Below are positions 1-64,000 of a stretch of 64,000 bases of DNA, piece by piece (the first letter of the stretch is position 1; every line of letters begins with the position of its first letter). This DNA comes from Roseibacillus persicicus. Lineage in GTDB: Bacteria > Verrucomicrobiota > Verrucomicrobiia > Verrucomicrobiales > Akkermansiaceae. The notes under the pieces are model-generated. The model was not told the DNA's origin. It ran no database searches and saw only the letters and a program-made list of their open reading frames with translations. The stretch is from assembly GCF_014651675.1 (NCBI RefSeq), contig NZ_BMXI01000003.1, positions 9,604 to 73,603 of the forward strand, written 5' to 3'. The translations under genes and the position numbers were made by a program.

Positions 1-545
1 TGTGTTTGTGTTGGCGGCTGGAAAGGAGGCAAGATCGGAAGGAACGGATCTCCACCAGGACCACCCTTCGTCAAAGGACCATCAAGGGGGTTGTCAATTC
101 CAGCAGGAAGAGGGCTTCCCTTATCGAGACCACCCTTACTCATTCCACCCTTGGAGCTAACAGCGCTTTCGCCGCTCTGCGGGTCGAAAGAAGCAAGAAC
201 CTTCTGAACTTCGTTCACCGAATCAGGAGCAACCGCAACCGCACACTGAGCAACAAGACGCATCTCATCTGGAGCAGCAACAATCGCCACTTCAACGATT
301 TGGCGCACAAGCTCCTTATTTGCTTCGGTAGCGATGATAGCAGCCTTCACCACTTCACATGCGCAACCCGAATTCGCGGAAACTTGCGCTTCCACAACTT
401 CAAGGACCTTCGCTTCGTCTGCTTTTACCGCCTTCTCAACGGTAGCTTGGATTTCTTTGCAGCTCTTTACCGAGTCGGCCGCAACGACCGCTGGAGTGGC
501 GGCCAAAAAGGCGGACACGAGAGCGAATTTCAGTGTTCTTTTCAT
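1..545 (-). CDS. Secreted hypothetical protein, C-terminus beyond window
   Basis: An open frame runs from an ATG at 545 to the window edge (181 codons seen, no stop). The first 22-23 residues form a signal peptide (positive start MKR, hydrophobic core, cleavage near VVAA). The mature part has Cys at 29, 61, 63 and 101 and mostly Ala/Val/Glu helices, then from about residue 125 a Gly/Ser/Pro-rich tail with repeated KGG. GGAG about 8 nt before the ATG is a good ribosome site. The frame was accepted because of signal peptide, RBS and continuous coding bias; the opposite frames are shadows. I do not recognise the family. An exported protein is supported, function is not. Confidence 0.75.
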   Translation of the reverse strand, partial: MKRTLKFALVSAFLAATPAVVAADSVKSCKEIQATVEKAVKADEAKVLEVVEAQVSANSGCACEVVKAAIIATEANKELVRQIVEVAIVAAPDEMRLVAQCAVAVAPDSVNEVQKVLASFDPQSGESAVSSKGGMSKGGLDKGSPLPAGIDNPLDGPLTKGGPGGDPFLPILPPFQPPTQT

Positions 546-589
546 AATTTGTTCTCCTAGGATGAACTGTTTTAGATTGTGAGGGGGAA

Positions 590-660
590 AGCGGGTAGAG
601 GGAATCGAACCCTCATGATCAGCTTGGAAGGCTGGAGCTTTACCATTAAGCTATACCCGC
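590..660 (-). tRNA. tRNA-Gly (anticodon TCC)
   Basis: Reading the minus strand gives a full cloverleaf: 7-bp acceptor GCGGGTA/TACCCGC, D arm GCTT-AATGGTA-AAGC, anticodon loop CTTCCAA with TCC, and T arm GAGGG-TTCGATT-CCCTC. The discriminator is T, usual for glycine. CCA is not encoded. The anticodon stem has one mismatch at its outer pair. Confidence 0.95.
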
Positions 661-804
661 GCTTTCGGGGAATGTTTTACTGCCCCCACTAACAGACCGC
701 AAGGCTTTTTTCGACTCGTTGAGCAAGAAAGTGACTGATAGACCCAAATGTCCCTCTCTTCACTCAATCTTCACAGACTCAACAGTTTAAGATTTTTCAC
801 GGGT

Positions 805-1557
805 CTACAACCCTGTAGGATGGTCCAGAAAGTCGTATTTTAAGCCAAATTTCTCTGCTAGTTTTTGCCCGATTTCGCGAACTCCGAAGGTCTCGGTGGC
901 ATAGTGGCCCGCATGGATGACTGACAACCCCAACTCCTCGGCCAACGGAAAGCTCCAGTGAGGCCCCTCCCCGGTCAGAAAGGTATCAATACCAGAAGCT
1001 TTCACCGCTTCGACCTCACTTCCAGCCCCCCCCGTAATCACCCCAAGCCTGCCGACCTGCTCACCGCACCTCACCGATGAAATAATTGGCCCCACCTTTG
1101 CTTCGACAGTCGCGATGAGCTCCTCCCAAGTCTTGGTCCACTGCCCACTAATCCCGAGCTCGATACCCTTCCATGGCAGAAACTTCGTATCGACCTCCAA
1201 ACCAATCTCTTTTGCTACAACAGCATTATTTCCCCATTGAGGATGAACATCCAAAGGAATATGCGAGCTATAAATAGCCAAACCACTATCAAACGCGGCC
1301 TTTAGCCGACGATAGTTTCCACCGGTCATCATCCTCACCCCCCGCCAGAACATGCCATGATGGACGACTAGAAGATCAGCTCCGACTGAGATCGCATCTT
1401 CGATGACCGTGAGACTGGCATCAACCGCCACGGCCACCTTATCAACTTCTCCACCATTTTCCAATTGCAAGCCGTTGTGGGCTCCCGGGTAGTCTGGAAC
1501 CTCGTTTGTCCGAAGCTCCTGATCGAGAAATTCAACTATCTCCGCTAATTTCGCCAT
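805..1557 (-). CDS. Nif3-like dinuclear metal-centre protein (YbgI/GTP cyclohydrolase I type 2 family)
   Basis: 250 residues from the ATG at 1557, close to the family length (about 247). The family forms a hexameric ring with a two-metal centre; its in vivo reaction is still unclear. Seen here: VDAS near residue 45-48, the paired His of VVHHGMFW at 66-67, the SSHIPLDVH segment near 98-105, and HAGHYATETFGV near the C-terminus supplying the remaining His/Glu ligands. A longer reading from a GTG at 1614 adds 19 residues with no conserved character, so the ATG was preferred although its AAAGGG is very close. Divergent from lpxC-fabZ with about 100 nt between starts. Confidence 0.88.
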   Translation of the reverse strand: MAKLAEIVEFLDQELRTNEVPDYPGAHNGLQLENGGEVDKVAVAVDASLTVIEDAISVGADLLVVHHGMFWRGVRMMTGGNYRRLKAAFDSGLAIYSSHIPLDVHPQWGNNAVVAKEIGLEVDTKFLPWKGIELGISGQWTKTWEELIATVEAKVGPIISSVRCGEQVGRLGVITGGAGSEVEAVKASGIDTFLTGEGPHWSFPLAEELGLSVIHAGHYATETFGVREIGQKLAEKFGLKYDFLDHPTGL

Positions 1558-1660
1558 CCCTTTAGCCAATCCGTTCCGAGCTCCTCCAGCAATCCCCTTG
1601 TGCGCCTGTCTCACTTTTGCCTATTCAAAAAGCCTCTCTCTCCCCATTAATCGCCTCCCC

Positions 1661-2962
1661 ATGGCCGACATGCAAAACACTCTCGCCGCGCCCGCTTCGC
1701 TGGAAGGCACCTCTCTTCACACTGGCGAAAAAGTCACTCTTACTCTCAAGCCTGCTCCCGAGGACCACGGTTTCGTCTTTTGTCGGGTTGACCTCCCTGA
1801 CAAGCCGCTCATTCCTGCCAACGTCGACCTTGTCGAAACCGTCGAGCGAGCGACCACTCTCTCCGTTGGCTCCAATCGCGTCCACACCGTCGAACACGTC
1901 ATCTCCGCCCTCGTGGGCATGGGAATCGACAACGCCCTCATCGAAATGGATGCCAACGAGCCCCCCATCGCGGATGGCTCCTCCGCGCCTTTCGTTGCTC
2001 TCATCAAGCAAGCCGGCATTCAGCAGCAAGAAGCTCCGCGCAAAACCTGGCACATCCGCGAGCCTCTTCACCTCGATCTCGGCAACGGCTCTCTCATCAC
2101 CATCGTGCCGGACAACAAGTTTCGTCTCACCGTTACCAATGTGGGGCGCAACGACCTTCATACCGAGCATTTTTCTGGCGAAGTGACTCCCGAGCTTTAC
2201 GAAAAGGAGATCGCGCCCGCTCGCACCTTCACGTTCTACGAAGACGTGGCTCCTCTCCTGGAAAAAGGCCTCATCAAAGGCGGCTCACTCGAAAACGCAG
2301 TCGTCATCCGCGGCGAGAACGTGATGTCCAAAGAGCCCCGTCGATTTGGCAACGAGTTCGCCCGCCATAAGGCCCTCGACCTCATCGGCGACCTCATGTT
2401 AGGCGGAAAGCGGATTCTGGGACACGTCATCGCAGTGGCTCCCGGCCATGGACCCAACACCAAGATGGCGGCTCTCTTGAAGAAAGAGTATGCCAAGATG
2501 AAGACCTCGGTTCCCCCAGTCACCATTCCCGAGGGCGAGGCTGTCCTTCACCTTCCTGACATCCTCAAGATTCTTCCCCATCGCTATCCTTTCCTCCTCA
2601 TTGACCGCGTCATCGACTTCACCGACAAGACCTGCACCGCGATCAAAAATCTCACCTTCAACGAAGACTTTTTCCAAGGCCACTTCCCCGGCCACCCTGT
2701 GATGCCCGGTGTGCTTCAACTCGAGGCCATGGCTCAGACTGCCAGCGTGCTCGTTCTGCGCATTCCAGAAAACCAAGGCAAGGTCGGCTACTTCATGTCT
2801 GCGGACAAAGTGAAATGGCGCAAGCCCGTCACTCCCGGCGACACCCTCTTCATCGAAGCCGAAATCGTTTCCTTCCGTCGTGGCATTGGCCAAGCGGAAT
2901 GCCGCTGCCTGCTCAATGGAGAAGTGGCCTCGAGCGCGACAATCAAATTTGCGGTTCAGTAG
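1661..2962 (+). CDS. lpxC/fabZ: Bifunctional UDP-3-O-acyl-GlcNAc deacetylase / 3-hydroxyacyl-ACP dehydratase (LpxC-FabZ)
   Basis: 433 residues joining two enzymes. Residues 1-290 are LpxC, the zinc deacetylase that commits UDP-acyl-GlcNAc to lipid A: HTVEH at 75-79 and HKALDLIGD at 236-244 give the zinc ligands (His79, His236, Asp240). Residues about 295-433 are FabZ, the fatty-acid dehydratase: HRYPFLLID at 307-315 and the active-site stretch around HFPGHPVMPG at 341-350 with Glu354. The fusion is known from Bacteroidota, Verrucomicrobiota and relatives and couples competition for the hydroxyacyl-ACP pool. An upstream in-frame ATG at 1598 would add 21 unconserved residues; 1661 starts directly before the LpxC fold. 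Confidence 0.96.
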   Translation: MADMQNTLAAPASLEGTSLHTGEKVTLTLKPAPEDHGFVFCRVDLPDKPLIPANVDLVETVERATTLSVGSNRVHTVEHVISALVGMGIDNALIEMDANEPPIADGSSAPFVALIKQAGIQQQEAPRKTWHIREPLHLDLGNGSLITIVPDNKFRLTVTNVGRNDLHTEHFSGEVTPELYEKEIAPARTFTFYEDVAPLLEKGLIKGGSLENAVVIRGENVMSKEPRRFGNEFARHKALDLIGDLMLGGKRILGHVIAVAPGHGPNTKMAALLKKEYAKMKTSVPPVTIPEGEAVLHLPDILKILPHRYPFLLIDRVIDFTDKTCTAIKNLTFNEDFFQGHFPGHPVMPGVLQLEAMAQTASVLVLRIPENQGKVGYFMSADKVKWRKPVTPGDTLFIEAEIVSFRRGIGQAECRCLLNGEVASSATIKFAVQ

Positions 2963-2982
2963 GCGGGAAAAACCCAGACACT

Positions 2983-4509
2983 TCAGGGCTGCCAGTCCTC
3001 AAAGGTCTCGCCAGCCGAATCCACCCGCACGATTTCCAGCCGGAGAATCCAAGATTCTTCGGCTGTTTTATGCAGTATGAACTCCTGCGGGTGACCCGGC
3101 GCGTAAGTGAATCCGGTATTCAATTCTTGCTTCACCCCTTCCTGTTCGTAGGCGGAATAGATTCTCGCATCTACAAATTGCCCCCCTGCTCCGAGGGTTC
3201 CTTGCGTTTCCAACTTCCAATCCTTACCGTCACTCTTCCAGCTGGATTCCACCAACTCGCCGGGAGGGCAGGCTTGGCCAATCTCCGCCACTAGATTCCT
3301 CTTCCCCTCTCTATTACAGAGCAAGGCCGCATGAAGCCTGATTGACGAAGGCGGATCTCCATCCATCACCATCAGAATCTGATCTACGAGGTCCAGCTGA
3401 CCTTCATCACGGTGCCGAACGACGACAATCTCGTTCAAACTTCCAAGATAGGCCGCGTCTCCATTGCCAAACTCGAGCCCGGAATCCTCGAAAGCTTGAC
3501 TGACATCCCTCCATTGCTCGCGAGGAAAATAGGTTCTCAGAGCCTTTGGAACTTTCCGGGGAGTCAATACCGAGTACTTGGGTTCCTTCTCGCCCCCGTC
3601 TGAAGCAAAAGGATCCTCTTCATCCAAGGTTATATCGTCAATAAAACCATCATAGACCCTCCACATCACCAGCTGGTGTTCTCCATCTGGCCGCAATCTT
3701 TGGAAACCCCAGCGAAACGGAGACTTTTCAAGAACCCCAATTGTCAGCTCTTTTCCCAAATGCCACTCGCTCAAGGACGGACCACCAACCAGGCGCGCAG
3801 TGGGAGTGATTTTTGCCACCCAAGTCTTTCCTTCCCCTAGCCCACCCCATTCGAAGAACTGCTCTTTCCCCAAAGGCAGACTCAATGCGATTACTTGAGT
3901 GAAGGACTTGGCATCTCCCTCAACCTCAAGACGCAAACGGACGTCTACCGCAGACAAATCGCCCCACAATACCTGCTGACAATCCACGTGGACAGCACAG
4001 CCACCCCCGGAAGCGAAAGATTGCTCACTCGTTTCCCCGCTCCGACACCTTATCTGCTCTTCAAACAAGAGTTTCTTCCCGGCGCCCTGCCAATACTTGG
4101 ACCAATCCACCCAGTGCGAACGAGAGTCCGCCACTTCAAAGAGAGCAAACTCGAGAATCATGTTCTTCGGATGATCCCACGGAAAATGCCGAAGCTCGAG
4201 AGCACCCAAGGCATGCTCCTCAGCCTTGGCAACGAGGTAACCCGTGGTCTCGTTGTAGACCAACCATTCGGCCGAAATCCCTTCCGCCTCATAGTGCGCT
4301 TTCAGGTCCCACAGGACATCGCCCTCATCGAAAAACCGACTCTCCCCAACGGAAACTTCGGGGGCGTGCCGCGTCATCGGTTCTTCTCCATATTCCGGCC
4401 GAATCTCCTCAAAGAATCGCACCTTCCCCAACCAAAAGGCCTCAATGGAAAGCTTCTTCTCCCCCGGTCCCGTGAGAATCAGGGCCATCCAGATCAAAAC
4501 TATTCTCAT
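2983..4509 (-). CDS. Secreted hypothetical protein downstream of a TonB receptor
   Basis: 508 residues from ATG 4509; the first about 20 residues (MRIVLIWMALILTG) form a short signal peptide. An upstream in-frame start at 4545 would put charged residues before it. No domain is recognised. The sequence is rich in Trp, Glu and Asp, has two Cys in a central region (RCRSGE and GGGCAVHVDCQQ), and alternates hydrophobic beta-strand-like stretches. It follows the TonB receptor on the same strand by 82 nt, which contains a hairpin, so it may be a low-level co-transcribed partner of that receptor. Convergent with lpxC-fabZ, 20 nt apart. Confidence 0.7.
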   Translation of the reverse strand: MRIVLIWMALILTGPGEKKLSIEAFWLGKVRFFEEIRPEYGEEPMTRHAPEVSVGESRFFDEGDVLWDLKAHYEAEGISAEWLVYNETTGYLVAKAEEHALGALELRHFPWDHPKNMILEFALFEVADSRSHWVDWSKYWQGAGKKLLFEEQIRCRSGETSEQSFASGGGCAVHVDCQQVLWGDLSAVDVRLRLEVEGDAKSFTQVIALSLPLGKEQFFEWGGLGEGKTWVAKITPTARLVGGPSLSEWHLGKELTIGVLEKSPFRWGFQRLRPDGEHQLVMWRVYDGFIDDITLDEEDPFASDGGEKEPKYSVLTPRKVPKALRTYFPREQWRDVSQAFEDSGLEFGNGDAAYLGSLNEIVVVRHRDEGQLDLVDQILMVMDGDPPSSIRLHAALLCNREGKRNLVAEIGQACPPGELVESSWKSDGKDWKLETQGTLGAGGQFVDARIYSAYEQEGVKQELNTGFTYAPGHPQEFILHKTAEESWILRLEIVRVDSAGETFEDWQP

Positions 4510-4544
4510 TTCGAAACCTTGCTGTTTTCTTTGGCCGGGAGGCA

Positions 4545-4568
4545 AGCGAGCATCCTTGGATGCTCGCT
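4545..4568 (-). terminator. Perfect hairpin between TonB receptor and its downstream gene
   Basis: AGCGAGCATCC and GGATGCTCGCT form an 11-bp perfect inverted repeat with only TT between them (in practice a 10-bp stem with a 4-nt loop). On the minus strand it follows the receptor stop by about 23 nt but is followed by TTGCC, not a proper T run, so it may be a weak terminator, a processing site or an mRNA stabiliser. Confidence 0.55.
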
Positions 4569-4591
4569 ATTTTGACCTTCGCCAACGCAAC

Positions 4592-6613
4592 CTACCAGCG
4601 ATAGGTCACATTAGCGCGAATCTGACGAGGTTCCGCAGGGTGATAGTGGATTCCCTCCACTGGGGCAGCCTCACCTGGTAACTGGCTTTCGTAGAAATAC
4701 TCAATGTCCCGATCCTCGCGATCGAGAATATTGAGGACGTCGAGCGAAACTTCGAGATTCTCCCAGCGATACCCTACCCGGCAATTCACTTGAATACTCT
4801 CGCGGGACTTGGTCTTCGAACTCTCCCCCAAGAGTGGACGACGGGAGAAATAGCGCCCGCGCAGTGAGCCGAACCACCCGTAGTCTCCACCGATCGTTAC
4901 CCCCGCACTAGCCATATGGGGGACCGAGTTATCAATGGCAGAAAACTCACCTGGACCCACATCCGCCTGGGCATAACTCCACGCATACTCGGCATCGAAG
5001 GTGAAACACTCGTGAGGTCGCCAATAGATAGAAGCCTCCACCCCGTATCGTTCACTTGCGGGCCCCGCCTCGGTGGTTCCCTCATCTCCAACGTAGACAA
5101 ATTCACTGTCACTATCCAACCACCAAAGCCCGATACTCGCGCTTACCCCCTCGATGGCACGAGTGCGCATTCCCACTTCAGCTCCCCGGGTCCGCACCAG
5201 AGCATCGACCGGATCAATCGCGGCCGTAACCCCTCTGGCATCATTGCTATGAAAACCCATTCCGGCATTCAGGTAGAACTCGGTCTCATTCCAAGGTCCG
5301 AGCACCAATCCCGCCTTGGGGCTGAAGATGGCATCCCAATCGTGCGAAGTATCGGCCGGATTATCTCCGCTCTCGACATCAAAGTGAAAGAAGTCCCCTC
5401 GCGCTCCCAAGATAACCCGCGCCCAATCAGTGAGACGAGTTTCATTCTCAAAGTAGATTCCATAACTTCCCTGATAGACATCATCCACATTGGTAACGCC
5501 ATTGCGAACACGCGCATTGGTGGTATAGAGCCCAATATCATCAATCCAATCATGCTGGGTTTGAAAGCCCAAGGTCGAGCGGCTCTCGAGCGAACCCAAG
5601 CCATGGCTCCAATCGGCTGCAATGTTGAGCCCTGCAAAGATCCGCTCTTCTTCTTGCTCAAATTGATCGCCGTTCACCGGATCGGTGAAGTAGGTAAAGT
5701 TTGAAAACAGATCCAAAGCATAGTGTCCGACCCATGCCTCGGTGCGGAAGACCCAGTCGCCTTCGGTCCGCTTGGATTTGAAGGACAAGCTGTGCCGCTC
5801 GGTATCACCACCAGTCGTATCGTCGATGGCTCCGTACTCATCGAGTAGTCCCGACTCCACCGCACGGAGAGGAATCTGGTCACTGGAATTCCATTCGCCG
5901 GTATGAAACAGAGCCGTCAAACTGAGAAAGTTATCCTCGTCTCCCGTATACCATTTGATGAGGCCGTTGTATCGATTGTAGTCATTTCCCCGCAACCATG
6001 GACCATCCTCGTGAGTGAACTCTCCTCCGAAGGTGAAAAAACCGCCGCCCGCTTCCCAGCTATTGCCAAGCAGCGCGCGATAATAGTCATTCTCTCCATA
6101 GGAGAAACTGGCAATTCCCTGCTCCAAGTACGGAATCAAAGTATAGTCGGCCCCACCTGCAGTCGATAGGTCACCGTATTCGGCAAAGAATGGTCCTTTG
6201 AAGTAATCCAAACGCTCAACGAACTCCGGCACGATGAAATTCAGATCGGCATAACCTTGCCCGTGGGCGTGGGTCCGGTAGTTGCCGGGCATGCCATCGA
6301 CCCCGATGTGAAAGTCCGTTCCGTGATCGAGATTATACCCTCGCACGAAATACTGGTTGGCCTTACCACCCCCCGCATGTTGCGTGATAATTACTCCCGG
6401 CACGACCTCTAACAACTCTCCTCGTCTTAGGAACGGACGCTGACTGAGCTCTTCGTTATTTGCCTGCCCTTGGGTGGAAGTGGTCACTTCACCAATCACG
6501 TCTTGGGCCTTTCCCGTGACGATGGTTTCTTCGAGGGCGCTCACCCCCATAACAGCATCTTGGCCTTCGGCTACCCCTGCAGCCACCAGAAAAATTGTCG
6601 TCAGCTTTTTCAT
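4592..6613 (-). CDS. TonB-dependent outer-membrane receptor
   Basis: 673 residues from ATG 6613 (the frame opens further upstream, but MKKLTTIFLVAAGVAEG is a normal signal peptide and the extra upstream residues are not). A TonB-box-like stretch ALEETIVTG follows near residue 30. The plug domain spans about residues 35-150 (GELLEVVPGV, YFVRGYNLDHGTDF, VERLDYFKGPF, YGDLSTAGG), then a 22-strand barrel with aromatic-girdle strands and the expected C-terminal aromatic, VTYRW. The role is TonB-driven import of a scarce ligand. The substrate cannot be read from the sequence; no siderophore or cobalamin genes are near. Confidence 0.93.
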   Translation of the reverse strand: MKKLTTIFLVAAGVAEGQDAVMGVSALEETIVTGKAQDVIGEVTTSTQGQANNEELSQRPFLRRGELLEVVPGVIITQHAGGGKANQYFVRGYNLDHGTDFHIGVDGMPGNYRTHAHGQGYADLNFIVPEFVERLDYFKGPFFAEYGDLSTAGGADYTLIPYLEQGIASFSYGENDYYRALLGNSWEAGGGFFTFGGEFTHEDGPWLRGNDYNRYNGLIKWYTGDEDNFLSLTALFHTGEWNSSDQIPLRAVESGLLDEYGAIDDTTGGDTERHSLSFKSKRTEGDWVFRTEAWVGHYALDLFSNFTYFTDPVNGDQFEQEEERIFAGLNIAADWSHGLGSLESRSTLGFQTQHDWIDDIGLYTTNARVRNGVTNVDDVYQGSYGIYFENETRLTDWARVILGARGDFFHFDVESGDNPADTSHDWDAIFSPKAGLVLGPWNETEFYLNAGMGFHSNDARGVTAAIDPVDALVRTRGAEVGMRTRAIEGVSASIGLWWLDSDSEFVYVGDEGTTEAGPASERYGVEASIYWRPHECFTFDAEYAWSYAQADVGPGEFSAIDNSVPHMASAGVTIGGDYGWFGSLRGRYFSRRPLLGESSKTKSRESIQVNCRVGYRWENLEVSLDVLNILDREDRDIEYFYESQLPGEAAPVEGIHYHPAEPRQIRANVTYRW

Positions 6614-6786
6614 GAAACTATGAAGGGAAGAACGTAGGAAATCCTTCTTTAGATTCAACCAACATATAAAAAAATTGGAGAAGGAAAGAGTTACAATCAT
6701 GCAACAAGGCCTTCTCAAAAAAGACAACTTCCCTGTATCAATTCCCCGCAAAGAAAACCCCACAAGAAACAATGAGTGGGAGCGGA

Positions 6787-6862
6787 TGGTGGAGGCTGAC
6801 GGGCTTGAACCGCCGACCTACTGGGTGTAAACCAGTTGCTCTACCAACTGAGCTAAGCCTCC
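6787..6862 (-). tRNA. tRNA-Val (anticodon TAC)
   Basis: Minus strand gives GGAGGCT/AGCCTCC acceptor, D arm GCTCAGTTGGTAGAGC, anticodon stem ACTGG-TTTACAC-CCAGT with TAC, T arm GGCGG-TTCAAGC-CCGTC (one G-T pair), discriminator A. Unlike the glycine tRNA in this window, the CCA end is encoded (6787-6789). Confidence 0.95.
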
Positions 6863-6983
6863 GTTTATAACCTTCCGGTCTCGGAAACCCTCTGGGGCCT
6901 CGCGAGGCGGGGAAAATGCCGAAGTCTGCGCCGAGTTTCAAGCTCTTCTTTTCTTTCTTGTCACACTCTTTTATTCCTCGCCC

Positions 6984-7655
6984 ATGAATGACGCCCCAAT
7001 CCTTGCCATTGAGACCAGTGTGGAGACCGGTTCGGTGGCCTTGTGGACAGGAGGAGAAGTGGTGCGGGAGCGCTCTTTTCCCGCTGGACGCAAGCCGTCG
7101 GCCTCGCTCTGGGACCCCTTGGAGGAGGTGATGGCCGAGGTGCAAGCTCTCTCGGCCGTGGTGGTGGGAATTGGCCCGGGCAGTTACAATGGCTCAAGGG
7201 TGGGAATCGCGGCAGCGCAAGGCATCGCACTGGTTCATCAGTGCTCGGTCGCCCCCATCTGCTCCTTTGAAGGCGTGCCGATGGAGACCGCCCGGGCTCT
7301 CGCTATCGGAGATGCCCGACGGGGAAGCTTTTCACGACAAAGACTACAGACTGGCCGGGTTGAGGGCGACTTCGCCCTCGGCAACCTCGAGGAACTCGCC
7401 GACGCCATCGCGGACAGCCGCAATCGGGGAGAGGAAGTCTTTTCCTTTGATCGGGCGGAACGCTTCCCGCTCGCAGAAGAGTTGCAAGCGCTCATTCAAA
7501 ATCGTCAGTCCGAGGCGGGACGGCTCGCAGCAGCTTTTGCCAAACGGAGCCCAGCGGAAAGGGACACTCTCCTCGCCACTCTCGCTGAACCCTTCTATCT
7601 CCGCGATCCCCACATCACGATTGGAAAGCGCAAATCCCTTTTGGACCGAGCATGA
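6984..7655 (+). CDS. tsaB: tRNA threonylcarbamoyladenosine biosynthesis protein TsaB
   Basis: 223 residues, normal for TsaB (YeaZ). TsaB is the ASKHA-fold partner that, with TsaD and TsaE, transfers threonylcarbamoyl to A37 of ANN-decoding tRNAs. Visible family features: N-terminal ILAIETS, the conserved GIGPGSYNGSRVGIAAAQGIA-type stretch at about 60-80, and the C-terminal PFYLRDP. It lacks the metal-binding HH of TsaD, as expected. Its stop overlaps the next ATG by 4 nt, so the two are translated together. tsaD and tsaE are not in the window. Confidence 0.9.
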   Translation: MNDAPILAIETSVETGSVALWTGGEVVRERSFPAGRKPSASLWDPLEEVMAEVQALSAVVVGIGPGSYNGSRVGIAAAQGIALVHQCSVAPICSFEGVPMETARALAIGDARRGSFSRQRLQTGRVEGDFALGNLEELADAIADSRNRGEEVFSFDRAERFPLAEELQALIQNRQSEAGRLAAAFAKRSPAERDTLLATLAEPFYLRDPHITIGKRKSLLDRA

Positions 7656-8068
7656 GAATCTTCGAAATCGGGCTGCAAGGAGGAGCCAGCCGCTTCATCC
7701 GTTGGAGTGTTTCGCCCTTCCTCATTCTCGTCATGCTCTTCTTTGCCTACATTGGGTTTACCTCCGGAATCCCGCTGAGCAACACGGCCCTACTCCTTAT
7801 TCTCCCGCTGGAGTTTGTTCTCTTGTCAGCCCTACTAGCACTTTGGGGAGTGCCCCTTGCCGGTCGGGTGGTCACCTCCGCCGCATTTTTAGCAACTGCC
7901 TTTCTACTCTTTAAAGAAGTGGTTGAGCCCGCGCAATCGGGCGAAAGTTGGAGCGACAAACTCTTAAGCATCTTGTCAGCCCTCGCCGCCTTCGTCACCC
8001 TCGGGCTTCCTTGTGCCTTCTACACCTTGCGGGGCCGGTTTCCCTGGCGTCAGCCCTTGAGCGATTGA
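7652..8068 (+). CDS. Small integral membrane protein, unknown
   Basis: 138 residues with about four hydrophobic helices (roughly 18-38, 45-66, 70-88 and 105-125). ATGA overlap with tsaB marks translational coupling. No charged catalytic motif is seen; the helix arrangement loosely recalls YrdB/DUF2568-type proteins, but I cannot assign it. The short cytosolic end carries RGRFPWRQ. Probably a membrane protein riding in the tsaB transcript. Confidence 0.7.
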   Translation: MRIFEIGLQGGASRFIRWSVSPFLILVMLFFAYIGFTSGIPLSNTALLLILPLEFVLLSALLALWGVPLAGRVVTSAAFLATAFLLFKEVVEPAQSGESWSDKLLSILSALAAFVTLGLPCAFYTLRGRFPWRQPLSD

Positions 8069-8122
8069 AGTCCCGATTTCGCTATTTGCGGAAGGGGTCG
8101 CGCATGGCAGGCTCGCCAGCAG

Positions 8123-9064
8123 ATGACGTTGAGAACCTTGGGAAAAACGGGGCTGAAAGTATCGCCCTTGTGTGTCGGGACCTGGCAGTTGGCTGGTCCG
8201 GTCAACTTTGACGGCAAGGCCGACGGACATCCTGATCCAGGAAAGGAAAATGCCATCCGCTTGATCCGGGAGCTGGGTGAACGGGGGCTAAACTTCATCG
8301 ATAGCGCCGAGCAATATGGTGACGGCGAAGCCGAACGGCGTACGGGTCTGGCCTTGGAAGGGCAGCGCGACCAGTGGATCATCTCGACCAAATTCGGCTA
8401 CCGGGTGGGACCAGGGGTGACGCGAATCGATGACTCCAGCCCTCCCACCATCTTGCCGAGCTTGGAAGGCTCCCTGAAACGGCTCAAAACGGACTGCATC
8501 GACATCTACCTCTATCATTGTGCTCCCGATCCAGCTGACTTGGAGGAGGCACGGGGTCTTCTGGAAGCCGCTCGCGACGCCGGAAAGATCCGCTTCTTCG
8601 GAATTTCCACCGGGAGCTTGGAGATGGCCGAGGCCTTGCACGAAGAAGGCCTTCTCGATGTCGTTCAGTTCCCCAGCAGCCTCCTCAATCCTGCCTCCGA
8701 CCTCACCCGATTCTGCGGTCAGCATGACATCGGCACCCAGGTGCGGGGCGTTTTGGCTCAGGGGCGACTGAGCGGAAAATACTTCTCCCAACAGCCCGCA
8801 TGGGACCCCAACGACAACCGGAGTCAACACCTTGCAGGCCATGACCTGTTCCGCTACGCCGTACTCGCTGACAAATTGCCAGAGAATTACAGCATGTCCC
8901 AAGCCGCCATCCGATGGGTTCTCGATCAACCGGAACACGATAGCATCTGCCTCGGCGCCAAGAATTTGGCTGACTACGAAACTGCGATTGCCGCCTTGGA
9001 GCTTCCCTCTCTCGGAGCCGATTTTTTCGACCAGCTGGAAGAAAGCGCCGCCAAACTGGCCTAG
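8123..9064 (+). CDS. Aldo/keto reductase
   Basis: 313 residues of an AKR TIM barrel, NADPH-dependent reduction of carbonyl compounds (or the reverse). The catalytic tetrad is intact: Asp60 and Tyr65 in FIDSAEQYG, Lys90 in ISTKFGYR, His132 in YLYHCAP. N-terminal LGKTGLKVSPLCVGTWQLAG and the C-terminal AIRWVLDQPEHDSICLG-type cofactor segment fit the YakC/general stress AKR group. The ATG lies 54 nt after the membrane-protein stop. Substrate unknown. Confidence 0.9.
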   Translation: MTLRTLGKTGLKVSPLCVGTWQLAGPVNFDGKADGHPDPGKENAIRLIRELGERGLNFIDSAEQYGDGEAERRTGLALEGQRDQWIISTKFGYRVGPGVTRIDDSSPPTILPSLEGSLKRLKTDCIDIYLYHCAPDPADLEEARGLLEAARDAGKIRFFGISTGSLEMAEALHEEGLLDVVQFPSSLLNPASDLTRFCGQHDIGTQVRGVLAQGRLSGKYFSQQPAWDPNDNRSQHLAGHDLFRYAVLADKLPENYSMSQAAIRWVLDQPEHDSICLGAKNLADYETAIAALELPSLGADFFDQLEESAAKLA

Positions 9065-9068
9065 ACAA

Positions 9069-9830
9069 CTACTTTTCAGGAATCTCGTGTTGGACGAGGA
9101 TTTCCTCAATGAGGGCGATGCGCTTGTTGCTACTCGCCTCCGCGTCACTCTCGATGATGAGGTAATAAGCTTTGCGCTCCTTCACAAAACCCAGATTGTC
9201 CACAAACCAAAGGTCGCGTTGCAGATGCAGGGGACCGGTCTTTCCTGAAATCTTCACCCGGTGCGCAGTCTGGCTTTGCCCCATGACCTGAAGCTGCTCC
9301 TTCCCGAAATATTGGAACTGTCGCGAGAACATGGGCGAGCCCGAGGGGTTATTCGGATCAGGAACTTCGCGGCTCCATACTGATCCCGGAGGCTCTTGGG
9401 CGGGCACTAATACGGTCGGCTCGATGACCATGCGTTCGCCTCCCGCCTTTTGCCACGCTCGGGCGAGAATCCCCTCTTCATTGAAAATGCTAAACTCGCG
9501 CTCCTCCACCCGACCATCTTTGGAAATTTCGAAGCAGTGCGCCTTCTCATCACTGTCCGCAGTCACAGGCATCAAGCCCAGATAACGCCGGGTCTTTTGA
9601 AAAGTAGAAGCGCTCCCCTCCGGCCCCGTATCAATCAGACCTGCTGGAAAGCGCGCCGACGGATCGAGCTTCACCTCCGCCTTATAGGTCCAAGTCTCTC
9701 CCTCCGCGGGAGAGAACCGCACTTGGGCCACGCCCATCTTTGCAGCACCTTCTTTCTCCCCGGACTTCTCACGACAGGCGGAATTCAGGAAGAGAGTCAG
9801 GAACAATGCCGTGGCAACTAAAGTCTTCAT
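9069..9830 (-). CDS. Lipoprotein, unknown
   Basis: 253 residues. The N-terminus has a hydrophobic stretch ending in the lipobox LNSAC, so Cys19 would be lipidated. The remainder looks all-beta (repeated YxGKEQLQVMG, HRVKISGKTGPLHLQ segments) and lacks a family I know. Last gene of the long minus-strand operon; it starts 20 nt after the TPM gene stop. Convergent with the reductase (4 nt between stops). Confidence 0.7.
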   Translation of the reverse strand: MKTLVATALFLTLFLNSACREKSGEKEGAAKMGVAQVRFSPAEGETWTYKAEVKLDPSARFPAGLIDTGPEGSASTFQKTRRYLGLMPVTADSDEKAHCFEISKDGRVEEREFSIFNEEGILARAWQKAGGERMVIEPTVLVPAQEPPGSVWSREVPDPNNPSGSPMFSRQFQYFGKEQLQVMGQSQTAHRVKISGKTGPLHLQRDLWFVDNLGFVKERKAYYLIIESDAEASSNKRIALIEEILVQHEIPEK

Positions 9831-9850
9831 TGGGGGGAAATCGGCGGGGG

Positions 9851-10594
9851 CTAGTGCGTTCGGCTATACTTGACCAAGACAGAACCTCCTCCGCTGCTCG
9901 GAGCAGCAAGACGACGTCGCGACGAAGTCACGGGGAACTCCATGGGCTTGAACTTGCGGAGATGCTTTTTCCAAAGAACAAAACCCAGAACGGCCAGCCC
10001 CACCAGAATCACCGCAAGAACGGTCCCAAGGGCAACGAGATTCTCTTTTCTCTTCTTTTCAGCAAGATAGGCGACCTCAAGCTTCTTGACCTCCTCTTCG
10101 TGCCGCTGCTTGGCCCGCACGTAGAGAAAACCGAAATTATCCGAGAGGTTGTTGACGATCGCTTCCAGGCGACTTTGCGGAGTGGTCACCAAGAGCGCCG
10201 TGTTCCGGGCCCCTCTCACATTCACATCCTGCAAAGCCTTCGGCAGTCTCCCCATGATCGTGCCACCTACCAGACAGTCCGGCTCCCCCTTCGCTCCCAC
10301 CTGATAGACCACACTCCAGTATTCGCCATCGGACCAGCTTTCGCCCGCTTGCTTGGCCAAGACCCGGGCGCCTTGGGAAGGCTCTTGCTCAAAGATGATC
10401 ACGAACAACTCGAACTGCCGATGCGACTTTTCGTAGGCAATTCGATTCTTGATGAGGGTGGTATACTCTTGGTTCAAGGCTCCTCCCGGATCGTAGATTC
10501 CACCCGAGGGAGGACTTTTTAGGTCCAATGCCATGAGCGAACCGGATAGGACCGCCAACAACATGAGCACAAAGCTCATCGGTAGACCTCTCAT
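9851..10594 (-). CDS. TPM-like membrane-anchored protein
   Basis: 247 residues: signal peptide or anchor (1-22), a TPM-type domain (about 30-155, IYDPGGALNQEYTTLIKNRI, FELFVIIFEQEPSQGARVLAKQ), a charged coiled stretch (155-180, KQRHEEEVKKLEVAYLAEKKR), one transmembrane helix (about 182-204) and a basic tail. The order matches TPM proteins (YgcG-type) that sit in the membrane with the domain outside. Its stop/start overlaps the preceding zinc-ribbon TPM gene by 4 nt, so they likely act together; TPM proteins have been linked to phosphatase activity and to photosystem or respiratory protein upkeep. Confidence 0.65.
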   Translation of the reverse strand: MRGLPMSFVLMLLAVLSGSLMALDLKSPPSGGIYDPGGALNQEYTTLIKNRIAYEKSHRQFELFVIIFEQEPSQGARVLAKQAGESWSDGEYWSVVYQVGAKGEPDCLVGGTIMGRLPKALQDVNVRGARNTALLVTTPQSRLEAIVNNLSDNFGFLYVRAKQRHEEEVKKLEVAYLAEKKRKENLVALGTVLAVILVGLAVLGFVLWKKHLRKFKPMEFPVTSSRRRLAAPSSGGGSVLVKYSRTH

Positions 10595-11136
10595 CGCTTC
10601 ACCTCCTTCTGCATCGCCAATGCTCGCTCGGAAAGAACATCGAAAGTGCGGTTCAGAAAGGTCTCAATCCCTTGACCGTATTTTTGCCGATAGAACAGGT
10701 CACGGGAATCCTGACAAATTCTGGTCCACTCGCTATCTGTAACGACGACCTCCATCCCATAGCCCACCGTGACCGAGATCATCCTCTCTTTGGGGTCGAC
10801 TAGAAGAAGAATCCCAAAGGACTTGGCGGAATCCCCTTCCTTCACCTGACTGGCATTGAAGAGCCAGAAACCGAATTCGCGCAGATTCACCTCCTCGCCA
10901 AGTGGAACCACACAATTGTAGAACCGAACTTGCGGAAAGCGCTTCTGGAGCTTCAGCACCTTCTTCGTGACCGCCGACTTTTCTTCCTCCGACAAGTAGT
11001 TGTTTGGGTCCAGAACCGGTCCCAACGGAGGAGCGGGAAACGGAAATTTCTGCACTGCAATTTGACCCGAGAATTTGCACTTGGGACAAGCCTCAACGGA
11101 CTCGTCCAAAGTATAGAGACAAGAGGGGCACATCAT
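10591..11136 (-). CDS. TPM-domain protein with N-terminal zinc ribbon
   Basis: 181 residues if begun at the ATG at 11136 (MMCPSC); a GTG at 11199 would give 202 residues with a basic extension. CPSC and CPKC about 14 residues apart make a rubredoxin-type zinc ribbon at the N-terminus. After a Pro-rich linker comes a TPM domain: DPNNYLSEEEKSAVTKKV, VRFYNCVVPLG, FGILLLVDPKERMISVTVGYGME and the closing IETFLNRTFDVL. Overlaps the next gene by 4 nt and follows hisD by about 100 nt. A pair of TPM genes, one cytosolic with zinc ribbon and one membrane-bound, is suggestive of a two-part complex. Confidence 0.75.
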   Translation of the reverse strand: MMCPSCLYTLDESVEACPKCKFSGQIAVQKFPFPAPPLGPVLDPNNYLSEEEKSAVTKKVLKLQKRFPQVRFYNCVVPLGEEVNLREFGFWLFNASQVKEGDSAKSFGILLLVDPKERMISVTVGYGMEVVVTDSEWTRICQDSRDLFYRQKYGQGIETFLNRTFDVLSERALAMQKEVKR

Positions 11137-11241
11137 GGCCCCACGCGCGAACCTCTTCGCGGCATAGACCTTCTTGCGCTCTTCTTTCGCCTTCTTCACG
11201 GAAATGATAGTGCGCGAGGAGAGCCTCAGGGAAAACCTTCT

Positions 11242-12531
11242 TTAGTCCCCACTGACACGGATTCGCACCGATTGCCCGTGCGCATCCAAGCCCTCAACCC
11301 GAGCGAACTCCTCAACAGCCTCCACCGAACGGGCCACGGAATCAGCATCCATGCGCACCACACTGATCCTCCTTTGGAACTGGTCCGCCCGCAAGCCCGA
11401 GAAACTCTTTCCACTCCCTCCGGTAGGCAAGGTGTGGCTTGGTCCTGCCAAGAAGTCACCCACGGCAACCGGGGAAAGCGATCCAACGTAGATGGCGGAA
11501 GCAGTCAAAATGCGGGGAAGCCAACTCTCTTCATCCTCCACCACTAGAGAAAGGTGCTCGGGCGAAAAGGCATTCACAACCTGCACCCCCACCGACAAGT
11601 CCGGCACCACAATCGCAAAGGCCCCGTCCGCGAGGACCTGCCGGAGGTAATCACCACGGCTAAGGGATTGCGCCTGCTTGTCAATCTCCAGCAAAACCGC
11701 CTCAAGCAAATTCCGAGAAGGAGTAACCAGGCCGACCACACTATCGGGTCCGTGCTCCGCCTGACCTAACAAATCAGCGGCCACAAAATCAGCTCGAGCC
11801 GAATCGTCGGCCAAAACCATAATCTCACTCGGCCCCGGCAGCAGGTCGATGGAAATTGCTCCGATGAGCTGCCGCTTGGCTTCCACCACATAGCTATTGC
11901 CCGGGCCCACCAATTTCTGAACCGGAGCGATGGACTCCGTGCCCAAGGCCAAAGCAGCAACCCCTTGGGCACCACCCACCTTGAGGACCTCCGTCACCCC
12001 CGCCGCCTTCAAAGCATAGAGCAAAGCCGCGTTAACCGTTCCGTCGGGACCACAGGGAGTCGCCGCCACGATTTCCCTTACGCCCGCGGCTTTCGCGAAT
12101 CCGGCCGTCATCAGCGCGGTCGAAACCAGAGGAGCTTTTCCCCCGGGGACATAGCAACCCACCCGTTCGAAAGGAACAAACCGTTCCCCGACCTGCACGC
12201 CCTGTTCATTGTGGTCCGACCAATCCTGCCGTTGGCTCTTTTTTGCGAAAAAAGTAATATTACGCAGACTAGCCGCAATCGCCTCCTTGGTGCGCTCTTC
12301 CGTAGCGGCTTCCGCCGCAGCCCATTCCTCTGCAGTAACCAACAGCCCCCCGCTGAGATCCGCGCCATCGAACTTCTGCGTCAATTCAATCAGGGCGGCA
12401 TCCCCTTGGGACCGCACTTGCTCAATGATGCCGGCCACCACCTCGCGCACGCGGGCGGAGGGAACCGCACGGCGGTCCAGGCTTTGCAAAAAGTCTTGGG
12501 AACTCGCCTCGGAATAATCAACAAACTTCAT
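11242..12531 (-). CDS. hisD: Histidinol dehydrogenase
   Basis: 429 residues. HisD carries out the last two steps of histidine synthesis, histidinol to histidine with two NAD. Visible signature parts: VGCYVPGGKAPLVSTALMTA, GAQGVAALALGTESI, LVGPGNSYVVEAKR, LLPGPSEIMVLAD, zinc ligands in LLGQAEHGPDS (Gln257, His260), catalytic Glu325/His326 in FSPEHLSLV, and SPVAVGDFLAGPSHTLPTGG. Only 1 nt separates it from the DUF420 stop, so it belongs to the heme/copper operon, an odd place for a lone his gene; other his genes are not in the window. Confidence 0.97.
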   Translation of the reverse strand: MKFVDYSEASSQDFLQSLDRRAVPSARVREVVAGIIEQVRSQGDAALIELTQKFDGADLSGGLLVTAEEWAAAEAATEERTKEAIAASLRNITFFAKKSQRQDWSDHNEQGVQVGERFVPFERVGCYVPGGKAPLVSTALMTAGFAKAAGVREIVAATPCGPDGTVNAALLYALKAAGVTEVLKVGGAQGVAALALGTESIAPVQKLVGPGNSYVVEAKRQLIGAISIDLLPGPSEIMVLADDSARADFVAADLLGQAEHGPDSVVGLVTPSRNLLEAVLLEIDKQAQSLSRGDYLRQVLADGAFAIVVPDLSVGVQVVNAFSPEHLSLVVEDEESWLPRILTASAIYVGSLSPVAVGDFLAGPSHTLPTGGSGKSFSGLRADQFQRRISVVRMDADSVARSVEAVEEFARVEGLDAHGQSVRIRVSGD

Positions 12532-12532
12532 T

Positions 12533-13096
12533 TCACGCGTAATAGGGTTTCAACATCAGATAGACAATCGGGCCAGTGACCGCGACGTAGAGCCAAATCG
12601 GATAAATGCGACGGGATAGCCGCTTGTGCTTCCCAAACTGATTGGTCGCCGCAAACACCAGCGTCATCAGGATGAAAGGAAAGCTCACTGCTGCCAGAAC
12701 GACGTGAGTAACCAGGATCACATAGTAGACCGTCTTGATCCAGCCCTCTCCACCGAAAGTCGTCTCCCCGGTAGTAATATGATAGGCCACATAGCAGAGC
12801 AAAAAGGCCACCGAGAACAGCACCGCCACACTCATCAGGATGCGGTGCAAAGTGATTCGTCCCTTCAAAACCGCGACCAATCCACCCACCAACAGAAGGG
12901 CCACTCCAGTATTCAACCCCGCATTAACTGCTGGTAAAAAAGTCAGGTCCACTCCCTCGGGTAAAGGCAGCTTAATCCGGCGCATCGCCACCACCAATCC
13001 CAGCACCACCACGCTGAGAACCCACACCACCTTCATCATCTTCCGGGCCAACTCGTCATTCGACGCCTTGCCCAGATATCGCATCCGTTCGCTCAT
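12533..13096 (-). CDS. DUF420 membrane protein (cytochrome oxidase-associated)
   Basis: 187 residues with five predicted membrane helices (about 22-42, 55-77, 86-108, 124-146 and 166-184). Family DUF420 (YozB-like) recognised from FLPAVNAGLNTGVALLLVGG, the His-bearing ITLHRILM and YVAYHITTGET, and RRIYPIWLYVAVTGPIVYLML. DUF420 genes typically sit beside Sco and heme A/O synthesis genes and are thought to help assemble cytochrome c oxidase; conserved His may bind metal. Starts 6 nt after the sco stop. Confidence 0.85.
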   Translation of the reverse strand: MSERMRYLGKASNDELARKMMKVVWVLSVVVLGLVVAMRRIKLPLPEGVDLTFLPAVNAGLNTGVALLLVGGLVAVLKGRITLHRILMSVAVLFSVAFLLCYVAYHITTGETTFGGEGWIKTVYYVILVTHVVLAAVSFPFILMTLVFAATNQFGKHKRLSRRIYPIWLYVAVTGPIVYLMLKPYYA

Positions 13097-13102
13097 CTTT
13101 CC

Positions 13103-13807
13103 TTATTCCGCCAGCGCTTTGTCAATTGCGCTCGTCAATTGCTGTTCAAAGTGTTCGTAGAGTTCCGGGCTCTGTTCACGGGCCCAGAGAAGATCCTTCT
13201 TTTCCCTCATTACCAAACCTTTTCCAAAAACCGCCACCCCCATGTCGTGGGCAAACCGGCCCTCGCGGGCGATGTCGTCCTCGTTGGTCCGCTCGCGCAC
13301 CGACAGGAACTTCATCTCCTCCTCCATGTAGTGATGCAAGGTCTCACGGTCGCCGGTGAGGAACCACCAGTTGGAAATGTCAGCTCCCAGATTGACCGCA
13401 TATTCCTGCAAGCGCTCCACGTCATCCGTCTCGGGATCAACCGATACACAGACCATCTGGAAATCAGGATTATCCTGATACTTCTTATACAAGTCCACCA
13501 AGTGATCCCCGTTGCGAGCCGCGCAATTGGGGCATTCCGCAAAAAACTGAGTGGCGACCCAGACCTTGTCCTTGAGTTGCGAGATGCTCACCTCTTCACC
13601 CGCCTGGTTGGTCGCAGTCAGGTCCTTTTCCAAGCGAGCCATTTCGACCTTTTCCGCTCGTCCCACATCGATTGCCAGGCGCTTCTCAATCGCGGACTTT
13701 TCGCGATTCTCCTGTGCAACCCGCAACCAGGTGAAGGTGCCAATCAAAGCCACTGCGAGTACCGCGGTCCCCGCATACATCAGGATAATCTTCGTTTTAT
13801 CGGTCAT
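13103..13807 (-). CDS. Sco1/SenC-type copper chaperone or thiol reductase
   Basis: 234 residues: N-terminal membrane anchor (8-28) and an outward thioredoxin fold. The metal/thiol site is FFAECPNCAARNG, a CxxC (Cys92, Cys95) rather than the CxxxC usual for Sco, with HDMG near residue 190 as the possible distal His. Sco proteins deliver copper to the CuA site of cytochrome c oxidase; the two-residue spacing makes a purely thiol-redox role possible too. Overlaps the preceding gene by 4 nt. Confidence 0.8.
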   Translation of the reverse strand: MTDKTKIILMYAGTAVLAVALIGTFTWLRVAQENREKSAIEKRLAIDVGRAEKVEMARLEKDLTATNQAGEEVSISQLKDKVWVATQFFAECPNCAARNGDHLVDLYKKYQDNPDFQMVCVSVDPETDDVERLQEYAVNLGADISNWWFLTGDRETLHHYMEEEMKFLSVRERTNEDDIAREGRFAHDMGVAVFGKGLVMREKKDLLWAREQSPELYEHFEQQLTSAIDKALAE

Positions 13808-14571
13808 TTCGAATCGGTAGGGTCACCTTCCTCCAGAAGGTGATTGATTGTGCGGAGGAACCAGTCCTCGCGATAGCCTTTCTCCGCCTCGGGCATGCCG
13901 CGCTTCTCAGCCTCGGCTGCCGCTCTGGCAAAATCAAACATTTCACCACGGATATGGATCCGCGGATTCTTCCCCTCGGGGCGGTCACGCTTCAGCACGG
14001 CCACCGAGGAATCATAGATCAACTTGCCATCCTTAACATGCGGGATGGTTCCAAACCGCAATCCGGACTTGAGATACTTTTCGAGCACTTTGGCCTTGGC
14101 CGCCACTTTCCAGACCCCTTCTTCGCTTTCCAAGGTCGCCATTTTGGCTTGGTCTTCTTCCCGATTGGGATCCATATCCACAAAGAACACCACCTGCTTG
14201 ACGCCTTCCTCGGGAAGAAGAGCCAGGGCTTTCTCGCGCTCCTCGTGACTGTCGCGTTCTTCAAAGGAAGTCTGATAATAGAGCCAGACATCTTCCTCGA
14301 TTTCCGAAGTGTTGACCACAGTCCCGTCAGACAACTGGAACTTCATGTGCCCCTTCAACTCGGAGACAAAGGCCGGCCGGAAGTCCTCCTGCTGCTTCTT
14401 TGCCGTCGCAATGTAAGAGGCCGTCACCGCCACCGCCCCAATCAGAATGAGACCTACCAGAATAAAGGCGGTCTTTCGTAATTGGGCGGGATCGACATCT
14501 GCTGGCTCCAGGCCCTCGGCGGCTCTCAACTTCACGTGCGGGGAAGCTAACGCCTTTTCCCGCAGAGGCAA
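13804..14571 (-). CDS. Membrane-anchored Sco-like protein lacking cysteines
   Basis: 255 residues from a TTG start (a GTG at 14535 is possible, 243 residues). One membrane helix at about 36-56, then a thioredoxin-like sequence: KFQLSDGTVVNTSEIEEDVWLYYQTSF, VVFFVDMDPN, KYLKSGLRFGTIPHVKDGKLIYD. Where Sco has its two Cys this protein reads YYQTSFEERD, and no Cys exists in the whole chain, so it cannot carry the usual copper/thiol site. Placed between heme O synthase and the Sco gene, overlapping the latter by 4 nt; it probably acts as a structural partner. Confidence 0.7.
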   Translation of the reverse strand: MPLREKALASPHVKLRAAEGLEPADVDPAQLRKTAFILVGLILIGAVAVTASYIATAKKQQEDFRPAFVSELKGHMKFQLSDGTVVNTSEIEEDVWLYYQTSFEERDSHEEREKALALLPEEGVKQVVFFVDMDPNREEDQAKMATLESEEGVWKVAAKAKVLEKYLKSGLRFGTIPHVKDGKLIYDSSVAVLKRDRPEGKNPRIHIRGEMFDFARAAAEAEKRGMPEAEKGYREDWFLRTINHLLEEGDPTDSK

Positions 14572-14598
14572 GCAGACTTGGGCAAAGTTAATACTCCT

Positions 14599-15531
14599 TT
14601 AGACTCGCCAGAAAATCAGCAACGCCACCAACACCAGAGGCAGGTAAAGCAAGGTTGCCAAGAAGAACTTGCGAAAATGGACCCGCTCGCCGCTGCGCAA
14701 AAATCTCTGCCCGGTCGCCACCAGCATTGCTGCTAACAGCAGTCCTAGAATCACGAAGGGCCAGCTCGCCAGACCAAGGGGAATAACAGCCGCTGAAAGC
14801 ACGCCCAATCCGACCGAAAATGCGACCGCCAGCCCCACGCTACGCTTCCCGCTGACATCACCGTTCGACCACATTTTGTAGCCCGCCAGCTCATACTCCT
14901 CCCGACACAACCAATTGATGGCCACAAAGTGAGGAAGCTGCCAGAGAAAGAGAAGCGCGAACAAATACCACCCCCCGGCTTCATCCAAGCCGCCTCCCCC
15001 AGCAGTCCAACCAATCAAAGGAGGAAGCGCTCCCGGAATGGCCCCGACCAGGGTATTCGTCGAACTCCACTTCTTCATGGGAGTGTAGATGAAGACGTAA
15101 ACAACAATAGTGGCAGCCGCAATCCATCCCGGAGTCGAGCCCACCATACTCCAGAGGTGCACGATTCCGAAAGCGCAGAGCCCCCAGCCAATGACAAAGG
15201 CCGGAACGATCCCCATCCTCCTCGAGGGCAAAGGACGATTGGCCGTCCTCTTCATCAGAGCATCGCTATCGACCTCCGAGAGCTGATTGAAAACCGCCGA
15301 TCCAAAGGCACAAGCAGTCGTCCCGATAATGAGATGAAGCAAGGTCCAGAACTCCCATCCCCCTCCCCGACAAGCAATCGCATAGCCAAAGAAGGTCGTG
15401 ATGATCACGAACAAATTCAGACGCGCCTTCACCAGCGTCTTCAAGTCCTCGCCCAGAGTCGGGACCGCGACTTCCAATTCTTCCTCTGACACCGTTTCGC
15501 TCAAGGCCCCCAAACTGCCGCAAGACTGCAA
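14599..15531 (-). CDS. cyoE: Protoheme IX farnesyltransferase (heme O synthase)
   Basis: 310 residues, a UbiA-fold enzyme with eight to nine membrane helices that puts a farnesyl chain on heme b to form heme O for terminal oxidases. Active-site signature NQLSEVDSDALMKRTANRPL (Asp-rich motif 1) and the second loop YTPMKKWSSTNTLVGAIPGALPPLIGW are present, followed by FLWQLPHFVAINW. First clear gene of the operon leading to Sco, DUF420 and hisD; the oxidase subunits themselves are not in the window. AAAGGAG overlaps its stop and serves the next gene. Confidence 0.93.
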   Translation of the reverse strand: MQSCGSLGALSETVSEEELEVAVPTLGEDLKTLVKARLNLFVIITTFFGYAIACRGGGWEFWTLLHLIIGTTACAFGSAVFNQLSEVDSDALMKRTANRPLPSRRMGIVPAFVIGWGLCAFGIVHLWSMVGSTPGWIAAATIVVYVFIYTPMKKWSSTNTLVGAIPGALPPLIGWTAGGGGLDEAGGWYLFALLFLWQLPHFVAINWLCREEYELAGYKMWSNGDVSGKRSVGLAVAFSVGLGVLSAAVIPLGLASWPFVILGLLLAAMLVATGQRFLRSGERVHFRKFFLATLLYLPLVLVALLIFWRV

Positions 15532-15593
15532 AATGAAAATCGAAAAAAGAGAAAAGGTCGCAAAGTCGTATCAACCGACCCGGCCGCACTCAA

Positions 15594-18500
15594 TCAAGCT
15601 CCGTCACCATCGTCATCCTCCACCTCAATCCGAACCCGCGCGAAACAGCGGCTGGTATCCGACTGCGTGCAGCCAATGATGACCGTCACCTCTTCCCAAA
15701 AGGTCGCAATCTGCCTCACTTCATCGGGTTCTGCCGGAGTGAAGTTCAAAGAATCCGAGCTGACTTCGGTGATGTAGGTGACCTTGGGCGCGGAATCCGT
15801 CCGGCGAATATACTGGTACTTGATGGTCGTCACCCCCGTGACAGGATCGGTTTCTGTCCTGAGAACCGGAAGCCCATACGGCTCGTTGTTGAAGGGCAAC
15901 AATTGACCCGGCACATAGTCGGGAGTTGCCGCAACTGTCGGGTCCAGATTGAAGGCATACTCCAAAAACAGGCCAACCCCATCACCATCCCCGTCGGAGG
16001 CAATCATGCGCTCGGCAGTCGGGAGACCATAGCTGTCCCCGAAGTCATCCAGGACGGAATCATCATTGACGATCACCAGGGGCACAGTGTCACTGGCCAA
16101 CAACAGCCCGATCGGATTGGAGAGAGCGAGGGAGAAGTTTTCGTCCGGCTCGATGACCGCGTCATCAATCATAGTCAACACGATGAACTGCTCGGTCTCG
16201 CCGGCTGCGAATTCCACCAAACCATTGGACCAGGGAAGGTAGTCTTGAATAGGGAAAGCATCACCCGCCACCGTGTCGAACTGAAACGAGACCTCACTCG
16301 TCGCCGCTTCCGAGAGGGTAAAGGTGATGGGCAGCCCAATCAGGCCCTCATTGGTGGGCGATACCGTTGCGGTCAAAACCGGAAGCCCCGCTCCGAAGGT
16401 GGAAAGAGACACTTCCTGAATCGACTTTTCAATCAAACCATCCCGCCCATGGGCCATGAAGCTGTAGCCTCCTCCCACAAAGTCAAAAACAGCAAAATTC
16501 CCCGTCACCGCGGCGGCTCCATCATACGAGTAGCTCCAATCCGCCCCCCCATTGCCGTCCGGGATCAGCGTCAAAGTCAGAGTATGAGCCCCACCGGTTC
16601 CGCTCTGGAAAGGACTCTCCAGAGTCAGAGTCGAAGCGCTGCTACCAGCCACACTCCGCATCAGCCCTTGATTGGGGCCACCACTTGTTCCCGCAGCAAT
16701 ACTAAATCCGATCCCGTCCGCATTGAGCGAGCTATTCAAAAACGGATTGTTCACACCGGGCACGTAGTCCCTCACAAGCCCGAAGGAGAACTGGTTGTTA
16801 TTGCCCGCAGCGAGGCTCTCAATTGAATAAGTGACCTCCAGGGTAAAACCACTAGTCACGTCGAAGTCATTCAAAGTGTAAACCGATGCCCGATTGTTGG
16901 CTCCCTCTCCGGAGTAAGTCATCTGACCACTCGCCTCGCTCCACGCGTCTCCGGTGGTTCCAATATTGACCAAGCCGTTGGCCGCATCCGGGTTCAATCC
17001 CAACACGAGATCGTTGAAAGTATCGCGATACAGCTCCAGCACCCCCACGGTTGGAACAGCTTCAAAGACACTCGCGGGCAGACCTGCTCCGTTCACCAGA
17101 TTTGCCGCAGTAGGATCCTGTTCCCAGGCGTAGCGCACCGCTACTGGTGCGGAGACCGAGGCAGCCGAGACCACCACTTTTTCCCCACTCAAACTCGCGG
17201 CAGCATTTTCCCAAGACCCATCAGCTCGCTTCAGCTGGAAGCCGCCCGGGGCCAGTCCATCGCGAGTCGTCAGTCCCACACTGTAGTCGAACTCCACGAT
17301 GACCGAAGATCCCTGCCGGGTCGCCCCCCGATAGAGAGGCCCCGAAGGCACAATCGCGGCTTGCCCGTATTCATTGTGCAAGGGCCAGCGGACCAACCGA
17401 TCGGCGAAGTCCGACTTGTTGGCCGGATGAATATCACTGACATCTCCAATATCATTGGTCACCGCCATTCCGCTCCGCGGCAGGAGGTCCAGAGAACGTC
17501 GCTGCGCATCCTGCACATCCACCCACAAGGGCAAATTGCCATCCACGTAATTGGGAAGCTGCACATAATAGAAGGGCAATTGCTCTCCCCAGCGCTCGCG
17601 CCAATCTTCCGCCAGCGCGGTCAACAGCGGCGCGTAGTCACTGGTATTGAACGCGAAGGAGTTTCCCTCCCCTTGATACCAAAGGATACCGCGCATCCCA
17701 TACCCCACCATCGGAGCCACCATCCCATTGAATAGCTGCCCTCCAATATAAGCGCCGAACCGTGGGTCATCCGCGTCAAAAACAGGCTCGGGACCGACAG
17801 GATTCGCCACCCAAGCCGCATGCTCCGCCTCAAAGGCAGCCAGCTCATCAGCATAGACCCCGTAGAAATAGTCCCGCGCCGCCAAAACGCTGAGCCCTTC
17901 TTCAAAGGTTCCCAACTTCTCTTCGGAAATAAACCCATCGATCGGCTGCCCGCCCCACGCACATTCCAGAATCGCCACCGGCACCCCCAACTCGGCGCGC
18001 AACCGCTTGCCGAAGTAGTAAGCAAGGGCGGAAAAATCTGCCGTCGAGCCCGGAGTCGCCGCAAACCAGCTCCCGCCCACAAGCACCTGCGGCTCGGGTC
18101 GGGCCTGCTCGGTCGGGACGAAGATTCGCAACAAGGGATCGTTCGCACTGGCGATCTCATTGTTATTTTCTGCGGTGGGCAAAAAATTCAGCGGAAAGTC
18201 CATGTTCGACTGCCCCGCCCCCATCCAGACTTCGCCCACCACCACATCGGCGATGGTCCGGGTCGTGGTCCCCGGGCTGGAAATCACAAGCGGACTCCCC
18301 GTCGAAGTGGCCGCCAAATTATTGAATGTCACCTCGAAACGCCCGCTCCCATCCGTCGTCGCCGACTGGCTTTGACCTGCAAAGGAAACCGTCACCGCGC
18401 TACTGGGCAAGGCAAAGCCCCACACTTTCGCACCCTTGTCGCGCTGCAGCACCATTCCGTCGGAAAAGAATGCAGGCAAGGCGATCTCGACATCTTCGCT

Positions 18501-18890
18501 GGTAATCGTGTGGGTAGTGGTCGGCGTCCCCAGGGTGACTCCTGTCGGGCCAGACATGACCAGTTGAAAGCTCTCGTCGATCTCGGGTAAAACGTCATCC
18601 ACCAACTCAACCGTCACCAGCGCCGAGCTCGCACCGGCGGCAAATTCTATCGTCGAAGAGCTCAGGGGCTCAAAGTCCTGGGACGAAGCAGTCACAGGCA
18701 CCAATTCCACGGTCAAACTCTCTCCTCCGGTTGCCGGCGTCGACAAGACGAGTTGAATTTGCGCGGAGCCTGCGGCTTCGCTGGTTGTGGTCGGGCTGAC
18801 ACTCACAACAGGAGCTGCTTGTCCGTAAAGAGACAGGACAGTTCCGAGGAGACTTTGGGTGAAAAAAATCTGGGGGAATAATTTTTTCAT
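15594..18890 (-). CDS. Sialate O-acetylesterase-type protein with Calx-beta and lectin-like modules
   Basis: 1098 residues, secreted (signal peptide 1-25, ends LYGQAA). Modules in order: Calx-beta (about 28-130), SASA/9-O-acetylesterase domain (about 135-640) with catalytic Ser in GAGQSNMDF and the Asp/His pair in GDVSDIHPANK plus GILWYQGEGNS; a concanavalin-like domain (about 640-830, LYRDTFNDLVLGLNPD); a second Calx-beta (about 835-950); and a C-terminal region common in Verrucomicrobiota secreted proteins (DGDGDGVGLFLEYAFNLDP). It likely removes acetyl groups from glycans such as sialic acid or plant/algal polysaccharide. AT-rich leader upstream. Confidence 0.9.
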   Translation of the reverse strand: MKKLFPQIFFTQSLLGTVLSLYGQAAPVVSVSPTTTSEAAGSAQIQLVLSTPATGGESLTVELVPVTASSQDFEPLSSSTIEFAAGASSALVTVELVDDVLPEIDESFQLVMSGPTGVTLGTPTTTHTITSEDVEIALPAFFSDGMVLQRDKGAKVWGFALPSSAVTVSFAGQSQSATTDGSGRFEVTFNNLAATSTGSPLVISSPGTTTRTIADVVVGEVWMGAGQSNMDFPLNFLPTAENNNEIASANDPLLRIFVPTEQARPEPQVLVGGSWFAATPGSTADFSALAYYFGKRLRAELGVPVAILECAWGGQPIDGFISEEKLGTFEEGLSVLAARDYFYGVYADELAAFEAEHAAWVANPVGPEPVFDADDPRFGAYIGGQLFNGMVAPMVGYGMRGILWYQGEGNSFAFNTSDYAPLLTALAEDWRERWGEQLPFYYVQLPNYVDGNLPLWVDVQDAQRRSLDLLPRSGMAVTNDIGDVSDIHPANKSDFADRLVRWPLHNEYGQAAIVPSGPLYRGATRQGSSVIVEFDYSVGLTTRDGLAPGGFQLKRADGSWENAAASLSGEKVVVSAASVSAPVAVRYAWEQDPTAANLVNGAGLPASVFEAVPTVGVLELYRDTFNDLVLGLNPDAANGLVNIGTTGDAWSEASGQMTYSGEGANNRASVYTLNDFDVTSGFTLEVTYSIESLAAGNNNQFSFGLVRDYVPGVNNPFLNSSLNADGIGFSIAAGTSGGPNQGLMRSVAGSSASTLTLESPFQSGTGGAHTLTLTLIPDGNGGADWSYSYDGAAAVTGNFAVFDFVGGGYSFMAHGRDGLIEKSIQEVSLSTFGAGLPVLTATVSPTNEGLIGLPITFTLSEAATSEVSFQFDTVAGDAFPIQDYLPWSNGLVEFAAGETEQFIVLTMIDDAVIEPDENFSLALSNPIGLLLASDTVPLVIVNDDSVLDDFGDSYGLPTAERMIASDGDGDGVGLFLEYAFNLDPTVAATPDYVPGQLLPFNNEPYGLPVLRTETDPVTGVTTIKYQYIRRTDSAPKVTYITEVSSDSLNFTPAEPDEVRQIATFWEEVTVIIGCTQSDTSRCFARVRIEVEDDDGDGA

Positions 18891-19207
18891 CGGCAGCGCA
18901 CCTTTTGAGATTTTTTAAAAAAATCCAAGAGTAATTGAGGATTATTAACAATCAGCAACTTCCCTCATTTAGGAACCCCGACCAAACCTTGATTTCATAA
19001 GGAAAAAGGAGAGAGTCTGTTGCTAAATCTCTTTTAGTTAAGAATACTTAATATTGCGCCACCCCTTCTTAAAATTCAGAAATTTGAGAATCACCCACCA
19101 ACTCGTTCACGGCAAACTAGCACGAAATTCGCCATCCCATCAAAACAAGCGCCCATCACGAGAGAATAGAAGTGCCAGTTCTTCGCAAATACGCTTTGAT
19201 TCCACCC
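18891..19207. other. AT-rich divergent intergenic region
   Basis: About 317 nt between the divergent sialate esterase and aminopeptidase genes, markedly AT-rich near 18905-19060. It holds a perfect inverted repeat TTAAG-AATA-CTTAA at 19038-19051, a plausible regulator site, and several TATAAT-like stretches whose use cannot be decided. No gene seen. Confidence 0.5.
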
Positions 19208-20674
19208 ATGAAAGTCAGCTTTGTGTCCGCCCAAACTTCACCCTCCGGTCTCACCGTGCTTCCCGTCTTCGACAAGAAGAAGTTCGCCGGAAACTTTCCA
19301 GAGAAGACCCGCAAGGAAATCGCCGCGACCCTCACCGCCTCCAAGCTGGACTACAAGCCAAGCTCATACCTTGTTCTCCACGGCCTGCCCGATAGGAAAA
19401 ACAGCCCCCTCGTTCTCTGGTATGTCGGCTCGAAAAAGGACTTTAACCCCGAAACCTTCTCAGCCGAAGTGATGGCCACCTTCCGCACCCAAGCCGAGAA
19501 AACCCTCACCTTCCAACTCGATGGCTTGGACCTTTCTCCTGAAGCTTGTGCCAGCGCTGCGGTTGGAGCCCAACTCGCGGGCTATCGCTTTGACAAGCAT
19601 CGCTTCAAGCCCGCTCCGCACACCGCCACGACCATCACCCACCTGCGAATCGCCGGCGACAATCGCTCGGCCACCCGCTCCGCCTATCAACGGTTCGCAG
19701 GCCCCGTGTGCGAGGGCCAACTCCTCGCCCGCGACCTCGTCAATGAGCCTGCAAACGTTTTGTTTCCCAAAGCCTACGCAAAGAGAATCAAGGCGCTAAA
19801 GGAGGTGGGACTGGAGGTCGAAGTCCTGGGAGAGAAAGAAATGAAGGCCCTCAAGATGAACGCCCTTCTGGGAGTCGGACAAGGCTCTCCGCGGGAATCT
19901 CAATTGGTCATCATGAAGTGGATGGGGGGCAAAAAATCAGAGGCCCCTCTCTGCCTCGTCGGCAAAGGCATCACCTTCGACACCGGCGGCATCTCCCTGA
20001 AACCCGTCAGTGGCATGTGGGATATGAAGGGGGACATGGGTGGTTCCGCCGCCGTGGTCGGGACCATGCAGGCCCTCGCCCAGCGCGGTGCCAAGGCCAA
20101 CGTCATCGGCTTGGTCGCCTTGGCTGAAAACATGCCCGACGGCAGGGCACAAAACCCCGGCGATGTGATCACCTCCATGTCGGGACAAACCATTGAGCTA
20201 CAGAGCACCGACGCCGAGGGACGACTCGTCCTGGCCGACGCGCTTTGGTACGCCAAGGAACGCTTCCAACCACGCGCCATGGTTGACCTCGCCACTCTAA
20301 CAGGTGCAGTACTCGTGGCTCTCGGGCACGAGCACGCGGGCCTCTTCACCAACAGCGATCAGCTCGCCGACGAGTTCATGCAATCCGGCCTGACCGCGGA
20401 TGAAAAAACCTGGCGCCTCCCGCTGGGACCCGCCTACGACAAGCTTCTCAATTCCGAGACCGCTGACATGAAGAATTCCTGCGGACGCGAAGCCGGCTCA
20501 ATCACTGCGGCTCAATTCCTCCAGCGCTTCGTGGACGAGACCCCCTGGGTCCACCTGGACATCGCGGGAACTTCCAGCAAGAACTCCCGCTCCGATCCAC
20601 GCGAACCATCCTTCGCCATCGGCTTTGGCGTCCGCTTGCTCAACCAATGGATCGCCGACCACTACGAAGGCTGA
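19208..20674 (+). CDS. pepA: Leucyl aminopeptidase (M17)
   Basis: 488 residues from ATG 19208; an ATG... upstream GTG at 19172 would add 12 residues and was not preferred. M17 enzymes remove N-terminal residues using two zinc/manganese ions as hexamers. Metal and catalytic residues are all present: Lys253, Asp258 and Lys265 in GKGITFDTGGISLK, Asp276 in DMKGDMGG, Asp335, Glu337 and Arg339 in STDAEGRL (usually NTDAEGRL). N-terminal macro-like domain 1-165. Cytosolic; no signal peptide. Confidence 0.95.
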   Translation: MKVSFVSAQTSPSGLTVLPVFDKKKFAGNFPEKTRKEIAATLTASKLDYKPSSYLVLHGLPDRKNSPLVLWYVGSKKDFNPETFSAEVMATFRTQAEKTLTFQLDGLDLSPEACASAAVGAQLAGYRFDKHRFKPAPHTATTITHLRIAGDNRSATRSAYQRFAGPVCEGQLLARDLVNEPANVLFPKAYAKRIKALKEVGLEVEVLGEKEMKALKMNALLGVGQGSPRESQLVIMKWMGGKKSEAPLCLVGKGITFDTGGISLKPVSGMWDMKGDMGGSAAVVGTMQALAQRGAKANVIGLVALAENMPDGRAQNPGDVITSMSGQTIELQSTDAEGRLVLADALWYAKERFQPRAMVDLATLTGAVLVALGHEHAGLFTNSDQLADEFMQSGLTADEKTWRLPLGPAYDKLLNSETADMKNSCGREAGSITAAQFLQRFVDETPWVHLDIAGTSSKNSRSDPREPSFAIGFGVRLLNQWIADHYEG

Positions 20675-20784
20675 GTCCGACCGGATTTCGTGCCCGGAAA
20701 CTTGGCGGAAAAGTGACGAATTTGTCACGAATCATTCTCTCGTTCCCTCCCGGCGTCGATTAGGTTGAGGGACCACCTTCCTAC

Positions 20785-22500
20785 GTGAACCTCTTCCTCC
20801 TCGACGCAATCGGCCCGTTCTTTCGAGCGCTCGACCAGCCCCGCATCAACTGGTCCAAGATCCCATTCGCCCATCTCCCCCTCGACGGGCCGGAGGGTGC
20901 TTCCTTTTGGGACCAATTGGAAAAGGACTTCCGCAGGTTGGCAACTCAAGCGAAAGAACTGGGCTACAATGCCCTCACCCTCGATGACCTCGCCCACCTC
21001 ACGCCCCACCCCTGGCACGGCGAGGCCATGAACCAAAAGCTCGAGTTCTTCGCGAAAAAATTTGAGCGCCTCTTCGCGATTCTAACAGAGCTCGAACTGC
21101 AGGCTTGGGTCACCGCCGACGTCATCACCCTTTCGCCCGAAGCAGAAAAGCGAGTGGGCAATGACTTCGAGGCGCGCACCGCCTTTTTCTACGATCTTTA
21201 CAACCGCTTCTGCGATCGTCACCCCAGCGTGCAAGGTCTCATCCTGCGCATTGGCGAGTCGGATGGCCTGGACGTGGAGGACGAGTTGCGCTCCAACCTG
21301 CACGTGCGATCCGCCAAGGAGGTGAACCTCTTTCTGCGCGGACTCCTCCCTCATGCCGAATCCCGGGGCAAGGAAATCATCTTGCGCACTTGGACGGTCG
21401 GGGCCCACCGCATCGGCGATCTCATCTGGCACCGCGGACGACTCTCCGAAGCGCTGGCAGGCATCGAGTCCGACCACTTCATCCTTTCCATGAAGCCGGC
21501 CGAGTCCGACTTCTTCCGCCATCTGCCGCTCAACAAGGCCTTCTTCGGTTACCCCGGTCCAAAGATCCTCGAACTGCAGGCCCGCCGCGAATACGAGGGA
21601 GCGGGCGAGTTCCCTTCTTGGATCGGTCCCGACTGTGAACAAATGCGCGACGAGCTCGCCTCCGCCACCAACATGCGAGGCGTCTCGGTCTGGTGTCAGA
21701 CCGGCGGATGGCACCGCTTCACGCGCCTGACTTTCTTGGACGAGAACGCCCTCTGGGCCGAGGTGAACACCCGCGCCGCCATCGATATCTTTCGCCGCCA
21801 GCTCTCGGCCAACCAGTCGATTGCCAAGCTGGTGGGTCCGGAAAAAGGACCCGCCGCCACCGAGCTGTTAGAACACACCCGGCACATCGTGGAGACCCTC
21901 TACTACATCCCGGAATTCGCCCGCCAGAAACTGTTCTTTCGCCGGGTGCGCATTCCTCCCCTTCTGCACATCTACTGGGACTCGCTTTATATCCACTCTC
22001 CCATTCGCAAAATTCTGCGCCACTTCGTGAAAGACCACGAGGCCGCCCTGCAGGAATCCGCCGGGGCGATGCAACGCTTTCCCCGCGTGCTGGAACTGGG
22101 CGAAGAAGTGGGCTGGCCCGTCGATGACCTTCGTTTCATGCGCGACACCTGCGCCCTCATCCACTTGGCCCGCACCTACTACTTCTCGAGCTACAACGAA
22201 GAACTCGTTGCCGAAATCAAAGCCGCCAAGCGCGCTTACAAGGCCGCTTGGCCAGCGAAGGGCCGGGCCCGCTACCGCATCAAGACCGACTTCTCCCCCT
22301 CACCGCTGAAGGGCCGCACCCTCATGCTGATGTCCAAGCTCCTGCTACGCCGTCAGCGAGGTTATCGCCGCGTGATGGACCACTTCTTCACCCTCAATCT
22401 CCTCTCCTTTCTCTATCGCCTCTTCCGCAACCGTTCGCAGGAAGCCCTTCCGGAGACGATGAGGAACTCGGCGATGGGACTGGATTCGGTCTTCAAATAG
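20785..22500 (+). CDS. Large TIM-barrel protein resembling glycoside hydrolases
   Basis: 571 residues from a GTG. Residues 1-320 read like a glycosidase barrel: LGYNALTLDDLAHLTPHPWHG, LQAWVTADVITLSPE, VQGLILRIGESDGLDV with acidic residues at a strand end, and IILRTWTVGAHRIGDL. The tone is close to alpha-glucuronidase-like (GH67-type) or hexosaminidase-like barrels. The C-terminal 250 residues are helical and basic (RRQRGYRRVMDHFF). No signal peptide, so it is cytosolic. I cannot name the family with certainty; the Arg-x-Gly-Glu at the strand end is the best candidate active site. Confidence 0.65.
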   Translation: MNLFLLDAIGPFFRALDQPRINWSKIPFAHLPLDGPEGASFWDQLEKDFRRLATQAKELGYNALTLDDLAHLTPHPWHGEAMNQKLEFFAKKFERLFAILTELELQAWVTADVITLSPEAEKRVGNDFEARTAFFYDLYNRFCDRHPSVQGLILRIGESDGLDVEDELRSNLHVRSAKEVNLFLRGLLPHAESRGKEIILRTWTVGAHRIGDLIWHRGRLSEALAGIESDHFILSMKPAESDFFRHLPLNKAFFGYPGPKILELQARREYEGAGEFPSWIGPDCEQMRDELASATNMRGVSVWCQTGGWHRFTRLTFLDENALWAEVNTRAAIDIFRRQLSANQSIAKLVGPEKGPAATELLEHTRHIVETLYYIPEFARQKLFFRRVRIPPLLHIYWDSLYIHSPIRKILRHFVKDHEAALQESAGAMQRFPRVLELGEEVGWPVDDLRFMRDTCALIHLARTYYFSSYNEELVAEIKAAKRAYKAAWPAKGRARYRIKTDFSPSPLKGRTLMLMSKLLLRRQRGYRRVMDHFFTLNLLSFLYRLFRNRSQEALPETMRNSAMGLDSVFK

Positions 22501-22635
22501 GTTCACGAAGATTTTCGAGGAGAGCGCTTCAAAGCACCCAACCGGCAGAACCTTGCCCCAGTCGTTCAGGTTCGGAAAAAGCGCCTCCTTTTGAAACCTT
22601 GAAAACTCCTCCCCCTGCGCCATCGTGGCGATCAC

Positions 22636-23769
22636 ATGAGCAAGCCAAGTTATGATGGGCCGGTATCAATTTGGTGCAAAGGCTTGTTCCTCGACCGTGA
22701 CTACTTTCGGCGCCAGCTTGCTTCCGGACTTGAAGACGAGACCCTGGAAGAAGCCTTGTTGGCAATTCAGCTCAGTCGCTACTACCCGCCCAGCCCGGCC
22801 AACGAGGCGAACTACGAAACCTTCTGCGAAAACCTTGAGGCACTCTCCGCAGAGTTTTCCAATTTGGAGGATTACGCCAAGCGCGCCCGCGAGCTTCTCG
22901 CCCAGAACCATCATCCCGCAGCGTCCCCACAAACCCTGGTCGACTACTGCTTCACCATGCAGGAGAAAGGTCCTCCGCTACTGAAAGTCTATCAGAACAC
23001 TCCCTTTCAACTTCTGAGAAACGAGCAACTCTCGAAAAAGGATGAAAAGAAAATCTATCAGCGAGCAATCGATACCGAGACTTGTTCGAATTGGTTCGCG
23101 ATGACTCGTAAGCTCGACAGCCTCTTCGATGACCAGGAAATCCGGGAAGCACTCGCCGGGATCACAGAGCCCGGGATCCGAAAGGGCTTGTTGCTCAGTC
23201 TCATCAACCGCGGGCTGGTGGCGGACGTGCTCAAGATTGCGGCGGAGGCCAATGAGCCGGAGCAGAAGACCATTTTCTGGGGATTGGCGAGATCCACCGC
23301 CCAATCGGGTCAAAAGGTGTGTGAGAAAGAACGTCGGTTCTGGCTCATGATGTTAGACCGGGATCCCCTCCATGTTTTTGCGGGCGGCGCCCCACGGGTA
23401 ACGAAAGACGCGGCCGCATTCACCTTCCTCCTCGCGCCTCTGAAGAATTACTTTTACCGGGAGATTTCCCAGCACTCGGAGGAGTTCCTACTGGATAAAG
23501 AACCCGCCTTGTCTCTCAACCTCTTGCGGATGTTGCTCGCGCTTGAGCAGGGGTTCAATGAAGACTTGTGGTTCAAGGCAGCCCGCCATCGCGGCTACCG
23601 CATCATCGAGATCGACTACAAGAACGGCTTCAAATACGGCGACCGCACCGCCAAGAACTTTCCTGTTAGTGAATTCGCGGTCTCCCTTTTGAAAGCAAAC
23701 AACATGGAGCCCCCAAATGACGTTCCTCCCTCAGTGCCAGAGCCCTACCGCGATCCAAGGGACCGCTAG
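22636..23769 (+). CDS. Hypothetical cytosolic protein
   Basis: 377 residues, ATG 22636. Mostly helical and charged, without signal peptide or membrane segments and without a motif I recognise. The middle (about 150-260) repeats helix pairs (LDSLFDDQEIREALAG, IRKGLLLSLINRGLVADVLKIA, IFWGLARSTAQSG), which could be an alpha-solenoid. The C-terminus is proline-rich. Stands alone 135 nt after the barrel protein; coding bias is strong. Confidence 0.6.
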   Translation: MSKPSYDGPVSIWCKGLFLDRDYFRRQLASGLEDETLEEALLAIQLSRYYPPSPANEANYETFCENLEALSAEFSNLEDYAKRARELLAQNHHPAASPQTLVDYCFTMQEKGPPLLKVYQNTPFQLLRNEQLSKKDEKKIYQRAIDTETCSNWFAMTRKLDSLFDDQEIREALAGITEPGIRKGLLLSLINRGLVADVLKIAAEANEPEQKTIFWGLARSTAQSGQKVCEKERRFWLMMLDRDPLHVFAGGAPRVTKDAAAFTFLLAPLKNYFYREISQHSEEFLLDKEPALSLNLLRMLLALEQGFNEDLWFKAARHRGYRIIEIDYKNGFKYGDRTAKNFPVSEFAVSLLKANNMEPPNDVPPSVPEPYRDPRDR

Positions 23770-23881
23770 CACGGTCCAAAAAAGAAACCCCGCACTTTAG
23801 CTCCCTTTTCCCGTCCCGTCTTGTCCACTCCACGGGGTTGAGCTTCCCTCTTCCCCTCGCGAGCAGCGCGCGGGAATGGCA

Positions 23882-24697
23882 CTAGGCGACCAGCTTCTCT
23901 TCTGCGCGGGTACCAGTGAGCCACTCCAACGGAATTTCGGACAAGCGTTCGGAGATGAGGTCGGGTTGATAGGCATAGCGGGAGACCTCGTCACGGCGGG
24001 TATGGCCGCTCATCACCAGCACGGTGCGATATCCCATCTGCACCCCCCCGAGAATATCAGTATACATGGTGTCGCCCACCATCACGGTTTCAGCCGTGCG
24101 CAGTCCAAGCTCCTTCCGGGCCATCCGCATCATGACGGGGCTGGGCTTTCCAACACTGAAGGCTTCGATTCCGGTCGCCTTCTCAATCATGGCGACAATC
24201 GCTCCGCAACCCGGCCGAATCCCCGACTCGGTCGGACAGGAAAAGTCCATATTGGTCGCGACCAGCTTGGCGCCCTTGGCAACCATCCTCACCGCAGCCT
24301 CTACCATCTCGTAGTTGACGTTCCGGCCCTCACCCACCACCACGTAGTCCGGATCGTCATCCACGACTGAAATTCCGTTCACGTGCAAGGCACTGGCGAG
24401 ACCATTCTCCCCAATTACAAAGGCTGTGGCCTCGGGCTTCTCTTGGGCGAGAAAGCGTGCCGTGGCAATGGCGCAGGTAAAGATCTGATCCGGAGTAGAA
24501 GGAATTCCCAGCCGGCTCAGCTTCTTCACAATGTCCCGACGGGTTCGTTGACTATTGTTGGTGAGAAAAAGGTAGGGCACTCCCATCCGACGCATGGTTT
24601 CCAAGAAGGATGCAGTCCCCTCGATCAGCTCCTTGCCGCGATAAATGACTCCGTCCATGTCTAAGAGAAGTCCGACCCGATTTGGTGTTTCGTACAT
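23882..24697 (-). CDS. HAD-IIA family phosphatase (NagD-like)
   Basis: 271 residues. Motif I DMDGVIYRG (nucleophile Asp13, acid Asp15), motif II FLTNNSQRTR, the C2A cap in the middle, motif III Lys in FSVGKPSP, and motif IV VMVGDTMYTDILGG. NagD/4-nitrophenylphosphatase-like enzymes dephosphorylate small sugars or nucleotides; specificity lies in the cap and is not readable. ATG at 24697 gives the usual N-terminus a few residues before motif I. Confidence 0.92.
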   Translation of the reverse strand: MYETPNRVGLLLDMDGVIYRGKELIEGTASFLETMRRMGVPYLFLTNNSQRTRRDIVKKLSRLGIPSTPDQIFTCAIATARFLAQEKPEATAFVIGENGLASALHVNGISVVDDDPDYVVVGEGRNVNYEMVEAAVRMVAKGAKLVATNMDFSCPTESGIRPGCGAIVAMIEKATGIEAFSVGKPSPVMMRMARKELGLRTAETVMVGDTMYTDILGGVQMGYRTVLVMSGHTRRDEVSRYAYQPDLISERLSEIPLEWLTGTRAEEKLVA

Positions 24698-25101
24698 GAC
24701 ATCGATTTAGCGAATGCCGTGCCAAATTTGACGATTTTCCGCAGTATTCAGTCGTTTTTGTCTATTTTCTTGTAACTCGTTCACTATGAGCAGGGGACTG
24801 CTACAGGAATTTCCTCTTCCCTTCGTTGCCGGGCTCCAAGACTGCAGACCTCTGAGACTCAATGTAGTTACAAAGAAAGAAAAAGCCTCTCCGCTTCCAA
24901 CCGCCAAATTCGCCTGACAGGAGATTCTGCGGGGCATTTTCCCGGGCAGTCGACTGCAGCTTCACGCACAGATCTCGTACGAAATCCAAGAATTGAAACA
25001 CTCCTACCCATTGGCGCAAGGTCCCCCTCAGTCCGTAAGCCCCATGTCTCCGGGGGCTTGGCGAGCTTGCCGGATTCCGAAAGATTCGATTAGATTCTCC
25101 C
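24698..25101. other. Intergenic region without a supported gene
   Basis: About 404 nt between two divergent genes. A 103-codon minus-strand frame (24801-25112) is open but has no start context, no family resemblance and would overlap the next gene's start, so I leave it out. The stretch 24710-24790 is AT-rich and may hold the HAD gene promoter. No repeat or RNA seen. Confidence 0.4.
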
Positions 25102-25497
25102 ATGGTCAGCATTCTCCCTCTCCTTATTTATCTCATCATTCCCGTAGTGATGTTGATCGCTGGCATTCTCGCCCATCGGGGAAAGGCGTTCTGGGCGACG
25201 TGGATGATGCTGATTGGAAGTATTCTCGTCGTCATTGGTCTCGCTGGAATGATTGCTTCCATGGCGATAATTTACAGCAATCTCGGGAGCACCGCGCCGA
25301 TGGCTAGAGGAACTGGCTCCTCGATGAGAATTGTCCTCATGGCAATCGCAGGGCTCGGTTCCCTATTCGGGAGCCTGGCCTATGCGGCAGGTTTGATTGG
25401 ACTCTGCGCCCGCTGGGGTGCAACCGCCCGTCGGGCTGCAGAACTCGAGGAGCTGACCCAGTCTCTCATCACCGAACGAAGCCAGAATCAAAACTGA
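25102..25497 (+). CDS. Small membrane protein, unknown
   Basis: 131 residues with three to four hydrophobic helices (about 5-23, 30-55, 75-105) and a charged cytosolic tail rich in Glu/Arg (ATARRAAELEELTQSLITER). Resembles the many four-helix MotA/TolQ-less membrane proteins of unknown role. It ends 55 nt before the SelW-like selenoprotein start and may share its transcript. Confidence 0.65.
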   Translation: MVSILPLLIYLIIPVVMLIAGILAHRGKAFWATWMMLIGSILVVIGLAGMIASMAIIYSNLGSTAPMARGTGSSMRIVLMAIAGLGSLFGSLAYAAGLIGLCARWGATARRAAELEELTQSLITERSQNQN

Positions 25498-25552
25498 CTT
25501 CGCGCGCAAAAATCTTTGGCAAAATCCAGGATGCACGGCATCTTTGCGAACC

Positions 25553-25765
25553 ATGATCGAGATCGAATATTGCGCTAAGTGAAACTACCTCCCAGAAGCC
25601 GACCGGGTGTCGGCTGAAATCAAGACCGTGTCGAACGAGGAAATCACCCTCATTCCCGGCCAAGGTGGTATTTTTGAAATTCGGAAAGACGGCGAACTCC
25701 TCTTCAAGAAACTCCGCTCCGGAGGTTTCCCGCTGGAAGGCGAAGCTGCAACCCTGTTCCAATGA
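25553..25765 (+). CDS. Selenoprotein, SelW/Rdx-like (UGA at codon 10 = Sec)
   Basis: 70 residues when the in-frame TGA at 25580-25582 is read as selenocysteine. The N-terminus IEIEYCAKU puts Cys7-Ala-Lys-Sec10 exactly where Rdx/SelW proteins carry CxxC or CxxU at the end of the first strand. The rest of the fold continues after the UGA in frame: NYLPEADRVSAEI, ITLIPGQGGIFEIR, DGELLF and GGFPLEGEA, all typical of the family (LxPGxGGxFEVxxDGxLxxxKxxxGGFP). Conservation past the UGA is incompatible with a real stop. A SECIS-type hairpin follows at 25597. These thioredoxin-like proteins are thought to act in redox control. Standard callers would miss it. Real terminator downstream. Confidence 0.88.
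25597..25615 (+). promoter_or_regulatory. Bacterial SECIS hairpin of the SelW-like gene
   Basis: AGCCGAC and GTCGGCT form a perfect 7-bp stem closing the loop CGGGT. The loop G lies 22 nt after the UGA, inside the 16-37 nt range known for bacterial SECIS elements, and the loop has G followed by GU. It lies within the coding sequence, as bacterial SECIS must. Confidence 0.75.
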
Positions 25766-25809
25766 GCCTCCGCTCCCGAGGTGCTCTGGCCCTTGCCTGA
25801 CCAACAGAG

Positions 25810-25858
25810 CTTCGAGGTATCTCCTTATCCAGAGCTCTTCACCTCGAAGAGCTTTTTT
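25810..25858 (+). terminator. Intrinsic terminator after the SelW-like gene
   Basis: CTTCGAGGT (25810-25818) pairs with ACCTCGAAG (25841-25849) around a 22-nt loop and is followed by six T. It sits 45 nt after the second, true stop. Confidence 0.7.
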
Positions 25859-25967
25859 CAATTCGGGAGACCAGCCTCAACGGTGATCACTCCGAAGTCC
25901 AAGGGGTCTAACAGACCTGGGTCGAAAAAGAGTTGGGCACCGAAAAGTGATGCGCGCCACGCGACCC

Positions 25968-26969
25968 CTACTTGACGATCACAGTCGCGCCGGGACGAAT
26001 GACTTGGGGAATCCGAACCGCATCCCAGTTGGCCAGGCGATAGCAACCCGAGCTCTGCGACCGGCCAATGGTGCGTGGACTATCAGTTCCGTGAATTCCG
26101 ATGCCGCTCTTGCTCAACCCGGCCCACAGCACCCCAACGGGATTGTTAGGACCTCCCGGGATGTTGAGAGCTTCCTTACCGCGCTTTCCTTCTTTCAAAA
26201 GCTGCTTGTCGTAGCGCCAGGTCGGCCACTCGATTGCATTGCGGAGGGTCCAAGTCCCACGGTGGATATATCTTTCCTGACCCGGCGTGGTCGGGAAGCT
26301 GGCCACAAGTCGATACTTGGTCTCCCCACTGGAGATCGCCTCTCCGTTGCTCGCCACTGAAGTGTCAATCGGCTCATAAATCTGTATCTGCTTTTCCTTG
26401 GTATCGATAATGACCTGACGTTTCGACAGTTCACTATTCTTACCACTATGCATACGACCCGGCTTGATATCTTCGATCTTGAAAGGCTCAACATTCGGCA
26501 CCACCAAGGTTTTACCTGGGAGAACACCCCATGTTTTTTTACGCCCATTCAACTCATAAAGAACATCTTCTGAAGTATGATATCGTTCGGCCATGAACTC
26601 GAAGTATGAACGATAACTCAACGCACTGACCTTGGCCTGCTCCTCACGCTTGGTGGGTAACTTGGCATTGACGAACCGTTTGGCATCACGAGGCACGGTC
26701 GCGGTCACATAGGTGGCGGAAACCAGAGCGTCGGCCTCCAGCTGGATCGCCACCAAGTCATCCTCCGCCCGCCCCATGGAACGGTTGTACGCGGCAACCG
26801 CTCGCTTGGTGAAGGTGCCGGGCTTTCCATCGATGAAGCCCGGCCCAAACATTTTTTGATCCAAGAGGATCTGGACCCGGACAGCTGCATCGCGTTCTTC
26901 ACCGAGGGTCTGGTCCGTCGCAGAGACCAATTGAGTGAGCAGAAGAAGGGGTATCAGAAAAGTTTTCAT
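25968..26969 (-). CDS. L,D-transpeptidase (YkuD) with peptidoglycan-binding region
   Basis: 333 residues, secreted (signal peptide 1-17). Residues about 25-75 form a peptidoglycan-binding-like repeat (VQILLDQKMFGPGFIDGKPGTFT). A LysM-like stretch follows near 125-160 (YHTSEDVLYELNGRKKTWGVLPGKTLVVP). The YkuD domain (about 185-333) ends with the active site HGTDSPRTIGRSQSSGCYRL: His of HGTD and Cys of SSGC. The enzyme forms 3-3 crosslinks or anchors proteins to murein in the periplasm. Confidence 0.93.
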   Translation of the reverse strand: MKTFLIPLLLLTQLVSATDQTLGEERDAAVRVQILLDQKMFGPGFIDGKPGTFTKRAVAAYNRSMGRAEDDLVAIQLEADALVSATYVTATVPRDAKRFVNAKLPTKREEQAKVSALSYRSYFEFMAERYHTSEDVLYELNGRKKTWGVLPGKTLVVPNVEPFKIEDIKPGRMHSGKNSELSKRQVIIDTKEKQIQIYEPIDTSVASNGEAISSGETKYRLVASFPTTPGQERYIHRGTWTLRNAIEWPTWRYDKQLLKEGKRGKEALNIPGGPNNPVGVLWAGLSKSGIGIHGTDSPRTIGRSQSSGCYRLANWDAVRIPQVIRPGATVIVK

Positions 26970-27099
26970 GAGGAGGGAAAAGTCGGTAGGGAGACACTAG
27001 CAATTTATTTAAGAAACACAAAACATTCTAAAAAATTTCGCTCTGCCCTCAGAATTACTGCGGGCAGTGTGCCAAGTCACTGATAACTGTGTGACGTTC

Positions 27100-28401
27100 T
27101 CAACCGGCCTTTTCTTCCAGAAATTCTTTTAATCTTCCATCTAATGTTGGGGATACCACCGCAGTGACGATGACATCGTTGCCCTCAAAGTCCGTATTGA
27201 TGACTTTTCCTTCATTATGCAACAGATTGACCATATCTCCGCGACTTTGTGGAACACGATAGATTCGTCTTCTCACCCGGTCGGCCAGTTGGCCCTCCGC
27301 AGCCTTGATCAACTCCTCCATCCCGAATCCCGTTCGAGCTGATATCTCAATGGCATCGGGGAAGCTTTCCCGCAGGCGAGTCAGTTCCGCCCCCACTCCC
27401 AGACGATCCACTTTATTAAGTACGGTCAGAGCCGGTTTGTCCCCCGCTCCCAATTCCTCGAGTACTCCTAAAGTCGTGCGGTAAAAGACCTCCACCGCCG
27501 GGTCGCTGGCATCCAGAACATGAATGAGAAAGTCGGCAAGCACAGCTTCCTCCAGCGTCGACTTGAACGCTTCCACCAGGCGGTGGGGCAAGTTGCGCAC
27601 GAAACCAACAGTATCTGTTAGAAGAAGAGGTTGGCCTCCGGGCAGCTCGATGCGACGGGTCGTGGGATCCAGGGTCGCAAAGAGTTGGTCCGCTTCGTAA
27701 ACTTCCGAACCCGAGAGCTTGTTGAGCAAAGTAGACTTTCCCGCATTGGTATATCCCACAATGGCAGAAGAAGCGACATCGTAGCGATCGCGATCCTTGC
27801 GGCGAGTGGCCCGCTGACGACGGACGATCTCCAGGTCTTTCTTGATCTGGGTAATCTTGTTTCGGGCGAGACGGCGATCGATCTCAATCTGCTGCTCTCC
27901 CATTCCTCGCGAAGCTCCGCCGCCGCCTCCGCCCCCCCCGCCTCCTTCGCGGTCGAGGTGTCCCCACATCTTCGCCATTCGTGGCAGGGCATATTCCATC
28001 CGGGCCAGCTGCACCTGCAACTGGGCCTCCTTGGTGGAAGCCCGCTTGGCAAAGATATCGAGGATGACTTCCTCACGGTCGATCACCGTGATGCCCGCCT
28101 TCCCTTCCCAATTCCGTTGCTGGGATGGCGACAGACCATTGTCCACAATCAGGCAGTCGCAGTTTTTCTCCCGCGCCAGTTCCACCACCTCATCCGATTT
28201 GCCCGTGCCACAGATGAAGGCCTTGTGCTGGGCGCGAACTCGAATGAGCTCCATCCCGACGACCCCAATCCCTAGAGTATCGACGAGCTCTTCCAATTCT
28301 AACAGCAGGGCCCGAGCCTCTGCTTCTTCATCACTCTTAAAGTAGAAACCGACCAACAGCGCCCGTTCCACTTGGTCGGGCTTTTCGCGAACCTCAAACA
28401 T
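27100..28401 (-). CDS. hflX: Ribosome-associated GTPase HflX
   Basis: 433 residues. N-terminal HflX domain (1-190, VVGMELIRVRAQHKAFICGTGK, LIVDNGLSPSQQRNWE) that splits stalled 70S ribosomes, then GTPase domain with G1 GYTNAGKS, G3 DTVGF, G4 NKVD. A run of about 10 glycines (GGGG... at about 150-160) replaces the usual short glycine linker before ASRGMGEQQIEIDRR; the underlying DNA is a GC-rich CCN run. Follows the thioredoxin selenoprotein by 35 nt on the same strand and is probably co-transcribed. Confidence 0.96.
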   Translation of the reverse strand: MFEVREKPDQVERALLVGFYFKSDEEAEARALLLELEELVDTLGIGVVGMELIRVRAQHKAFICGTGKSDEVVELAREKNCDCLIVDNGLSPSQQRNWEGKAGITVIDREEVILDIFAKRASTKEAQLQVQLARMEYALPRMAKMWGHLDREGGGGGGGGGGASRGMGEQQIEIDRRLARNKITQIKKDLEIVRRQRATRRKDRDRYDVASSAIVGYTNAGKSTLLNKLSGSEVYEADQLFATLDPTTRRIELPGGQPLLLTDTVGFVRNLPHRLVEAFKSTLEEAVLADFLIHVLDASDPAVEVFYRTTLGVLEELGAGDKPALTVLNKVDRLGVGAELTRLRESFPDAIEISARTGFGMEELIKAAEGQLADRVRRRIYRVPQSRGDMVNLLHNEGKVINTDFEGNDVIVTAVVSPTLDGRLKEFLEEKAG

Positions 28402-28436
28402 TGTTGCCAGTAGCTAACACCGGATCGCCCGCAGTA

Positions 28437-29087
28437 TCAAGGGGCAGGAATCCGCTGAATCCCCGGTGGCAGACCGTCATTCTGCACCGCTGGTCGAATC
28501 GCCGGCACCACCGGAGCGGCTACGGGCGCTTCCTGCCCCTCTTCTGGAAGATTGGAGCTCGGTTCACTCGGAGCTGTTTCCACCGGCCGCACGGATGACA
28601 GGTAGTTCGTCACCATATTCTTCAAGACCTTCTCGCTGCAGCTGCCCACGAATTTTCCTATCTGTTTTCCGTTATGAAAGATCCGGGTATCGGGAATGCT
28701 TCTCACTCCATATTCCTGTCCCATCTGCGGATTTTTACCGAGATCGACCTTGGCGTATTGGACCCCGGGCTGGCCCTGACTTGCGAGTTTCCCCATCACG
28801 GAGGAAAGCTTTCTGCAGGGTGGTCAAGTATCAGAATAGAACTCCACTACCGAGATCCGATCACCCGCCGCGATGAACGATAGCATCGTAGAGGGAGTGA
28901 TGGTCGAGAAACGCTTCACCACCGGCAAACCATCCACTCCGGCCAATGACTCGGAATCCGGTAGAGCGGGAGCGGCCATCTCTTCGCCCGCACTTGCGAA
29001 CTCGCTCAGACTCTTTTTGATCTGCTTGCAACCGAAACCAGACACCACAGCGAGTGTCAGAATGGTCAACTTGAAAGCTCCGCTCAT
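28437..29087 (-). CDS. Selenoprotein: thioredoxin-like lipoprotein (UGA at codon 88 = Sec, UPPC)
   Basis: 216 residues once the TGA at 28826-28824 is read as selenocysteine. Residues 1-20 form a lipoprotein signal (lipobox SGFGC, Cys20). The thioredoxin fold starts near 70: ISVVEFYSDT, then Sec88-Pro-Pro-Cys91 where thioredoxins have WCGPC, then VQYAKVDLGKNP, the cis-proline segment VRSIPDTRIF (Pro132) and GKQIGKFVG. The frame is unbroken on both sides of the UGA and only the first active-site Cys is replaced, so it is a selenoprotein rather than a pseudogene. A Pro/Glu-rich tail (160-216) follows. Periplasmic or outer-membrane facing. Upstream of hflX. Confidence 0.88.
28788..28807 (-). promoter_or_regulatory. 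Bacterial SECIS hairpin of the thioredoxin-like gene
   Basis: Minus strand: TTTCC, a bulged T, CC, loop GTGAT, GG, GGAAA. The bulged U on the 5' side and a loop beginning GU are the two features SelB needs in the E. coli fdhF element. The loop G lies 24 nt after the UGA. Confidence 0.8.
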
Positions 29088-29227
29088 TCATCCGCCATAC
29101 AATCATTTTAAAAAATACTCAAGACATCTTTACTAACCCTCCTTCATCCGAGATCGGAAAATCTTAATCTGTTCATTCCTGTAAAATCCGTTCAAAAACG
29201 TGGGTAACACGTTCTCACAAAAAAACC

Positions 29228-30859
29228 ATGCCCGACCAACACGACCGCGAACTCCAAATTATTGAATCCGTAGCCGATGCCCCTCCTTTGAAAAAGTTTG
29301 GGGCCTATGCCAAGCTCTCCGGCCCCGGCTGGCTCCAAGGAGCCATCACCTTGGGTGGCGGCTCTCTAGCCGGCGCCCTCTACATGGGCATCATCTCCGG
29401 ATACGGCCTGATGTGGCTGCAGCCTCTCGCCATGATCTGCGGCATCATCATGCTGTCGGCAATTGCCTACGTAACCTTGGCGACTGAGCAAAAGCCTTTC
29501 CAACAGATCAACCGCAACCTTTCCCCCCTCCTCGGCTACTCTTGGATTTTTGCCACCATCCTGGCCAACATCGTCTGGTGTATGCCCCAGTTCGCATTGG
29601 CGACCGGAGCGATTCAGCAGAACCTCTTTTCCGCATCTGTCCCCAAGGGGCTCATCGTAGCGGTCCTTCTCGGTATCGGTCTTTACGTCAACTTTCTATA
29701 CGAGGCGGGAGCCAAGGGCATCAAGGTCTTCGACAATATTATCAAGGTCATGGTCGCAATCATCGTTCTCTCTTTCTTCCTGGTGGTCGTCACCTTGAGT
29801 AAGAACGGTGCCCTGCCCTGGGGTGAAATCCTCTCGGGCTACCTCCCCGACTTCTCTCTGCTCAATCGCCCCGCTTCCGTCTTCACCGGGCTTATTGAAC
29901 AGTCCTCCAATTCGACCTGGTGGAACGAGCGCATCATCGGTGAGCAAAAGGACCGCATCTTCACCGCCTTCGGCACTGCTGTTGGCATTAACATGACCTG
30001 GCTCCTTCCCTACACTCTGCTCAAGAAGCGCTGGGGAGCCAAGCATCGCGGACTTTCCATTGTCGACCTGTCGATTGGCTTGTTCATTCCCTTCTTCCTG
30101 GCGACTTCTTGCGTGGTCATCGCCGCCGCCTCGCAGTTCCATGGCAAAGTGGATGACGTGCTACTCGCCGATGGAACCCCTCGTCCCGAAATGGTCGAAG
30201 TGGTTGAAAAGACCCTCAAAGGCCTCGAGTCCCCCACCCAAGTGGACACCGAATTGGCCGCAATGCTCGTCAGCCGCGACTCCTTCGCCCTCGCGACGAC
30301 TCTCGAACCTCTGGCTGGCGAAGCCGTTTCCCAAAAGATCTTCGGCGTCGGGGTTCTCGGAATGGCAGTCTCCACCATCATTATTCTCATGCTGATGAAC
30401 GGCATTGCTTTCCGCGAACTCCTCGCCAAGCAAACTGCCGCGGCCGGGGCCAAAGGCGGAAGCCTCATCGCGCAGAAGTGGCCATACTTCCTCGGTTGCC
30501 TCATCGCTGGTGGCGCGGGTTCCCTCGGACCATTCGTCTGGGGTGGAGCGGCACCTTACCTCGCCGTCCCCACTTCCGTTATTGGCGGAGCGCTCATCCC
30601 CATTGCCTACTTCACCTTCCTACTTCTGATGAATTCCAAGAAGGTCCTCGGTGACAAGCGCCCTGAAGGCAAAGCGCGCATCATCTGGAACACCCTGATG
30701 ATCACCGCCACCACCATCGCCACCTTCGGTTCCATCTGGGCCATTCATGGCAAAAAGCTCGGCAGCTTCCCCGCCGGGATGCTGGGAGTAGCTTTCCTCG
30801 TTATCCTTTTTGTGGTTGGCCTCTTCTCCTTCCTCAAACACGAGAAGGAAGCCAGTTAG
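29228..30859 (+). CDS. Nramp-family divalent metal transporter-like protein
   Basis: 543 residues, about 11-12 membrane helices. N-terminal SGPGWLQGAITLGGGSLAGALYMG is the planctomycete/verrucomicrobial variant of the first Nramp helix, without the DPGN motif that binds manganese in canonical Nramp. Helix 6 (AFGTAVGINMTWLLPY) lacks the usual MPH too, so metal transport is uncertain. A 60-residue extracytosolic insert lies near 310-370 (GKVDDVLLADGTPRPE). Strong terminator follows. Confidence 0.8.
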   Translation: MPDQHDRELQIIESVADAPPLKKFGAYAKLSGPGWLQGAITLGGGSLAGALYMGIISGYGLMWLQPLAMICGIIMLSAIAYVTLATEQKPFQQINRNLSPLLGYSWIFATILANIVWCMPQFALATGAIQQNLFSASVPKGLIVAVLLGIGLYVNFLYEAGAKGIKVFDNIIKVMVAIIVLSFFLVVVTLSKNGALPWGEILSGYLPDFSLLNRPASVFTGLIEQSSNSTWWNERIIGEQKDRIFTAFGTAVGINMTWLLPYTLLKKRWGAKHRGLSIVDLSIGLFIPFFLATSCVVIAAASQFHGKVDDVLLADGTPRPEMVEVVEKTLKGLESPTQVDTELAAMLVSRDSFALATTLEPLAGEAVSQKIFGVGVLGMAVSTIIILMLMNGIAFRELLAKQTAAAGAKGGSLIAQKWPYFLGCLIAGGAGSLGPFVWGGAAPYLAVPTSVIGGALIPIAYFTFLLLMNSKKVLGDKRPEGKARIIWNTLMITATTIATFGSIWAIHGKKLGSFPAGMLGVAFLVILFVVGLFSFLKHEKEAS

Positions 30860-30902
30860 ATCTTTGGCAAAGACTCTTTTCGGCTCAACCGATCCCCTCT
30901 CA

Positions 30903-30929
30903 CCCGCCCTCTCACCAGGGCGGGTTTTT
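30903..30929 (+). terminator. Intrinsic terminator after the Nramp-like gene
   Basis: CCCGCCCT-CTCACC-AGGGCGGG then TTTTTCTC: an 8-bp GC stem, 6-nt loop and T run, 44 nt after the stop. Confidence 0.93.
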
Positions 30930-31051
30930 CTCTTTTTAGGATTCATGATTCTTCATCGCAAAAGTTGGCCTCGATACCGGGCTACAAACAAAAAATGCCA
31001 GAGCGACTTTTGCTTGTAGGTTCAAGGAAGCCGATGACGTAAAACTCGTTT

Positions 31052-32713
31052 ATGCGCAGCCTCAGTATCCTATTCCTACTCATCACCCCACTCTTGGCAG
31101 CTGGAAAGGTCACCAAACACTCCTTCACCGACTCCCACATTTTTCCCGGCACCCAACGCGACTATTGGGTTTACGTTCCCGAACAATACGACGCCACCCA
31201 AGCCGCTTGCCTGATGGTTTTTCAAGACGGTCACGCCTACGTCAATCCCAAGGGACAGGACCGTGTGCCCGAGCGCTTTGACGAGCTCATCTCGGCTGGC
31301 GAGATGCCCGTCACCATCGGACTCTTCATCAATCCCGGGGTCGTTTCCGCCGCCATCGAAGGCGGAAAGCCCCGCAAGAATCGCTGCTTCGAATACGACT
31401 CCATGACCGACCGCTACGCCCGCTTTCTCATCGAGGAAATGATTCCTCTGTTAGAGAGTGAACACGGACTGAAGGTTTCCTCCTATCCCGACGACCGCGC
31501 CATCGCCGGGGCCTCCTCGGGAGCAATCTGCGCCTTCACCGCGGCATGGCAAAGACCGGACGCCTTTCGCCGCGTCTTCTCTGCCATTGGCACCTATGTC
31601 GATATCCGCAGTGGCGGCGACTACCCTACCCTCATTCGCAAAACCGAACCCAAGCCCTTGCGCATCTTTCTGGAAGACGGCTCCAACGACCTCGACAATG
31701 CCTACGGCAACTGGTTCCTCGCCAATCAGACCATGCTCAGCGCCTTGCAATGGTCCGGCTACGAGGTCAGCCACCAGTGGGGCGAAGAGGGGCACAATCA
31801 CAAGCACTCCGGCGCCATCCTACCCGATGCCCTGCGCTGGCTCTGGAAAGACCACGGCCAAACCCCAGTCACAACCCACGTCGCCAACTCGCAATCCCCG
31901 GCCAAGAACTGGCTGATTGAGGGCGAGGAATGGGAGCGCATCACCACCGGACACCAATTCGCGGAAGGCATGCAAGTCACTCCGGATGGCACCCTCTACT
32001 TCACCGATGTCCCCGACTCGGAGCTCTATCAAATCACCCCCGATGGCACCCAGACCCTTCTCTCCGACGACACCGGCCGCGCCAACGGGCTGGCTCTTTC
32101 CCCCGATGGAAAGACCCTCTACCTCGCCTCCTCCGGCGCGCAGGAAATCCGTAGCTACGAGATTTCTAGTAGAAAGTGGGACGTGGTCGCGAGCGGCACG
32201 GGCTCCAACGACCTCGTGGTCACCAAACACGGGCATCTCTACTACACCGACCCTGGCAACAACAAGGTCTGGCACGTCAACCTCACCACCGGCAAGCGCC
32301 AACCCGCCGACCCCCACTTCCAACGCCCCAACGGCATCGGGCTCAGCCCCGACCACAGCCGGCTCTACGTCGCCCACTTCACCGGCAACATGATCTACAA
32401 CTACACCATCAATCCCGACGGCTCGGTCAAGGACAAGCAGCCCTACTTCCACGCCCACCTTCCCTACGACATGACCGAAGGCCGCCTCGACGGAATGGCG
32501 AGTGCTGCTTCCGGCGAACTGCTCTGCGGCACCGAATTCGGGATCCAAATCTTCGACGACGAAGGCCGTAGCAAGTTCATCATCCCCCGCCCCCATCCCG
32601 GGGATCGCCGCACCAATTACCTCACCTTCGGCGGCCCCAACCGCCAAACCCTCTACCTCGCCACCGCCGACCACATCTACAAACGCCAGGTCAAACTCCA
32701 GGGAGCGCCTTGA
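31052..32713 (+). CDS. Secreted esterase fused to SMP-30/gluconolactonase beta-propeller
   Basis: 553 residues, signal peptide 1-17. Residues about 20-275 are an esterase-D-like alpha/beta hydrolase with nucleophile Ser155 in IAGASSGAI, the acid loop LRIFLEDGSNDLDN and His in GHNHKHSG. Residues about 290-545 are an SMP-30-type six-bladed propeller: FAEGMQVTPDGTLYFTDV, RANGLALSPDGKTLYLAS, SNDLVVTKHGHLYYTDP, RPNGIGLSPDHSRLYVAHF, RLDGMASAASGELLC. Such fusions are common in Planctomycetota/Verrucomicrobiota and suggest stepwise cleavage of a glycan ester or lactone in the periplasm. Confidence 0.9.
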   Translation: MRSLSILFLLITPLLAAGKVTKHSFTDSHIFPGTQRDYWVYVPEQYDATQAACLMVFQDGHAYVNPKGQDRVPERFDELISAGEMPVTIGLFINPGVVSAAIEGGKPRKNRCFEYDSMTDRYARFLIEEMIPLLESEHGLKVSSYPDDRAIAGASSGAICAFTAAWQRPDAFRRVFSAIGTYVDIRSGGDYPTLIRKTEPKPLRIFLEDGSNDLDNAYGNWFLANQTMLSALQWSGYEVSHQWGEEGHNHKHSGAILPDALRWLWKDHGQTPVTTHVANSQSPAKNWLIEGEEWERITTGHQFAEGMQVTPDGTLYFTDVPDSELYQITPDGTQTLLSDDTGRANGLALSPDGKTLYLASSGAQEIRSYEISSRKWDVVASGTGSNDLVVTKHGHLYYTDPGNNKVWHVNLTTGKRQPADPHFQRPNGIGLSPDHSRLYVAHFTGNMIYNYTINPDGSVKDKQPYFHAHLPYDMTEGRLDGMASAASGELLCGTEFGIQIFDDEGRSKFIIPRPHPGDRRTNYLTFGGPNRQTLYLATADHIYKRQVKLQGAP

Positions 32714-32943
32714 GGCCTAACCCCTGAAGCCAGCAGCCCCAATTCGCCCGGCGCAGCTCTTTGGAACCCCAGAGGGGCGGCCTAACATGCGCGATCACCC
32801 TGAGGCTCCAGGCCGACAGGGGCGAAACCGGTCCGCCTGTCCCTCCAGACTCACTCCCGAATCGACATTACTCCTTCGATTCCTCACCCTGCGGTAGCGA
32901 ACCTAAGGGCTCATTGGCCCCATTCGCAAACACCTTTTCACTC

Positions 32944-33435
32944 ATGTCTGAAGACCACAAGAAGAACCTCCAGTCCCGCCTCCGGGACATTGCCAACACC
33001 CTGCGGGGAAAGATGGGGGCCGATGAATTCCGCGACTACATCCTCGGCTTCATCTTCTACAAATACCTCTCCGAGCGCATGAACCTCTTCGCCGACGAGA
33101 TCCTCCAGAACGACGGCCTCACCTTCGACCAAATCGACGAGAACACCGCCGAGGGACAGGCCATGCTCACCGCCATTCAGGAAGAATCCATTGGCCGCCT
33201 CGGCTACTTCCTCAAGCCCACCGAACTCTTCCACAAGCTGGCGGAAAAAGGCGCGCGCATGGAGAGCAACTTTCAAAGTATTAGGCTCTTCAAAATCCCA
33301 AAGCCCTCCCTCGCCGAACAAACCAAAATCGCCGACTTCCTCACAGCCCTCGACCGCAAAATCGAAACCGTCGCCACCCAAATCACCGAGACCCAAACCT
33401 TCAAACGCGGCCTCCTCCAGCAAATGTTCGTATAA
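32944..33435 (+). pseudogene. Remnant of type I restriction genes: HsdM start joined to HsdS end
   Basis: 163 residues made of two unrelated ends. Residues 1-108 are the N-terminal helical domain of HsdM (SRLRDIANTLRGKMGADEFRDY... to YFLKPTELFHKLAEKG). At about residue 110 (DNA about 33270-33285) the text becomes the C-terminal end of a specificity subunit HsdS: IPKPSLAEQTKIADFLTALD, TQITETQTFKRGLLQQMFV. The methylase catalytic part (DPPF motif) and both DNA-recognition domains of HsdS are gone. The join keeps one frame. The product could not methylate DNA. Start ATG 32944 matches intact HsdM starts. Confidence 0.85.
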
Positions 33436-33470
33436 CGAAAAAAGGGCCATCGGATTTCTCCGACGGCCCT
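33436..33470 (-). terminator. Terminator facing the small minus-strand genes
   Basis: AGGGCC/GGCCCT and TCGG/CCGA make a two-part stem with one internal mismatch; on the minus strand it is followed by TTTTTT. It lies at the junction with the Hsd remnant and could also slow plus-strand transcription. Confidence 0.75.
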
Positions 33471-33487
33471 GCTTGCAGCCTTTTTGT

Positions 33488-33703
33488 TTACGAAAGCCGC
33501 TTCCGATCCTGCTGAATAAGATCGTCAGGGCCTTCTACCGTGACTTTCGAGCGACCATCGCATTTGACTTTGAGTTGTCTGCTCAGAGTCGAGCCAAGCT
33601 TCTTGCGGACTCCCTCCTCGGCGGAGCTGAGAATTTCCTTTTGAAGGTCTTTCTCAAACCGCCTCATATCCGAGCGAGAGGAGATGTTATAGTTCTTTCT
33701 CAT
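33488..33703 (-). CDS. Small basic protein paired with DUF2188
   Basis: 71 residues: helical, charged N-terminus (SSRSDMRRFEKDLQKEILSSAEEGVRKK) and a C-terminal strand-like VKCDGRSKVTVEG. Starts 5 nt after the DUF2188 stop, so both are one unit closed by the terminator at 33436. The family is not recognised, though small proteins of this kind are frequent in mobile regions. Confidence 0.6.
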   Translation of the reverse strand: MRKNYNISSRSDMRRFEKDLQKEILSSAEEGVRKKLGSTLSRQLKVKCDGRSKVTVEGPDDLIQQDRKRLS

Positions 33704-33708
33704 CTTGA

Positions 33709-33936
33709 TTAACCAGGGCTCGTAGTTGGGTCATTCCCGTGACTGTCTCGGTCGCGAATGCGACCATCAGGACGATGAATGAAGAGTTCGCCTTTACCAG
33801 CGCGAGAGGCTTGCCGACCTCCTTTGATAGCATCAGCTTGCGTAGGGGCGATGCCTGAGACACGTGATGATCCCTCACGTCTCCAGGCCCAGTCTTCTCC
33901 ATGCTTAACAACATGGACGTTTTTCTTATTTGGCAT
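33709..33936 (-). CDS. DUF2188 protein
   Basis: 75 residues from ATG 33936 (an upstream start at 33990 is less likely). The sequence follows DUF2188 closely: NVHVVKHGEDWAWRREGSSR, a TQADAIKGGRQ helix, GELFIHRPDGRIRDRDSHGNDP. DUF2188 is a short beta-rich fold of unknown role seen in many bacteria and mobile elements. First gene of a two-gene minus-strand unit. Confidence 0.85.
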   Translation of the reverse strand: MPNKKNVHVVKHGEDWAWRREGSSRVSGIAPTQADAIKGGRQASRAGKGELFIHRPDGRIRDRDSHGNDPTTSPG

Positions 33937-34055
33937 AATCCTAGGATTAAACCCAGCTTCATCCTTGACGCGCCTGACCATCACGGCCAATAAAAGTGCA
34001 GTCCACTCAGACTAACTCTCGGAACGTTCCCGCTGAAGCTGGAATATTTTCGGGA

Positions 34056-34090
34056 AAAAAGGGCAGGTGTTACAAGCACCTGTCCTTTTT
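34056..34090. terminator. Orphan intrinsic terminator upstream of higB
   Basis: AAAAAGGGCAGGTG (34056-34069) pairs with CACCTGTCCTTTTT (34077-34090) around TTACAAG, with one G-T pair. It works in either direction. No gene precedes it on the plus strand, so it may be a leftover of the deleted hsd segment or end a short RNA. Confidence 0.65.
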
Positions 34091-34170
34091 CTTGGATGGG
34101 AATCATCCAAAAGGATCGAAGCCGCTCGCACAAGAGTTAATTTCACAATCTCTGCCCAACGTCAGAAAAA

Positions 34171-34187
34171 GTTCCCAAATGTGGAAC
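34171..34187. promoter_or_regulatory. Palindromic operator upstream of higBA
   Basis: GTTCC-CAAATGT-GGAAC is a 17-nt inverted repeat 48 nt before the higB start, in the position where HigA-type antitoxins bind to repress their own operon. A weak TTGTTT-17-GAATAG promoter may lie just after it. Confidence 0.5.
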
Positions 34188-34234
34188 ATTTTTGTTTCTT
34201 ATTGAGATTTCCAAGAATAGACTAGTCTCATCCC

Positions 34235-34522
34235 ATGGAGGTCCTCGCAGCGGATAAAATCGAGAAGTTCATCCGTAAGCATGCCAATGCCCGGACCTCT
34301 CTTGGTGCTTGGCTTGCGATGGCCAAAGGAGCCGACTGGAAAAGCCCGCAGGATGTGAAAGACACCATTCGCTCGGCGGACATCCTCTCGGGAAACCGCA
34401 TCGTATTTAATATTGGAGGCAACAACTACCGCTTGGTCGTCTTGGCACGCTACCGCAATGGAATCCTACTCATTCAAAAAATAGGAACTCACGCCGAGTA
34501 CGACCGATGGAAACTCGACTAA
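34235..34522 (+). CDS. higB: HigB-family mRNA interferase toxin
   Basis: 95 residues. HigB-type RelE-fold RNase that cuts mRNA on the ribosome. Family stretches are clear: AADKIEKFIRKHANARTSLGAWL, GNRIVFNIGGNNYRLVV, RNGILLIQKIGTHAEYDRW. The conserved Arg and the C-terminal His/Tyr (HAEYDRW) expected for activity are present. Toxin precedes antitoxin, 15 nt apart, the reverse of classic antitoxin-first operons but typical of higBA. Confidence 0.9.
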   Translation: MEVLAADKIEKFIRKHANARTSLGAWLAMAKGADWKSPQDVKDTIRSADILSGNRIVFNIGGNNYRLVVLARYRNGILLIQKIGTHAEYDRWKLD

Positions 34523-34537
34523 CGAACCCACAACACA

Positions 34538-35716
34538 ATGAAAATCATCAAGACCACCAAAGAACACGAGGAAGCCAAGCGCGAATTGGAAGCGCTGATG
34601 GTGAGCGACCCTCCTGAGGGGTCTGAGGAGGATGAAAAAATTCAACTCTTGGCCCTCCTCATCGCAGATTATGAAAAGCGCACGGTCACCCTTCCTGAGG
34701 TTTCACCCGCAGAGGTGATTCGCTACGTAATGGAGGATCGAGGCCTCAAGCAACAGGACTTGGTGCCTTACATTGGCTCCAAGGCGCGAGTGTCGGAAAT
34801 CCTGTCCGGCAAACGTGAGCTGACGCTCAAGATGATTCGAGCTCTTCACCACGAGTTTAAGATTCCTCTCAATGTTCTTTTCCAAGAACAGAAAGAATTG
34901 CCTGAAGAAATCGATGTTGCGAGCTTCCCATTCAACGAAATGCACAAGGCAGGCTACTTTCCCGAAGTGTGTGGAAAGAAGGTCACGGAGATCAAGGAGC
35001 GAGCGGAAGAGCTTCTCCACACCTTTTTCCGAGGCCGAGAGAAGGAGCTGTTCCTAGCTTTTAATAGACAAGGAAAAGGGAAAACTAACATCGATCAGTT
35101 TGCCGTTCAGGCATGGCGCTGTCGAGTATTGGACCATGCAAAGACAATGAAGCGTGGAGCTTACAGCCGTGAAAATCTCAATGAGGCGCTGTTCTCTCAA
35201 TTGACTGCTCTTAGCGCGATGGACTCGGGTCCTTTGCTTGTTCGTGATCGTCTGATTGCGGCAGGGGTAGCGGTCGTGATTGAGCCGCACTTGACCAAGA
35301 CACGTTTGGATGGAGCAGCTCTTTGGCATCCCGACGGATTTCCAGTCATTGGCCTTTCTCTCCGCCACAATCGGCTCGACAACTTTTGGTTCACCCTCTT
35401 CCACGAACTCGGCCATGTCCGCAGACATCTAGATTCGAACCCTCAAGGATTTGTCGATACCGACATCGATTCTGCATCTGAGAAAAAGATCGAACAAGAG
35501 GCAGACACCTTTGCTCTCAATCAGTTCATCACTCCTGAAGACTGGGAAGAAGTCAGGCATCTAACTACCGCCAAAGAGATTCGCAAAGCTGCCAATCAAT
35601 TGGCGATTCATCCCGCGATTTTGGCGGGACGACTAAGAAGGGAGGCTCAGGATTACAGTAAACACCGCACCCTTATCGGACAGGGAGAAGTCAAAGCTCA
35701 GTTTGGACTTCAATGA
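34538..35716 (+). CDS. higA: HigA antitoxin fused to ImmA/IrrE metallopeptidase
   Basis: 392 residues, far longer than HigA alone (about 100-130). Residues 57-115 hold an XRE helix-turn-helix (VIRYVMEDRGLKQQDLVPYIG, KARVSEILSGKRELTL). Residues about 185-392 are an ImmA/IrrE zinc peptidase: FWFTLFHELGHVRRHL with HELGH at 289-293 and the third ligand in KIEQEADTFA near 318. In phages and ICEs ImmA cleaves the XRE repressor to release repression; here repressor and protease sit in one chain behind a HigB toxin. The fused protein probably neutralises HigB and represses the operon, and self-cleavage could free the toxin. Confidence 0.88.
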   Translation: MKIIKTTKEHEEAKRELEALMVSDPPEGSEEDEKIQLLALLIADYEKRTVTLPEVSPAEVIRYVMEDRGLKQQDLVPYIGSKARVSEILSGKRELTLKMIRALHHEFKIPLNVLFQEQKELPEEIDVASFPFNEMHKAGYFPEVCGKKVTEIKERAEELLHTFFRGREKELFLAFNRQGKGKTNIDQFAVQAWRCRVLDHAKTMKRGAYSRENLNEALFSQLTALSAMDSGPLLVRDRLIAAGVAVVIEPHLTKTRLDGAALWHPDGFPVIGLSLRHNRLDNFWFTLFHELGHVRRHLDSNPQGFVDTDIDSASEKKIEQEADTFALNQFITPEDWEEVRHLTTAKEIRKAANQLAIHPAILAGRLRREAQDYSKHRTLIGQGEVKAQFGLQ

Positions 35717-35833
35717 GCCTTGTAGGTCTGGTTTGGACAGCTGCAGCTTGAACAAGCTGGCGTTGTCAGACGAATCAGAAATCTTTGAACTTAGTTCTAC
35801 TATGAATGATTCCCCGAAGGACATTTCGGGAGC

Positions 35834-35947
35834 TAAAGTCGTCTAGAGCTCGGCTAACGATTGTTTAGACGTCTAATTCTAGCTCATTGAATACAAGACA
35901 CTTGCCCATAACGGGCGCCTGTTTTAGACGTCTAAACACGTCTAAAG
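35834..35947. repeat. Tandem TTTAGACGTCTAAA palindromes, likely operators
   Basis: TTAGACGTCTAA at 35865-35876 and a perfect TTTAGACGTCTAAA at 35923-35936, the latter followed at once by a half-site ACGTCTAAAG (35938-35947). A looser copy AAAGTCGTCTAGA lies at about 35835. The two full copies are 58 nt centre to centre, a spacing that allows looping or paired dimers on one DNA face. Confidence 0.75.
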
Positions 35948-36121
35948 TTAGCCCCTCTAGCTCAGAGCGAGGATGGTCTGACTGCCGGTGACTCGTCCAG
36001 TTAGTGAGTCCTTGGCTCAAGGTTGACCAATTGCCATCGATCAGACCTTGAGGCGCAGCCTCTCATGTAAACATTCCCTTAAAATCTTTCCACCTCGACC
36101 TAAAAGGGATAAGAAAATACA

Positions 36122-36172
36122 ACTTTCTTTACACATGGTCTGCCATACGGAAAGAAAGTCCTTATTTTTTTT
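36122..36172 (+). terminator. Terminator-like hairpin just upstream of fic
   Basis: ACTTTCTTT (36122-36130) pairs with AAAGAAAGT (36151-36159), with an inner ATGG/CCAT pair, then CCTTA and eight T, ending only 15 nt before the fic start. The position suggests an attenuator for fic as much as a terminator. Confidence 0.65.
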
Positions 36173-36187
36173 ACTCCTCCACAGCCT

Positions 36188-37270
36188 ATGGCCAGCCTGT
36201 CTCCACTTCCCCTTCCTGAGTTCGCCGAGCTCAATTCGGGCGAGATCTGGCAGGCCTTACTCACCGCCCATCGGGATTTGGCAGAATTGAAAGGACTCTG
36301 CGCGGCGCTGCCAAATCCGCAAATTCTGGCCGAGACGCTCTCGATCCAAGAAGCGAAAGACAGTTCGGAAATCGAGAACATCATCACCACTCACGATGAG
36401 CTCTATGCCTCCCAAGTGGACTCTGCCGTCGGGATAGCGGCGAAGGAAGTGCAGCACTATCTCTCGGGGCTCAAAGTGGGCTATTCTCGAGTGAAGGAAA
36501 GCGGCTTGATTCGGCTCGAAACCATTCTGGCGGTGCAGGCCGAGGTGGAGCAAAACCGCGCGGGCCTGCACAAAGTTCCCGGCACCGTGCTATGCAATGC
36601 CGTGAGCGGAGAAACCATCTTCGAGCCTCCCCAGGACGGAACCGAAGTGGCTGCCCTGATGGGCAACCTCATCGACTTCATTCACGCAGATGATTCTCTC
36701 GATCCACTCCTCCGCATGGCCATCGTTCATCATCAGTTCCAGAGCATCCATCCCTTCTACGATGGCAACGGCCGCACCGGTCGGATTCTCAACATTCTCA
36801 TTCTCGTCCGCGAGGGCCTCCTTGACTTGCCCATTCTCTACCTCAGTCGCTACATCAACGAGACCAAGTCCGACTACTACCGGCTCCTCCAAACGGTGCG
36901 CGAAGAAAACCGTTGGGAAGAATGGTGCGTCTATCTGCTCACCGGCATCTCCCGCGCCGCCCGCAGTGAAGTCACCCTCATCACAGAGCTGCGTAACCTC
37001 ATGCAGGAGACGAAGACCAAGATTCGCGAAGCCTTTCCCAAAATCTACAGTCAGGACCTGCTCAATAACCTCTTCCGCTATCCCTATACCAAGATCGAAT
37101 TCATCGAAAAGGAGCTGGGAGTCTCCCGCCCCACTGCGACCAAGTATCTCGGCCTCCTGACCGAAGCGGGCTTTCTCCATAAACAAAAGATCGGGCGCAC
37201 CAACTTCTTCATCAACCGCCCACTCTTTCTCCTCCTCACCACCATCAAACTGCCCCCGCATCGAGCATGA
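36188..37270 (+). CDS. Fic-domain protein (class II, auto-inhibited)
   Basis: 360 residues. Fic proteins transfer AMP or other phosphate moieties to protein hydroxyls. The catalytic motif HPFYDGNGRTGR (188-199) is intact. N-terminal helix carries the inhibitory motif SSEIEN (59-64, [ST]xxxE[GN]), so Glu63 should block ATP until released. Residues about 265-345 form a winged helix (IEFIEKELGVSRPTATKYLGLL), the usual DNA-binding tail. Stands inside the type I restriction remnant, where Fic genes often insert between hsdS and hsdR. Its stop overlaps the hsdR remnant start. Confidence 0.93.
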   Translation: MASLSPLPLPEFAELNSGEIWQALLTAHRDLAELKGLCAALPNPQILAETLSIQEAKDSSEIENIITTHDELYASQVDSAVGIAAKEVQHYLSGLKVGYSRVKESGLIRLETILAVQAEVEQNRAGLHKVPGTVLCNAVSGETIFEPPQDGTEVAALMGNLIDFIHADDSLDPLLRMAIVHHQFQSIHPFYDGNGRTGRILNILILVREGLLDLPILYLSRYINETKSDYYRLLQTVREENRWEEWCVYLLTGISRAARSEVTLITELRNLMQETKTKIREAFPKIYSQDLLNNLFRYPYTKIEFIEKELGVSRPTATKYLGLLTEAGFLHKQKIGRTNFFINRPLFLLLTTIKLPPHRA

Positions 37271-37734
37271 GCACTCAATCCGAACAAGTCCTTGAAGACA
37301 ACCTCGTCGCCCAACTGATCGGACAGGGATACGAGCGGGCCTCGGTGACGGATTAGGCTAGGTTGGGCAGTTTGAAGTTCGTGAAGATTTTTCGCAAGTT
37401 AATGAGATTGCGAAACATCTTGGAATCGTTTTCCGAGTTCGAAGACGATGACCCTCCCCTCCCCGCCCAGCGCTTTGCCGAATATCGTAGCACCTATCTT
37501 GACCTTTACGACAAGGTCAAGACCGACAACCAGACGGAGAAGGCCTCCATTCTGGAAAACATTGATTTCGAGCGAGGGCTGATTCACCGCGATGACAAGG
37601 CTCTCATCGACCCGGACATTGTAAACATCATCGACCATCCCGTTGGAATTCTAGAGCGCAGTCCGACGAGGAAACGACTCACCCAGAAGATTGTAGACTT
37701 TGTGGAAACCTTTATCCGGGGAATTGCGGCGTAG
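37267..37734 (+). pseudogene. Decayed hsdR: N-terminal 29 codons, stop, then C-terminal region
   Basis: From ATG 37267, MSTQSEQVLEDNLVAQLIGQ (then GYERASVTD) is the start of the type I restriction subunit HsdR, closed by TAG at 37354. The same frame resumes at once (SFSEFEDDDPPLPAQRF, YLDLYDKVKTDNQTEKASIL, ENIDFERGLIHRD), which is HsdR C-terminal sequence; the final part (SPTRKRLTQKIVDFVETFI) matches the end of HsdR with a further gap. The nuclease and helicase domains (roughly 900 residues) are missing. The ATG overlaps the fic stop by 4 nt. Confidence 0.85.
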
Positions 37735-37861
37735 GCCCGATTGTCAGAAGCGGGGCCCATCGCGAATGAAGCCTCCCCCAACTTAACATTTTTCGGCGCA
37801 AATTTTCCTCGCGACGATGCTTTGCAAGATTTTCTGCGGCGCTAGGGTAGCAGTTGCACTG

Positions 37862-38653
37862 ATGAAAAATACGCTCCGTTCTCTCCTTGTTGTTGGTCTC
37901 TTTTCCGCCCTGCCGTCCTTTGCGGAGGAGGAAGGTTTCGTGCCTTTGTTCGATGGCAAAACTCTCAACGGCTGGACTTCGGCCCGGGTTTTGGCTGGGG
38001 AGGAATCAGCCTTTTCAGTCAATGAAGAGGAAAAGGCGATTCATGTTTATGCCGGTCGCGAGGCAGGCTCGAAGCAGGAAACCGATTGCCTCAATACCGA
38101 GAAGGAATACAGCCACTTCATCCTGAAGATGGAATACAAGTGGTTGGACAAGCGTTTCGCGCCTCGCGAGGAATATGATCGCGATGCGGGCTTGCTCTTT
38201 CATGTCCATGGCGACTTGAAGAAAATTTGGCCGCTGTGCCTGGAGATGCAGATTGGCGAATCCCCCGGTGACAAGAAGCACGGCAAGGGAGCGGAAGGAC
38301 GCTTCCACACCGGCGACCTCTTTGTACTGGGCAAAGATCTGCGCGTCGACACCAAGCGGAAGGATGGCTACTACCATCCCGAGGGCGAGGTGAAGAACGG
38401 CAAATCCTACCCAACCAACTTGGGAGTCGAGAAGCCGAAGGGCGAGTGGAACGAGATGGAAATCCGCGTCCATGGCTCGGAGAAGGCAACCTTCATCTTC
38501 AATGGCGTCGTGGTGCACGAGATCTCGAACTTCACCCAAAAGAACGCGGACGGCGAAACCGTTCCCCTCGAGAAAGGCCGCATCGGAATCCAGGCCGAGT
38601 GGGCGGAACTGATGTATCGCAACATCCGCATTAAAGAACTGACAGCGGAGTAA
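37862..38653 (+). CDS. DUF1080 (3-keto-disaccharide hydrolase) family protein
   Basis: 263 residues from ATG 37862, signal peptide 1-22 (LPSFA). The DUF1080 domain fills the mature chain: FVPLFDGKTLNGW at its start, YKWLDKRFAPREEYDRDAG, HVHGDLKKIWPLCLEMQIGE, and the closing ERGRIGIQAEWAELMYRNIRI-type strand. The concanavalin-like fold is reported to act on 3-keto-glucosides and is expanded in Verrucomicrobiota/Planctomycetota. Periplasmic. Strong terminator downstream. Confidence 0.9.
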   Translation: MKNTLRSLLVVGLFSALPSFAEEEGFVPLFDGKTLNGWTSARVLAGEESAFSVNEEEKAIHVYAGREAGSKQETDCLNTEKEYSHFILKMEYKWLDKRFAPREEYDRDAGLLFHVHGDLKKIWPLCLEMQIGESPGDKKHGKGAEGRFHTGDLFVLGKDLRVDTKRKDGYYHPEGEVKNGKSYPTNLGVEKPKGEWNEMEIRVHGSEKATFIFNGVVVHEISNFTQKNADGETVPLEKGRIGIQAEWAELMYRNIRIKELTAE

Positions 38654-38726
38654 GGATTTGCTCCGACCTCTGGAGGAGTCCGGGACGAATCCAGAGGCAA
38701 CAGACAGTTGTCGAACAAGAATCACC

Positions 38727-38775
38727 AAGTGCCGCGAATGTCTGGGGAGCCTCCCCGAATGTTCGCGGCACTTTT
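38727..38775 (+). terminator. Strong terminator after the DUF1080 gene
   Basis: AAGTGCCGCGAA (38727-38738) pairs with TTCGCGGCACTT (38762-38773), with an inner GGGGAG/CTCCCC arm, then TTTTG. It lies 73 nt after the stop. Confidence 0.9.
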
Positions 38776-38870
38776 GATAAAACCTATCAGCCAACGGAAC
38801 CCAAGAAGTTCGCAGAGGGGCGAATTGAGATCGTCAGACGGAAGCAAAAGAGGCAACTTAGCAGGCGGCC

Positions 38871-39236
38871 ATGTTCGACCAATTCCTCGACCTTTACTTC
38901 TCCTATATCCACTCGGCTGTCTATGCGCTGGCTCAGGTCATTGGCATCTATGCCAGTATCCTACTCCTCAGAAAAACCCGAAACGCTGGCCCGCTTCTCC
39001 TTCTGGCCTGTTGCATCGGCAAGATGGGAATCAGTCTGCTGTATGTCGCAATCAGTTACTTTGAAAAAAATTACTACATCGACTACGAAGACATTCAGCT
39101 GATCTGGTTGGGACTCAGTGCCATTGATTTGGTCACCACCATCTTCCTGTTAGTCGGAGTCGTTCTGATTGCGAAAGACTTTCGGGCCCTCATCGATCAG
39201 CAAAAATTCTCGCAGGACCTCCCGAAAGTCCCTTAG
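38871..39236 (+). CDS. Small membrane protein, unknown
   Basis: 121 residues with three helices (about 12-34, 40-60, 78-102). Acidic stretch YIDYEDIQL between helices 2 and 3. No recognised family. Begins 100 nt after the terminator, so a new transcript; 23 nt ahead of the hydrolase, likely co-transcribed. Confidence 0.6.
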   Translation: MFDQFLDLYFSYIHSAVYALAQVIGIYASILLLRKTRNAGPLLLLACCIGKMGISLLYVAISYFEKNYYIDYEDIQLIWLGLSAIDLVTTIFLLVGVVLIAKDFRALIDQQKFSQDLPKVP

Positions 39237-39259
39237 GGTCCCTCCGTCCTAACCACTCT

Positions 39260-40039
39260 ATGCCACTCGCTCACTCTCTCATTGGAAACACCGACAAGCC
39301 CCCTCTCATCTTTCTACACGGTCTCGGGGCGTCCAGCCAACAGATCACTTCCGCGCTGACTGGCCTGCCCGAGCACTACCTGATCGCTCCCGACCTACCC
39401 GGACATGGCGGGTCCCTGGACTATGATCCGGAGAAGTTTTCCTTCGACTATTTCGCCGACCTCGTCATTGAACTGTTAGATTCTTTGGGGATCGAATCAA
39501 CGGACATGGGCGGCCTTTCCATGGGGTCAGGAATCGCGCTGAACATTGCCCTGCGCTATCCCGAGCGAGTGAAGAAAATCGTGGTCCTGCGTCCCTCTTG
39601 GCTGGATGAAGTCGAGCCGCCGCACCTCAGTCTCGTGGCCCGGGTGGGTCAGTGGCTGCAGGAATCCGGAGAAGAAAAGGCGACCATGAATCTGGCCCTT
39701 CATCCCGACTATCAGGAAATGGTGGAGTCCAACGTTCCGGTGGCGGAGTCCGTGACCGCGCTGTTGGATCGCCGCAAGGATGCCGCCAGCACGCAGGTGT
39801 TATTCAAGATGTGGCAGAGTCGCCCCTTCAGCTCGCTCGACGAACTTTCCAAGGTTCAAAACCCCGTGCTGGTTCTCGACACCACTCGCGACGAACTCCA
39901 TCCCCAGACCACCGCGCACGCCATCGCGAGCGCGCTTCCAAACTGCCAGATTCACACTTTGCCTCCCCGCTATCATGAGGCTCCGGCCTATCAGACGTCC
40001 TTGAACGGGTACGTCCGGGAGTTTTTGACACAAGCTTAG
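39260..40039 (+). CDS. Alpha/beta hydrolase
   Basis: 259 residues. Oxyanion HGLGAS, nucleophile elbow GGLSMGSG (Ser near 96), acid in LVLDTTRDELHP and catalytic His in LPPRYHEAPAY. Cytosolic. Closest in look to the pimeloyl-ester/hydrolase MenH-type group; substrate open. Twelve nt before the sulfatase start. Confidence 0.85.
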   Translation: MPLAHSLIGNTDKPPLIFLHGLGASSQQITSALTGLPEHYLIAPDLPGHGGSLDYDPEKFSFDYFADLVIELLDSLGIESTDMGGLSMGSGIALNIALRYPERVKKIVVLRPSWLDEVEPPHLSLVARVGQWLQESGEEKATMNLALHPDYQEMVESNVPVAESVTALLDRRKDAASTQVLFKMWQSRPFSSLDELSKVQNPVLVLDTTRDELHPQTTAHAIASALPNCQIHTLPPRYHEAPAYQTSLNGYVREFLTQA

Positions 40040-40051
40040 GGCCCCTCGCGT

Positions 40052-41521
40052 ATGGTCAGCATGCGTCCTCTTTTGACCCTACTGCTGCTCACCGCCGAAC
40101 TCATTGCGGAGAATCGCCCAAACATTTTGTTCTGCATGGCCGACGACTGGGGTTGGCCGCATGCGGGCGCCTATGGTGACGAAGGCGTAGCCACGCCGAA
40201 CTTCGATCGACTGGCTCGCGAGGGAGTGCTCTTTCATCACGTCTACACCACCAGCCCCTCGTGCACGCCCAGTCGCAATGGAGTGATCACGGGAAAATAT
40301 CATTGGCAGCTCGGTCCCGGCGCGAACCTCTGGTCCACCCTCCCCGTGGAGCACGAGAGCTTCCTTCACCTCCTTGCCGATGCGGGCTACGCCATCGGAC
40401 AAAACCCGCCGAAGACCTGGGGGCCGGGTCGAATTCAGGACTGGAAGGCGCATCACGGCACCGACCCCGCGGGTCCGACCTACAAGAACTTCAAACAGTT
40501 TCTCGCGCAGAAAGAGGCAGTCGAACAACCCTTCTGCTTCTGGCTCGCGACCAGCGATCCCCATCGCGGTTATGTGAAAGGGTCTGGAAAAAAAGCGGGC
40601 ATCGACCCCGCCAAGGCCCACCTCTTCAAACACTTTCCCGATAGCGAAGTGATCCGCAATGACGTCGCCGATTATTACTTCGAGGTGCAGCGCTGGGACA
40701 GCTTGGTCGGAGAGGCCATTGCCGAACTGGAAGAGCGCGGCCTGTTAGAAAACACCATCATCGTGATGACGGGCGATCACGGGATGCCCTTTCCCCGCGG
40801 AAAAGGAAATCTCTATGACTCGGGAGTGCGGGTCCCCTTTGCGGTGCGCTGGGGAGCCCGGGTCCAGGGCAGGCGCTCGCTGGAGGACTTCGTCTCCTTC
40901 ATCGACATTGCCCCCACTCTGTTAGAGGCCACCGGAACCGAGATTCCGGACAATCTTTCCGGAAAGAGCTTTGCCAAATTGCTGATGAAAGAGGAGTCCG
41001 GCCGCCTCGATCCCGAAGGCCGACCCGACATCATCTTTGGGCGCGAGCGTCATGTGCCCGCCCAGGAAAAACCCAACATGGGAGGCTACCCCGCCCGCGC
41101 TTTGCGCACTCCCGATTACCTCTACATTCGCAACTATCAGCCCGAGCTGTGGCCCATGGGAACGGGAGATAGCGAGCTCACAAATATTCCCGGCCAGTGG
41201 TATGCCGACTGTGACGGAGGCCCCAGCAAGAAGGACATCATCGAGAATCGCGACCTGAACGAGCAGTATCGTCGCGCCTACAATCTGTGCTTTGCCAAGC
41301 GTCCAGCGGAGGAACTCTACGACCTGCAAAAGGACCCCGACCAAATCCACAACATCGCGGGCACCGATGAGGCGGAAGCCATCCTGAAAAAGCTGCGCCT
41401 CCGCTTGCAGGAGCGTCTCGTAGCGGGAAAAGATCCTCGTGCGACCGACCCCGATTACACCGGCTTCGACGGTCATCCCTACTACGGAGGGGGCGGCGGA
41501 AAGAAGAACAGAAAGAAGTAA
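40052..41521 (+). CDS. Secreted sulfatase (formylglycine, heparan N-sulfatase-like)
   Basis: 489 residues with signal peptide 1-20 (an alternative start is the ATG at 40061). NILFCMADDWGW holds the calcium-binding Asp pair; the modification site SPSCTPSRNGVITG turns Cys71 into formylglycine; GDHGMPFPRGKGN-type DHG segment and the C-terminal ELYDLQKDPDQIHN are typical. The overall build resembles N-sulfoglucosamine sulfohydrolases. Removes sulfate from glycans in the periplasm. Needs a formylglycine-forming enzyme encoded elsewhere. Confidence 0.93.
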   Translation: MVSMRPLLTLLLLTAELIAENRPNILFCMADDWGWPHAGAYGDEGVATPNFDRLAREGVLFHHVYTTSPSCTPSRNGVITGKYHWQLGPGANLWSTLPVEHESFLHLLADAGYAIGQNPPKTWGPGRIQDWKAHHGTDPAGPTYKNFKQFLAQKEAVEQPFCFWLATSDPHRGYVKGSGKKAGIDPAKAHLFKHFPDSEVIRNDVADYYFEVQRWDSLVGEAIAELEERGLLENTIIVMTGDHGMPFPRGKGNLYDSGVRVPFAVRWGARVQGRRSLEDFVSFIDIAPTLLEATGTEIPDNLSGKSFAKLLMKEESGRLDPEGRPDIIFGRERHVPAQEKPNMGGYPARALRTPDYLYIRNYQPELWPMGTGDSELTNIPGQWYADCDGGPSKKDIIENRDLNEQYRRAYNLCFAKRPAEELYDLQKDPDQIHNIAGTDEAEAILKKLRLRLQERLVAGKDPRATDPDYTGFDGHPYYGGGGGKKNRKK

Positions 41522-41549
41522 AGCATCCACTCCGATCTCACAAGAAACC

Positions 41550-42419
41550 ATGAAACTCCTCATCCCTTCCCTCGTTGCTCTTCTGAGCCTTTCCTCCCTC
41601 GCGGCAGAACCCATTCGTCTCGGCGTCATGGAGACCGCCTTTGGCCAACGCTGCATGGTGGAAAGCATCGCCCTCACCAAGGAAGCGGGCTTTGCCGGGG
41701 TGCAACTTCACACCGGCAAACTGGAGAAAGATGGCACCCTCACCATTTCTAACAAAGACCTGCAAAAGCAATTTCTCTCCGCGGCCCAAGAGCATGAGGT
41801 GGAGATCATCTCGCTCTGTGCAGGCAGCATGAACCGTCTGGTGATTTGGAAAGAAGGCAAGGACCGCGAAAACGGATTGACTATCATGAAGGAGTCCATC
41901 GAGGCCTGCGAGGCACTCGGTTGCAAGATCCTGCTCTACCCCTTCTTCGGCCCTTCCAACTTTCAAGACGATGATGCTAAACTTGCGGGAGTGGCGGAGT
42001 TCACGAAAGAGATCCTCCCCATCGCGGAAAAGCACGGCGTCACCCTCGGAATCGAATCCCCCATCACCTATCAACGGGTGAATGAACTCTTCGCACGCCT
42101 GGGCAATCCGCCGAACCTAAAAATGTATTACGACACCGGCAACATGATGCGGGCCGGCGAAGACGTCTACGCCACCATCAAAGCCCTCGGAGAGGGAGCG
42201 ATTTGCGAGCTTCATCTCAAGCCCGAGGGCAACATCCACTTTGGCAAAGGAAAGACCGACCTCCCCAAGCTCGCGCAGGCCTTGGATACAGTCGGCTACG
42301 ATCAGTGGATGCTCTTCGAAGCCCGTGGCGGCGTGGTCAACGGGGATCCCGCGCTGGCCATTGCCAATCGCGAGGGCATGGAACGTTTGGTCAAACTGCG
42401 GAAGCAGAAAGCCGACTAG
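41550..42419 (+). CDS. Secreted xylose isomerase-like TIM-barrel protein
   Basis: 289 residues from ATG 41550, signal peptide 1-18 (SLSSLAAEP). AP2EC-type sugar isomerase/epimerase barrel: IRLGVMETAFGQRC, FAGVQLHTG, LGIESPIT, MYYDTGNMMRAG, ICELHLKPEGN and WMLFEARG carry the Glu/Asp/His metal ligands. Only 28 nt after the sulfatase stop, so a shared role in breaking down a sulfated glycan is likely. In Verrucomicrobiota such secreted barrels act on keto- or inositol-type sugars. Confidence 0.85.
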   Translation: MKLLIPSLVALLSLSSLAAEPIRLGVMETAFGQRCMVESIALTKEAGFAGVQLHTGKLEKDGTLTISNKDLQKQFLSAAQEHEVEIISLCAGSMNRLVIWKEGKDRENGLTIMKESIEACEALGCKILLYPFFGPSNFQDDDAKLAGVAEFTKEILPIAEKHGVTLGIESPITYQRVNELFARLGNPPNLKMYYDTGNMMRAGEDVYATIKALGEGAICELHLKPEGNIHFGKGKTDLPKLAQALDTVGYDQWMLFEARGGVVNGDPALAIANREGMERLVKLRKQKAD

Positions 42420-42434
42420 AAGAAAGCCGACTAG
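42406..42434 (+). repeat. 15-nt tandem duplication over a stop codon
   Basis: AGAAAGCCGACTAG occurs at 42406-42419 and again at 42421-42434. The first copy holds the true stop of the barrel gene; the second repeats it just after. Looks like simple slippage; no function seen. Confidence 0.8.
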
Positions 42435-42471
42435 ACGCCCGGCCCCGCCTTGTGGTAGCTAGTGAATTGCT

Positions 42472-42843
42472 ATGAAAGTCAACGAAATCGCCTTCTCCTG
42501 CTATCCCGTCACCGACATGGCGCGGGCCCGTGAATTCTACGAAGGAGTCCTGGGCCTCAAGGTCACCATGGACCACGAGATGGAGGGCGGCCATTGGGTG
42601 GAGTTCGACATCGGCGAAGGCACCCTGGCCATCGGAGTCGCCCCCGGCATGAACCCGAGTCCGGACGGTTGCAGCGTCGCGCTAGAGGTCGATGACTTCG
42701 ACACCGCCGTGGCCGAGCTCAAGGCCGCGAATATCGAATTCAACTTTGGCCCCATGGAAACACCCGTCTGTCACATGGCCTTCGTGCGCGATCCCGACGG
42801 CAACTCCATCGGCATCCACAAGCGCAAGCCAGGACACGGTTGA
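42472..42843 (+). CDS. VOC (glyoxalase/bleomycin-resistance fold) protein
   Basis: 123 residues, one VOC module pair: IAFSCYPVTDMARAREFYE, HWVEFDIGEGTLAIG, VALEVDDFDTAVAEL, MAFVRDPDGNSIGIHK. His/Glu metal residues are partly present (HWVEF, NSIGIH). The family binds metals and catalyses glyoxalase, dioxygenase or epimerase reactions; which one is unclear. Stands alone. Confidence 0.88.
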   Translation: MKVNEIAFSCYPVTDMARAREFYEGVLGLKVTMDHEMEGGHWVEFDIGEGTLAIGVAPGMNPSPDGCSVALEVDDFDTAVAELKAANIEFNFGPMETPVCHMAFVRDPDGNSIGIHKRKPGHG

Positions 42844-42973
42844 GCGAAACATGCCCAACTGGCTGAGCTCTGCGCTCTACTACCCCTTGCCCGTTCCCGA
42901 TAAAAAAATCAGGCCGCCAATTCATGAACTGGCGACCCGAGCGAGGGAAATGATTTTTTCAAGCTGTCGTTTG

Positions 42974-43414
42974 TCAGGCGAGGTAGGCCTCCAGCATCCA
43001 GACGGTCTTTTCGTGGATCTGGGTCCGGGCGATCATGAGGTCTTCGGTCTCGTCGTCACCCGCTTCGGAGGCGGCTTTGCGAGCCTCGCCCAAACTGGCA
43101 ATCACCTTGCGGTTGGCCTTGGCGAGATGAGCCACCATCTGGTCGGCGGGAGTGTCCTCGGCGATCTCCTCCATGCCGGAAATCCTCGCCAAATTACTCA
43201 AGCCCCCGGGTGCAAGAGCACCCAAGGCACGCACCCGCTCCGCGAGTTCATCAACGGCCGCGAAGAGCTCGGTATACTGCTCTTCGAAGGCAGCGTGGAG
43301 GGCGAAGAATCCGGGACCACGCACGTTCCAGTGGCACAAGTGGGTCTGCCCCAAGAGAGCATAGGAATCGGCAACCACCTGACGAAGAGCATTTACAACA
43401 GTTTCTTTGTTCAT
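42974..43414 (-). CDS. dps: Dps-type ferritin-like protein
   Basis: 146 residues from ATG 43414 (the frame opens much further upstream, without family sequence). Dps makes 12-subunit shells that oxidise iron with peroxide and guard DNA. Ferroxidase signature HLCHWNVRGPGFFALHAAFE and FAAVDELAERVRALG are present; the rest is the four-helix bundle. No Lys-rich tail is seen, so DNA binding may be weak. Confidence 0.92.
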   Translation of the reverse strand: MNKETVVNALRQVVADSYALLGQTHLCHWNVRGPGFFALHAAFEEQYTELFAAVDELAERVRALGALAPGGLSNLARISGMEEIAEDTPADQMVAHLAKANRKVIASLGEARKAASEAGDDETEDLMIARTQIHEKTVWMLEAYLA

Positions 43415-43503
43415 TCTCGCCCAAGATAGCAAGAACCTGCCACCCCGCAACCGGCAGTCTGCGAAACAGTAGGCATCTTTTGCGCAAGGCGAGATTTGCC
43501 CTG

Positions 43504-44214
43504 TCACCCAATCAACAGAAGCCGCACCGGATCCCCCGGCTCGGTCAAAGGCGCGCGATGGATGCAGGGTGGCACCAGACTCCCCGGCCAATCGATTGCA
43601 ATTCTCCACAAATGCCCCACCCCGAACGAATAGGGCCGGGCCTCGGGCAACGGATCGTAATGAAGGTCGAAGCAGAGGTCCTGCAGGTATTCCTCGAACT
43701 CCTCGTCGTCCGGACCGCCATATTCCTCCAGCAAAGCCTGACGGATTTCGGGGATCTCCACTTTGCGCACGGCCTCCTCGTTCCGCAGTCCCTCGCTGGG
43801 CGCTCCGTGATAGGTGCACAACCAGGTATCCGCCTCCACAGGCGCGCTGTCGGCATGATAGGAAAAGACATCAGTGGCAACCGGACCCGGTCTTTCATCC
43901 CGGGGATAGCCGTCGATTAGATTGATCAAGGGCTCGCGCTCCAAGGCCTGGAGACGGTGGTAATCCTCCAGAATCTCGGCCACCGCTCGCTTGCCCCCTA
44001 CACCCAAAGGAAGCTCTTTCAAAAGAGATTCATCAAGCGGCAGGATTCCTTCCTGAGGCTCCAAGTTCGCGACGAGTTCTGCAAAATCGCCCGCCAAAGT
44101 CCTCCGCCAACACAAGGCATTGATTCCATCAGAGAAGGACCCCGACACCAACTCCTCAAAGCTAGCCACCTCCTTAATACGTGGACCTTGGCTGGTCAGG
44201 TCGCGAGTCGTCAT
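43504..44214 (-). CDS. DUF1826-like protein
   Basis: 236 residues. TDVFSYHADSAPVEADTWLC-type stretch (about 116-135) with the YHGAPSEGL that follows, and IHRAPLTEP near the end fit DUF1826, an uncharacterised family whose paired His/Asp suggests a metal or dioxygenase-like cupin role. Acidic overall. The gene follows Dps with 89 nt between stop and start on the same strand, so one transcript is possible. The assignment is tentative. Confidence 0.6.
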   Translation of the reverse strand: MTTRDLTSQGPRIKEVASFEELVSGSFSDGINALCWRRTLAGDFAELVANLEPQEGILPLDESLLKELPLGVGGKRAVAEILEDYHRLQALEREPLINLIDGYPRDERPGPVATDVFSYHADSAPVEADTWLCTYHGAPSEGLRNEEAVRKVEIPEIRQALLEEYGGPDDEEFEEYLQDLCFDLHYDPLPEARPYSFGVGHLWRIAIDWPGSLVPPCIHRAPLTEPGDPVRLLLIG

Positions 44215-44366
44215 CAGCTCACGCTAGAAGAAGAACCTCTCCATGGAAAGAGCACATCACGGACTTCTTTTCGCCTTGAAAAGCACGACGAAGAAAAGCC
44301 CCCTGCTCCGAACTTTTTCCAATTGGCAAGGTTGTCGCAGACCGCTTTTTACGCTTCACTCGCGGA

Positions 44367-45098
44367 ATGCAGGATGACCGTTTCTTTCAAAGACACCAGG
44401 TCGGAGATTGCCTCTCGACCATCTTTGACGACCTCCCCGGCTTCATCTTTTTCATCAAAGATAGCGACCTTCGCTACGTGGCCTACAACCAGCGTCTCTG
44501 CGAAATCTTCAACGCCTCCCAAGACGAGGAAATCCTCGGTCGGCGGGATGACGACTACATTCCGGAGCACATTCGCGAACAGATTCGCAAGGACGATCTT
44601 CGCATTCTATCGACCGGAAACTCCATCATCAACCAGGTCGAATTGGTCCCCCGGGGCGACGGATTTGTCGACTGGTCCACGACCACCAAGAAGCCGCTCT
44701 ACAACCAGAGTGGCGAGATTTGCGGCATCATCGGCGTCACTCGACCCTTCCTACAGGGAACCACTTCCTTGTCGAAAAACGAAGAACTGGGAGCCGCTCT
44801 CAAGCTCCTGCACGAGAACTATCACGACAACATTCCCATCAGCGAACTCGCCAAGGCGAGCAACTTCTCCCTCAGCACTTTCCTACGCAAATTCAAGGCC
44901 TGCTTCGGCATGACCCCCAAGGAATACCTCCGCCATCTGCGCGTACAGGAGGCCTGCCATCTCATCGTGCGAACCACCAACAGCTTTGCGGAAATCAGCT
45001 ACAAATGCGGCTTCGCTGATCAGAGTCACTTCTCGCGCGAATTCACCCGCATCATGAAGGAGCCTCCCTCGGCCTATCGCTCCCGCTTCAGGATTTGA
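44367..45098 (+). CDS. PAS-AraC transcriptional regulator
   Basis: 243 residues. A PAS sensor (about 15-125, LPGFIFFIKDSDLRYVAYNQ, LGRRDDDYIPEH, GEICGIIGVTRPF) precedes an AraC/XylS DNA-binding domain (about 140-240) with both helix-turn-helix units (ISELAKASNFSLSTFLRKFK and FAEISYKCGFADQSHFSREF). Lies 91 nt upstream of the PEP-hydrolase-like gene on the same strand and very probably controls that operon. The PAS probably senses the inducing small molecule. Confidence 0.93.
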   Translation: MQDDRFFQRHQVGDCLSTIFDDLPGFIFFIKDSDLRYVAYNQRLCEIFNASQDEEILGRRDDDYIPEHIREQIRKDDLRILSTGNSIINQVELVPRGDGFVDWSTTTKKPLYNQSGEICGIIGVTRPFLQGTTSLSKNEELGAALKLLHENYHDNIPISELAKASNFSLSTFLRKFKACFGMTPKEYLRHLRVQEACHLIVRTTNSFAEISYKCGFADQSHFSREFTRIMKEPPSAYRSRFRI

Positions 45099-45189
45099 AC
45101 GCGATTCCGCATTTGACGATTTTGTTCATGGTTCTACCCAAAGAATTCATGACAAAAGTCGTCAACCCATCTATTCAGGATGGAGCAAC

Positions 45190-46050
45190 ATGATAACCAA
45201 ACGTCTCACCACCGAAACGATTCTTGCCCGACTGCAAGCAAAAGTCGCCGCCCGAAAGCCCATCATGATTTCCTCGGCCGGTAGCGGATTGGTCGCCAAA
45301 CTGCTGGAAAGCGCGGGCACCGACTGCGTCAACACCTTCTCCGGAGCGCGTCTACGCTCGAATGGAATGGGCACCATGGCGATGATGTGGCCCATCCTCG
45401 ACTCCAACAAGCAGACCCTCGACTACACCCGCGAAGACATCATGCCCGCCCTCAATGGCGACGCCTTCGTCTGTGCCTGCCTCAACGCCAACGACCCTCT
45501 CAAGGACATGCGCATGGTTCTGCAGGAGTGCCTCGACATGGGCGTGCAGTCCGTCTCCAACATCGGACCCTCCATTTCCTACATCGACCACGATTCCGAG
45601 ATTTTCAAAGTGATGACCTCCGCCGGCATCACCCTGCAGAACGAGATCGACATGCTCATCCTCGCCAAGGAGGAGATGAACATGGTCTCCGTCGGACTGG
45701 CCTTTACTGAAGAAGACTCCTACGCCATCTGCGAGCAGGCCAAGCCCCACATCTTCTGCTACCACGCCGGCACCACCAAGGGCGGCATCAAAGGCTACGA
45801 CAACGGCATGACCATCGAGGAAACCGCTGCCCAGACCGAAAAGGTCTACCAGAAGTGCCGCGAACTCTCCCCCGACACCATCCTCGTCGCCCACGGCGCC
45901 GCGATGGAAAACCCCGAGGACGCGCAGTACATGCTCGACCACACCAGCGGCCACGGCTTCTGGACCGGCTCCTCCACCGAGCGCCTGCCCATCGAACGTG
46001 CCGTCAGCGCTGCCGCCAAGGAATTCGCCGAACTCACCTTCAACGACTAA
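45190..46050 (+). CDS. PEP-hydrolase-type TIM-barrel protein
   Basis: 286 residues. Family of phosphoenolpyruvate-hydrolase/TIM-barrel signal proteins (the C-terminal half of plant Tm-1 and of UPF0261 proteins): MISSAGSGLVAKLLESAGTD, NTFSGARLRSNGMGTMAMM, LQECLDMGVQSVSNIGP, LVAHGAAMENPEDAQYML, GHGFWTGSSTERLP. The true reaction is not established. The next gene, 5 nt on, is the other half (UPF0261), so the two together rebuild the fused Tm-1 architecture. Confidence 0.88.
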   Translation: MITKRLTTETILARLQAKVAARKPIMISSAGSGLVAKLLESAGTDCVNTFSGARLRSNGMGTMAMMWPILDSNKQTLDYTREDIMPALNGDAFVCACLNANDPLKDMRMVLQECLDMGVQSVSNIGPSISYIDHDSEIFKVMTSAGITLQNEIDMLILAKEEMNMVSVGLAFTEEDSYAICEQAKPHIFCYHAGTTKGGIKGYDNGMTIEETAAQTEKVYQKCRELSPDTILVAHGAAMENPEDAQYMLDHTSGHGFWTGSSTERLPIERAVSAAAKEFAELTFND

Positions 46051-46055
46051 CTTCC

Positions 46056-47282
46056 ATGAAAGTCGTAGCAATTCTAGCCACTCTCGACACGAAGGCTGCG
46101 GAAGCGGACTTCATGCGGAGTGAAATCGAGTCCCTCGGAGGGCAAGCACTCCTCATCGACCTCGGCCTCGTCGGTTCTTCCGACATCAAAGCCGATGTCA
46201 CGAAGGAAGAAGTCGTCTCCGCAGGTGGAGGCAACCTCGCAGAACTCCTCGAGAAACCGAGCCGAGACCAAGCCACCCCGTTCATCACGGCAGGTGCAAC
46301 CAAGATTTTGCAAGACCTGCATCAGGCCGGCAAAGTCGATGCCGTTGTGAGCCTTGGCGGAACGCAGGGCACGTCCATGTGCGCCCCGATCCTCCAGGCA
46401 ATGCCTTATGGTTTCCCGAAGGTGATGCTTTCCACCGCCGCCTCGGGCGACACCGCCCCCTTCGTCGGTATCAAGGACATCACCATGATGTTCGCAGTGA
46501 GCGACATTCTGGGACTCAACGTTTTCTCCCGCAAAATCCTTTCCAATGCCGCCGCCGCTGCTTGGGGCATGGCCCAGAGCCAACAGAGCATCACCGAGTC
46601 CACCGCCAAAGGGGTGATCGGAATGAGCAATCTGGGCGTTCTCACCAAGGGCGCGATGCATGCCATCGAGCTCTTTGAAAAGGCGGGCTATGAAGTGATC
46701 ACCTTCCACGCCATCGGAGCCGGTGGCGCGGCCATGGAGCAAATGATGAAGGAAGGAATCATCACCGCCGTCTTCGACTACGCCCTCGGCGAAATCGCGG
46801 ACGGAGTCTGGGACGTGCTGCGCGCGGCCGGACCCGAGCGCCTCACCGTCGCCGGCAAGCTGGGCCTCCCGCAGGTCATCTGCCCCGGAGGCTCCGAGCA
46901 CCTCGGCATCCTCACCCACGAGCCCCACAAGATTCCCGCCGGTTGGGAAGACCACCTCATCACCTGGCACGCGCCCGTCGTTTTCGTTCCCCGCCTCAAC
47001 GCGGAAGAGCAAGACCGCGTAGCCAAAGTCATTGGCGAGCGTCTTTCCCACTCCACCAAGGACACCGTCTTCCTCATGCCCTTGAAAGGCGTGAGCAGCT
47101 ATTCCGCGGAAGGGGGCGAGCTCTACAAACCCGAGCTCGATGCCGCCTACTGGGAATCCTTGCAAAAGTATCTCCCCGACACCATCACCGTCGAGGCCCT
47201 CAACTGCACCGCGCAAGATCCCGAATTCGTGGAGCACGCGGTTTCCACTTTGATCAACATGATCGAAAAACCCCAAAACTAA
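46056..47282 (+). CDS. Tm-1-like ATP-binding protein (UPF0261)
   Basis: 408 residues from ATG 46056. VVAILATLDTKAAEADFM opens the nucleotide-binding domain; VSLGGTQGTSMCAPILQAMP, VGIKDITMMFAVSDILGLN, AIGAGGAAMEQMMKEG, ICPGGSEHLGIL and FLMPLKGVSSYSAEGG follow the UPF0261 pattern. In tomato the fused homologue binds ATP and viral replicase; in bacteria its metabolic job is unknown, but it is repeatedly linked to catabolic operons. Spaced 5 nt from the gene before and 17 nt from the aldolase after. Confidence 0.92.
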   Translation: MKVVAILATLDTKAAEADFMRSEIESLGGQALLIDLGLVGSSDIKADVTKEEVVSAGGGNLAELLEKPSRDQATPFITAGATKILQDLHQAGKVDAVVSLGGTQGTSMCAPILQAMPYGFPKVMLSTAASGDTAPFVGIKDITMMFAVSDILGLNVFSRKILSNAAAAAWGMAQSQQSITESTAKGVIGMSNLGVLTKGAMHAIELFEKAGYEVITFHAIGAGGAAMEQMMKEGIITAVFDYALGEIADGVWDVLRAAGPERLTVAGKLGLPQVICPGGSEHLGILTHEPHKIPAGWEDHLITWHAPVVFVPRLNAEEQDRVAKVIGERLSHSTKDTVFLMPLKGVSSYSAEGGELYKPELDAAYWESLQKYLPDTITVEALNCTAQDPEFVEHAVSTLINMIEKPQN

Positions 47283-47299
47283 TCTAACAAAACAACATT

Positions 47300-48175
47300 A
47301 TGGCAGACCTAGACGACATCAGAGACGGCGACAACTTCGGACTCAATACTCCGGCAAAATCCAGCAACTTCTACTTGAATGGCTTGGACGGCGCGGACTG
47401 GGGAACGAAGAACCGCATGTCCCGCATCTTTAACCAAAAATCCGGCCGCACCGTCATGCTGGCCTTCGACCACGGCTTCCTCATGGGACCGACTTCCGGT
47501 CTTGAGCGTATCGACCTTCTCATCGCCTCGCTCGCTGACCACGCCGACTGCCTCATGGGCACCCGCGGCATGATTCGTTCTTGCATCCCCGCAAGCAACC
47601 AGAAGCCTATCTGTCTCCGCACCGATACCGGCACCACCATCCTCACTGAGATGAACCACAACGTGCTCATCTCCGAGGAAGAAGCCATCTCCATGAACGC
47701 GTCCGCCATGGCCGCCATGCTCGCCATCGGCGACGCGGAGACCGAAGCTTCCACCATCGCCAACTTCAGCCAGCTCGTCGACATCGGGAACACTTACTCC
47801 ATCCCAGTGATGGGTGTGACCGCCGTTGGTAAGGACATGGCTCGCGACGCCCGTTACTTCGGTCTCGCTTCCCGCGTATGCGCTGAGAACGGTGCTTCTA
47901 TCGTGAAGACTTACTACACTGAAGGCTTCGAGAAAGTCGTGGCCGGTTGCCCCGTGCCCGTCGTGATCGCCGGTGGTAAGAAGCTCCCCGAGCTGGAAGC
48001 CCTCGAGCTCTGCTACAACGCCATCCAGTGCGGTGCCTCCGGCGTCGACATGGGTCGCAACGTCTTCCAGTCCGAGGCTCCTCTCGCGATGATGAACGCA
48101 GTGAAGGCCGTCGTTCACGACGACCTCAAGCCTGCGGAAGCATTCGACCTCTTCAACACCGAGAAGAACGCCTAA
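47300..48175 (+). CDS. lsrF: LsrF-like aldolase/thiolase (DeoC/FbaB family)
   Basis: 291 residues. It follows E. coli LsrF (3-hydroxy-5-phosphonooxypentane-2,4-dione thiolase) closely, including ADLDDIRDG start, NRMSRIFNQKSGRTVMLAFD, HGFLMGPTSGLERID, YFGLASRVCAENGASIVKTYY and CPVPVVIAGGKKLPE. Lys203 in IVKTYY falls at the Schiff-base lysine position of LsrF. The protein should split or transfer acetyl from a phosphorylated C5 dione or related keto-sugar. The other lsr genes (lsrK, lsrABCD, lsrG) are not here, so the AI-2 pathway is not implied. Terminator follows. Confidence 0.9.
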   Translation: MADLDDIRDGDNFGLNTPAKSSNFYLNGLDGADWGTKNRMSRIFNQKSGRTVMLAFDHGFLMGPTSGLERIDLLIASLADHADCLMGTRGMIRSCIPASNQKPICLRTDTGTTILTEMNHNVLISEEEAISMNASAMAAMLAIGDAETEASTIANFSQLVDIGNTYSIPVMGVTAVGKDMARDARYFGLASRVCAENGASIVKTYYTEGFEKVVAGCPVPVVIAGGKKLPELEALELCYNAIQCGASGVDMGRNVFQSEAPLAMMNAVKAVVHDDLKPAEAFDLFNTEKNA

Positions 48176-48191
48176 CAATTCATTTTACCCA

Positions 48192-48228
48192 AAGTCCCCG
48201 TAGCCAGAACAGCTGCGGGGACTTTTTT
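48192..48228 (+). terminator. Intrinsic terminator after the LsrF-like gene
   Basis: AAGTCCCCG (48192-48200) pairs with CGGGGACTT (48216-48224) around a 15-nt loop, then TTTT. It splits the cluster into two transcripts or sets polarity. Confidence 0.85.
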
Positions 48229-48453
48229 ATGCCAAGGCTTTCCTCTCACTAAATTCTTCTACCCAAAGAGAAAGCAAAGCCCACCAAAAGCAGCGAACAA
48301 CCGGCAGCATCACCCCCTCCCAGATTGATCACCCCTCAAAAACAAATCCTGCTCCATCCTGCAAATCCTGTCAAAAAAACACCCTCTCATCGCCCCCACC
48401 CAACAGATAATAATTCTGTCTAATTTCATTAATTCCGTCTAAAAAATCATCTC

Positions 48454-49140
48454 ATGTCCCGCGCCCAAACCATCTCTCGTCTCCGCACCGGTCAGCCGCA
48501 ACTCAGCATCGGCACCCTCACCACTGACGACCAACCTGCCGCCATCCAGACCCTCGTCAGCGGAGACATTCCTCTCCTCCACGTCGACATCATGGACGGT
48601 ATCATCTGGTCCAAGACCACCGTCGGCCCCGAGTTCGTCGCCAGCCTCGACACCGACCTCCTCAAGGACGTCCACCTCCTTGTCGACAAGCCCGAGAACC
48701 ACATCGCCGCCTATGCGCAAGCCGGAGCTGGCATCATCTCGTTCTCGATCGAATACACCGAAGACCTCGCCGCCACTCTTTCGCTCATCGAACAAAACGG
48801 TCCTGAAATCCTGCGCGGAGTCTCCCTCAATCCTTCCACCGACCTCGAGCAAATCCGCGGCCACCTCGAGCACATCGACCTCGTCATTCTCCTCGCCATT
48901 GGACCCGACACCGGCAGCGAAACCTTCTTCGAAAGCCTCCCCGCCAAGGTCGCGCAACTGCGCGAATGGAAGCCCGAACTCCTCATTACTATCGACGGCG
49001 CGGTGAAGAAGAACAACGTCGGCGACGTCGCCGCAATGGGCCCCGACTTCATCGCCACTGGCAGCGCGGTCTTCGACGGCAACGACGCCGCCGCCAACAT
49101 CGTCGAAATGAAAGCCTTCATCGCAGCGGCGAAAAAATAA
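48454..49140 (+). CDS. Ribulose-phosphate 3-epimerase-like protein
   Basis: 228 residues of the RPE TIM barrel: LLHVDIMDGIIWSKTTVGP (metal/catalytic Asp), VHLLVDKPENHI, GIISFSIEYTE, LITIDGAVKKNNVGDVAAMG and FIATGSAVFDG (phosphate site). The N-terminal ISRLRTGQPQLSIGTLTT differs from housekeeping Rpe, and spacing fits allulose-6-phosphate-type epimerases (AlsE-like). Likely inverts a ketose phosphate that feeds the aldolase. Confidence 0.88.
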   Translation: MSRAQTISRLRTGQPQLSIGTLTTDDQPAAIQTLVSGDIPLLHVDIMDGIIWSKTTVGPEFVASLDTDLLKDVHLLVDKPENHIAAYAQAGAGIISFSIEYTEDLAATLSLIEQNGPEILRGVSLNPSTDLEQIRGHLEHIDLVILLAIGPDTGSETFFESLPAKVAQLREWKPELLITIDGAVKKNNVGDVAAMGPDFIATGSAVFDGNDAAANIVEMKAFIAAAKK

Positions 49141-49321
49141 GTATTTAACCGCAGCTTATCCTGCAAAACCGACCAAGATGGATAGGATAGATAAGATTCA
49201 GAACCGAGAAACCCCATCTATCGAATTCATCCTGGCCTAAAATCAAGTCTAACAACCAAACCCTCATCCCGCGTTATTCCGCGGTTTGAGAAAAAATCTC
49301 CACTCTAACAAATACATCATC

Positions 49322-50089
49322 ATGTCCGAACAAATCCATGCCAATAAAATCGCAATCGTCACCGGAGCCTGCGGTGGCATTGGTCGCGCCACAGCCGAAC
49401 GCCTTCGCAACGACGGAGCCACCGTTGTCGGCCTCGACATCAATCCCGACGTCGTCACCAACCTCACTGGCGAGCGCCTTTCCGGAGCCGTCTGCGACAT
49501 CTCCGACGATGCAGCCCTGAAGGCCGCCGTCGACAAGGTCATCGCCGACCACGGCGGACTCGACCTCATTGTCGCCAATGCCGGCATCTTCAAATCCGGC
49601 GAGTATATCGATGCGGAAACCGACTCTTGGGACCTGCACCTCAAGATCAACCTCACCGCCACCCAGCGCTTCCTCAAGTACTCCATCCCCGCACTCAAGA
49701 AGAGCGACAAGCAGCCCAGCATCATCATCATCGGCTCGCGTAACTTCGCCGCTCCCGGACCAGGCGCTTCGGCTTACTCGGTCACCAAAGCCGGCGTGAC
49801 CCAACTCGCCCGCGTGGCTGCTCTCGAGCTCGCCGAATTCGGAGTCCGCGTCAACGTGCTCCATCCCGATGCCGTCTTCGACACCGAAATCTGGACCCAG
49901 GAAGCGCTCGAAAAATCGGCCAAGCGCTACGGCATGACCGTAGAGGAATACAAAACCAAAAACCTCCTCCACGCCGAGATCACCTCCCCCGGCGTCGCCG
50001 CCATGGTCAGCACCGTCGCCGGCCCCGTCTTCTACGCCACCACCGGCGCCCAGATCCCAATCGACGGCGGAAACGACCGCGTGATTTAA
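49322..50089 (+). CDS. SDR-family oxidoreductase
   Basis: 255 residues from ATG 49322. Rossmann GACGGIGRATAE glycine motif, NAG (VANAGIF), catalytic YSVTK, and C-terminal GAQIPIDGGNDRV. Typical polyol or sugar dehydrogenase using NAD(P). The leader between the epimerase and this gene has two TCTAACA copies (49248, 49304). Terminator follows at 50121. Confidence 0.93.
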   Translation: MSEQIHANKIAIVTGACGGIGRATAERLRNDGATVVGLDINPDVVTNLTGERLSGAVCDISDDAALKAAVDKVIADHGGLDLIVANAGIFKSGEYIDAETDSWDLHLKINLTATQRFLKYSIPALKKSDKQPSIIIIGSRNFAAPGPGASAYSVTKAGVTQLARVAALELAEFGVRVNVLHPDAVFDTEIWTQEALEKSAKRYGMTVEEYKTKNLLHAEITSPGVAAMVSTVAGPVFYATTGAQIPIDGGNDRVI

Positions 50090-50120
50090 GGGACCATCCT
50101 GACACCCTCCTTTTCGAAAA

Positions 50121-50150
50121 AAAGCCTGAGTTTCCACTCAGGCTTTTTTG
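50121..50150 (+). terminator. Intrinsic terminator after the SDR gene
   Basis: AAAGCCTGAG-TTTCCA-CTCAGGCTTT followed by TTTT: 10-bp stem, 6-nt loop, 31 nt after the stop. Confidence 0.92.
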
Positions 50151-50174
50151 CGGTCACACCGCTGAAAAGAGATC

Positions 50175-50206
50175 AAAAATGCCGGCAAAGGAGGTCCTCT
50201 GCCGGC
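50175..50206 (-). terminator. Terminator of the PEP-CTERM gene
   Basis: GCCGGCA and TGCCGGC form a 7-bp stem, with an inner AGGA/TCCT arm; on the minus strand it is followed by TTTTTG. Confidence 0.8.
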
Positions 50207-50230
50207 TTTTGGAAAATTGATGGCGAAGCT

Positions 50231-51160
50231 CTATCGGCGACGACGGAGCAAGACTAAGAAGCCCAGACCACCGAGAAGAGCAGCGGAAGGCTCGGGAACT
50301 ACGGTATTGACGGTTACATTATCCAGCCAATAGCCGGAGTTTCCTCCTTGGTTGAAGTTCACACTTGAGAACTCCAACTGGGCGATATCAGTCGCACCCG
50401 AATTCTGGCCAAAGGTCAAAGTCCCACCCGGACTCCCAGCCGAAGCGCCGTAAGTCACCATCCCATCCTGTATCGAAATGGTAATCGTCGCCATGCCACC
50501 AGGAGCCGATGCATTGTTGGTGCTATTCCACCCAGGCATTCCACCATAGACACGAGTCCCCGCCGGAGTTCCCGCACCATTGGCGGTCCGCAAATAGGTG
50601 GTATCCCCTGCTTCCCGAGCGTAGACGAAACGTGTTCCTGCGGCGCTGCCCATACCAATCCAGGTTTCAAAAACCTCATCATTCGTCGAGCTCAAGCCGC
50701 GAATGACCATAGCCTTGAAGGCACCACTGTTCTGCGTTCCATAAGAACCCACATCAAAGCTAACGGTCGCACCATTCCCCCCAGTCAGGCTGGAAGCCGC
50801 AAAGTTGGCGTAGAGACGGTTATCCGGAGTCTGACTACCAAAGGTAGTCCCGGGAGAAGCTTGAAACGCGGTATTCAGCGGCCCATCAGCCCCTGCAATT
50901 GTAATGCGGGTATTGCCATCATTGCCGGTGGTAAAGGCGCGGTCAGTCCCTCCGCTCACAAAGCCGTAGCTCGCAGTTGCGGGGTTCTCAAAAGCAAAAC
51001 TGCCTACGGCAGGAGTCCCCAGATCCGCGATCGCATCCACAGCGCCGGAAGTGCCATTGTCGAAGTTGCTGGAAAAGACGAGTGCTGCCGTAGCACCGGA
51101 AGAGAGAAGCCCGGATGACAAAAGAGTCAGCAAGGCAAAGGTCGGTCGAGTGGATTTCAT
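50231..51160 (-). CDS. PEP-CTERM sorted exoprotein
   Basis: 309 residues, signal peptide 1-25. The mature chain is low-complexity beta (Gly/Ser/Thr/Asn rich), with a likely jelly-roll glycan-binding fold. The tail has VPEPSAALLGGLGFLVLL followed by RRRR: the VPEP sorting motif, one helix and a basic end that direct archaeosortase/exosortase-type (EpsH) processing. Such proteins end up in exopolysaccharide or on the cell surface in Verrucomicrobiota. The exosortase gene is not in the window. Confidence 0.92.
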   Translation of the reverse strand: MKSTRPTFALLTLLSSGLLSSGATAALVFSSNFDNGTSGAVDAIADLGTPAVGSFAFENPATASYGFVSGGTDRAFTTGNDGNTRITIAGADGPLNTAFQASPGTTFGSQTPDNRLYANFAASSLTGGNGATVSFDVGSYGTQNSGAFKAMVIRGLSSTNDEVFETWIGMGSAAGTRFVYAREAGDTTYLRTANGAGTPAGTRVYGGMPGWNSTNNASAPGGMATITISIQDGMVTYGASAGSPGGTLTFGQNSGATDIAQLEFSSVNFNQGGNSGYWLDNVTVNTVVPEPSAALLGGLGFLVLLRRRR

Positions 51161-51330
51161 GTTGGGATTTTTAGGATATCGTTAATCGGGGCATCAACAG
51201 CCCCTCTTGCAATCAACCTCCAGCCCACTTCTTTCTATACAGGAAAGCTGAAAAAGTTCTCCCCCGACCCGATTTCGCAGGCTCGCTCATCAATTTACTC
51301 TCAGAGAATTAGAGAAATCCAGTCGACAAC

Positions 51331-52398
51331 TTATCGGATCGTCCCGCCGCTCACCTCCCGCACCTCCAGGTCCATCCCCTCCCCCAGCCAGCTGGCATTG
51401 GTGGTGGTGACGATGACTTGGGCGCCTTTTGGCAAACTGGCGAGGAAGCGTTCGCGGCGGCCCTTGTCGAGCTCGCCGAAAATATCATCCAGCAGATAGA
51501 CCGGAGTCTTCCCTCCTTGCTCGCGAAGGAGCTCGCCTTGGCCCAGCTTAAGCGCGAGGGCAAGGGTGCGCTGCTGGCCTTCGCTACCAAAATCCGAGGC
51601 CTTGAGCCCCCCCAAGGTCAGCTTGACGTCATCCCGGTGCGGACCGACCAGGGTCATGCCCTGCCGTTGCTCCTTCTCCCGCACCATGGCGAGGGATGCT
51701 TCGAAGTCGTCCCCCGATGCCGCCTTGTAGATGAGACCGACCGCTTCCTCGTTGCCGCCGACTGCCCCCTGGGCCCAGGTGACAGGCTTTTCCAAACTGG
51801 CAATCATGGCTGCGCGCCCGGCGGTCACTTCGCGCCCGTGTTCGACAAGCAATTTGGTAAAGGAGTCCATCTCGCGGCCACTTCCCCGACCATCCCGCAG
51901 GAGGGCGTTGCGTTCCTGCAAGGCCTTTTTATATCGCGAAAGAGCGCGCCGATAACCCGGCACGATCTGCGAGGCGAGGAAATCGAGGTAACGCCGCCGC
52001 CCCTCGGAAGGCCCGGTGACGAGCTCGCGATCCTCATTCCCCATCCAGACCACCAGTCCCCCATCAGCGAGATACTCGCCCTGCGAGCCGCGCTCGTTTC
52101 CATCCACCTTCAGGGTATAAGTTCCCTTGCAATAGTCGACGCGGCGCTCGCGACCCCAGACCTGACCCGCAACCCCGAACCGGGGGGCCTCGAACTTCAC
52201 CATTTGATTGGGCCGCCGCGTGCGCGGGGAGTGAAGACGCACCAATACACAAATGGCCTCTAACAAGCTGGTCTTGCCCTGGGCATTCTTTCCCACAAAG
52301 ACGAGTCCCTGCTCCGGAATCTCCAACGACAGCCCCGCGATACAGCGGAAGTCGGCGAGGCGGAGGGATTCAATCACGCCGCCAAGATGGAAGCACAT
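51331..52398 (-). CDS. recF: DNA replication and repair protein RecF
   Basis: 355 residues from ATG 52398; a GTG at 52377 (348 residues, IESLRLADFRC) is an alternative start that fits the usual RecF N-terminus better. RecF loads RecA on gapped DNA with RecO/RecR. Walker A FVGKNAQGKTS, conserved RRPNQMVKF, ABC signature FGSEGQQRTLALAL and Walker B VYLLDDIFGELD are present. Not next to dnaA, dnaN or gyrB, so the classic replication-origin operon is broken here. Confidence 0.95.
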   Translation of the reverse strand: MCFHLGGVIESLRLADFRCIAGLSLEIPEQGLVFVGKNAQGKTSLLEAICVLVRLHSPRTRRPNQMVKFEAPRFGVAGQVWGRERRVDYCKGTYTLKVDGNERGSQGEYLADGGLVVWMGNEDRELVTGPSEGRRRYLDFLASQIVPGYRRALSRYKKALQERNALLRDGRGSGREMDSFTKLLVEHGREVTAGRAAMIASLEKPVTWAQGAVGGNEEAVGLIYKAASGDDFEASLAMVREKEQRQGMTLVGPHRDDVKLTLGGLKASDFGSEGQQRTLALALKLGQGELLREQGGKTPVYLLDDIFGELDKGRRERFLASLPKGAQVIVTTTNASWLGEGMDLEVREVSGGTIR

Positions 52399-52765
52399 CT
52401 CGCGGTCCGCAAGCCTGCGCGATAGCTAGAACAGTATTCCCGGGGTCTGGGAGCCGGTCTGGCTTCGCTAGCGGGGGAAATCACCCAAGTTCAAAAACTC
52501 TAAAGCCAGAATGCCTGCTCGCGAGATTTTCAGTTCGGGACATTCTCTTTCACGCTCGGGACTCTTATTTTCTATAGCCTAACTTTTCAGGGGCATCATC
52601 CCCTGGACTCCCGCCCCCGGAACTCGCCCTGCCGAGGCTTCTTCGGGAGGATTATTTCCGCACAATACTTTCTAAATTTTCCCTTGAAAAATGAGAACAA
52701 GGACTAAGATTGCCGCCGTTTACCCTGTATTGGCATTCCCATACTGAAACGTAAGCTCTTAACCT
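52399..52765. other. Intergenic region ahead of the Gld-like operon
   Basis: About 367 nt without a gene. AGGGG-CATCAT-CCCCT makes a small hairpin at about 52590-52605. TTGAAA (52684) and TAAGAT (52705) with 15-nt spacing are a possible promoter for the ABC operon. Nothing else seen. Confidence 0.45.
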
Positions 52766-53494
52766 ATGATTGACGTCCAAAATCTAACCAAGCGCTTCGG
52801 CCCCAAAGTGGCCGTTGACGACTTATCGTTCACCGTAAAGAAAGGCGAAGTTCTGGGCTTCCTCGGACCCAACGGAGCCGGAAAATCGACCACCATGCGC
52901 ATGGTCACGGGATTCTTCCCCGCCAGCGCGGGAAGCATTGAAATCTGCGGGATCTCGATGATCGACAATCCGGAAGAGGCCAAGCGCAAGATTGGCTACC
53001 TCCCGGAGTCCGCCCCACTCTATCAGGACATGACCGTCTCCAGCTTTCTCAAATGGATCGCCGAGATGCGCGGTCTCTCCGGCACGGCCCGCAAGGAGGC
53101 TGTCGACCGGGTGATCGAGACCTGCTTTCTCGAGCAAGTGGCCAAGCAGGCCATCGACACTCTTTCCAAGGGTTACCGCCACCGCACTTGTCTGGCACAA
53201 TCGCTCATTCACGATCCCGAGGTCCTCATTCTGGACGAGCCCACTGACGGCCTCGATCCCAACCAAAAGCAGGAGGTCCGCAAACTCATCAAGAAGTTGG
53301 GCGAAGACAAGGCCGTCCTCTTTTCCACCCACATTCTGGAGGAAGTGGAAGCCGCTTGCTCCCGCGCGGTCATCGTCGACCGCGGGAAGATCGTCGCGGA
53401 CGGCACTCCCGATGAACTGAAAACCAAAGGCGGAGGATCCCTCTACGACCTCTTCCACCAGGTGACTACCACCGATGCCCAGGCCGCTGCCTAA
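52766..53494 (+). CDS. ABC transporter ATP-binding protein (GldA-type)
   Basis: 242 residues, one ABC ATPase: Walker A GPNGAGKST, Q-loop GYLPESAPLY, signature LSKGYRHRTCLAQSL (LSKGY as in GldA), Walker B VLILDEPTDGLDP and His switch STHILEEVEAA. Couples to the following permease in a four-gene operon. In Bacteroidota gldA-gldF-gldG supports gliding and type IX secretion; the relationship here may be to motility or surface polymer export. Confidence 0.93.
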   Translation: MIDVQNLTKRFGPKVAVDDLSFTVKKGEVLGFLGPNGAGKSTTMRMVTGFFPASAGSIEICGISMIDNPEEAKRKIGYLPESAPLYQDMTVSSFLKWIAEMRGLSGTARKEAVDRVIETCFLEQVAKQAIDTLSKGYRHRTCLAQSLIHDPEVLILDEPTDGLDPNQKQEVRKLIKKLGEDKAVLFSTHILEEVEAACSRAVIVDRGKIVADGTPDELKTKGGGSLYDLFHQVTTTDAQAAA

Positions 53495-53527
53495 CCATCC
53501 ACTGCACCCAATTAAACTTTCAATCAG

Positions 53528-54262
53528 ATGAAATCCGTTCTCACTATTTACAAACGCGAGCTCACCGCCTTTTTCACGCAACCAACGGCCTACGCCATCA
53601 TCGTGATCTATCTCCTGCTCTCCATGGGGCTGACCTTCACCTTCGGAGGGTTCTTCCGCATCGGTGACGCCAACTTGGCCTACGCTCACTTCTATTGGAA
53701 CCCCTGGCTCTTCATGCTGCTCGCTCCCGCCATTGGCATGGGCCTATGGTCAGACGAACAACGCACCGGCACCATTGAGCTGCTAGGCACCCTTCCGACC
53801 TCCACTTGGTCCGCGATTCTGGGCAAGTATCTGGCCGCCGCGACCGTGTGCCTCATCGCCATCGCCCTCACCTTCACCCTTTGGATCTCGGTCAATCGGC
53901 TGGGCGACCCCGACAACCTGACCATCTTCTCCGGGTATTTGGGTTCTTTCCTGGTTTGCTGCACCTTTCTGGCCATCACGATGCTCGTCTCCGCCTTTAC
54001 CCGCGATCAGGTGGTGTGCCTCATCGTTTCAGTCGCAGTGTGCGTCTTTATGGTGATGATTGGTTTTGACGCCGTGATCATCGAGGCCACCAAGGCCCTG
54101 CCCGACAGCGGCGTGGAAGCCCTCGTCGCCTTCGGGGTCTGGGACCACTTCAATTCCCTCATGCGCGGAGCCTTCCGCCTGCAGGATTTTGTCTGGTTCG
54201 CCACCATGATCGTGGCCTCCCTGTTAGGCACCTCCGCCATCCTCACTGCCCGCCGCAGCTAA
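53528..54262 (+). CDS. ABC-2 type permease (GldF-like)
   Basis: 244 residues with six membrane helices, typical ABC2 permease: N-terminal IYKRELTAFFTQPTAYAI, GLWSDEQRTGTIELLGTLP (the coupling loop). Follows the ATPase by 33 nt. Pore-forming partner. Confidence 0.92.
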   Translation: MKSVLTIYKRELTAFFTQPTAYAIIVIYLLLSMGLTFTFGGFFRIGDANLAYAHFYWNPWLFMLLAPAIGMGLWSDEQRTGTIELLGTLPTSTWSAILGKYLAAATVCLIAIALTFTLWISVNRLGDPDNLTIFSGYLGSFLVCCTFLAITMLVSAFTRDQVVCLIVSVAVCVFMVMIGFDAVIIEATKALPDSGVEALVAFGVWDHFNSLMRGAFRLQDFVWFATMIVASLLGTSAILTARRS

Positions 54263-54304
54263 TCCACTTTTCAACCCACAACTTTCCAATAACGAGAAAC
54301 CATT

Positions 54305-56272
54305 ATGAGTAGCAAAGTCCAATCCAAGACCAAGGCTAACAATCCGGTGCTCAATGCCGTTTTGGGCATTATCGCCCTGGTCCTCATCACCTTCTTCGCC
54401 AACTGGCTGATGGCCCTTTCATCCGCTGGCAATCGAACCCTCGACCTCACCGAAGACAAGGTCCACACCCTGACCGACGGCACCAAGGCCATCCTTTCCG
54501 ATCTGAAAGATAGCGAGGCCGAGGTTGTCATCAATTACTACGCCACCCGGGACGCGGAGTTCATGCCCCGCGACCTGGAGCTCTACATGAAAAAGGTCGA
54601 TGGCCTGCTCAAGCGCTATCAGGCCCTTGCCGGTGACAACCTGCGCATCGTCAATCTGGATCCCAAGCCCGACACCGACGCGGAGGACTCCGCCAACCTC
54701 GACGGCATCGCGGGTCAGCAGCTCAACGATGAGAACCTCTACCTGGGCCTCAGCGTTTCCTTTCTGGATGAAAAGGCGACCATCCCATTCCTATCGCCAC
54801 AAGCCGAGACCCAGTTGGAATACCAGCTCTCCTCAGCCATTGCGCGCGTAGCCCGCACCAACCGCCCCACCTTGGGCCTGATGTCCGCGCTTCCCATGAC
54901 TGGCAGCGCCCCCGCGATGGGCATGCCCGGCCAGCCACCCAGCCGTCCTTTCGTCATCTACGAACAGCTGGGGCAGCTCTATGACATCAGAGATATTGGC
55001 ATGACTCCGACAGCGGCCGACCTCGATGGCCTCTCTGCAGTCCTTCTCGTGCACCCCGCCGGCATCACTCCCGAGACCGAGTACCTTCTCGACCAGTATC
55101 TCCTCAAGGGTGGCACTCTGGTGGCAGCGCTGGACGCCTTTTCCATCACTGCCCAACAAACCGGAGGAGGCAATCCCATGATGGGCCAGCCCGGCTTGCC
55201 AACCTCTTCCACTTTCTCGAAAGAACTCCTCGACTCCTGGGGCGTGAGTTTCATCTCGGACGAGGTGCTTGCCGACGGGAACTATCGCACCCAGTTCCGC
55301 GACGGAGCTTCCACCTCCGCCCTTTCCCTCACCAAGGATGCACTGCCACAGAAGGATAGCTTGATCACGGACAGCTTGGACAACCTCTTCCTGGTCCTGG
55401 CCGGAGCCATCACTTCGCAAGGCAAGGACGGTCTGAGCCACACTTCACTCATCCGGTCATCCACCCAGTCGGGCTTCGTTGATGGCATGCGTGCTTCCCG
55501 TCTGGATCCGTCCCTTCTCGGAGCGATCCGCATGGACGACAAAGCCTACGACCTCGCAGTGCACATCCAGGGAACCTTCAAGTCCGCCTACCCTGACGGC
55601 AATCCCGCAGATCAAGCGGACGAGGACGAAAACGAAGAAGATTCCATCGCTGATGAAGCCACAAAAGCAGAAGCGGAAGCAGAGGAAGAAAGCGAGCCCA
55701 AGGAAACCGGTCTCGCAGAATCCGAAAAACCCGGCAACGTATTCCTGATTGCCGATAGCGACTTCCTCGGCGACAGCTTCGCCTACCAACAGGTCTTCGG
55801 CGGCCTGATGGCTCCACAGGGAGACAACGTGGCCTTCTTGTTGAACATCCTCGACCAAGTCACTGGCTCGAAGCACCTCATCGGTTCCCGCGCCCGCGGA
55901 GACAGCCGCCGCCCCTTCACCGTCGTGCAGGAGATGGAGTCCGACTTCGAACAGAAGTTTGGCGAAAAGCGTGAGAAAGAACAGAAGGAGCTCGACGAAA
56001 TCAGCACCCGCCTCAACGAACTGATTCAAGCACAACAGAAGAACGGCCAAGTCGTTCTGGAAGGCGAGCTAAAAACCGAATACGACAAGGCCATCGCCAA
56101 ACAAGTGGAAGCACGCAAACGCCTCCGCGAGCTGGAAAAAGATCTCCGTCGAGAGAAGGACTCCTTGGCCACCAAATACACTTTGGCCAACCTTCTCATC
56201 GTTCCTCTCGTAGTCATTCTCTTCGGACTAGGCGTCTTCCTGAAGCGCCGGTTCGCCACCTCAGCCCGTTGA
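54305..56272 (+). CDS. GldG-like extracytosolic ABC component
   Basis: 655 residues. One N-terminal helix (16-37), a long extracytosolic part with GldG/ABC_transp_aux folds (VEVVINYYATRDAEF-like start EAEVVINYYATRDAE, SNLGLMSALPM-type RPTLGLMSALPM and DIRDIGMTPTAADLDGL, AVLLVHPAGITPETEYLLDQYLLKGG), an acidic linker near 440-465 (EDENEEDS), a late coiled coil (about 560-620) and a C-terminal helix (about 630-650). Family member of the gldG/DUF4350-type auxiliary proteins. Third gene of the operon. Confidence 0.88.
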   Translation: MSSKVQSKTKANNPVLNAVLGIIALVLITFFANWLMALSSAGNRTLDLTEDKVHTLTDGTKAILSDLKDSEAEVVINYYATRDAEFMPRDLELYMKKVDGLLKRYQALAGDNLRIVNLDPKPDTDAEDSANLDGIAGQQLNDENLYLGLSVSFLDEKATIPFLSPQAETQLEYQLSSAIARVARTNRPTLGLMSALPMTGSAPAMGMPGQPPSRPFVIYEQLGQLYDIRDIGMTPTAADLDGLSAVLLVHPAGITPETEYLLDQYLLKGGTLVAALDAFSITAQQTGGGNPMMGQPGLPTSSTFSKELLDSWGVSFISDEVLADGNYRTQFRDGASTSALSLTKDALPQKDSLITDSLDNLFLVLAGAITSQGKDGLSHTSLIRSSTQSGFVDGMRASRLDPSLLGAIRMDDKAYDLAVHIQGTFKSAYPDGNPADQADEDENEEDSIADEATKAEAEAEEESEPKETGLAESEKPGNVFLIADSDFLGDSFAYQQVFGGLMAPQGDNVAFLLNILDQVTGSKHLIGSRARGDSRRPFTVVQEMESDFEQKFGEKREKEQKELDEISTRLNELIQAQQKNGQVVLEGELKTEYDKAIAKQVEARKRLRELEKDLRREKDSLATKYTLANLLIVPLVVILFGLGVFLKRRFATSAR

Positions 56273-56326
56273 AATGAAACTCTCTAACGAAACCATTTTT
56301 CCTAATTTAGAAACACCAGTTTACTC

Positions 56327-57781
56327 ATGAGCAAACGATTAGTAACCATCCTCTGGTCCATCGCCGGACTTCTCGCGGTCTTGACCATCTTGGTCTTATT
56401 CAACGAAGGCAAAGAGCAAAAGAGCCCGACCTCACTGGCAACAGGTGACGCAATCCTGAAGGACCTGCCCCTCAACAAAGTCAGCTCCATCAAGATCGAA
56501 GGCGCCGATGACTCCGTCACGATCAAGAACGACAAGACCCAGTGGTCGGTCGTGGAGCGTGATGGATACGAGGCGGACTTCGCCCGCTTGACCCGCCTGC
56601 TCCGGTCACTGACCGAGGCATCGGTGGCGCAGAGTCGTCAGGCCGGTCCGGCCTTCAATGCCCGCTTCGGAATGGACGGCGAGGCCGCCAACCAGGAAGA
56701 CCACGGTTACCAAATCACCTTCCTGGGAGCAGATGGCAAGGAACTGAAGTCCCTCTCCATTGGTAAGAGCACTGCCACGGACTCCCCCACTGGAGGAGGC
56801 TCCGCAGGCAAGTATGTTCGCCTCGGTAACGAACCGTCTTCGGTCTATGCCGTCAACGAGGGCTTCTACGACCTCAGCGCCAATCCCGCGGACTGGCTCG
56901 AAAGCGGCTTTATCCAAATCAATGGCATCGAGTCCATCGCAATGGCATCGGCCAATGACGAAAAGTTCAAGAGCTGGAGTGTCTCCCGCGAGAACGCTGG
57001 CTCGGATTTCACTGTCGACAACCTGCCTGCCAGCTATGAGCCCGATAACGACAAGCTGACTCCGCTGAAGAATGTGCTCTCGAGCCCTCAGTTCGAAGAT
57101 GTCTTATCCGCCGAAGAAGGCGACAAACGCCGCAATGGAGACAAGGCGCGTCAGCTGACGATCGAGACCTTCGAAGGGTTCAAGTACGAGATCGACTACG
57201 CGCCTGCAAAGCCTACAGAAGACGACCCCATCAGCCCGGGTGCCCCAGTAGACTTTATCGCCAAAGTCACCGTCACCGCCGACCTGCCTACCGAACGGGA
57301 AAAGGTTGAGGGAGAAAGCGAGGAGGACGCCAAGAAGGCTGAAGAAGCCTTCGCCGCGCGTCAGAAGGAACTGAAGAGCAAGCTCGAGAAGGAGCAGGCC
57401 TTCGCCGACCGCTACTTCCTCCTTCCCGACTACACCATGTCGGCGGTCAATCTGGAGTTCTCGCAAATCGCGCAAGCTGTGAGCAAGACCGAAGCCATTG
57501 CACCAACTCCCAAATACGAAGGCCCCATGGCCCCGAATCAGAGCCAGCAAATTGGCGAGGCCCCTGCATCTCCAGCCACGCCTGCTCCGACACCCAAGGC
57601 CCCGACCTCCGCGGTCACTCCACCCATCGCCATCCCCCCCGCACCCAAAGCGGAGGACAAGGAGCAAGAAGAAGCCGCGCCTGATTCCAACAATTCAGAT
57701 GCCCTCAGCGCCATTAGCGAGGAAGACATCAAGCGGATGATCGAAGAAGGACAGGAAGCTGAAAAAGCGGAGGAAGAGTAA
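56327..57781 (+). CDS. DUF4340 protein
   Basis: 484 residues: N-terminal membrane helix (9-26) and DUF4340 (about 60-400, IKIEGADDSVTIKNDKTQW, LTRLLRSLTEASVAQ, DLSANPADWLESGFIQI). A 100-residue C-terminal tail is Pro/Ala/Glu-rich. DUF4340 always travels with Gld-like ABC genes and its role is unknown. Last gene; terminator follows. Confidence 0.9.
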   Translation: MSKRLVTILWSIAGLLAVLTILVLFNEGKEQKSPTSLATGDAILKDLPLNKVSSIKIEGADDSVTIKNDKTQWSVVERDGYEADFARLTRLLRSLTEASVAQSRQAGPAFNARFGMDGEAANQEDHGYQITFLGADGKELKSLSIGKSTATDSPTGGGSAGKYVRLGNEPSSVYAVNEGFYDLSANPADWLESGFIQINGIESIAMASANDEKFKSWSVSRENAGSDFTVDNLPASYEPDNDKLTPLKNVLSSPQFEDVLSAEEGDKRRNGDKARQLTIETFEGFKYEIDYAPAKPTEDDPISPGAPVDFIAKVTVTADLPTEREKVEGESEEDAKKAEEAFAARQKELKSKLEKEQAFADRYFLLPDYTMSAVNLEFSQIAQAVSKTEAIAPTPKYEGPMAPNQSQQIGEAPASPATPAPTPKAPTSAVTPPIAIPPAPKAEDKEQEEAAPDSNNSDALSAISEEDIKRMIEEGQEAEKAEEE

Positions 57782-57814
57782 AGAACGATTCGGGAAAGCT
57801 CCGAGACTCAAAAC

Positions 57815-57853
57815 AAAAAAGCGAAGCTGCAGGACTGCGGCTTCGCTTTTTTT
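57815..57853. terminator. Bidirectional terminator between DUF4340 and the M15-like gene
   Basis: AAAAAAGCGAAGC pairs with GCTTCGCTTTTTT (13 bp, 12-nt loop) and is U-rich in both directions, so it can serve the convergent genes on each side. Confidence 0.92.
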
Positions 57854-57871
57854 GTGAGTTAAAAACCAGGT

Positions 57872-58444
57872 CTACATCCCGGGAGGACGAGGCCAGGCAA
57901 CGTGAATGTGGGTGCTATGACCACGGTCGCCAGGCCCAAGGGTCTCGGTAGCTCCCAAGCCCTCGCAAATACGAATCACCTCGCGCCAATAGGGTGAGCC
58001 AGAACGAACGGGAACGCCGTTCACTTTGTTAATGTCAAAGGCGGTGCCCAAGTAGTGACGCGAGCGAGAACTGTGCGAACTACCCGCAATGGAGGTGACG
58101 TGAAACGAGTAGCCTTTGTCGGTGAGAATCTTCATCGCGCGCAGCATCTCGGGATGCAACTGAACATATCCCCCGGGGGCCGTGCCGTAGGAGCTGCGGG
58201 CGGCGGGAACTCCTGCCGCAGTCTGCTTCATGTTGTCCAAAGCGGTGGCATTGTCGCGACGTCCGCTGACGTGATAGTTGGCGAATTGCGCGCGGGGACT
58301 TTCTAACAAGGCAATGGCCAGACGCTGCCGGGAACTCTTCCCAATCCCCATCCCTCCCTTGCTCCCACTGGAGGAACAGCTCACCACAACGGCAAGACCG
58401 AGGACGAAAACGAGGGGCAAGAAGAGCGACAACTTGGATTTCAT
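57872..58444 (-). CDS. Lipoprotein M15-like peptidoglycan peptidase
   Basis: 190 residues. Lipobox VVSCSS puts lipidated Cys near 23. The C-terminal domain carries a LAS/M15 zinc site: HSSRSRHYLGTAFDINK (HxxGxAxD) and GHSTHIHVAWP at the end. M15 enzymes cut D-Ala-D-Ala or stem peptides in the periplasm; the Ser/Arg-rich stretch before the first His is unusual. Convergent with the DUF4340 gene. Confidence 0.8.
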   Translation of the reverse strand: MKSKLSLFLPLVFVLGLAVVVSCSSSGSKGGMGIGKSSRQRLAIALLESPRAQFANYHVSGRRDNATALDNMKQTAAGVPAARSSYGTAPGGYVQLHPEMLRAMKILTDKGYSFHVTSIAGSSHSSRSRHYLGTAFDINKVNGVPVRSGSPYWREVIRICEGLGATETLGPGDRGHSTHIHVAWPRPPGM

Positions 58445-58596
58445 AATTGCCTTCTATCCTAAACCCCATCCCCCCGCAAACGCCCCGATGGTCATTCTCC
58501 CTCCGAATTCAACCCCGCTTTTCATTGATTGAATCGATGAACGCTCAAAATTAGTCAATTTCCCTGATTTTCGAATCAGAGGCAGTCTTCGCAGTG

Positions 58597-59244
58597 ATGA
58601 ACGCAAACCTCATTTTGGAAGTCGGGCTGATTGTGCTGCAAACAATCGGCGTTATTCTCGCGGTCGACTTTGTCTCCGGCATCGTCCATTGGCTGGAAGA
58701 CTCCTACGGGAGTAAAAAGTGGCCGATAGTCGGCAAATGGATCATCGAGCCCAACATCCGCCATCACTTCGAGCCGCGCCACTTTACGAAGTCCAATTTC
58801 TGGAAACGCAACGCCGCGACCTTGGTCCTGTCTGGCAGCGTGCTTGCGGTCATTTCGCTTCTCGGTTGGTTCCATTGGACATGGGCCCTGGCCGCGCTCA
58901 TTGGTGGCGTGACCAACGAGATTCACTGCTGGGCCCACCGCTCACCCCGCGAGAACGGCAAAGTGATCACCTTTCTCCACAAGGCCAAGATCCTGCAAAG
59001 CCCCCGCGGCCACGCCACCCACCACACCGACCCCAAGGACCGCAGCTACTGCACCGTCACCGATTGGCTCAACCCTCTGTTAGATGGCGTCGACTTCTTC
59101 GCCCGCATTGAAAAATTTGTGTTGAAGACCACCGGGCTCAAGCGCCGTATCGACGAATCCGTCCGCCCTCCGAAGAACAAGAAGAAGTGCTGCGGCGGCC
59201 AGTGTGCCCAATGTGCGAAGTGCCAACTGAAGAAGGCGGCTTGA
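58597..59244 (+). CDS. CarF/TMEM189-type plasmanyl lipid desaturase
   Basis: 215 residues from ATG 58597 (GTG 58594 adds one). Membrane protein with the Kua/TMEM189 His set: DFVSGIVHWLEDSYG, IEPNIRHHFEPRHFT, NEIHCWAHRSPRENG, RGHATHHTDPKDRSYC, TDWLNPLLD. CarF in Myxococcus and human TMEM189 make the vinyl-ether bond of plasmalogens from plasmanyl ether lipid, using oxygen and a diiron site. The extra tail KKCCGGQCAQCAKCQ with five Cys is not in the family core and may bind metal. Implies ether lipids in this organism. Confidence 0.9.
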   Translation: MNANLILEVGLIVLQTIGVILAVDFVSGIVHWLEDSYGSKKWPIVGKWIIEPNIRHHFEPRHFTKSNFWKRNAATLVLSGSVLAVISLLGWFHWTWALAALIGGVTNEIHCWAHRSPRENGKVITFLHKAKILQSPRGHATHHTDPKDRSYCTVTDWLNPLLDGVDFFARIEKFVLKTTGLKRRIDESVRPPKNKKKCCGGQCAQCAKCQLKKAA

Positions 59245-59348
59245 GGGTGAAACGAGAGGGCAACTTCCTCACCCTAAATCGTGATAGTCAGACTCGCTTG
59301 AGTGAGTAAGCTACGGGATACTTTCCCACCCTGACTCTGAATCATTCC

Positions 59349-61067
59349 ATGAAACTCCTTCCCATCGCCTTACTCGCTGTCCTTTCCTGCTCTTCCTTTG
59401 GCGCGGAGCGGGGCAAGCAACCCAATATTGTCCTGCTGATGACCGACGATCAGGGATATGGCGAAGTTGGATTTCATGGCAATAAAGTCCTCCAAACGCC
59501 CAACCTCGATCGCTTCGCCAAGGAAGGAACGGAGCTGGTGCACTTCTATGTGTCCCCCATGTGCACCCCCACTCGCTCCTCCCTGATGACGGGGCGTTAT
59601 CACTTCCGCACCGGGGCCCACGACACCTACATCGGGAGGTCCAACATGAATCCCGAGGAAACCACCATCGCGGAAATCTTTGCCGACGCGGGCTATCAAA
59701 CCGGAATCTTTGGCAAGTGGCATTTGGGCGAAAACTACCCCATGCGAGCACAGGACCAAGGCTTCCAAAAGGTCGTGGTGCACGGCGGCGGAGGAATTGG
59801 TCAGTTCGCTGATTACCCGGGCAATACCTATTGGGATCCGACCCTGCTCTACAACGACTCCTTTAAGAAGGCCGAGGGCTACTGCACCGATGTCTTCATC
59901 GACGAATCTATCGACTTCATTTCTAACAACCGCGAAAAACCCTTCTTTTGCTACCTGCCACTCAACATCCCGCACTCACCATTTGACGTCGATGCAGAGT
60001 TCCTCGAGCCTTACGAGTCCCAAGGAGTTCGCGACAAAGGCAAACGGCAATGGACGGCGAAAATCTACGGGATGCTCACTCAATTCGACGGGGCTTTTCA
60101 ACGGCTGTTAGATGCGCTGGACGAAATGGAGCTCGCGGAGAACACCATCGTTATCTTCATGTCGGACAACGGACCCAACTCGGTCTACTACACCGCCGGC
60201 CTGAGGGATAATAAGGGCAGCGTCTACGAGAATGGCTTTCGCTCTCCCTTCGTCATTCGCTGGCCAGAAGCGATGAAAGGCGGTCGCAAACTCACGGATC
60301 CCGCGATGCACATCGACCTCCTGCCCACCTTGGCCGAGGCCTGCGGAATCGAACTACCCGACGCACTCAAGCTGGATGGAAAGAGCATCCTGCCTTTGCT
60401 CACCGGAGAAACGGAATCCCTGCCCGAGCGCTATCTCTTCATGCAGCACAACCGTGCCAACGTGCCGCAAAAGTATCGCAACTTCATGGTTCGCAAGGGG
60501 CCCTTCAAAGTGGTGCAGGGCATCGGAAAGGGATTTCAGGAGGTGCCGAAGAACCCGAAGTTCGAACTCTATGACATCGAGAAAGACCCCGGCGAAGAAA
60601 ACAACATCGCCCAAGAGCACCCCGAGATGGTGACTGAGTTTGTGACCGAATATGAACAGTGGTTCGATGAGGTCACCGCCGATCTGCAGCGCACCGGAGG
60701 AACGCCCTCCCCCTACATCCTGGACCCCGTTCAGAAGCAAGACTACCGCTTCACCTGGCAATGCTGGTTCGGGCCCGACGCCAACTGGCGCCCCACGGCC
60801 TACGGACGTTGGATGATGACCAATCCTGGCGAAATCGAACGCTTCGACGTGACCATCATCCCGCAGAAAAACCATCTTGGCAAAGCGGCCAAAATCAAAT
60901 TCATCTGGCAAGACCAAGTGCTTGAAAACAGCTACGACAAAGTCCCCGCACGCGTCACCCTCGAGGACATTGAACTCGCCGAAGGAACCGGCTTCATGGA
61001 AGCGCAACTCTTCATCGGGGACAAGCTGTGGGGCGTTAAGGAAGTGCAAATCAGCGCCGCAAAGTAG
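59349..61067 (+). CDS. Secreted arylsulfatase
   Basis: 572 residues, signal peptide 1-19. NIVLLMTDDQGYGE (metal Asp pair), formylglycine site SPMCTPTRSSLMTG with Cys72, GKWHLGENYPM (Lys/His), IFMSDNGPN (late metal Asp/Asn) and a C-terminal ELYDIEKDPGEENN. A 130-residue C-terminal extension (about 440-572) is beta-rich, probably carbohydrate binding. Different subfamily from the sulfatase at 40052. Releases sulfate from algal-type polysaccharide in the periplasm. Confidence 0.94.
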   Translation: MKLLPIALLAVLSCSSFGAERGKQPNIVLLMTDDQGYGEVGFHGNKVLQTPNLDRFAKEGTELVHFYVSPMCTPTRSSLMTGRYHFRTGAHDTYIGRSNMNPEETTIAEIFADAGYQTGIFGKWHLGENYPMRAQDQGFQKVVVHGGGGIGQFADYPGNTYWDPTLLYNDSFKKAEGYCTDVFIDESIDFISNNREKPFFCYLPLNIPHSPFDVDAEFLEPYESQGVRDKGKRQWTAKIYGMLTQFDGAFQRLLDALDEMELAENTIVIFMSDNGPNSVYYTAGLRDNKGSVYENGFRSPFVIRWPEAMKGGRKLTDPAMHIDLLPTLAEACGIELPDALKLDGKSILPLLTGETESLPERYLFMQHNRANVPQKYRNFMVRKGPFKVVQGIGKGFQEVPKNPKFELYDIEKDPGEENNIAQEHPEMVTEFVTEYEQWFDEVTADLQRTGGTPSPYILDPVQKQDYRFTWQCWFGPDANWRPTAYGRWMMTNPGEIERFDVTIIPQKNHLGKAAKIKFIWQDQVLENSYDKVPARVTLEDIELAEGTGFMEAQLFIGDKLWGVKEVQISAAK

Positions 61068-61085
61068 CGGCCTCGACACAAACTC

Positions 61086-62930
61086 CTAAACGCTCATTCC
61101 CACCTGCTCTTGGCTGAACTGCTGGGTGTAGAGCGCGTAGTAATGCTCCTTCCGGGCGATGAGTTCGGAGTGGGTGCCGCTTTCAAGAATTTTCCCTTTC
61201 TCAATCACCAGAATTCGATCCGCCGTGCGAATCGTTGAGAGGCGGTGGGCAATCACGAAGCTGATTCGCCCTTCGAAAATCGACTGCAAACCATCCTGAA
61301 TCAACTTCTCGGTCTCGGTATCAATCGAGGAAGTCGCCTCGTCCATGATGAAAAGCTTTGGATTGGCCAAGAGGGCCCGGGCGAAGGAAACCAGTTGCTT
61401 TTGCCCGGTGGAAAGACGGTTACCGCCCTCCCCTACATCGGTGTCGTAGCCTTCTTCTAGCTCGGTGATGAATTGATGGGCATTCACTCTCGCCGCGGCT
61501 TCTGCAACCTCGGCATCGGTGGCTTCCAAGCGCCCGTAGCGGATATTCTCGCGCACCGATCCGCTGAAGAGATGCGGACCTTGCAGAACCACTCCCAGAT
61601 TCGATTGATACCAGTCCAGACTCCGGTCGCGCAGGTCTTCCCCGTTCAGGAGAATCGCTCCTTGGGTCGGCTCGTAGAAGCGCGCGGCCAAATTGACGAT
61701 GGTGCTTTTTCCTCCACCGCTTGCCCCGACTAGCGCGATGGTTTCACCCGCCTTCACCACGAGGTTGAATCCCTCCAACACCGTCTCGCCATCGGTGTAG
61801 GAAAACCCCACGTCGCGAAACTCGAGAGTCTCAAAGTCCTGTCGCCCTCCATCGGGGGCCAGGCCGTCTGAATCGTCGCCTGCCTGCTGATGCTTGGCGA
61901 TGCGAGCTTGCACCGCCTCGCTGTCGGCAATTCCCGGCACGGTATCGAGCAAGCTCAACACCCGCTCCCCGGCCGCCTGCGCTCCCTGCATCTGAACGAG
62001 CACTTGCGCGATTTGGTTGATGGGGTTGAAGAATTGCCCGGCATAGAAAATGAAGGCCACCAGAGTTCCCAGCGACAAAGTCTCCGCCTGCACCCCTGCT
62101 CCGCCCCGCCACAAGGCGATCCCGGCAGCGATGCTGCCAATGGTGAGCACGATGGGAATGTAGATGGCCGACTGCAGCGCATTCTGCATCGAGGACTGAT
62201 ACATCTTGGTGGAAAGCCCTTCGAACTCGCGCAAGTTCGCCTCCTCCCGCACCAGCGCCTTGCTGGTTCGCAGACCTTGCAAGGCTTCCGCAAAGGAGGC
62301 CGTGATTAGGGAGTTGTATTTGCGGGTGTCGCGCGAGCTCAGGAGAAGCTTTTTCTGAAAGTAGGAACTCACAAAGATGAGCGGAGGCAGCACCGAAAGC
62401 ACCATCAACCCTAACAAGGGGTTCAGAGCTAACAAAATGATGGAGATAATAATCACCAGACAGAAGGCCCATACCAGGTCCAGACTTCCCCACGCGATGA
62501 TTCGCGAAAGCTTGTCGCAGTCCGAGGTCAATCGCGAGATTAGCCAGCCCGTGGGCCGGTGATCGAAGTAAGCGAACTCCAGCTCCTGAATCCGCTTGAA
62601 ACACTCGCGCCGGATATCGTGGCTCATGTTATTGGCCAAGCCACCCGCCGCGTTGATGAAAATCCACACTCCAATCCCCAAGGCAAAGGTCAAAAAGATA
62701 TAAGTGGCAATCTGTGGTCCCAGGGCTACCGAACCCGAGGCCGCAACCACGTCGTCCACCGCCCAACGGGTCACGAGGGCAAAGCTGGCATCCACCACCG
62801 CAATGGCTACCGCCGAGATCGCGAGCGGAATGAGCAGGCGCTTGTAGGGAAACGCGTGGCGAAAGACCCGGCCCCAGAGCTTCAGATCGAGACGCTCACT
62901 GAAGACGTCTTCTTCAGGTTCGTTTTTCAT
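61086..62930 (-). CDS. ABC exporter subunit (membrane-ATPase fusion)
   Basis: 614 residues. Six-helix ABC_membrane part (about 25-330) and ATPase (about 370-600): Walker A GASGGGKST, signature NRLSTGQKQLVSFARAL (STGQ in place of SGGQ), Walker B KLFIMDEATSSID, His switch VIAHRLSTI. The degenerate LSTGQ signature is common in MsbA/multidrug heterodimers. Start overlaps the previous gene stop by 4 nt. Confidence 0.94.
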   Translation of the reverse strand: MKNEPEEDVFSERLDLKLWGRVFRHAFPYKRLLIPLAISAVAIAVVDASFALVTRWAVDDVVAASGSVALGPQIATYIFLTFALGIGVWIFINAAGGLANNMSHDIRRECFKRIQELEFAYFDHRPTGWLISRLTSDCDKLSRIIAWGSLDLVWAFCLVIIISIILLALNPLLGLMVLSVLPPLIFVSSYFQKKLLLSSRDTRKYNSLITASFAEALQGLRTSKALVREEANLREFEGLSTKMYQSSMQNALQSAIYIPIVLTIGSIAAGIALWRGGAGVQAETLSLGTLVAFIFYAGQFFNPINQIAQVLVQMQGAQAAGERVLSLLDTVPGIADSEAVQARIAKHQQAGDDSDGLAPDGGRQDFETLEFRDVGFSYTDGETVLEGFNLVVKAGETIALVGASGGGKSTIVNLAARFYEPTQGAILLNGEDLRDRSLDWYQSNLGVVLQGPHLFSGSVRENIRYGRLEATDAEVAEAAARVNAHQFITELEEGYDTDVGEGGNRLSTGQKQLVSFARALLANPKLFIMDEATSSIDTETEKLIQDGLQSIFEGRISFVIAHRLSTIRTADRILVIEKGKILESGTHSELIARKEHYYALYTQQFSQEQVGMSV

Positions 62931-64000
62931 GAGATTCCTTTTTCTAACAATTCTTCTCCGGTGGCATTTTGGATGGTCCAGAGACGCCGGTAGAGCCCAT
63001 CGGCGGCGATGAGTTCCGCGTGGGTCCCGCTTTGAGTGATTCGCCCTTCCTCCAGCACGATCACCCGATCGGCATGGGCCAAGGTCGAGAGACGATGCGC
63101 GATGACAATGCTGGTGCGCGTCCCGTGACGCTGCCGCAGGGCCGCGAGAATCGAGGCTTCGGTTTCCGCATCCACCGCACTGAGCGCGTCATCTAACAAG
63201 AGAATGGGAGCATCCTGCAGAATTGCCCGCGCCAGGGTGCCCCGCTGCCGCTGACCACCGGAAAGGGTCACCCCTCTTTCCCCCACCAAGGTGTCGTAAC
63301 CGTCGGTGAAGTTCAGAATGGTATCGTGAATATCGGCCAGGCGCGCCGCATCATGGATGTCTTCGTCGAGGGCACTTGGTCGCGCGAGCCGAATGTTCTC
63401 GGCCACCGATTTGGAATACAAAAAGGGCTCCTGCATCACGATGCTGAACTGGGATCGCACCCACCGCCGATCCAAGTCGGAGAGCTCGTTGCCATCCAGG
63501 CGAATACTCCCGGTCTCATAATCGTAGAGGCGGAGAAGAAGATTCATCAAAGTGGTCTTCCCCGAACCCGAAGGTCCCACGATGGCCAGGGTCTCCCCCG
63601 CCCGAACCGAAAAGCTCACATCGCGCAGCGTGGGTTCGTCCTCACCATGGCCAAAGGACAAGCCCTCCACCTCGATCGCACCCTGCGCCCGCCCATCGGG
63701 GGTGACTGGCTTCGCGGGCGAGGACTCCTCTTTCACCGAGAGAATTTCCCCGATGCGGGAAAGAGCCACCGTGCACTTGCCCAACTCGGTCAAGGTCCGC
63801 CCCATCTGTCTAACAGGCCACAGCAGCATGTTGAGGAACATGATGAAGGCAAAGAGCGTCCCCACCGTCAGAGTCCCCTGCGAGATGAAATAAATGCCCG
63901 TGAAAAGGGTGATTCCCTGCTGGAAGAGAACGAACAGATCCGAGGTCGACCAATAGAACGACATCAGCCGCAGAAGCCTCAAGCTCCGGTCGCGATACTC
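62927..64000 (-). CDS. ABC exporter subunit, N-terminus beyond window
   Basis: 358 codons visible, continuing past the window edge in frame (EYRDRS before the first listed residues). It holds the last membrane helices, then ATPase with Walker A VGPSGSGKTT, canonical signature LSGGQRQRGTLARAI, Walker B ILLLDDALSAVD and IAHRLSTL. Pairs with the following subunit as a heterodimeric exporter (lipid, drug or peptide). Confidence 0.93.
   Translation of the reverse strand, partial: EYRDRSLRLLRLMSFYWSTSDLFVLFQQGITLFTGIYFISQGTLTVGTLFAFIMFLNMLLWPVRQMGRTLTELGKCTVALSRIGEILSVKEESSPAKPVTPDGRAQGAIEVEGLSFGHGEDEPTLRDVSFSVRAGETLAIVGPSGSGKTTLMNLLLRLYDYETGSIRLDGNELSDLDRRWVRSQFSIVMQEPFLYSKSVAENIRLARPSALDEDIHDAARLADIHDTILNFTDGYDTLVGERGVTLSGGQRQRGTLARAILQDAPILLLDDALSAVDAETEASILAALRQRHGTRTSIVIAHRLSTLAHADRVIVLEEGRITQSGTHAELIAADGLYRRLWTIQNATGEELLEKGIS

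Follow-up and report, generated by a model that had tools for sequence, protein, structure and literature searches.

The window, a stretch of 64,000 nucleotides of Roseibacillus persicicus DNA, carries on its minus strand a frame of 216 codons (29087-28437) that runs from an ATG to a terminal TGA and has a second TGA, at codon 88 (28824..28826), as its sole interruption. An in-frame TGA also lies immediately upstream of the ATG. Read through as its homologues suggest, this gene (28437..29087) would give a protein of 216 amino acids with selenocysteine (Sec, U) at residue 88, composed in order of a short start with one Lys, a hydrophobic stretch, Cys20, a linker, VVEFYSDT-TGA-PPCRK, the remaining thioredoxin domain with the cis-Pro P132, and a proline-rich tail. 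These coordinates and positions agree with an earlier reading made from the letters alone (the sequence-only reading), which had described a single minus-strand frame holding the leader Cys, the TGA, PPC and the cis-Pro. Downstream, after a gap of 35 nt, lies a minus-strand gene (27100..28401) that we take to be an hflX-like GTPase gene, and on the plus strand a divergent gene (29228..30859) presumably encodes an Nramp-like transporter.

The thioredoxin domain was placed at residues 65-159 (28611..28895, minus strand) by Pfam, AlphaFold and Foldseek. The read-through protein scored 66.1 bits against Pfam Thioredoxin (PF00085; cut-off, 23.5). In the AlphaFold models (17 window and locus proteins), mean pLDDT was 79.1, with 10-residue block means of 95-98 over residues 61-160 and low confidence at residues 1-50, and position 88 directly precedes a helix at residues 89-104. 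The top PDB matches found by Foldseek were nearly all thioredoxins, and rmsd was 1.1-1.5 Å for 13 of the 20 best rows. Both UxxC and the cis-Pro are present on this fold, and the resolving cysteine of UPPC, Cys91 (28815..28817, minus strand), and P132 (28692..28694, minus strand) are both present in every one of the 17 aligned members. The fold of the window gene product is supported by these comparisons.

Conservation of the TGA and presence of the Sec machinery

A survey of 386 genomes from the order with the family profile found TGA at exactly the same codon in 11, i.e., the own genome (G000) and ten others, these 11 genes being non-independent in that G277, G328 and G338 are near-copies; this count leaves out family matches with a tabulated internal TGA that scored less than the lowest Sec member (123.7 bits). 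The active site is UPPC in G000, G035, G233 and G334, UGPC in G016, G026, G257, G277, G328 and G338, and UAPC in G002, and FY[ST]DT or YYSDT precedes it in all 11 genes. By the taxon codes of the survey, the Sec genomes belong to three genera of one family. The domain continues past the TGA in the ten other Sec genomes, the contig of G334 ending inside the gene. There are 59 in-frame TGAs in the window with at least 60 open codons on either side, and a UxxC motif occurs at one of them; because of this count and the same TGA in ten other genomes, the observation exceeds chance. A sequencing slip (TGA for TGC or TGT), which the sequence-only reading had named as grounds for abandoning its proposal, is very unlikely since ten other genomes carry TGA at the identical codon.

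Comparison with homologues for Cys or Sec, which that reading had also proposed, gave Cys or Sec at this position and Ser in two genes, with Sec tracking selA. Among members scoring at least 123.7 bits, selA was found in 10 of 11 Sec genomes versus 7 of 50 non-Sec members (Fisher p = 2e-6), where the active-site residue was read in 27 of the 50 and the other 23, having no internal TGA in the table, were counted as non-Sec. A selA match was present in 120 of the 386 genomes overall; in the profile search selA was not found in G257, and in G328 it was found in two pieces, each under the cut-off. The tRNA-Sec gene was detected in 9 of 11 Sec genomes and in 5 of 6 selA-bearing Cys/Ser genomes tested, and in none of 6 Cys genomes negative for selA; it was not found in G277, G328, or the selA-bearing Ser genome G290. 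All 13 new candidates were typed as tRNA-SeC by ARAGORN. The two Sec genomes in which tRNA-Sec was not found (G277 and G328) are drafts of about 200-290 contigs, and each of the 11 Sec genomes has selA and/or tRNA-Sec.

These data bear on the explanation that the TGA is a true stop, in a pseudogene or through an assembly error, with the downstream ORF (28437-28799) as a remnant. An ordinary gene caller would indeed end the gene at this TGA, and long TGA-interrupted frames are common in the window, as the 59 cases attest; however, the recurrence of this TGA in ten other genomes, where the domain runs on beyond it (one of them truncated by its contig end), the association with selA, and the covarying hairpin described below make a true stop extremely improbable.

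In non-Sec members whose active site was read, Cys was found in 26 genes and in one member of a tandem pair in G332. The two Ser members, GSEPC in G290 (L098) and TSAPC in the second tandem copy of G332 (L099), are both in genomes with selA. Their Ser codons, TCT and TCC, differ from Cys codons by one base and from TGA by two, and a direct replacement of Sec by Ser is thus unsupported. In a tree of 43 rows constructed with the active-site residue masked, Sec genes fell in two places: G000 and G002 inside Cys relatives, and the others in a clade that also holds the Cys gene of G014 and the Ser gene of G290. Sec requires at least four changes on this tree, two of which are forced by the starred branches, and gain and loss are indistinguishable by this count.

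Two further scans were conducted. A scan of contigs with the site back-translated in Cys codons gave 51 loci and, because of these codons, is blind to TGA versions. The pattern FY[ST]DT-TGA-xPC, searched in 387 genomes of the phylum, matched G000 and G016 among the genomes listed, with no match of the reversed control there; nine of the eleven Sec genomes are absent among those listed, and YYSDT forms are missed by the pattern.

The sequence-only reading had called for a check of selABCD and would have been refuted had the machinery been absent; all four were found in the host genome (G000; 92 contigs, 97.5% complete). Its tRNA-Sec (selC) scored 59.6 bits (cut-off, 47) and was typed by ARAGORN as tRNA-SeC with anticodon tca, and SelA scored 458.9 bits against a cut-off of 267.9. 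SelB and SelD, searched in this genome only, scored 324.1 bits (cut-off, 242.25) and 374 bits (cut-off, 125), respectively; the SelB gene lies on the same contig as the window, about 2.9 kb beyond its end, and the SelD gene has an in-frame TGA of its own (AGUASKLSQ). The presence of the machinery is supported by these profile scores.

In G001 and G003, which belong to the same genus and have the Cys forms CLPC and CGPC, the thioredoxin gene adjoins hflX-like and LysM/LDT-like genes as in the window. Three window neighbours were tested (hflX, LDT-like and Nramp), and three of three recur in G001, where the Nramp-like gene is also beside the thioredoxin gene, and two of three in G003. At eight of the ten other Sec loci (7-12 kb examined for each; G334 and G338 left out), hflX, Nramp and LDT were not found, and a conserved operon for the Sec forms outside the own genome was rejected on this basis.

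The hairpin after the TGA

A putative bacterial SECIS (bSECIS) hairpin with a 7-bp stem and the loop CGUGAU lies at 28788..28807 on the minus strand. With the TGA counted as columns 1-3, columns 20-26 pair with columns 33-39, and 72 of 77 cells are paired in the 11 Sec genes versus 88 of 182 in 26 Cys genes (CxPC family members; TrxA-like CGPC matches were excluded, and the Ser members and the Cys copy of G332 were left out). Mean energy was -8.4 in the Sec genes versus -3.9 for their synonymous recodings, and -3.9 versus -3.6 in the Cys genes. The covariation score was 0.444 (10 distinct rows) against a shuffled mean of 0.238, none of 500 shuffles equalling it and slid registers giving at most 0.21; two-sided changes occur at four hairpin pairs, a number reached by 29 of 500 shuffles. 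Hairpin covariation is supported on this alignment. No single gene proves the hairpin, because the fraction of recodings folding as well was 0.02-0.36 per Sec gene (pairing as well, 0.006-0.23).

The SECIS of E. coli fdhF has a bulged U and GU at the start of its loop, and the sequence-only reading had likened the window hairpin to it. Of this likeness, the hairpin itself just after the UGA and the GU in the apical loop (11 of 11 Sec genes) stood; the bulged U is not conserved, the position concerned holding U in 2 Sec genes and C in the other 9. The minimum-energy fold in the window has no bulged U, and its loop, CGUGAU, starts 23 nt after the UGA. The register proposed earlier, with a bulged base and the loop GUGAU starting after 24 nt, is nevertheless an alternative of nearly equal fit: with the loop as GUGNU, 91.4% versus 92.9% of cells are paired and the covariation score is 0.375 versus 0.444, the flush stem fitting as well or slightly better.

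The available portions of a 2026 review (PMC13188914) give as bSECIS limits a loop of 3-9 nt, a stem of 4-16 bp and G in the first two loop positions, together with 16-37 nt from the UGA and MFE <= -7.5 (Fig. 2A legend). All 11 Sec genes are within these limits (best of seven fold lengths), as are 318 of 1000 TGAs drawn at random from the window and, among the Cys homologues, 10 of 26; under the narrower loop rule G[GU] these numbers become 11 of 11, 159 of 1000 and 5 of 26. Since nearly a third of random TGAs pass, the evidence for the hairpin lies in conservation and covariation and not in one fold. Single-sequence stability was rejected as proof, for the same reason and because the window hairpin taken alone is unremarkable (57-nt fold, z = -0.36; 68 of 200 shuffles fold as well). 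A search of 28600-29000 against Rfam gave no family at E up to 10.

The Cys gene of G014 (L022) keeps six of the seven hairpin pairs and has -9.5 kcal/mol, the best of the 26 Cys genes. Its hairpin fails the bSECIS filter, the loop being changed and GU lost, and is possibly a relic SECIS in a gene that went to Cys.

The frame would be open whichever residue the TGA is given, and an ordinary residue (Trp, Gly or Cys) might be inserted there by code reassignment or near-cognate read-through. Against this, TGA also terminates the window gene, and the genome has tRNA-Sec, SelA and SelB; it is the catalytic Cys that is replaced, and the TGAs of other redox proteins of G000 are also at the catalytic position; and, of the genes tested, those with TGA retain the hairpin, as does a single Cys gene, that of G014. 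We regard insertion of an ordinary residue as having a negligible chance. Sec coding of the window gene is supported from several sides of the sequence comparison, and very probably its TGA codes for Sec in a real selenoprotein.

Predicted location and function of the thioredoxin

A putative type II signal peptide was assigned to residues 1-19 (MSGAFKLTILTLAVVSGFG; 29031..29087, minus strand) by a permissive motif search, followed by Cys20 (29028..29030, minus strand), the predicted lipidated N-terminal residue. The canonical lipobox is [LVI][ASTVI][GAS]C. The window copy, GFGC, is atypical, and relatives have clearer ones (LLAC, LTAC and SSC); this permissive search picks an earlier Cys in some rows (e.g., G277, G328 and G014) and found none in G031. 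The atypical lipobox and the low AlphaFold confidence at residues 1-50 would suit a real selenoprotein that is no envelope lipoprotein, having an unlipidated membrane anchor or another start and a cytosolic location. We consider this improbable, however, because a hydrophobic stretch is followed by an invariant Cys (Cys20) in all 17 aligned members, the lipoboxes of relatives are clearer, and an in-frame TGA stands directly upstream of the ATG. Export and lipidation of the window protein are likely from these leader features, and we infer, as the sequence-only reading did, that it would be exported with Sec intact.

In the mechanism that we propose, SelB and Sec-tRNA would decode UGA 88 as Sec under direction of the hairpin just downstream, and the precursor would be exported and then lipidated on Cys20. 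Outside the cytosol, Sec88 would attack a substrate disulfide and Cys91 would resolve it, the thioredoxin domain acting as a thiol-disulfide reductase or isomerase that is probably recharged with electrons by a DsbD-like membrane reductase of the same genome. Export and lipidation, as well as the DsbD partner, the substrates and the direction of the redox reaction, are here inferred from knowledge of the family. The earlier proposal of a Sec-x-x-Cys thioredoxin has gained support from the machinery, the TGA at the same codon in ten other genomes and the selA association. To the whole reading, that of an exported Sec88-x-x-Cys91 lipoprotein thioredoxin serving as an envelope thiol-disulfide reductase or isomerase with hairpin-directed decoding, we give a probability of roughly 0.86.

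Redox potential varies among PPC-type active sites, and the protein might accordingly be an oxidant or isomerase, or else the dedicated reductant of one peroxidase, in place of a general envelope reductase. For the latter role, G000 encodes a predicted lipoprotein candidate of PrxQ-like type (TPGU) that would need a thioredoxin-type donor; yet the hflX, LDT-like and Nramp neighbours include no peroxidase, and no genetic linkage was seen. Such a narrower or reversed function is conceivable, and we think it less probable than the general reductase.

Other candidate selenoproteins and relation to known families

G000 has six likely selenoprotein genes, SelD and the window gene among them, as well as a DsbD-like candidate; the list is incomplete because PF00578 missed one of them (L001), which was found by PF13905. 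Two are predicted exported redoxins with a thioredoxin-like domain (Thioredoxin_8 and AhpC-TSA matches) after an N-terminus that we take to be SHD1-like: L001 (SWUGPC; contig C16, 155945-156229, minus strand), about 0.6 kb from the tRNA-Sec gene, and L168 (SWUPPC; contig C10, 127622-127993, minus strand). The PrxQ-like candidate (L161; contig C2, 266277-266621, minus strand) has a lipoprotein leader (LLLVGC) and TPG-U-IKQC, with its TGA at the presumed peroxidatic position, and a cytosolic-looking peroxiredoxin-like candidate (L165; contig C17, 109401-109757, minus strand) has NWUPFC with its TGA at the catalytic position. The one DsbD_TM match found in G000 (L178:550-3063, contig C4) combines DsbD_N and DsbD_TM with a thioredoxin domain (CLTC) and an extra C-terminal copy of the latter; the copy is 36% identical to the CLTC one and carries TGA (2788-2790; ADW-U-LSAS) at the first active-site position. 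All six of these other TGAs, including that of SelD, pass the weak bSECIS filter. Of the whole set of G000, four or five look envelope-bound.

A tentative extension, which we hold as a possibility below even odds, is a selenium-based envelope thiol relay, in which electrons would run from the cytosol through the DsbD-like protein, whose extra domain carries the TGA, to the UPPC thioredoxin and the two SHD1-like redoxins, and on to the PrxQ-like lipoprotein. If this is true, most use of Sec would fall outside the cytosol, and unfolded polypeptides bearing a free selenol would be translocated across the membrane as a matter of routine.

Thioredoxins typically have W-C at the start of the active site, and the window protein differs from known ones in having DT-U in place of W-C; against the TrxA equivalog TIGR01068 it is below the cut-off (63.9 of 96.8 bits). 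To the same family belong the Cys lipoprotein thioredoxins of the order (G001, G003, G009, G012, G014 and others), which in G001 and G003 have the same neighbours as the window gene and which differ in having Cys for Sec; of the 26 read, only G014 has six of seven hairpin pairs. Among established selenoprotein families, two reviews (PMC13188914; PMC9312934) and the Sargasso Sea survey (PMC1088965), in the parts available, include the UxxC thioredoxin (PF00085). The window protein shares with it the PF00085 domain, UxxC with Sec first, and an in-frame UGA with a downstream bSECIS, and adds the leader, the lipobox-like Cys, the N-terminal linker and the proline-rich tail.

The sequence-only reading had called the envelope an unusual place for a selenoenzyme. 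It is not a unique one, since the same reviews, in those parts, already include extracytoplasmic selenoproteins, namely DsbA-like, TonB-dependent-receptor and multihaem-cytochrome proteins (PMC13188914) and a DsbG-like one (2022; PMC9312934), and G000 has more candidates with export leaders. The DsbA-like, DsbG-like and PF13098 thiol:disulfide interchange selenoproteins, periplasmic by name in these sources, share the thioredoxin-fold UxxC with the window protein but are of different Pfam families, PF13098 giving only 22.3 of 27 bits here. In the portions available, DsbD appears once in PMC13188914, as a rhodanese/DsbD fusion-like protein, the words 'lipoprotein' and 'Verrucomicrob' are absent from both reviews, and putative selenoproteins are reported in Planctomycetes (PMC4807772). 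Full-text searches of the open-access literature, as far as its text was accessible, gave no description of an envelope lipoprotein branch of UxxC thioredoxins.

What looks apparently new is therefore a conserved, predicted envelope lipoprotein branch of the known UxxC thioredoxins, one of whose Cys genes has retained the hairpin, and the predicted exported set around the window gene is more interesting than the UxxC thioredoxin alone. Since gene callers that stop at TGA would split such genes, the number of envelope selenoproteins in this group may be underestimated. Close relatives hold Sec, Cys and Ser versions, Sec and Cys occurring beside the same neighbours within one genus. Because of these versions and the hairpin-keeping Cys gene, Sec/Cys exchange is directly testable here, in a compartment that raises the questions of what selenium contributes and how a selenol is exported.
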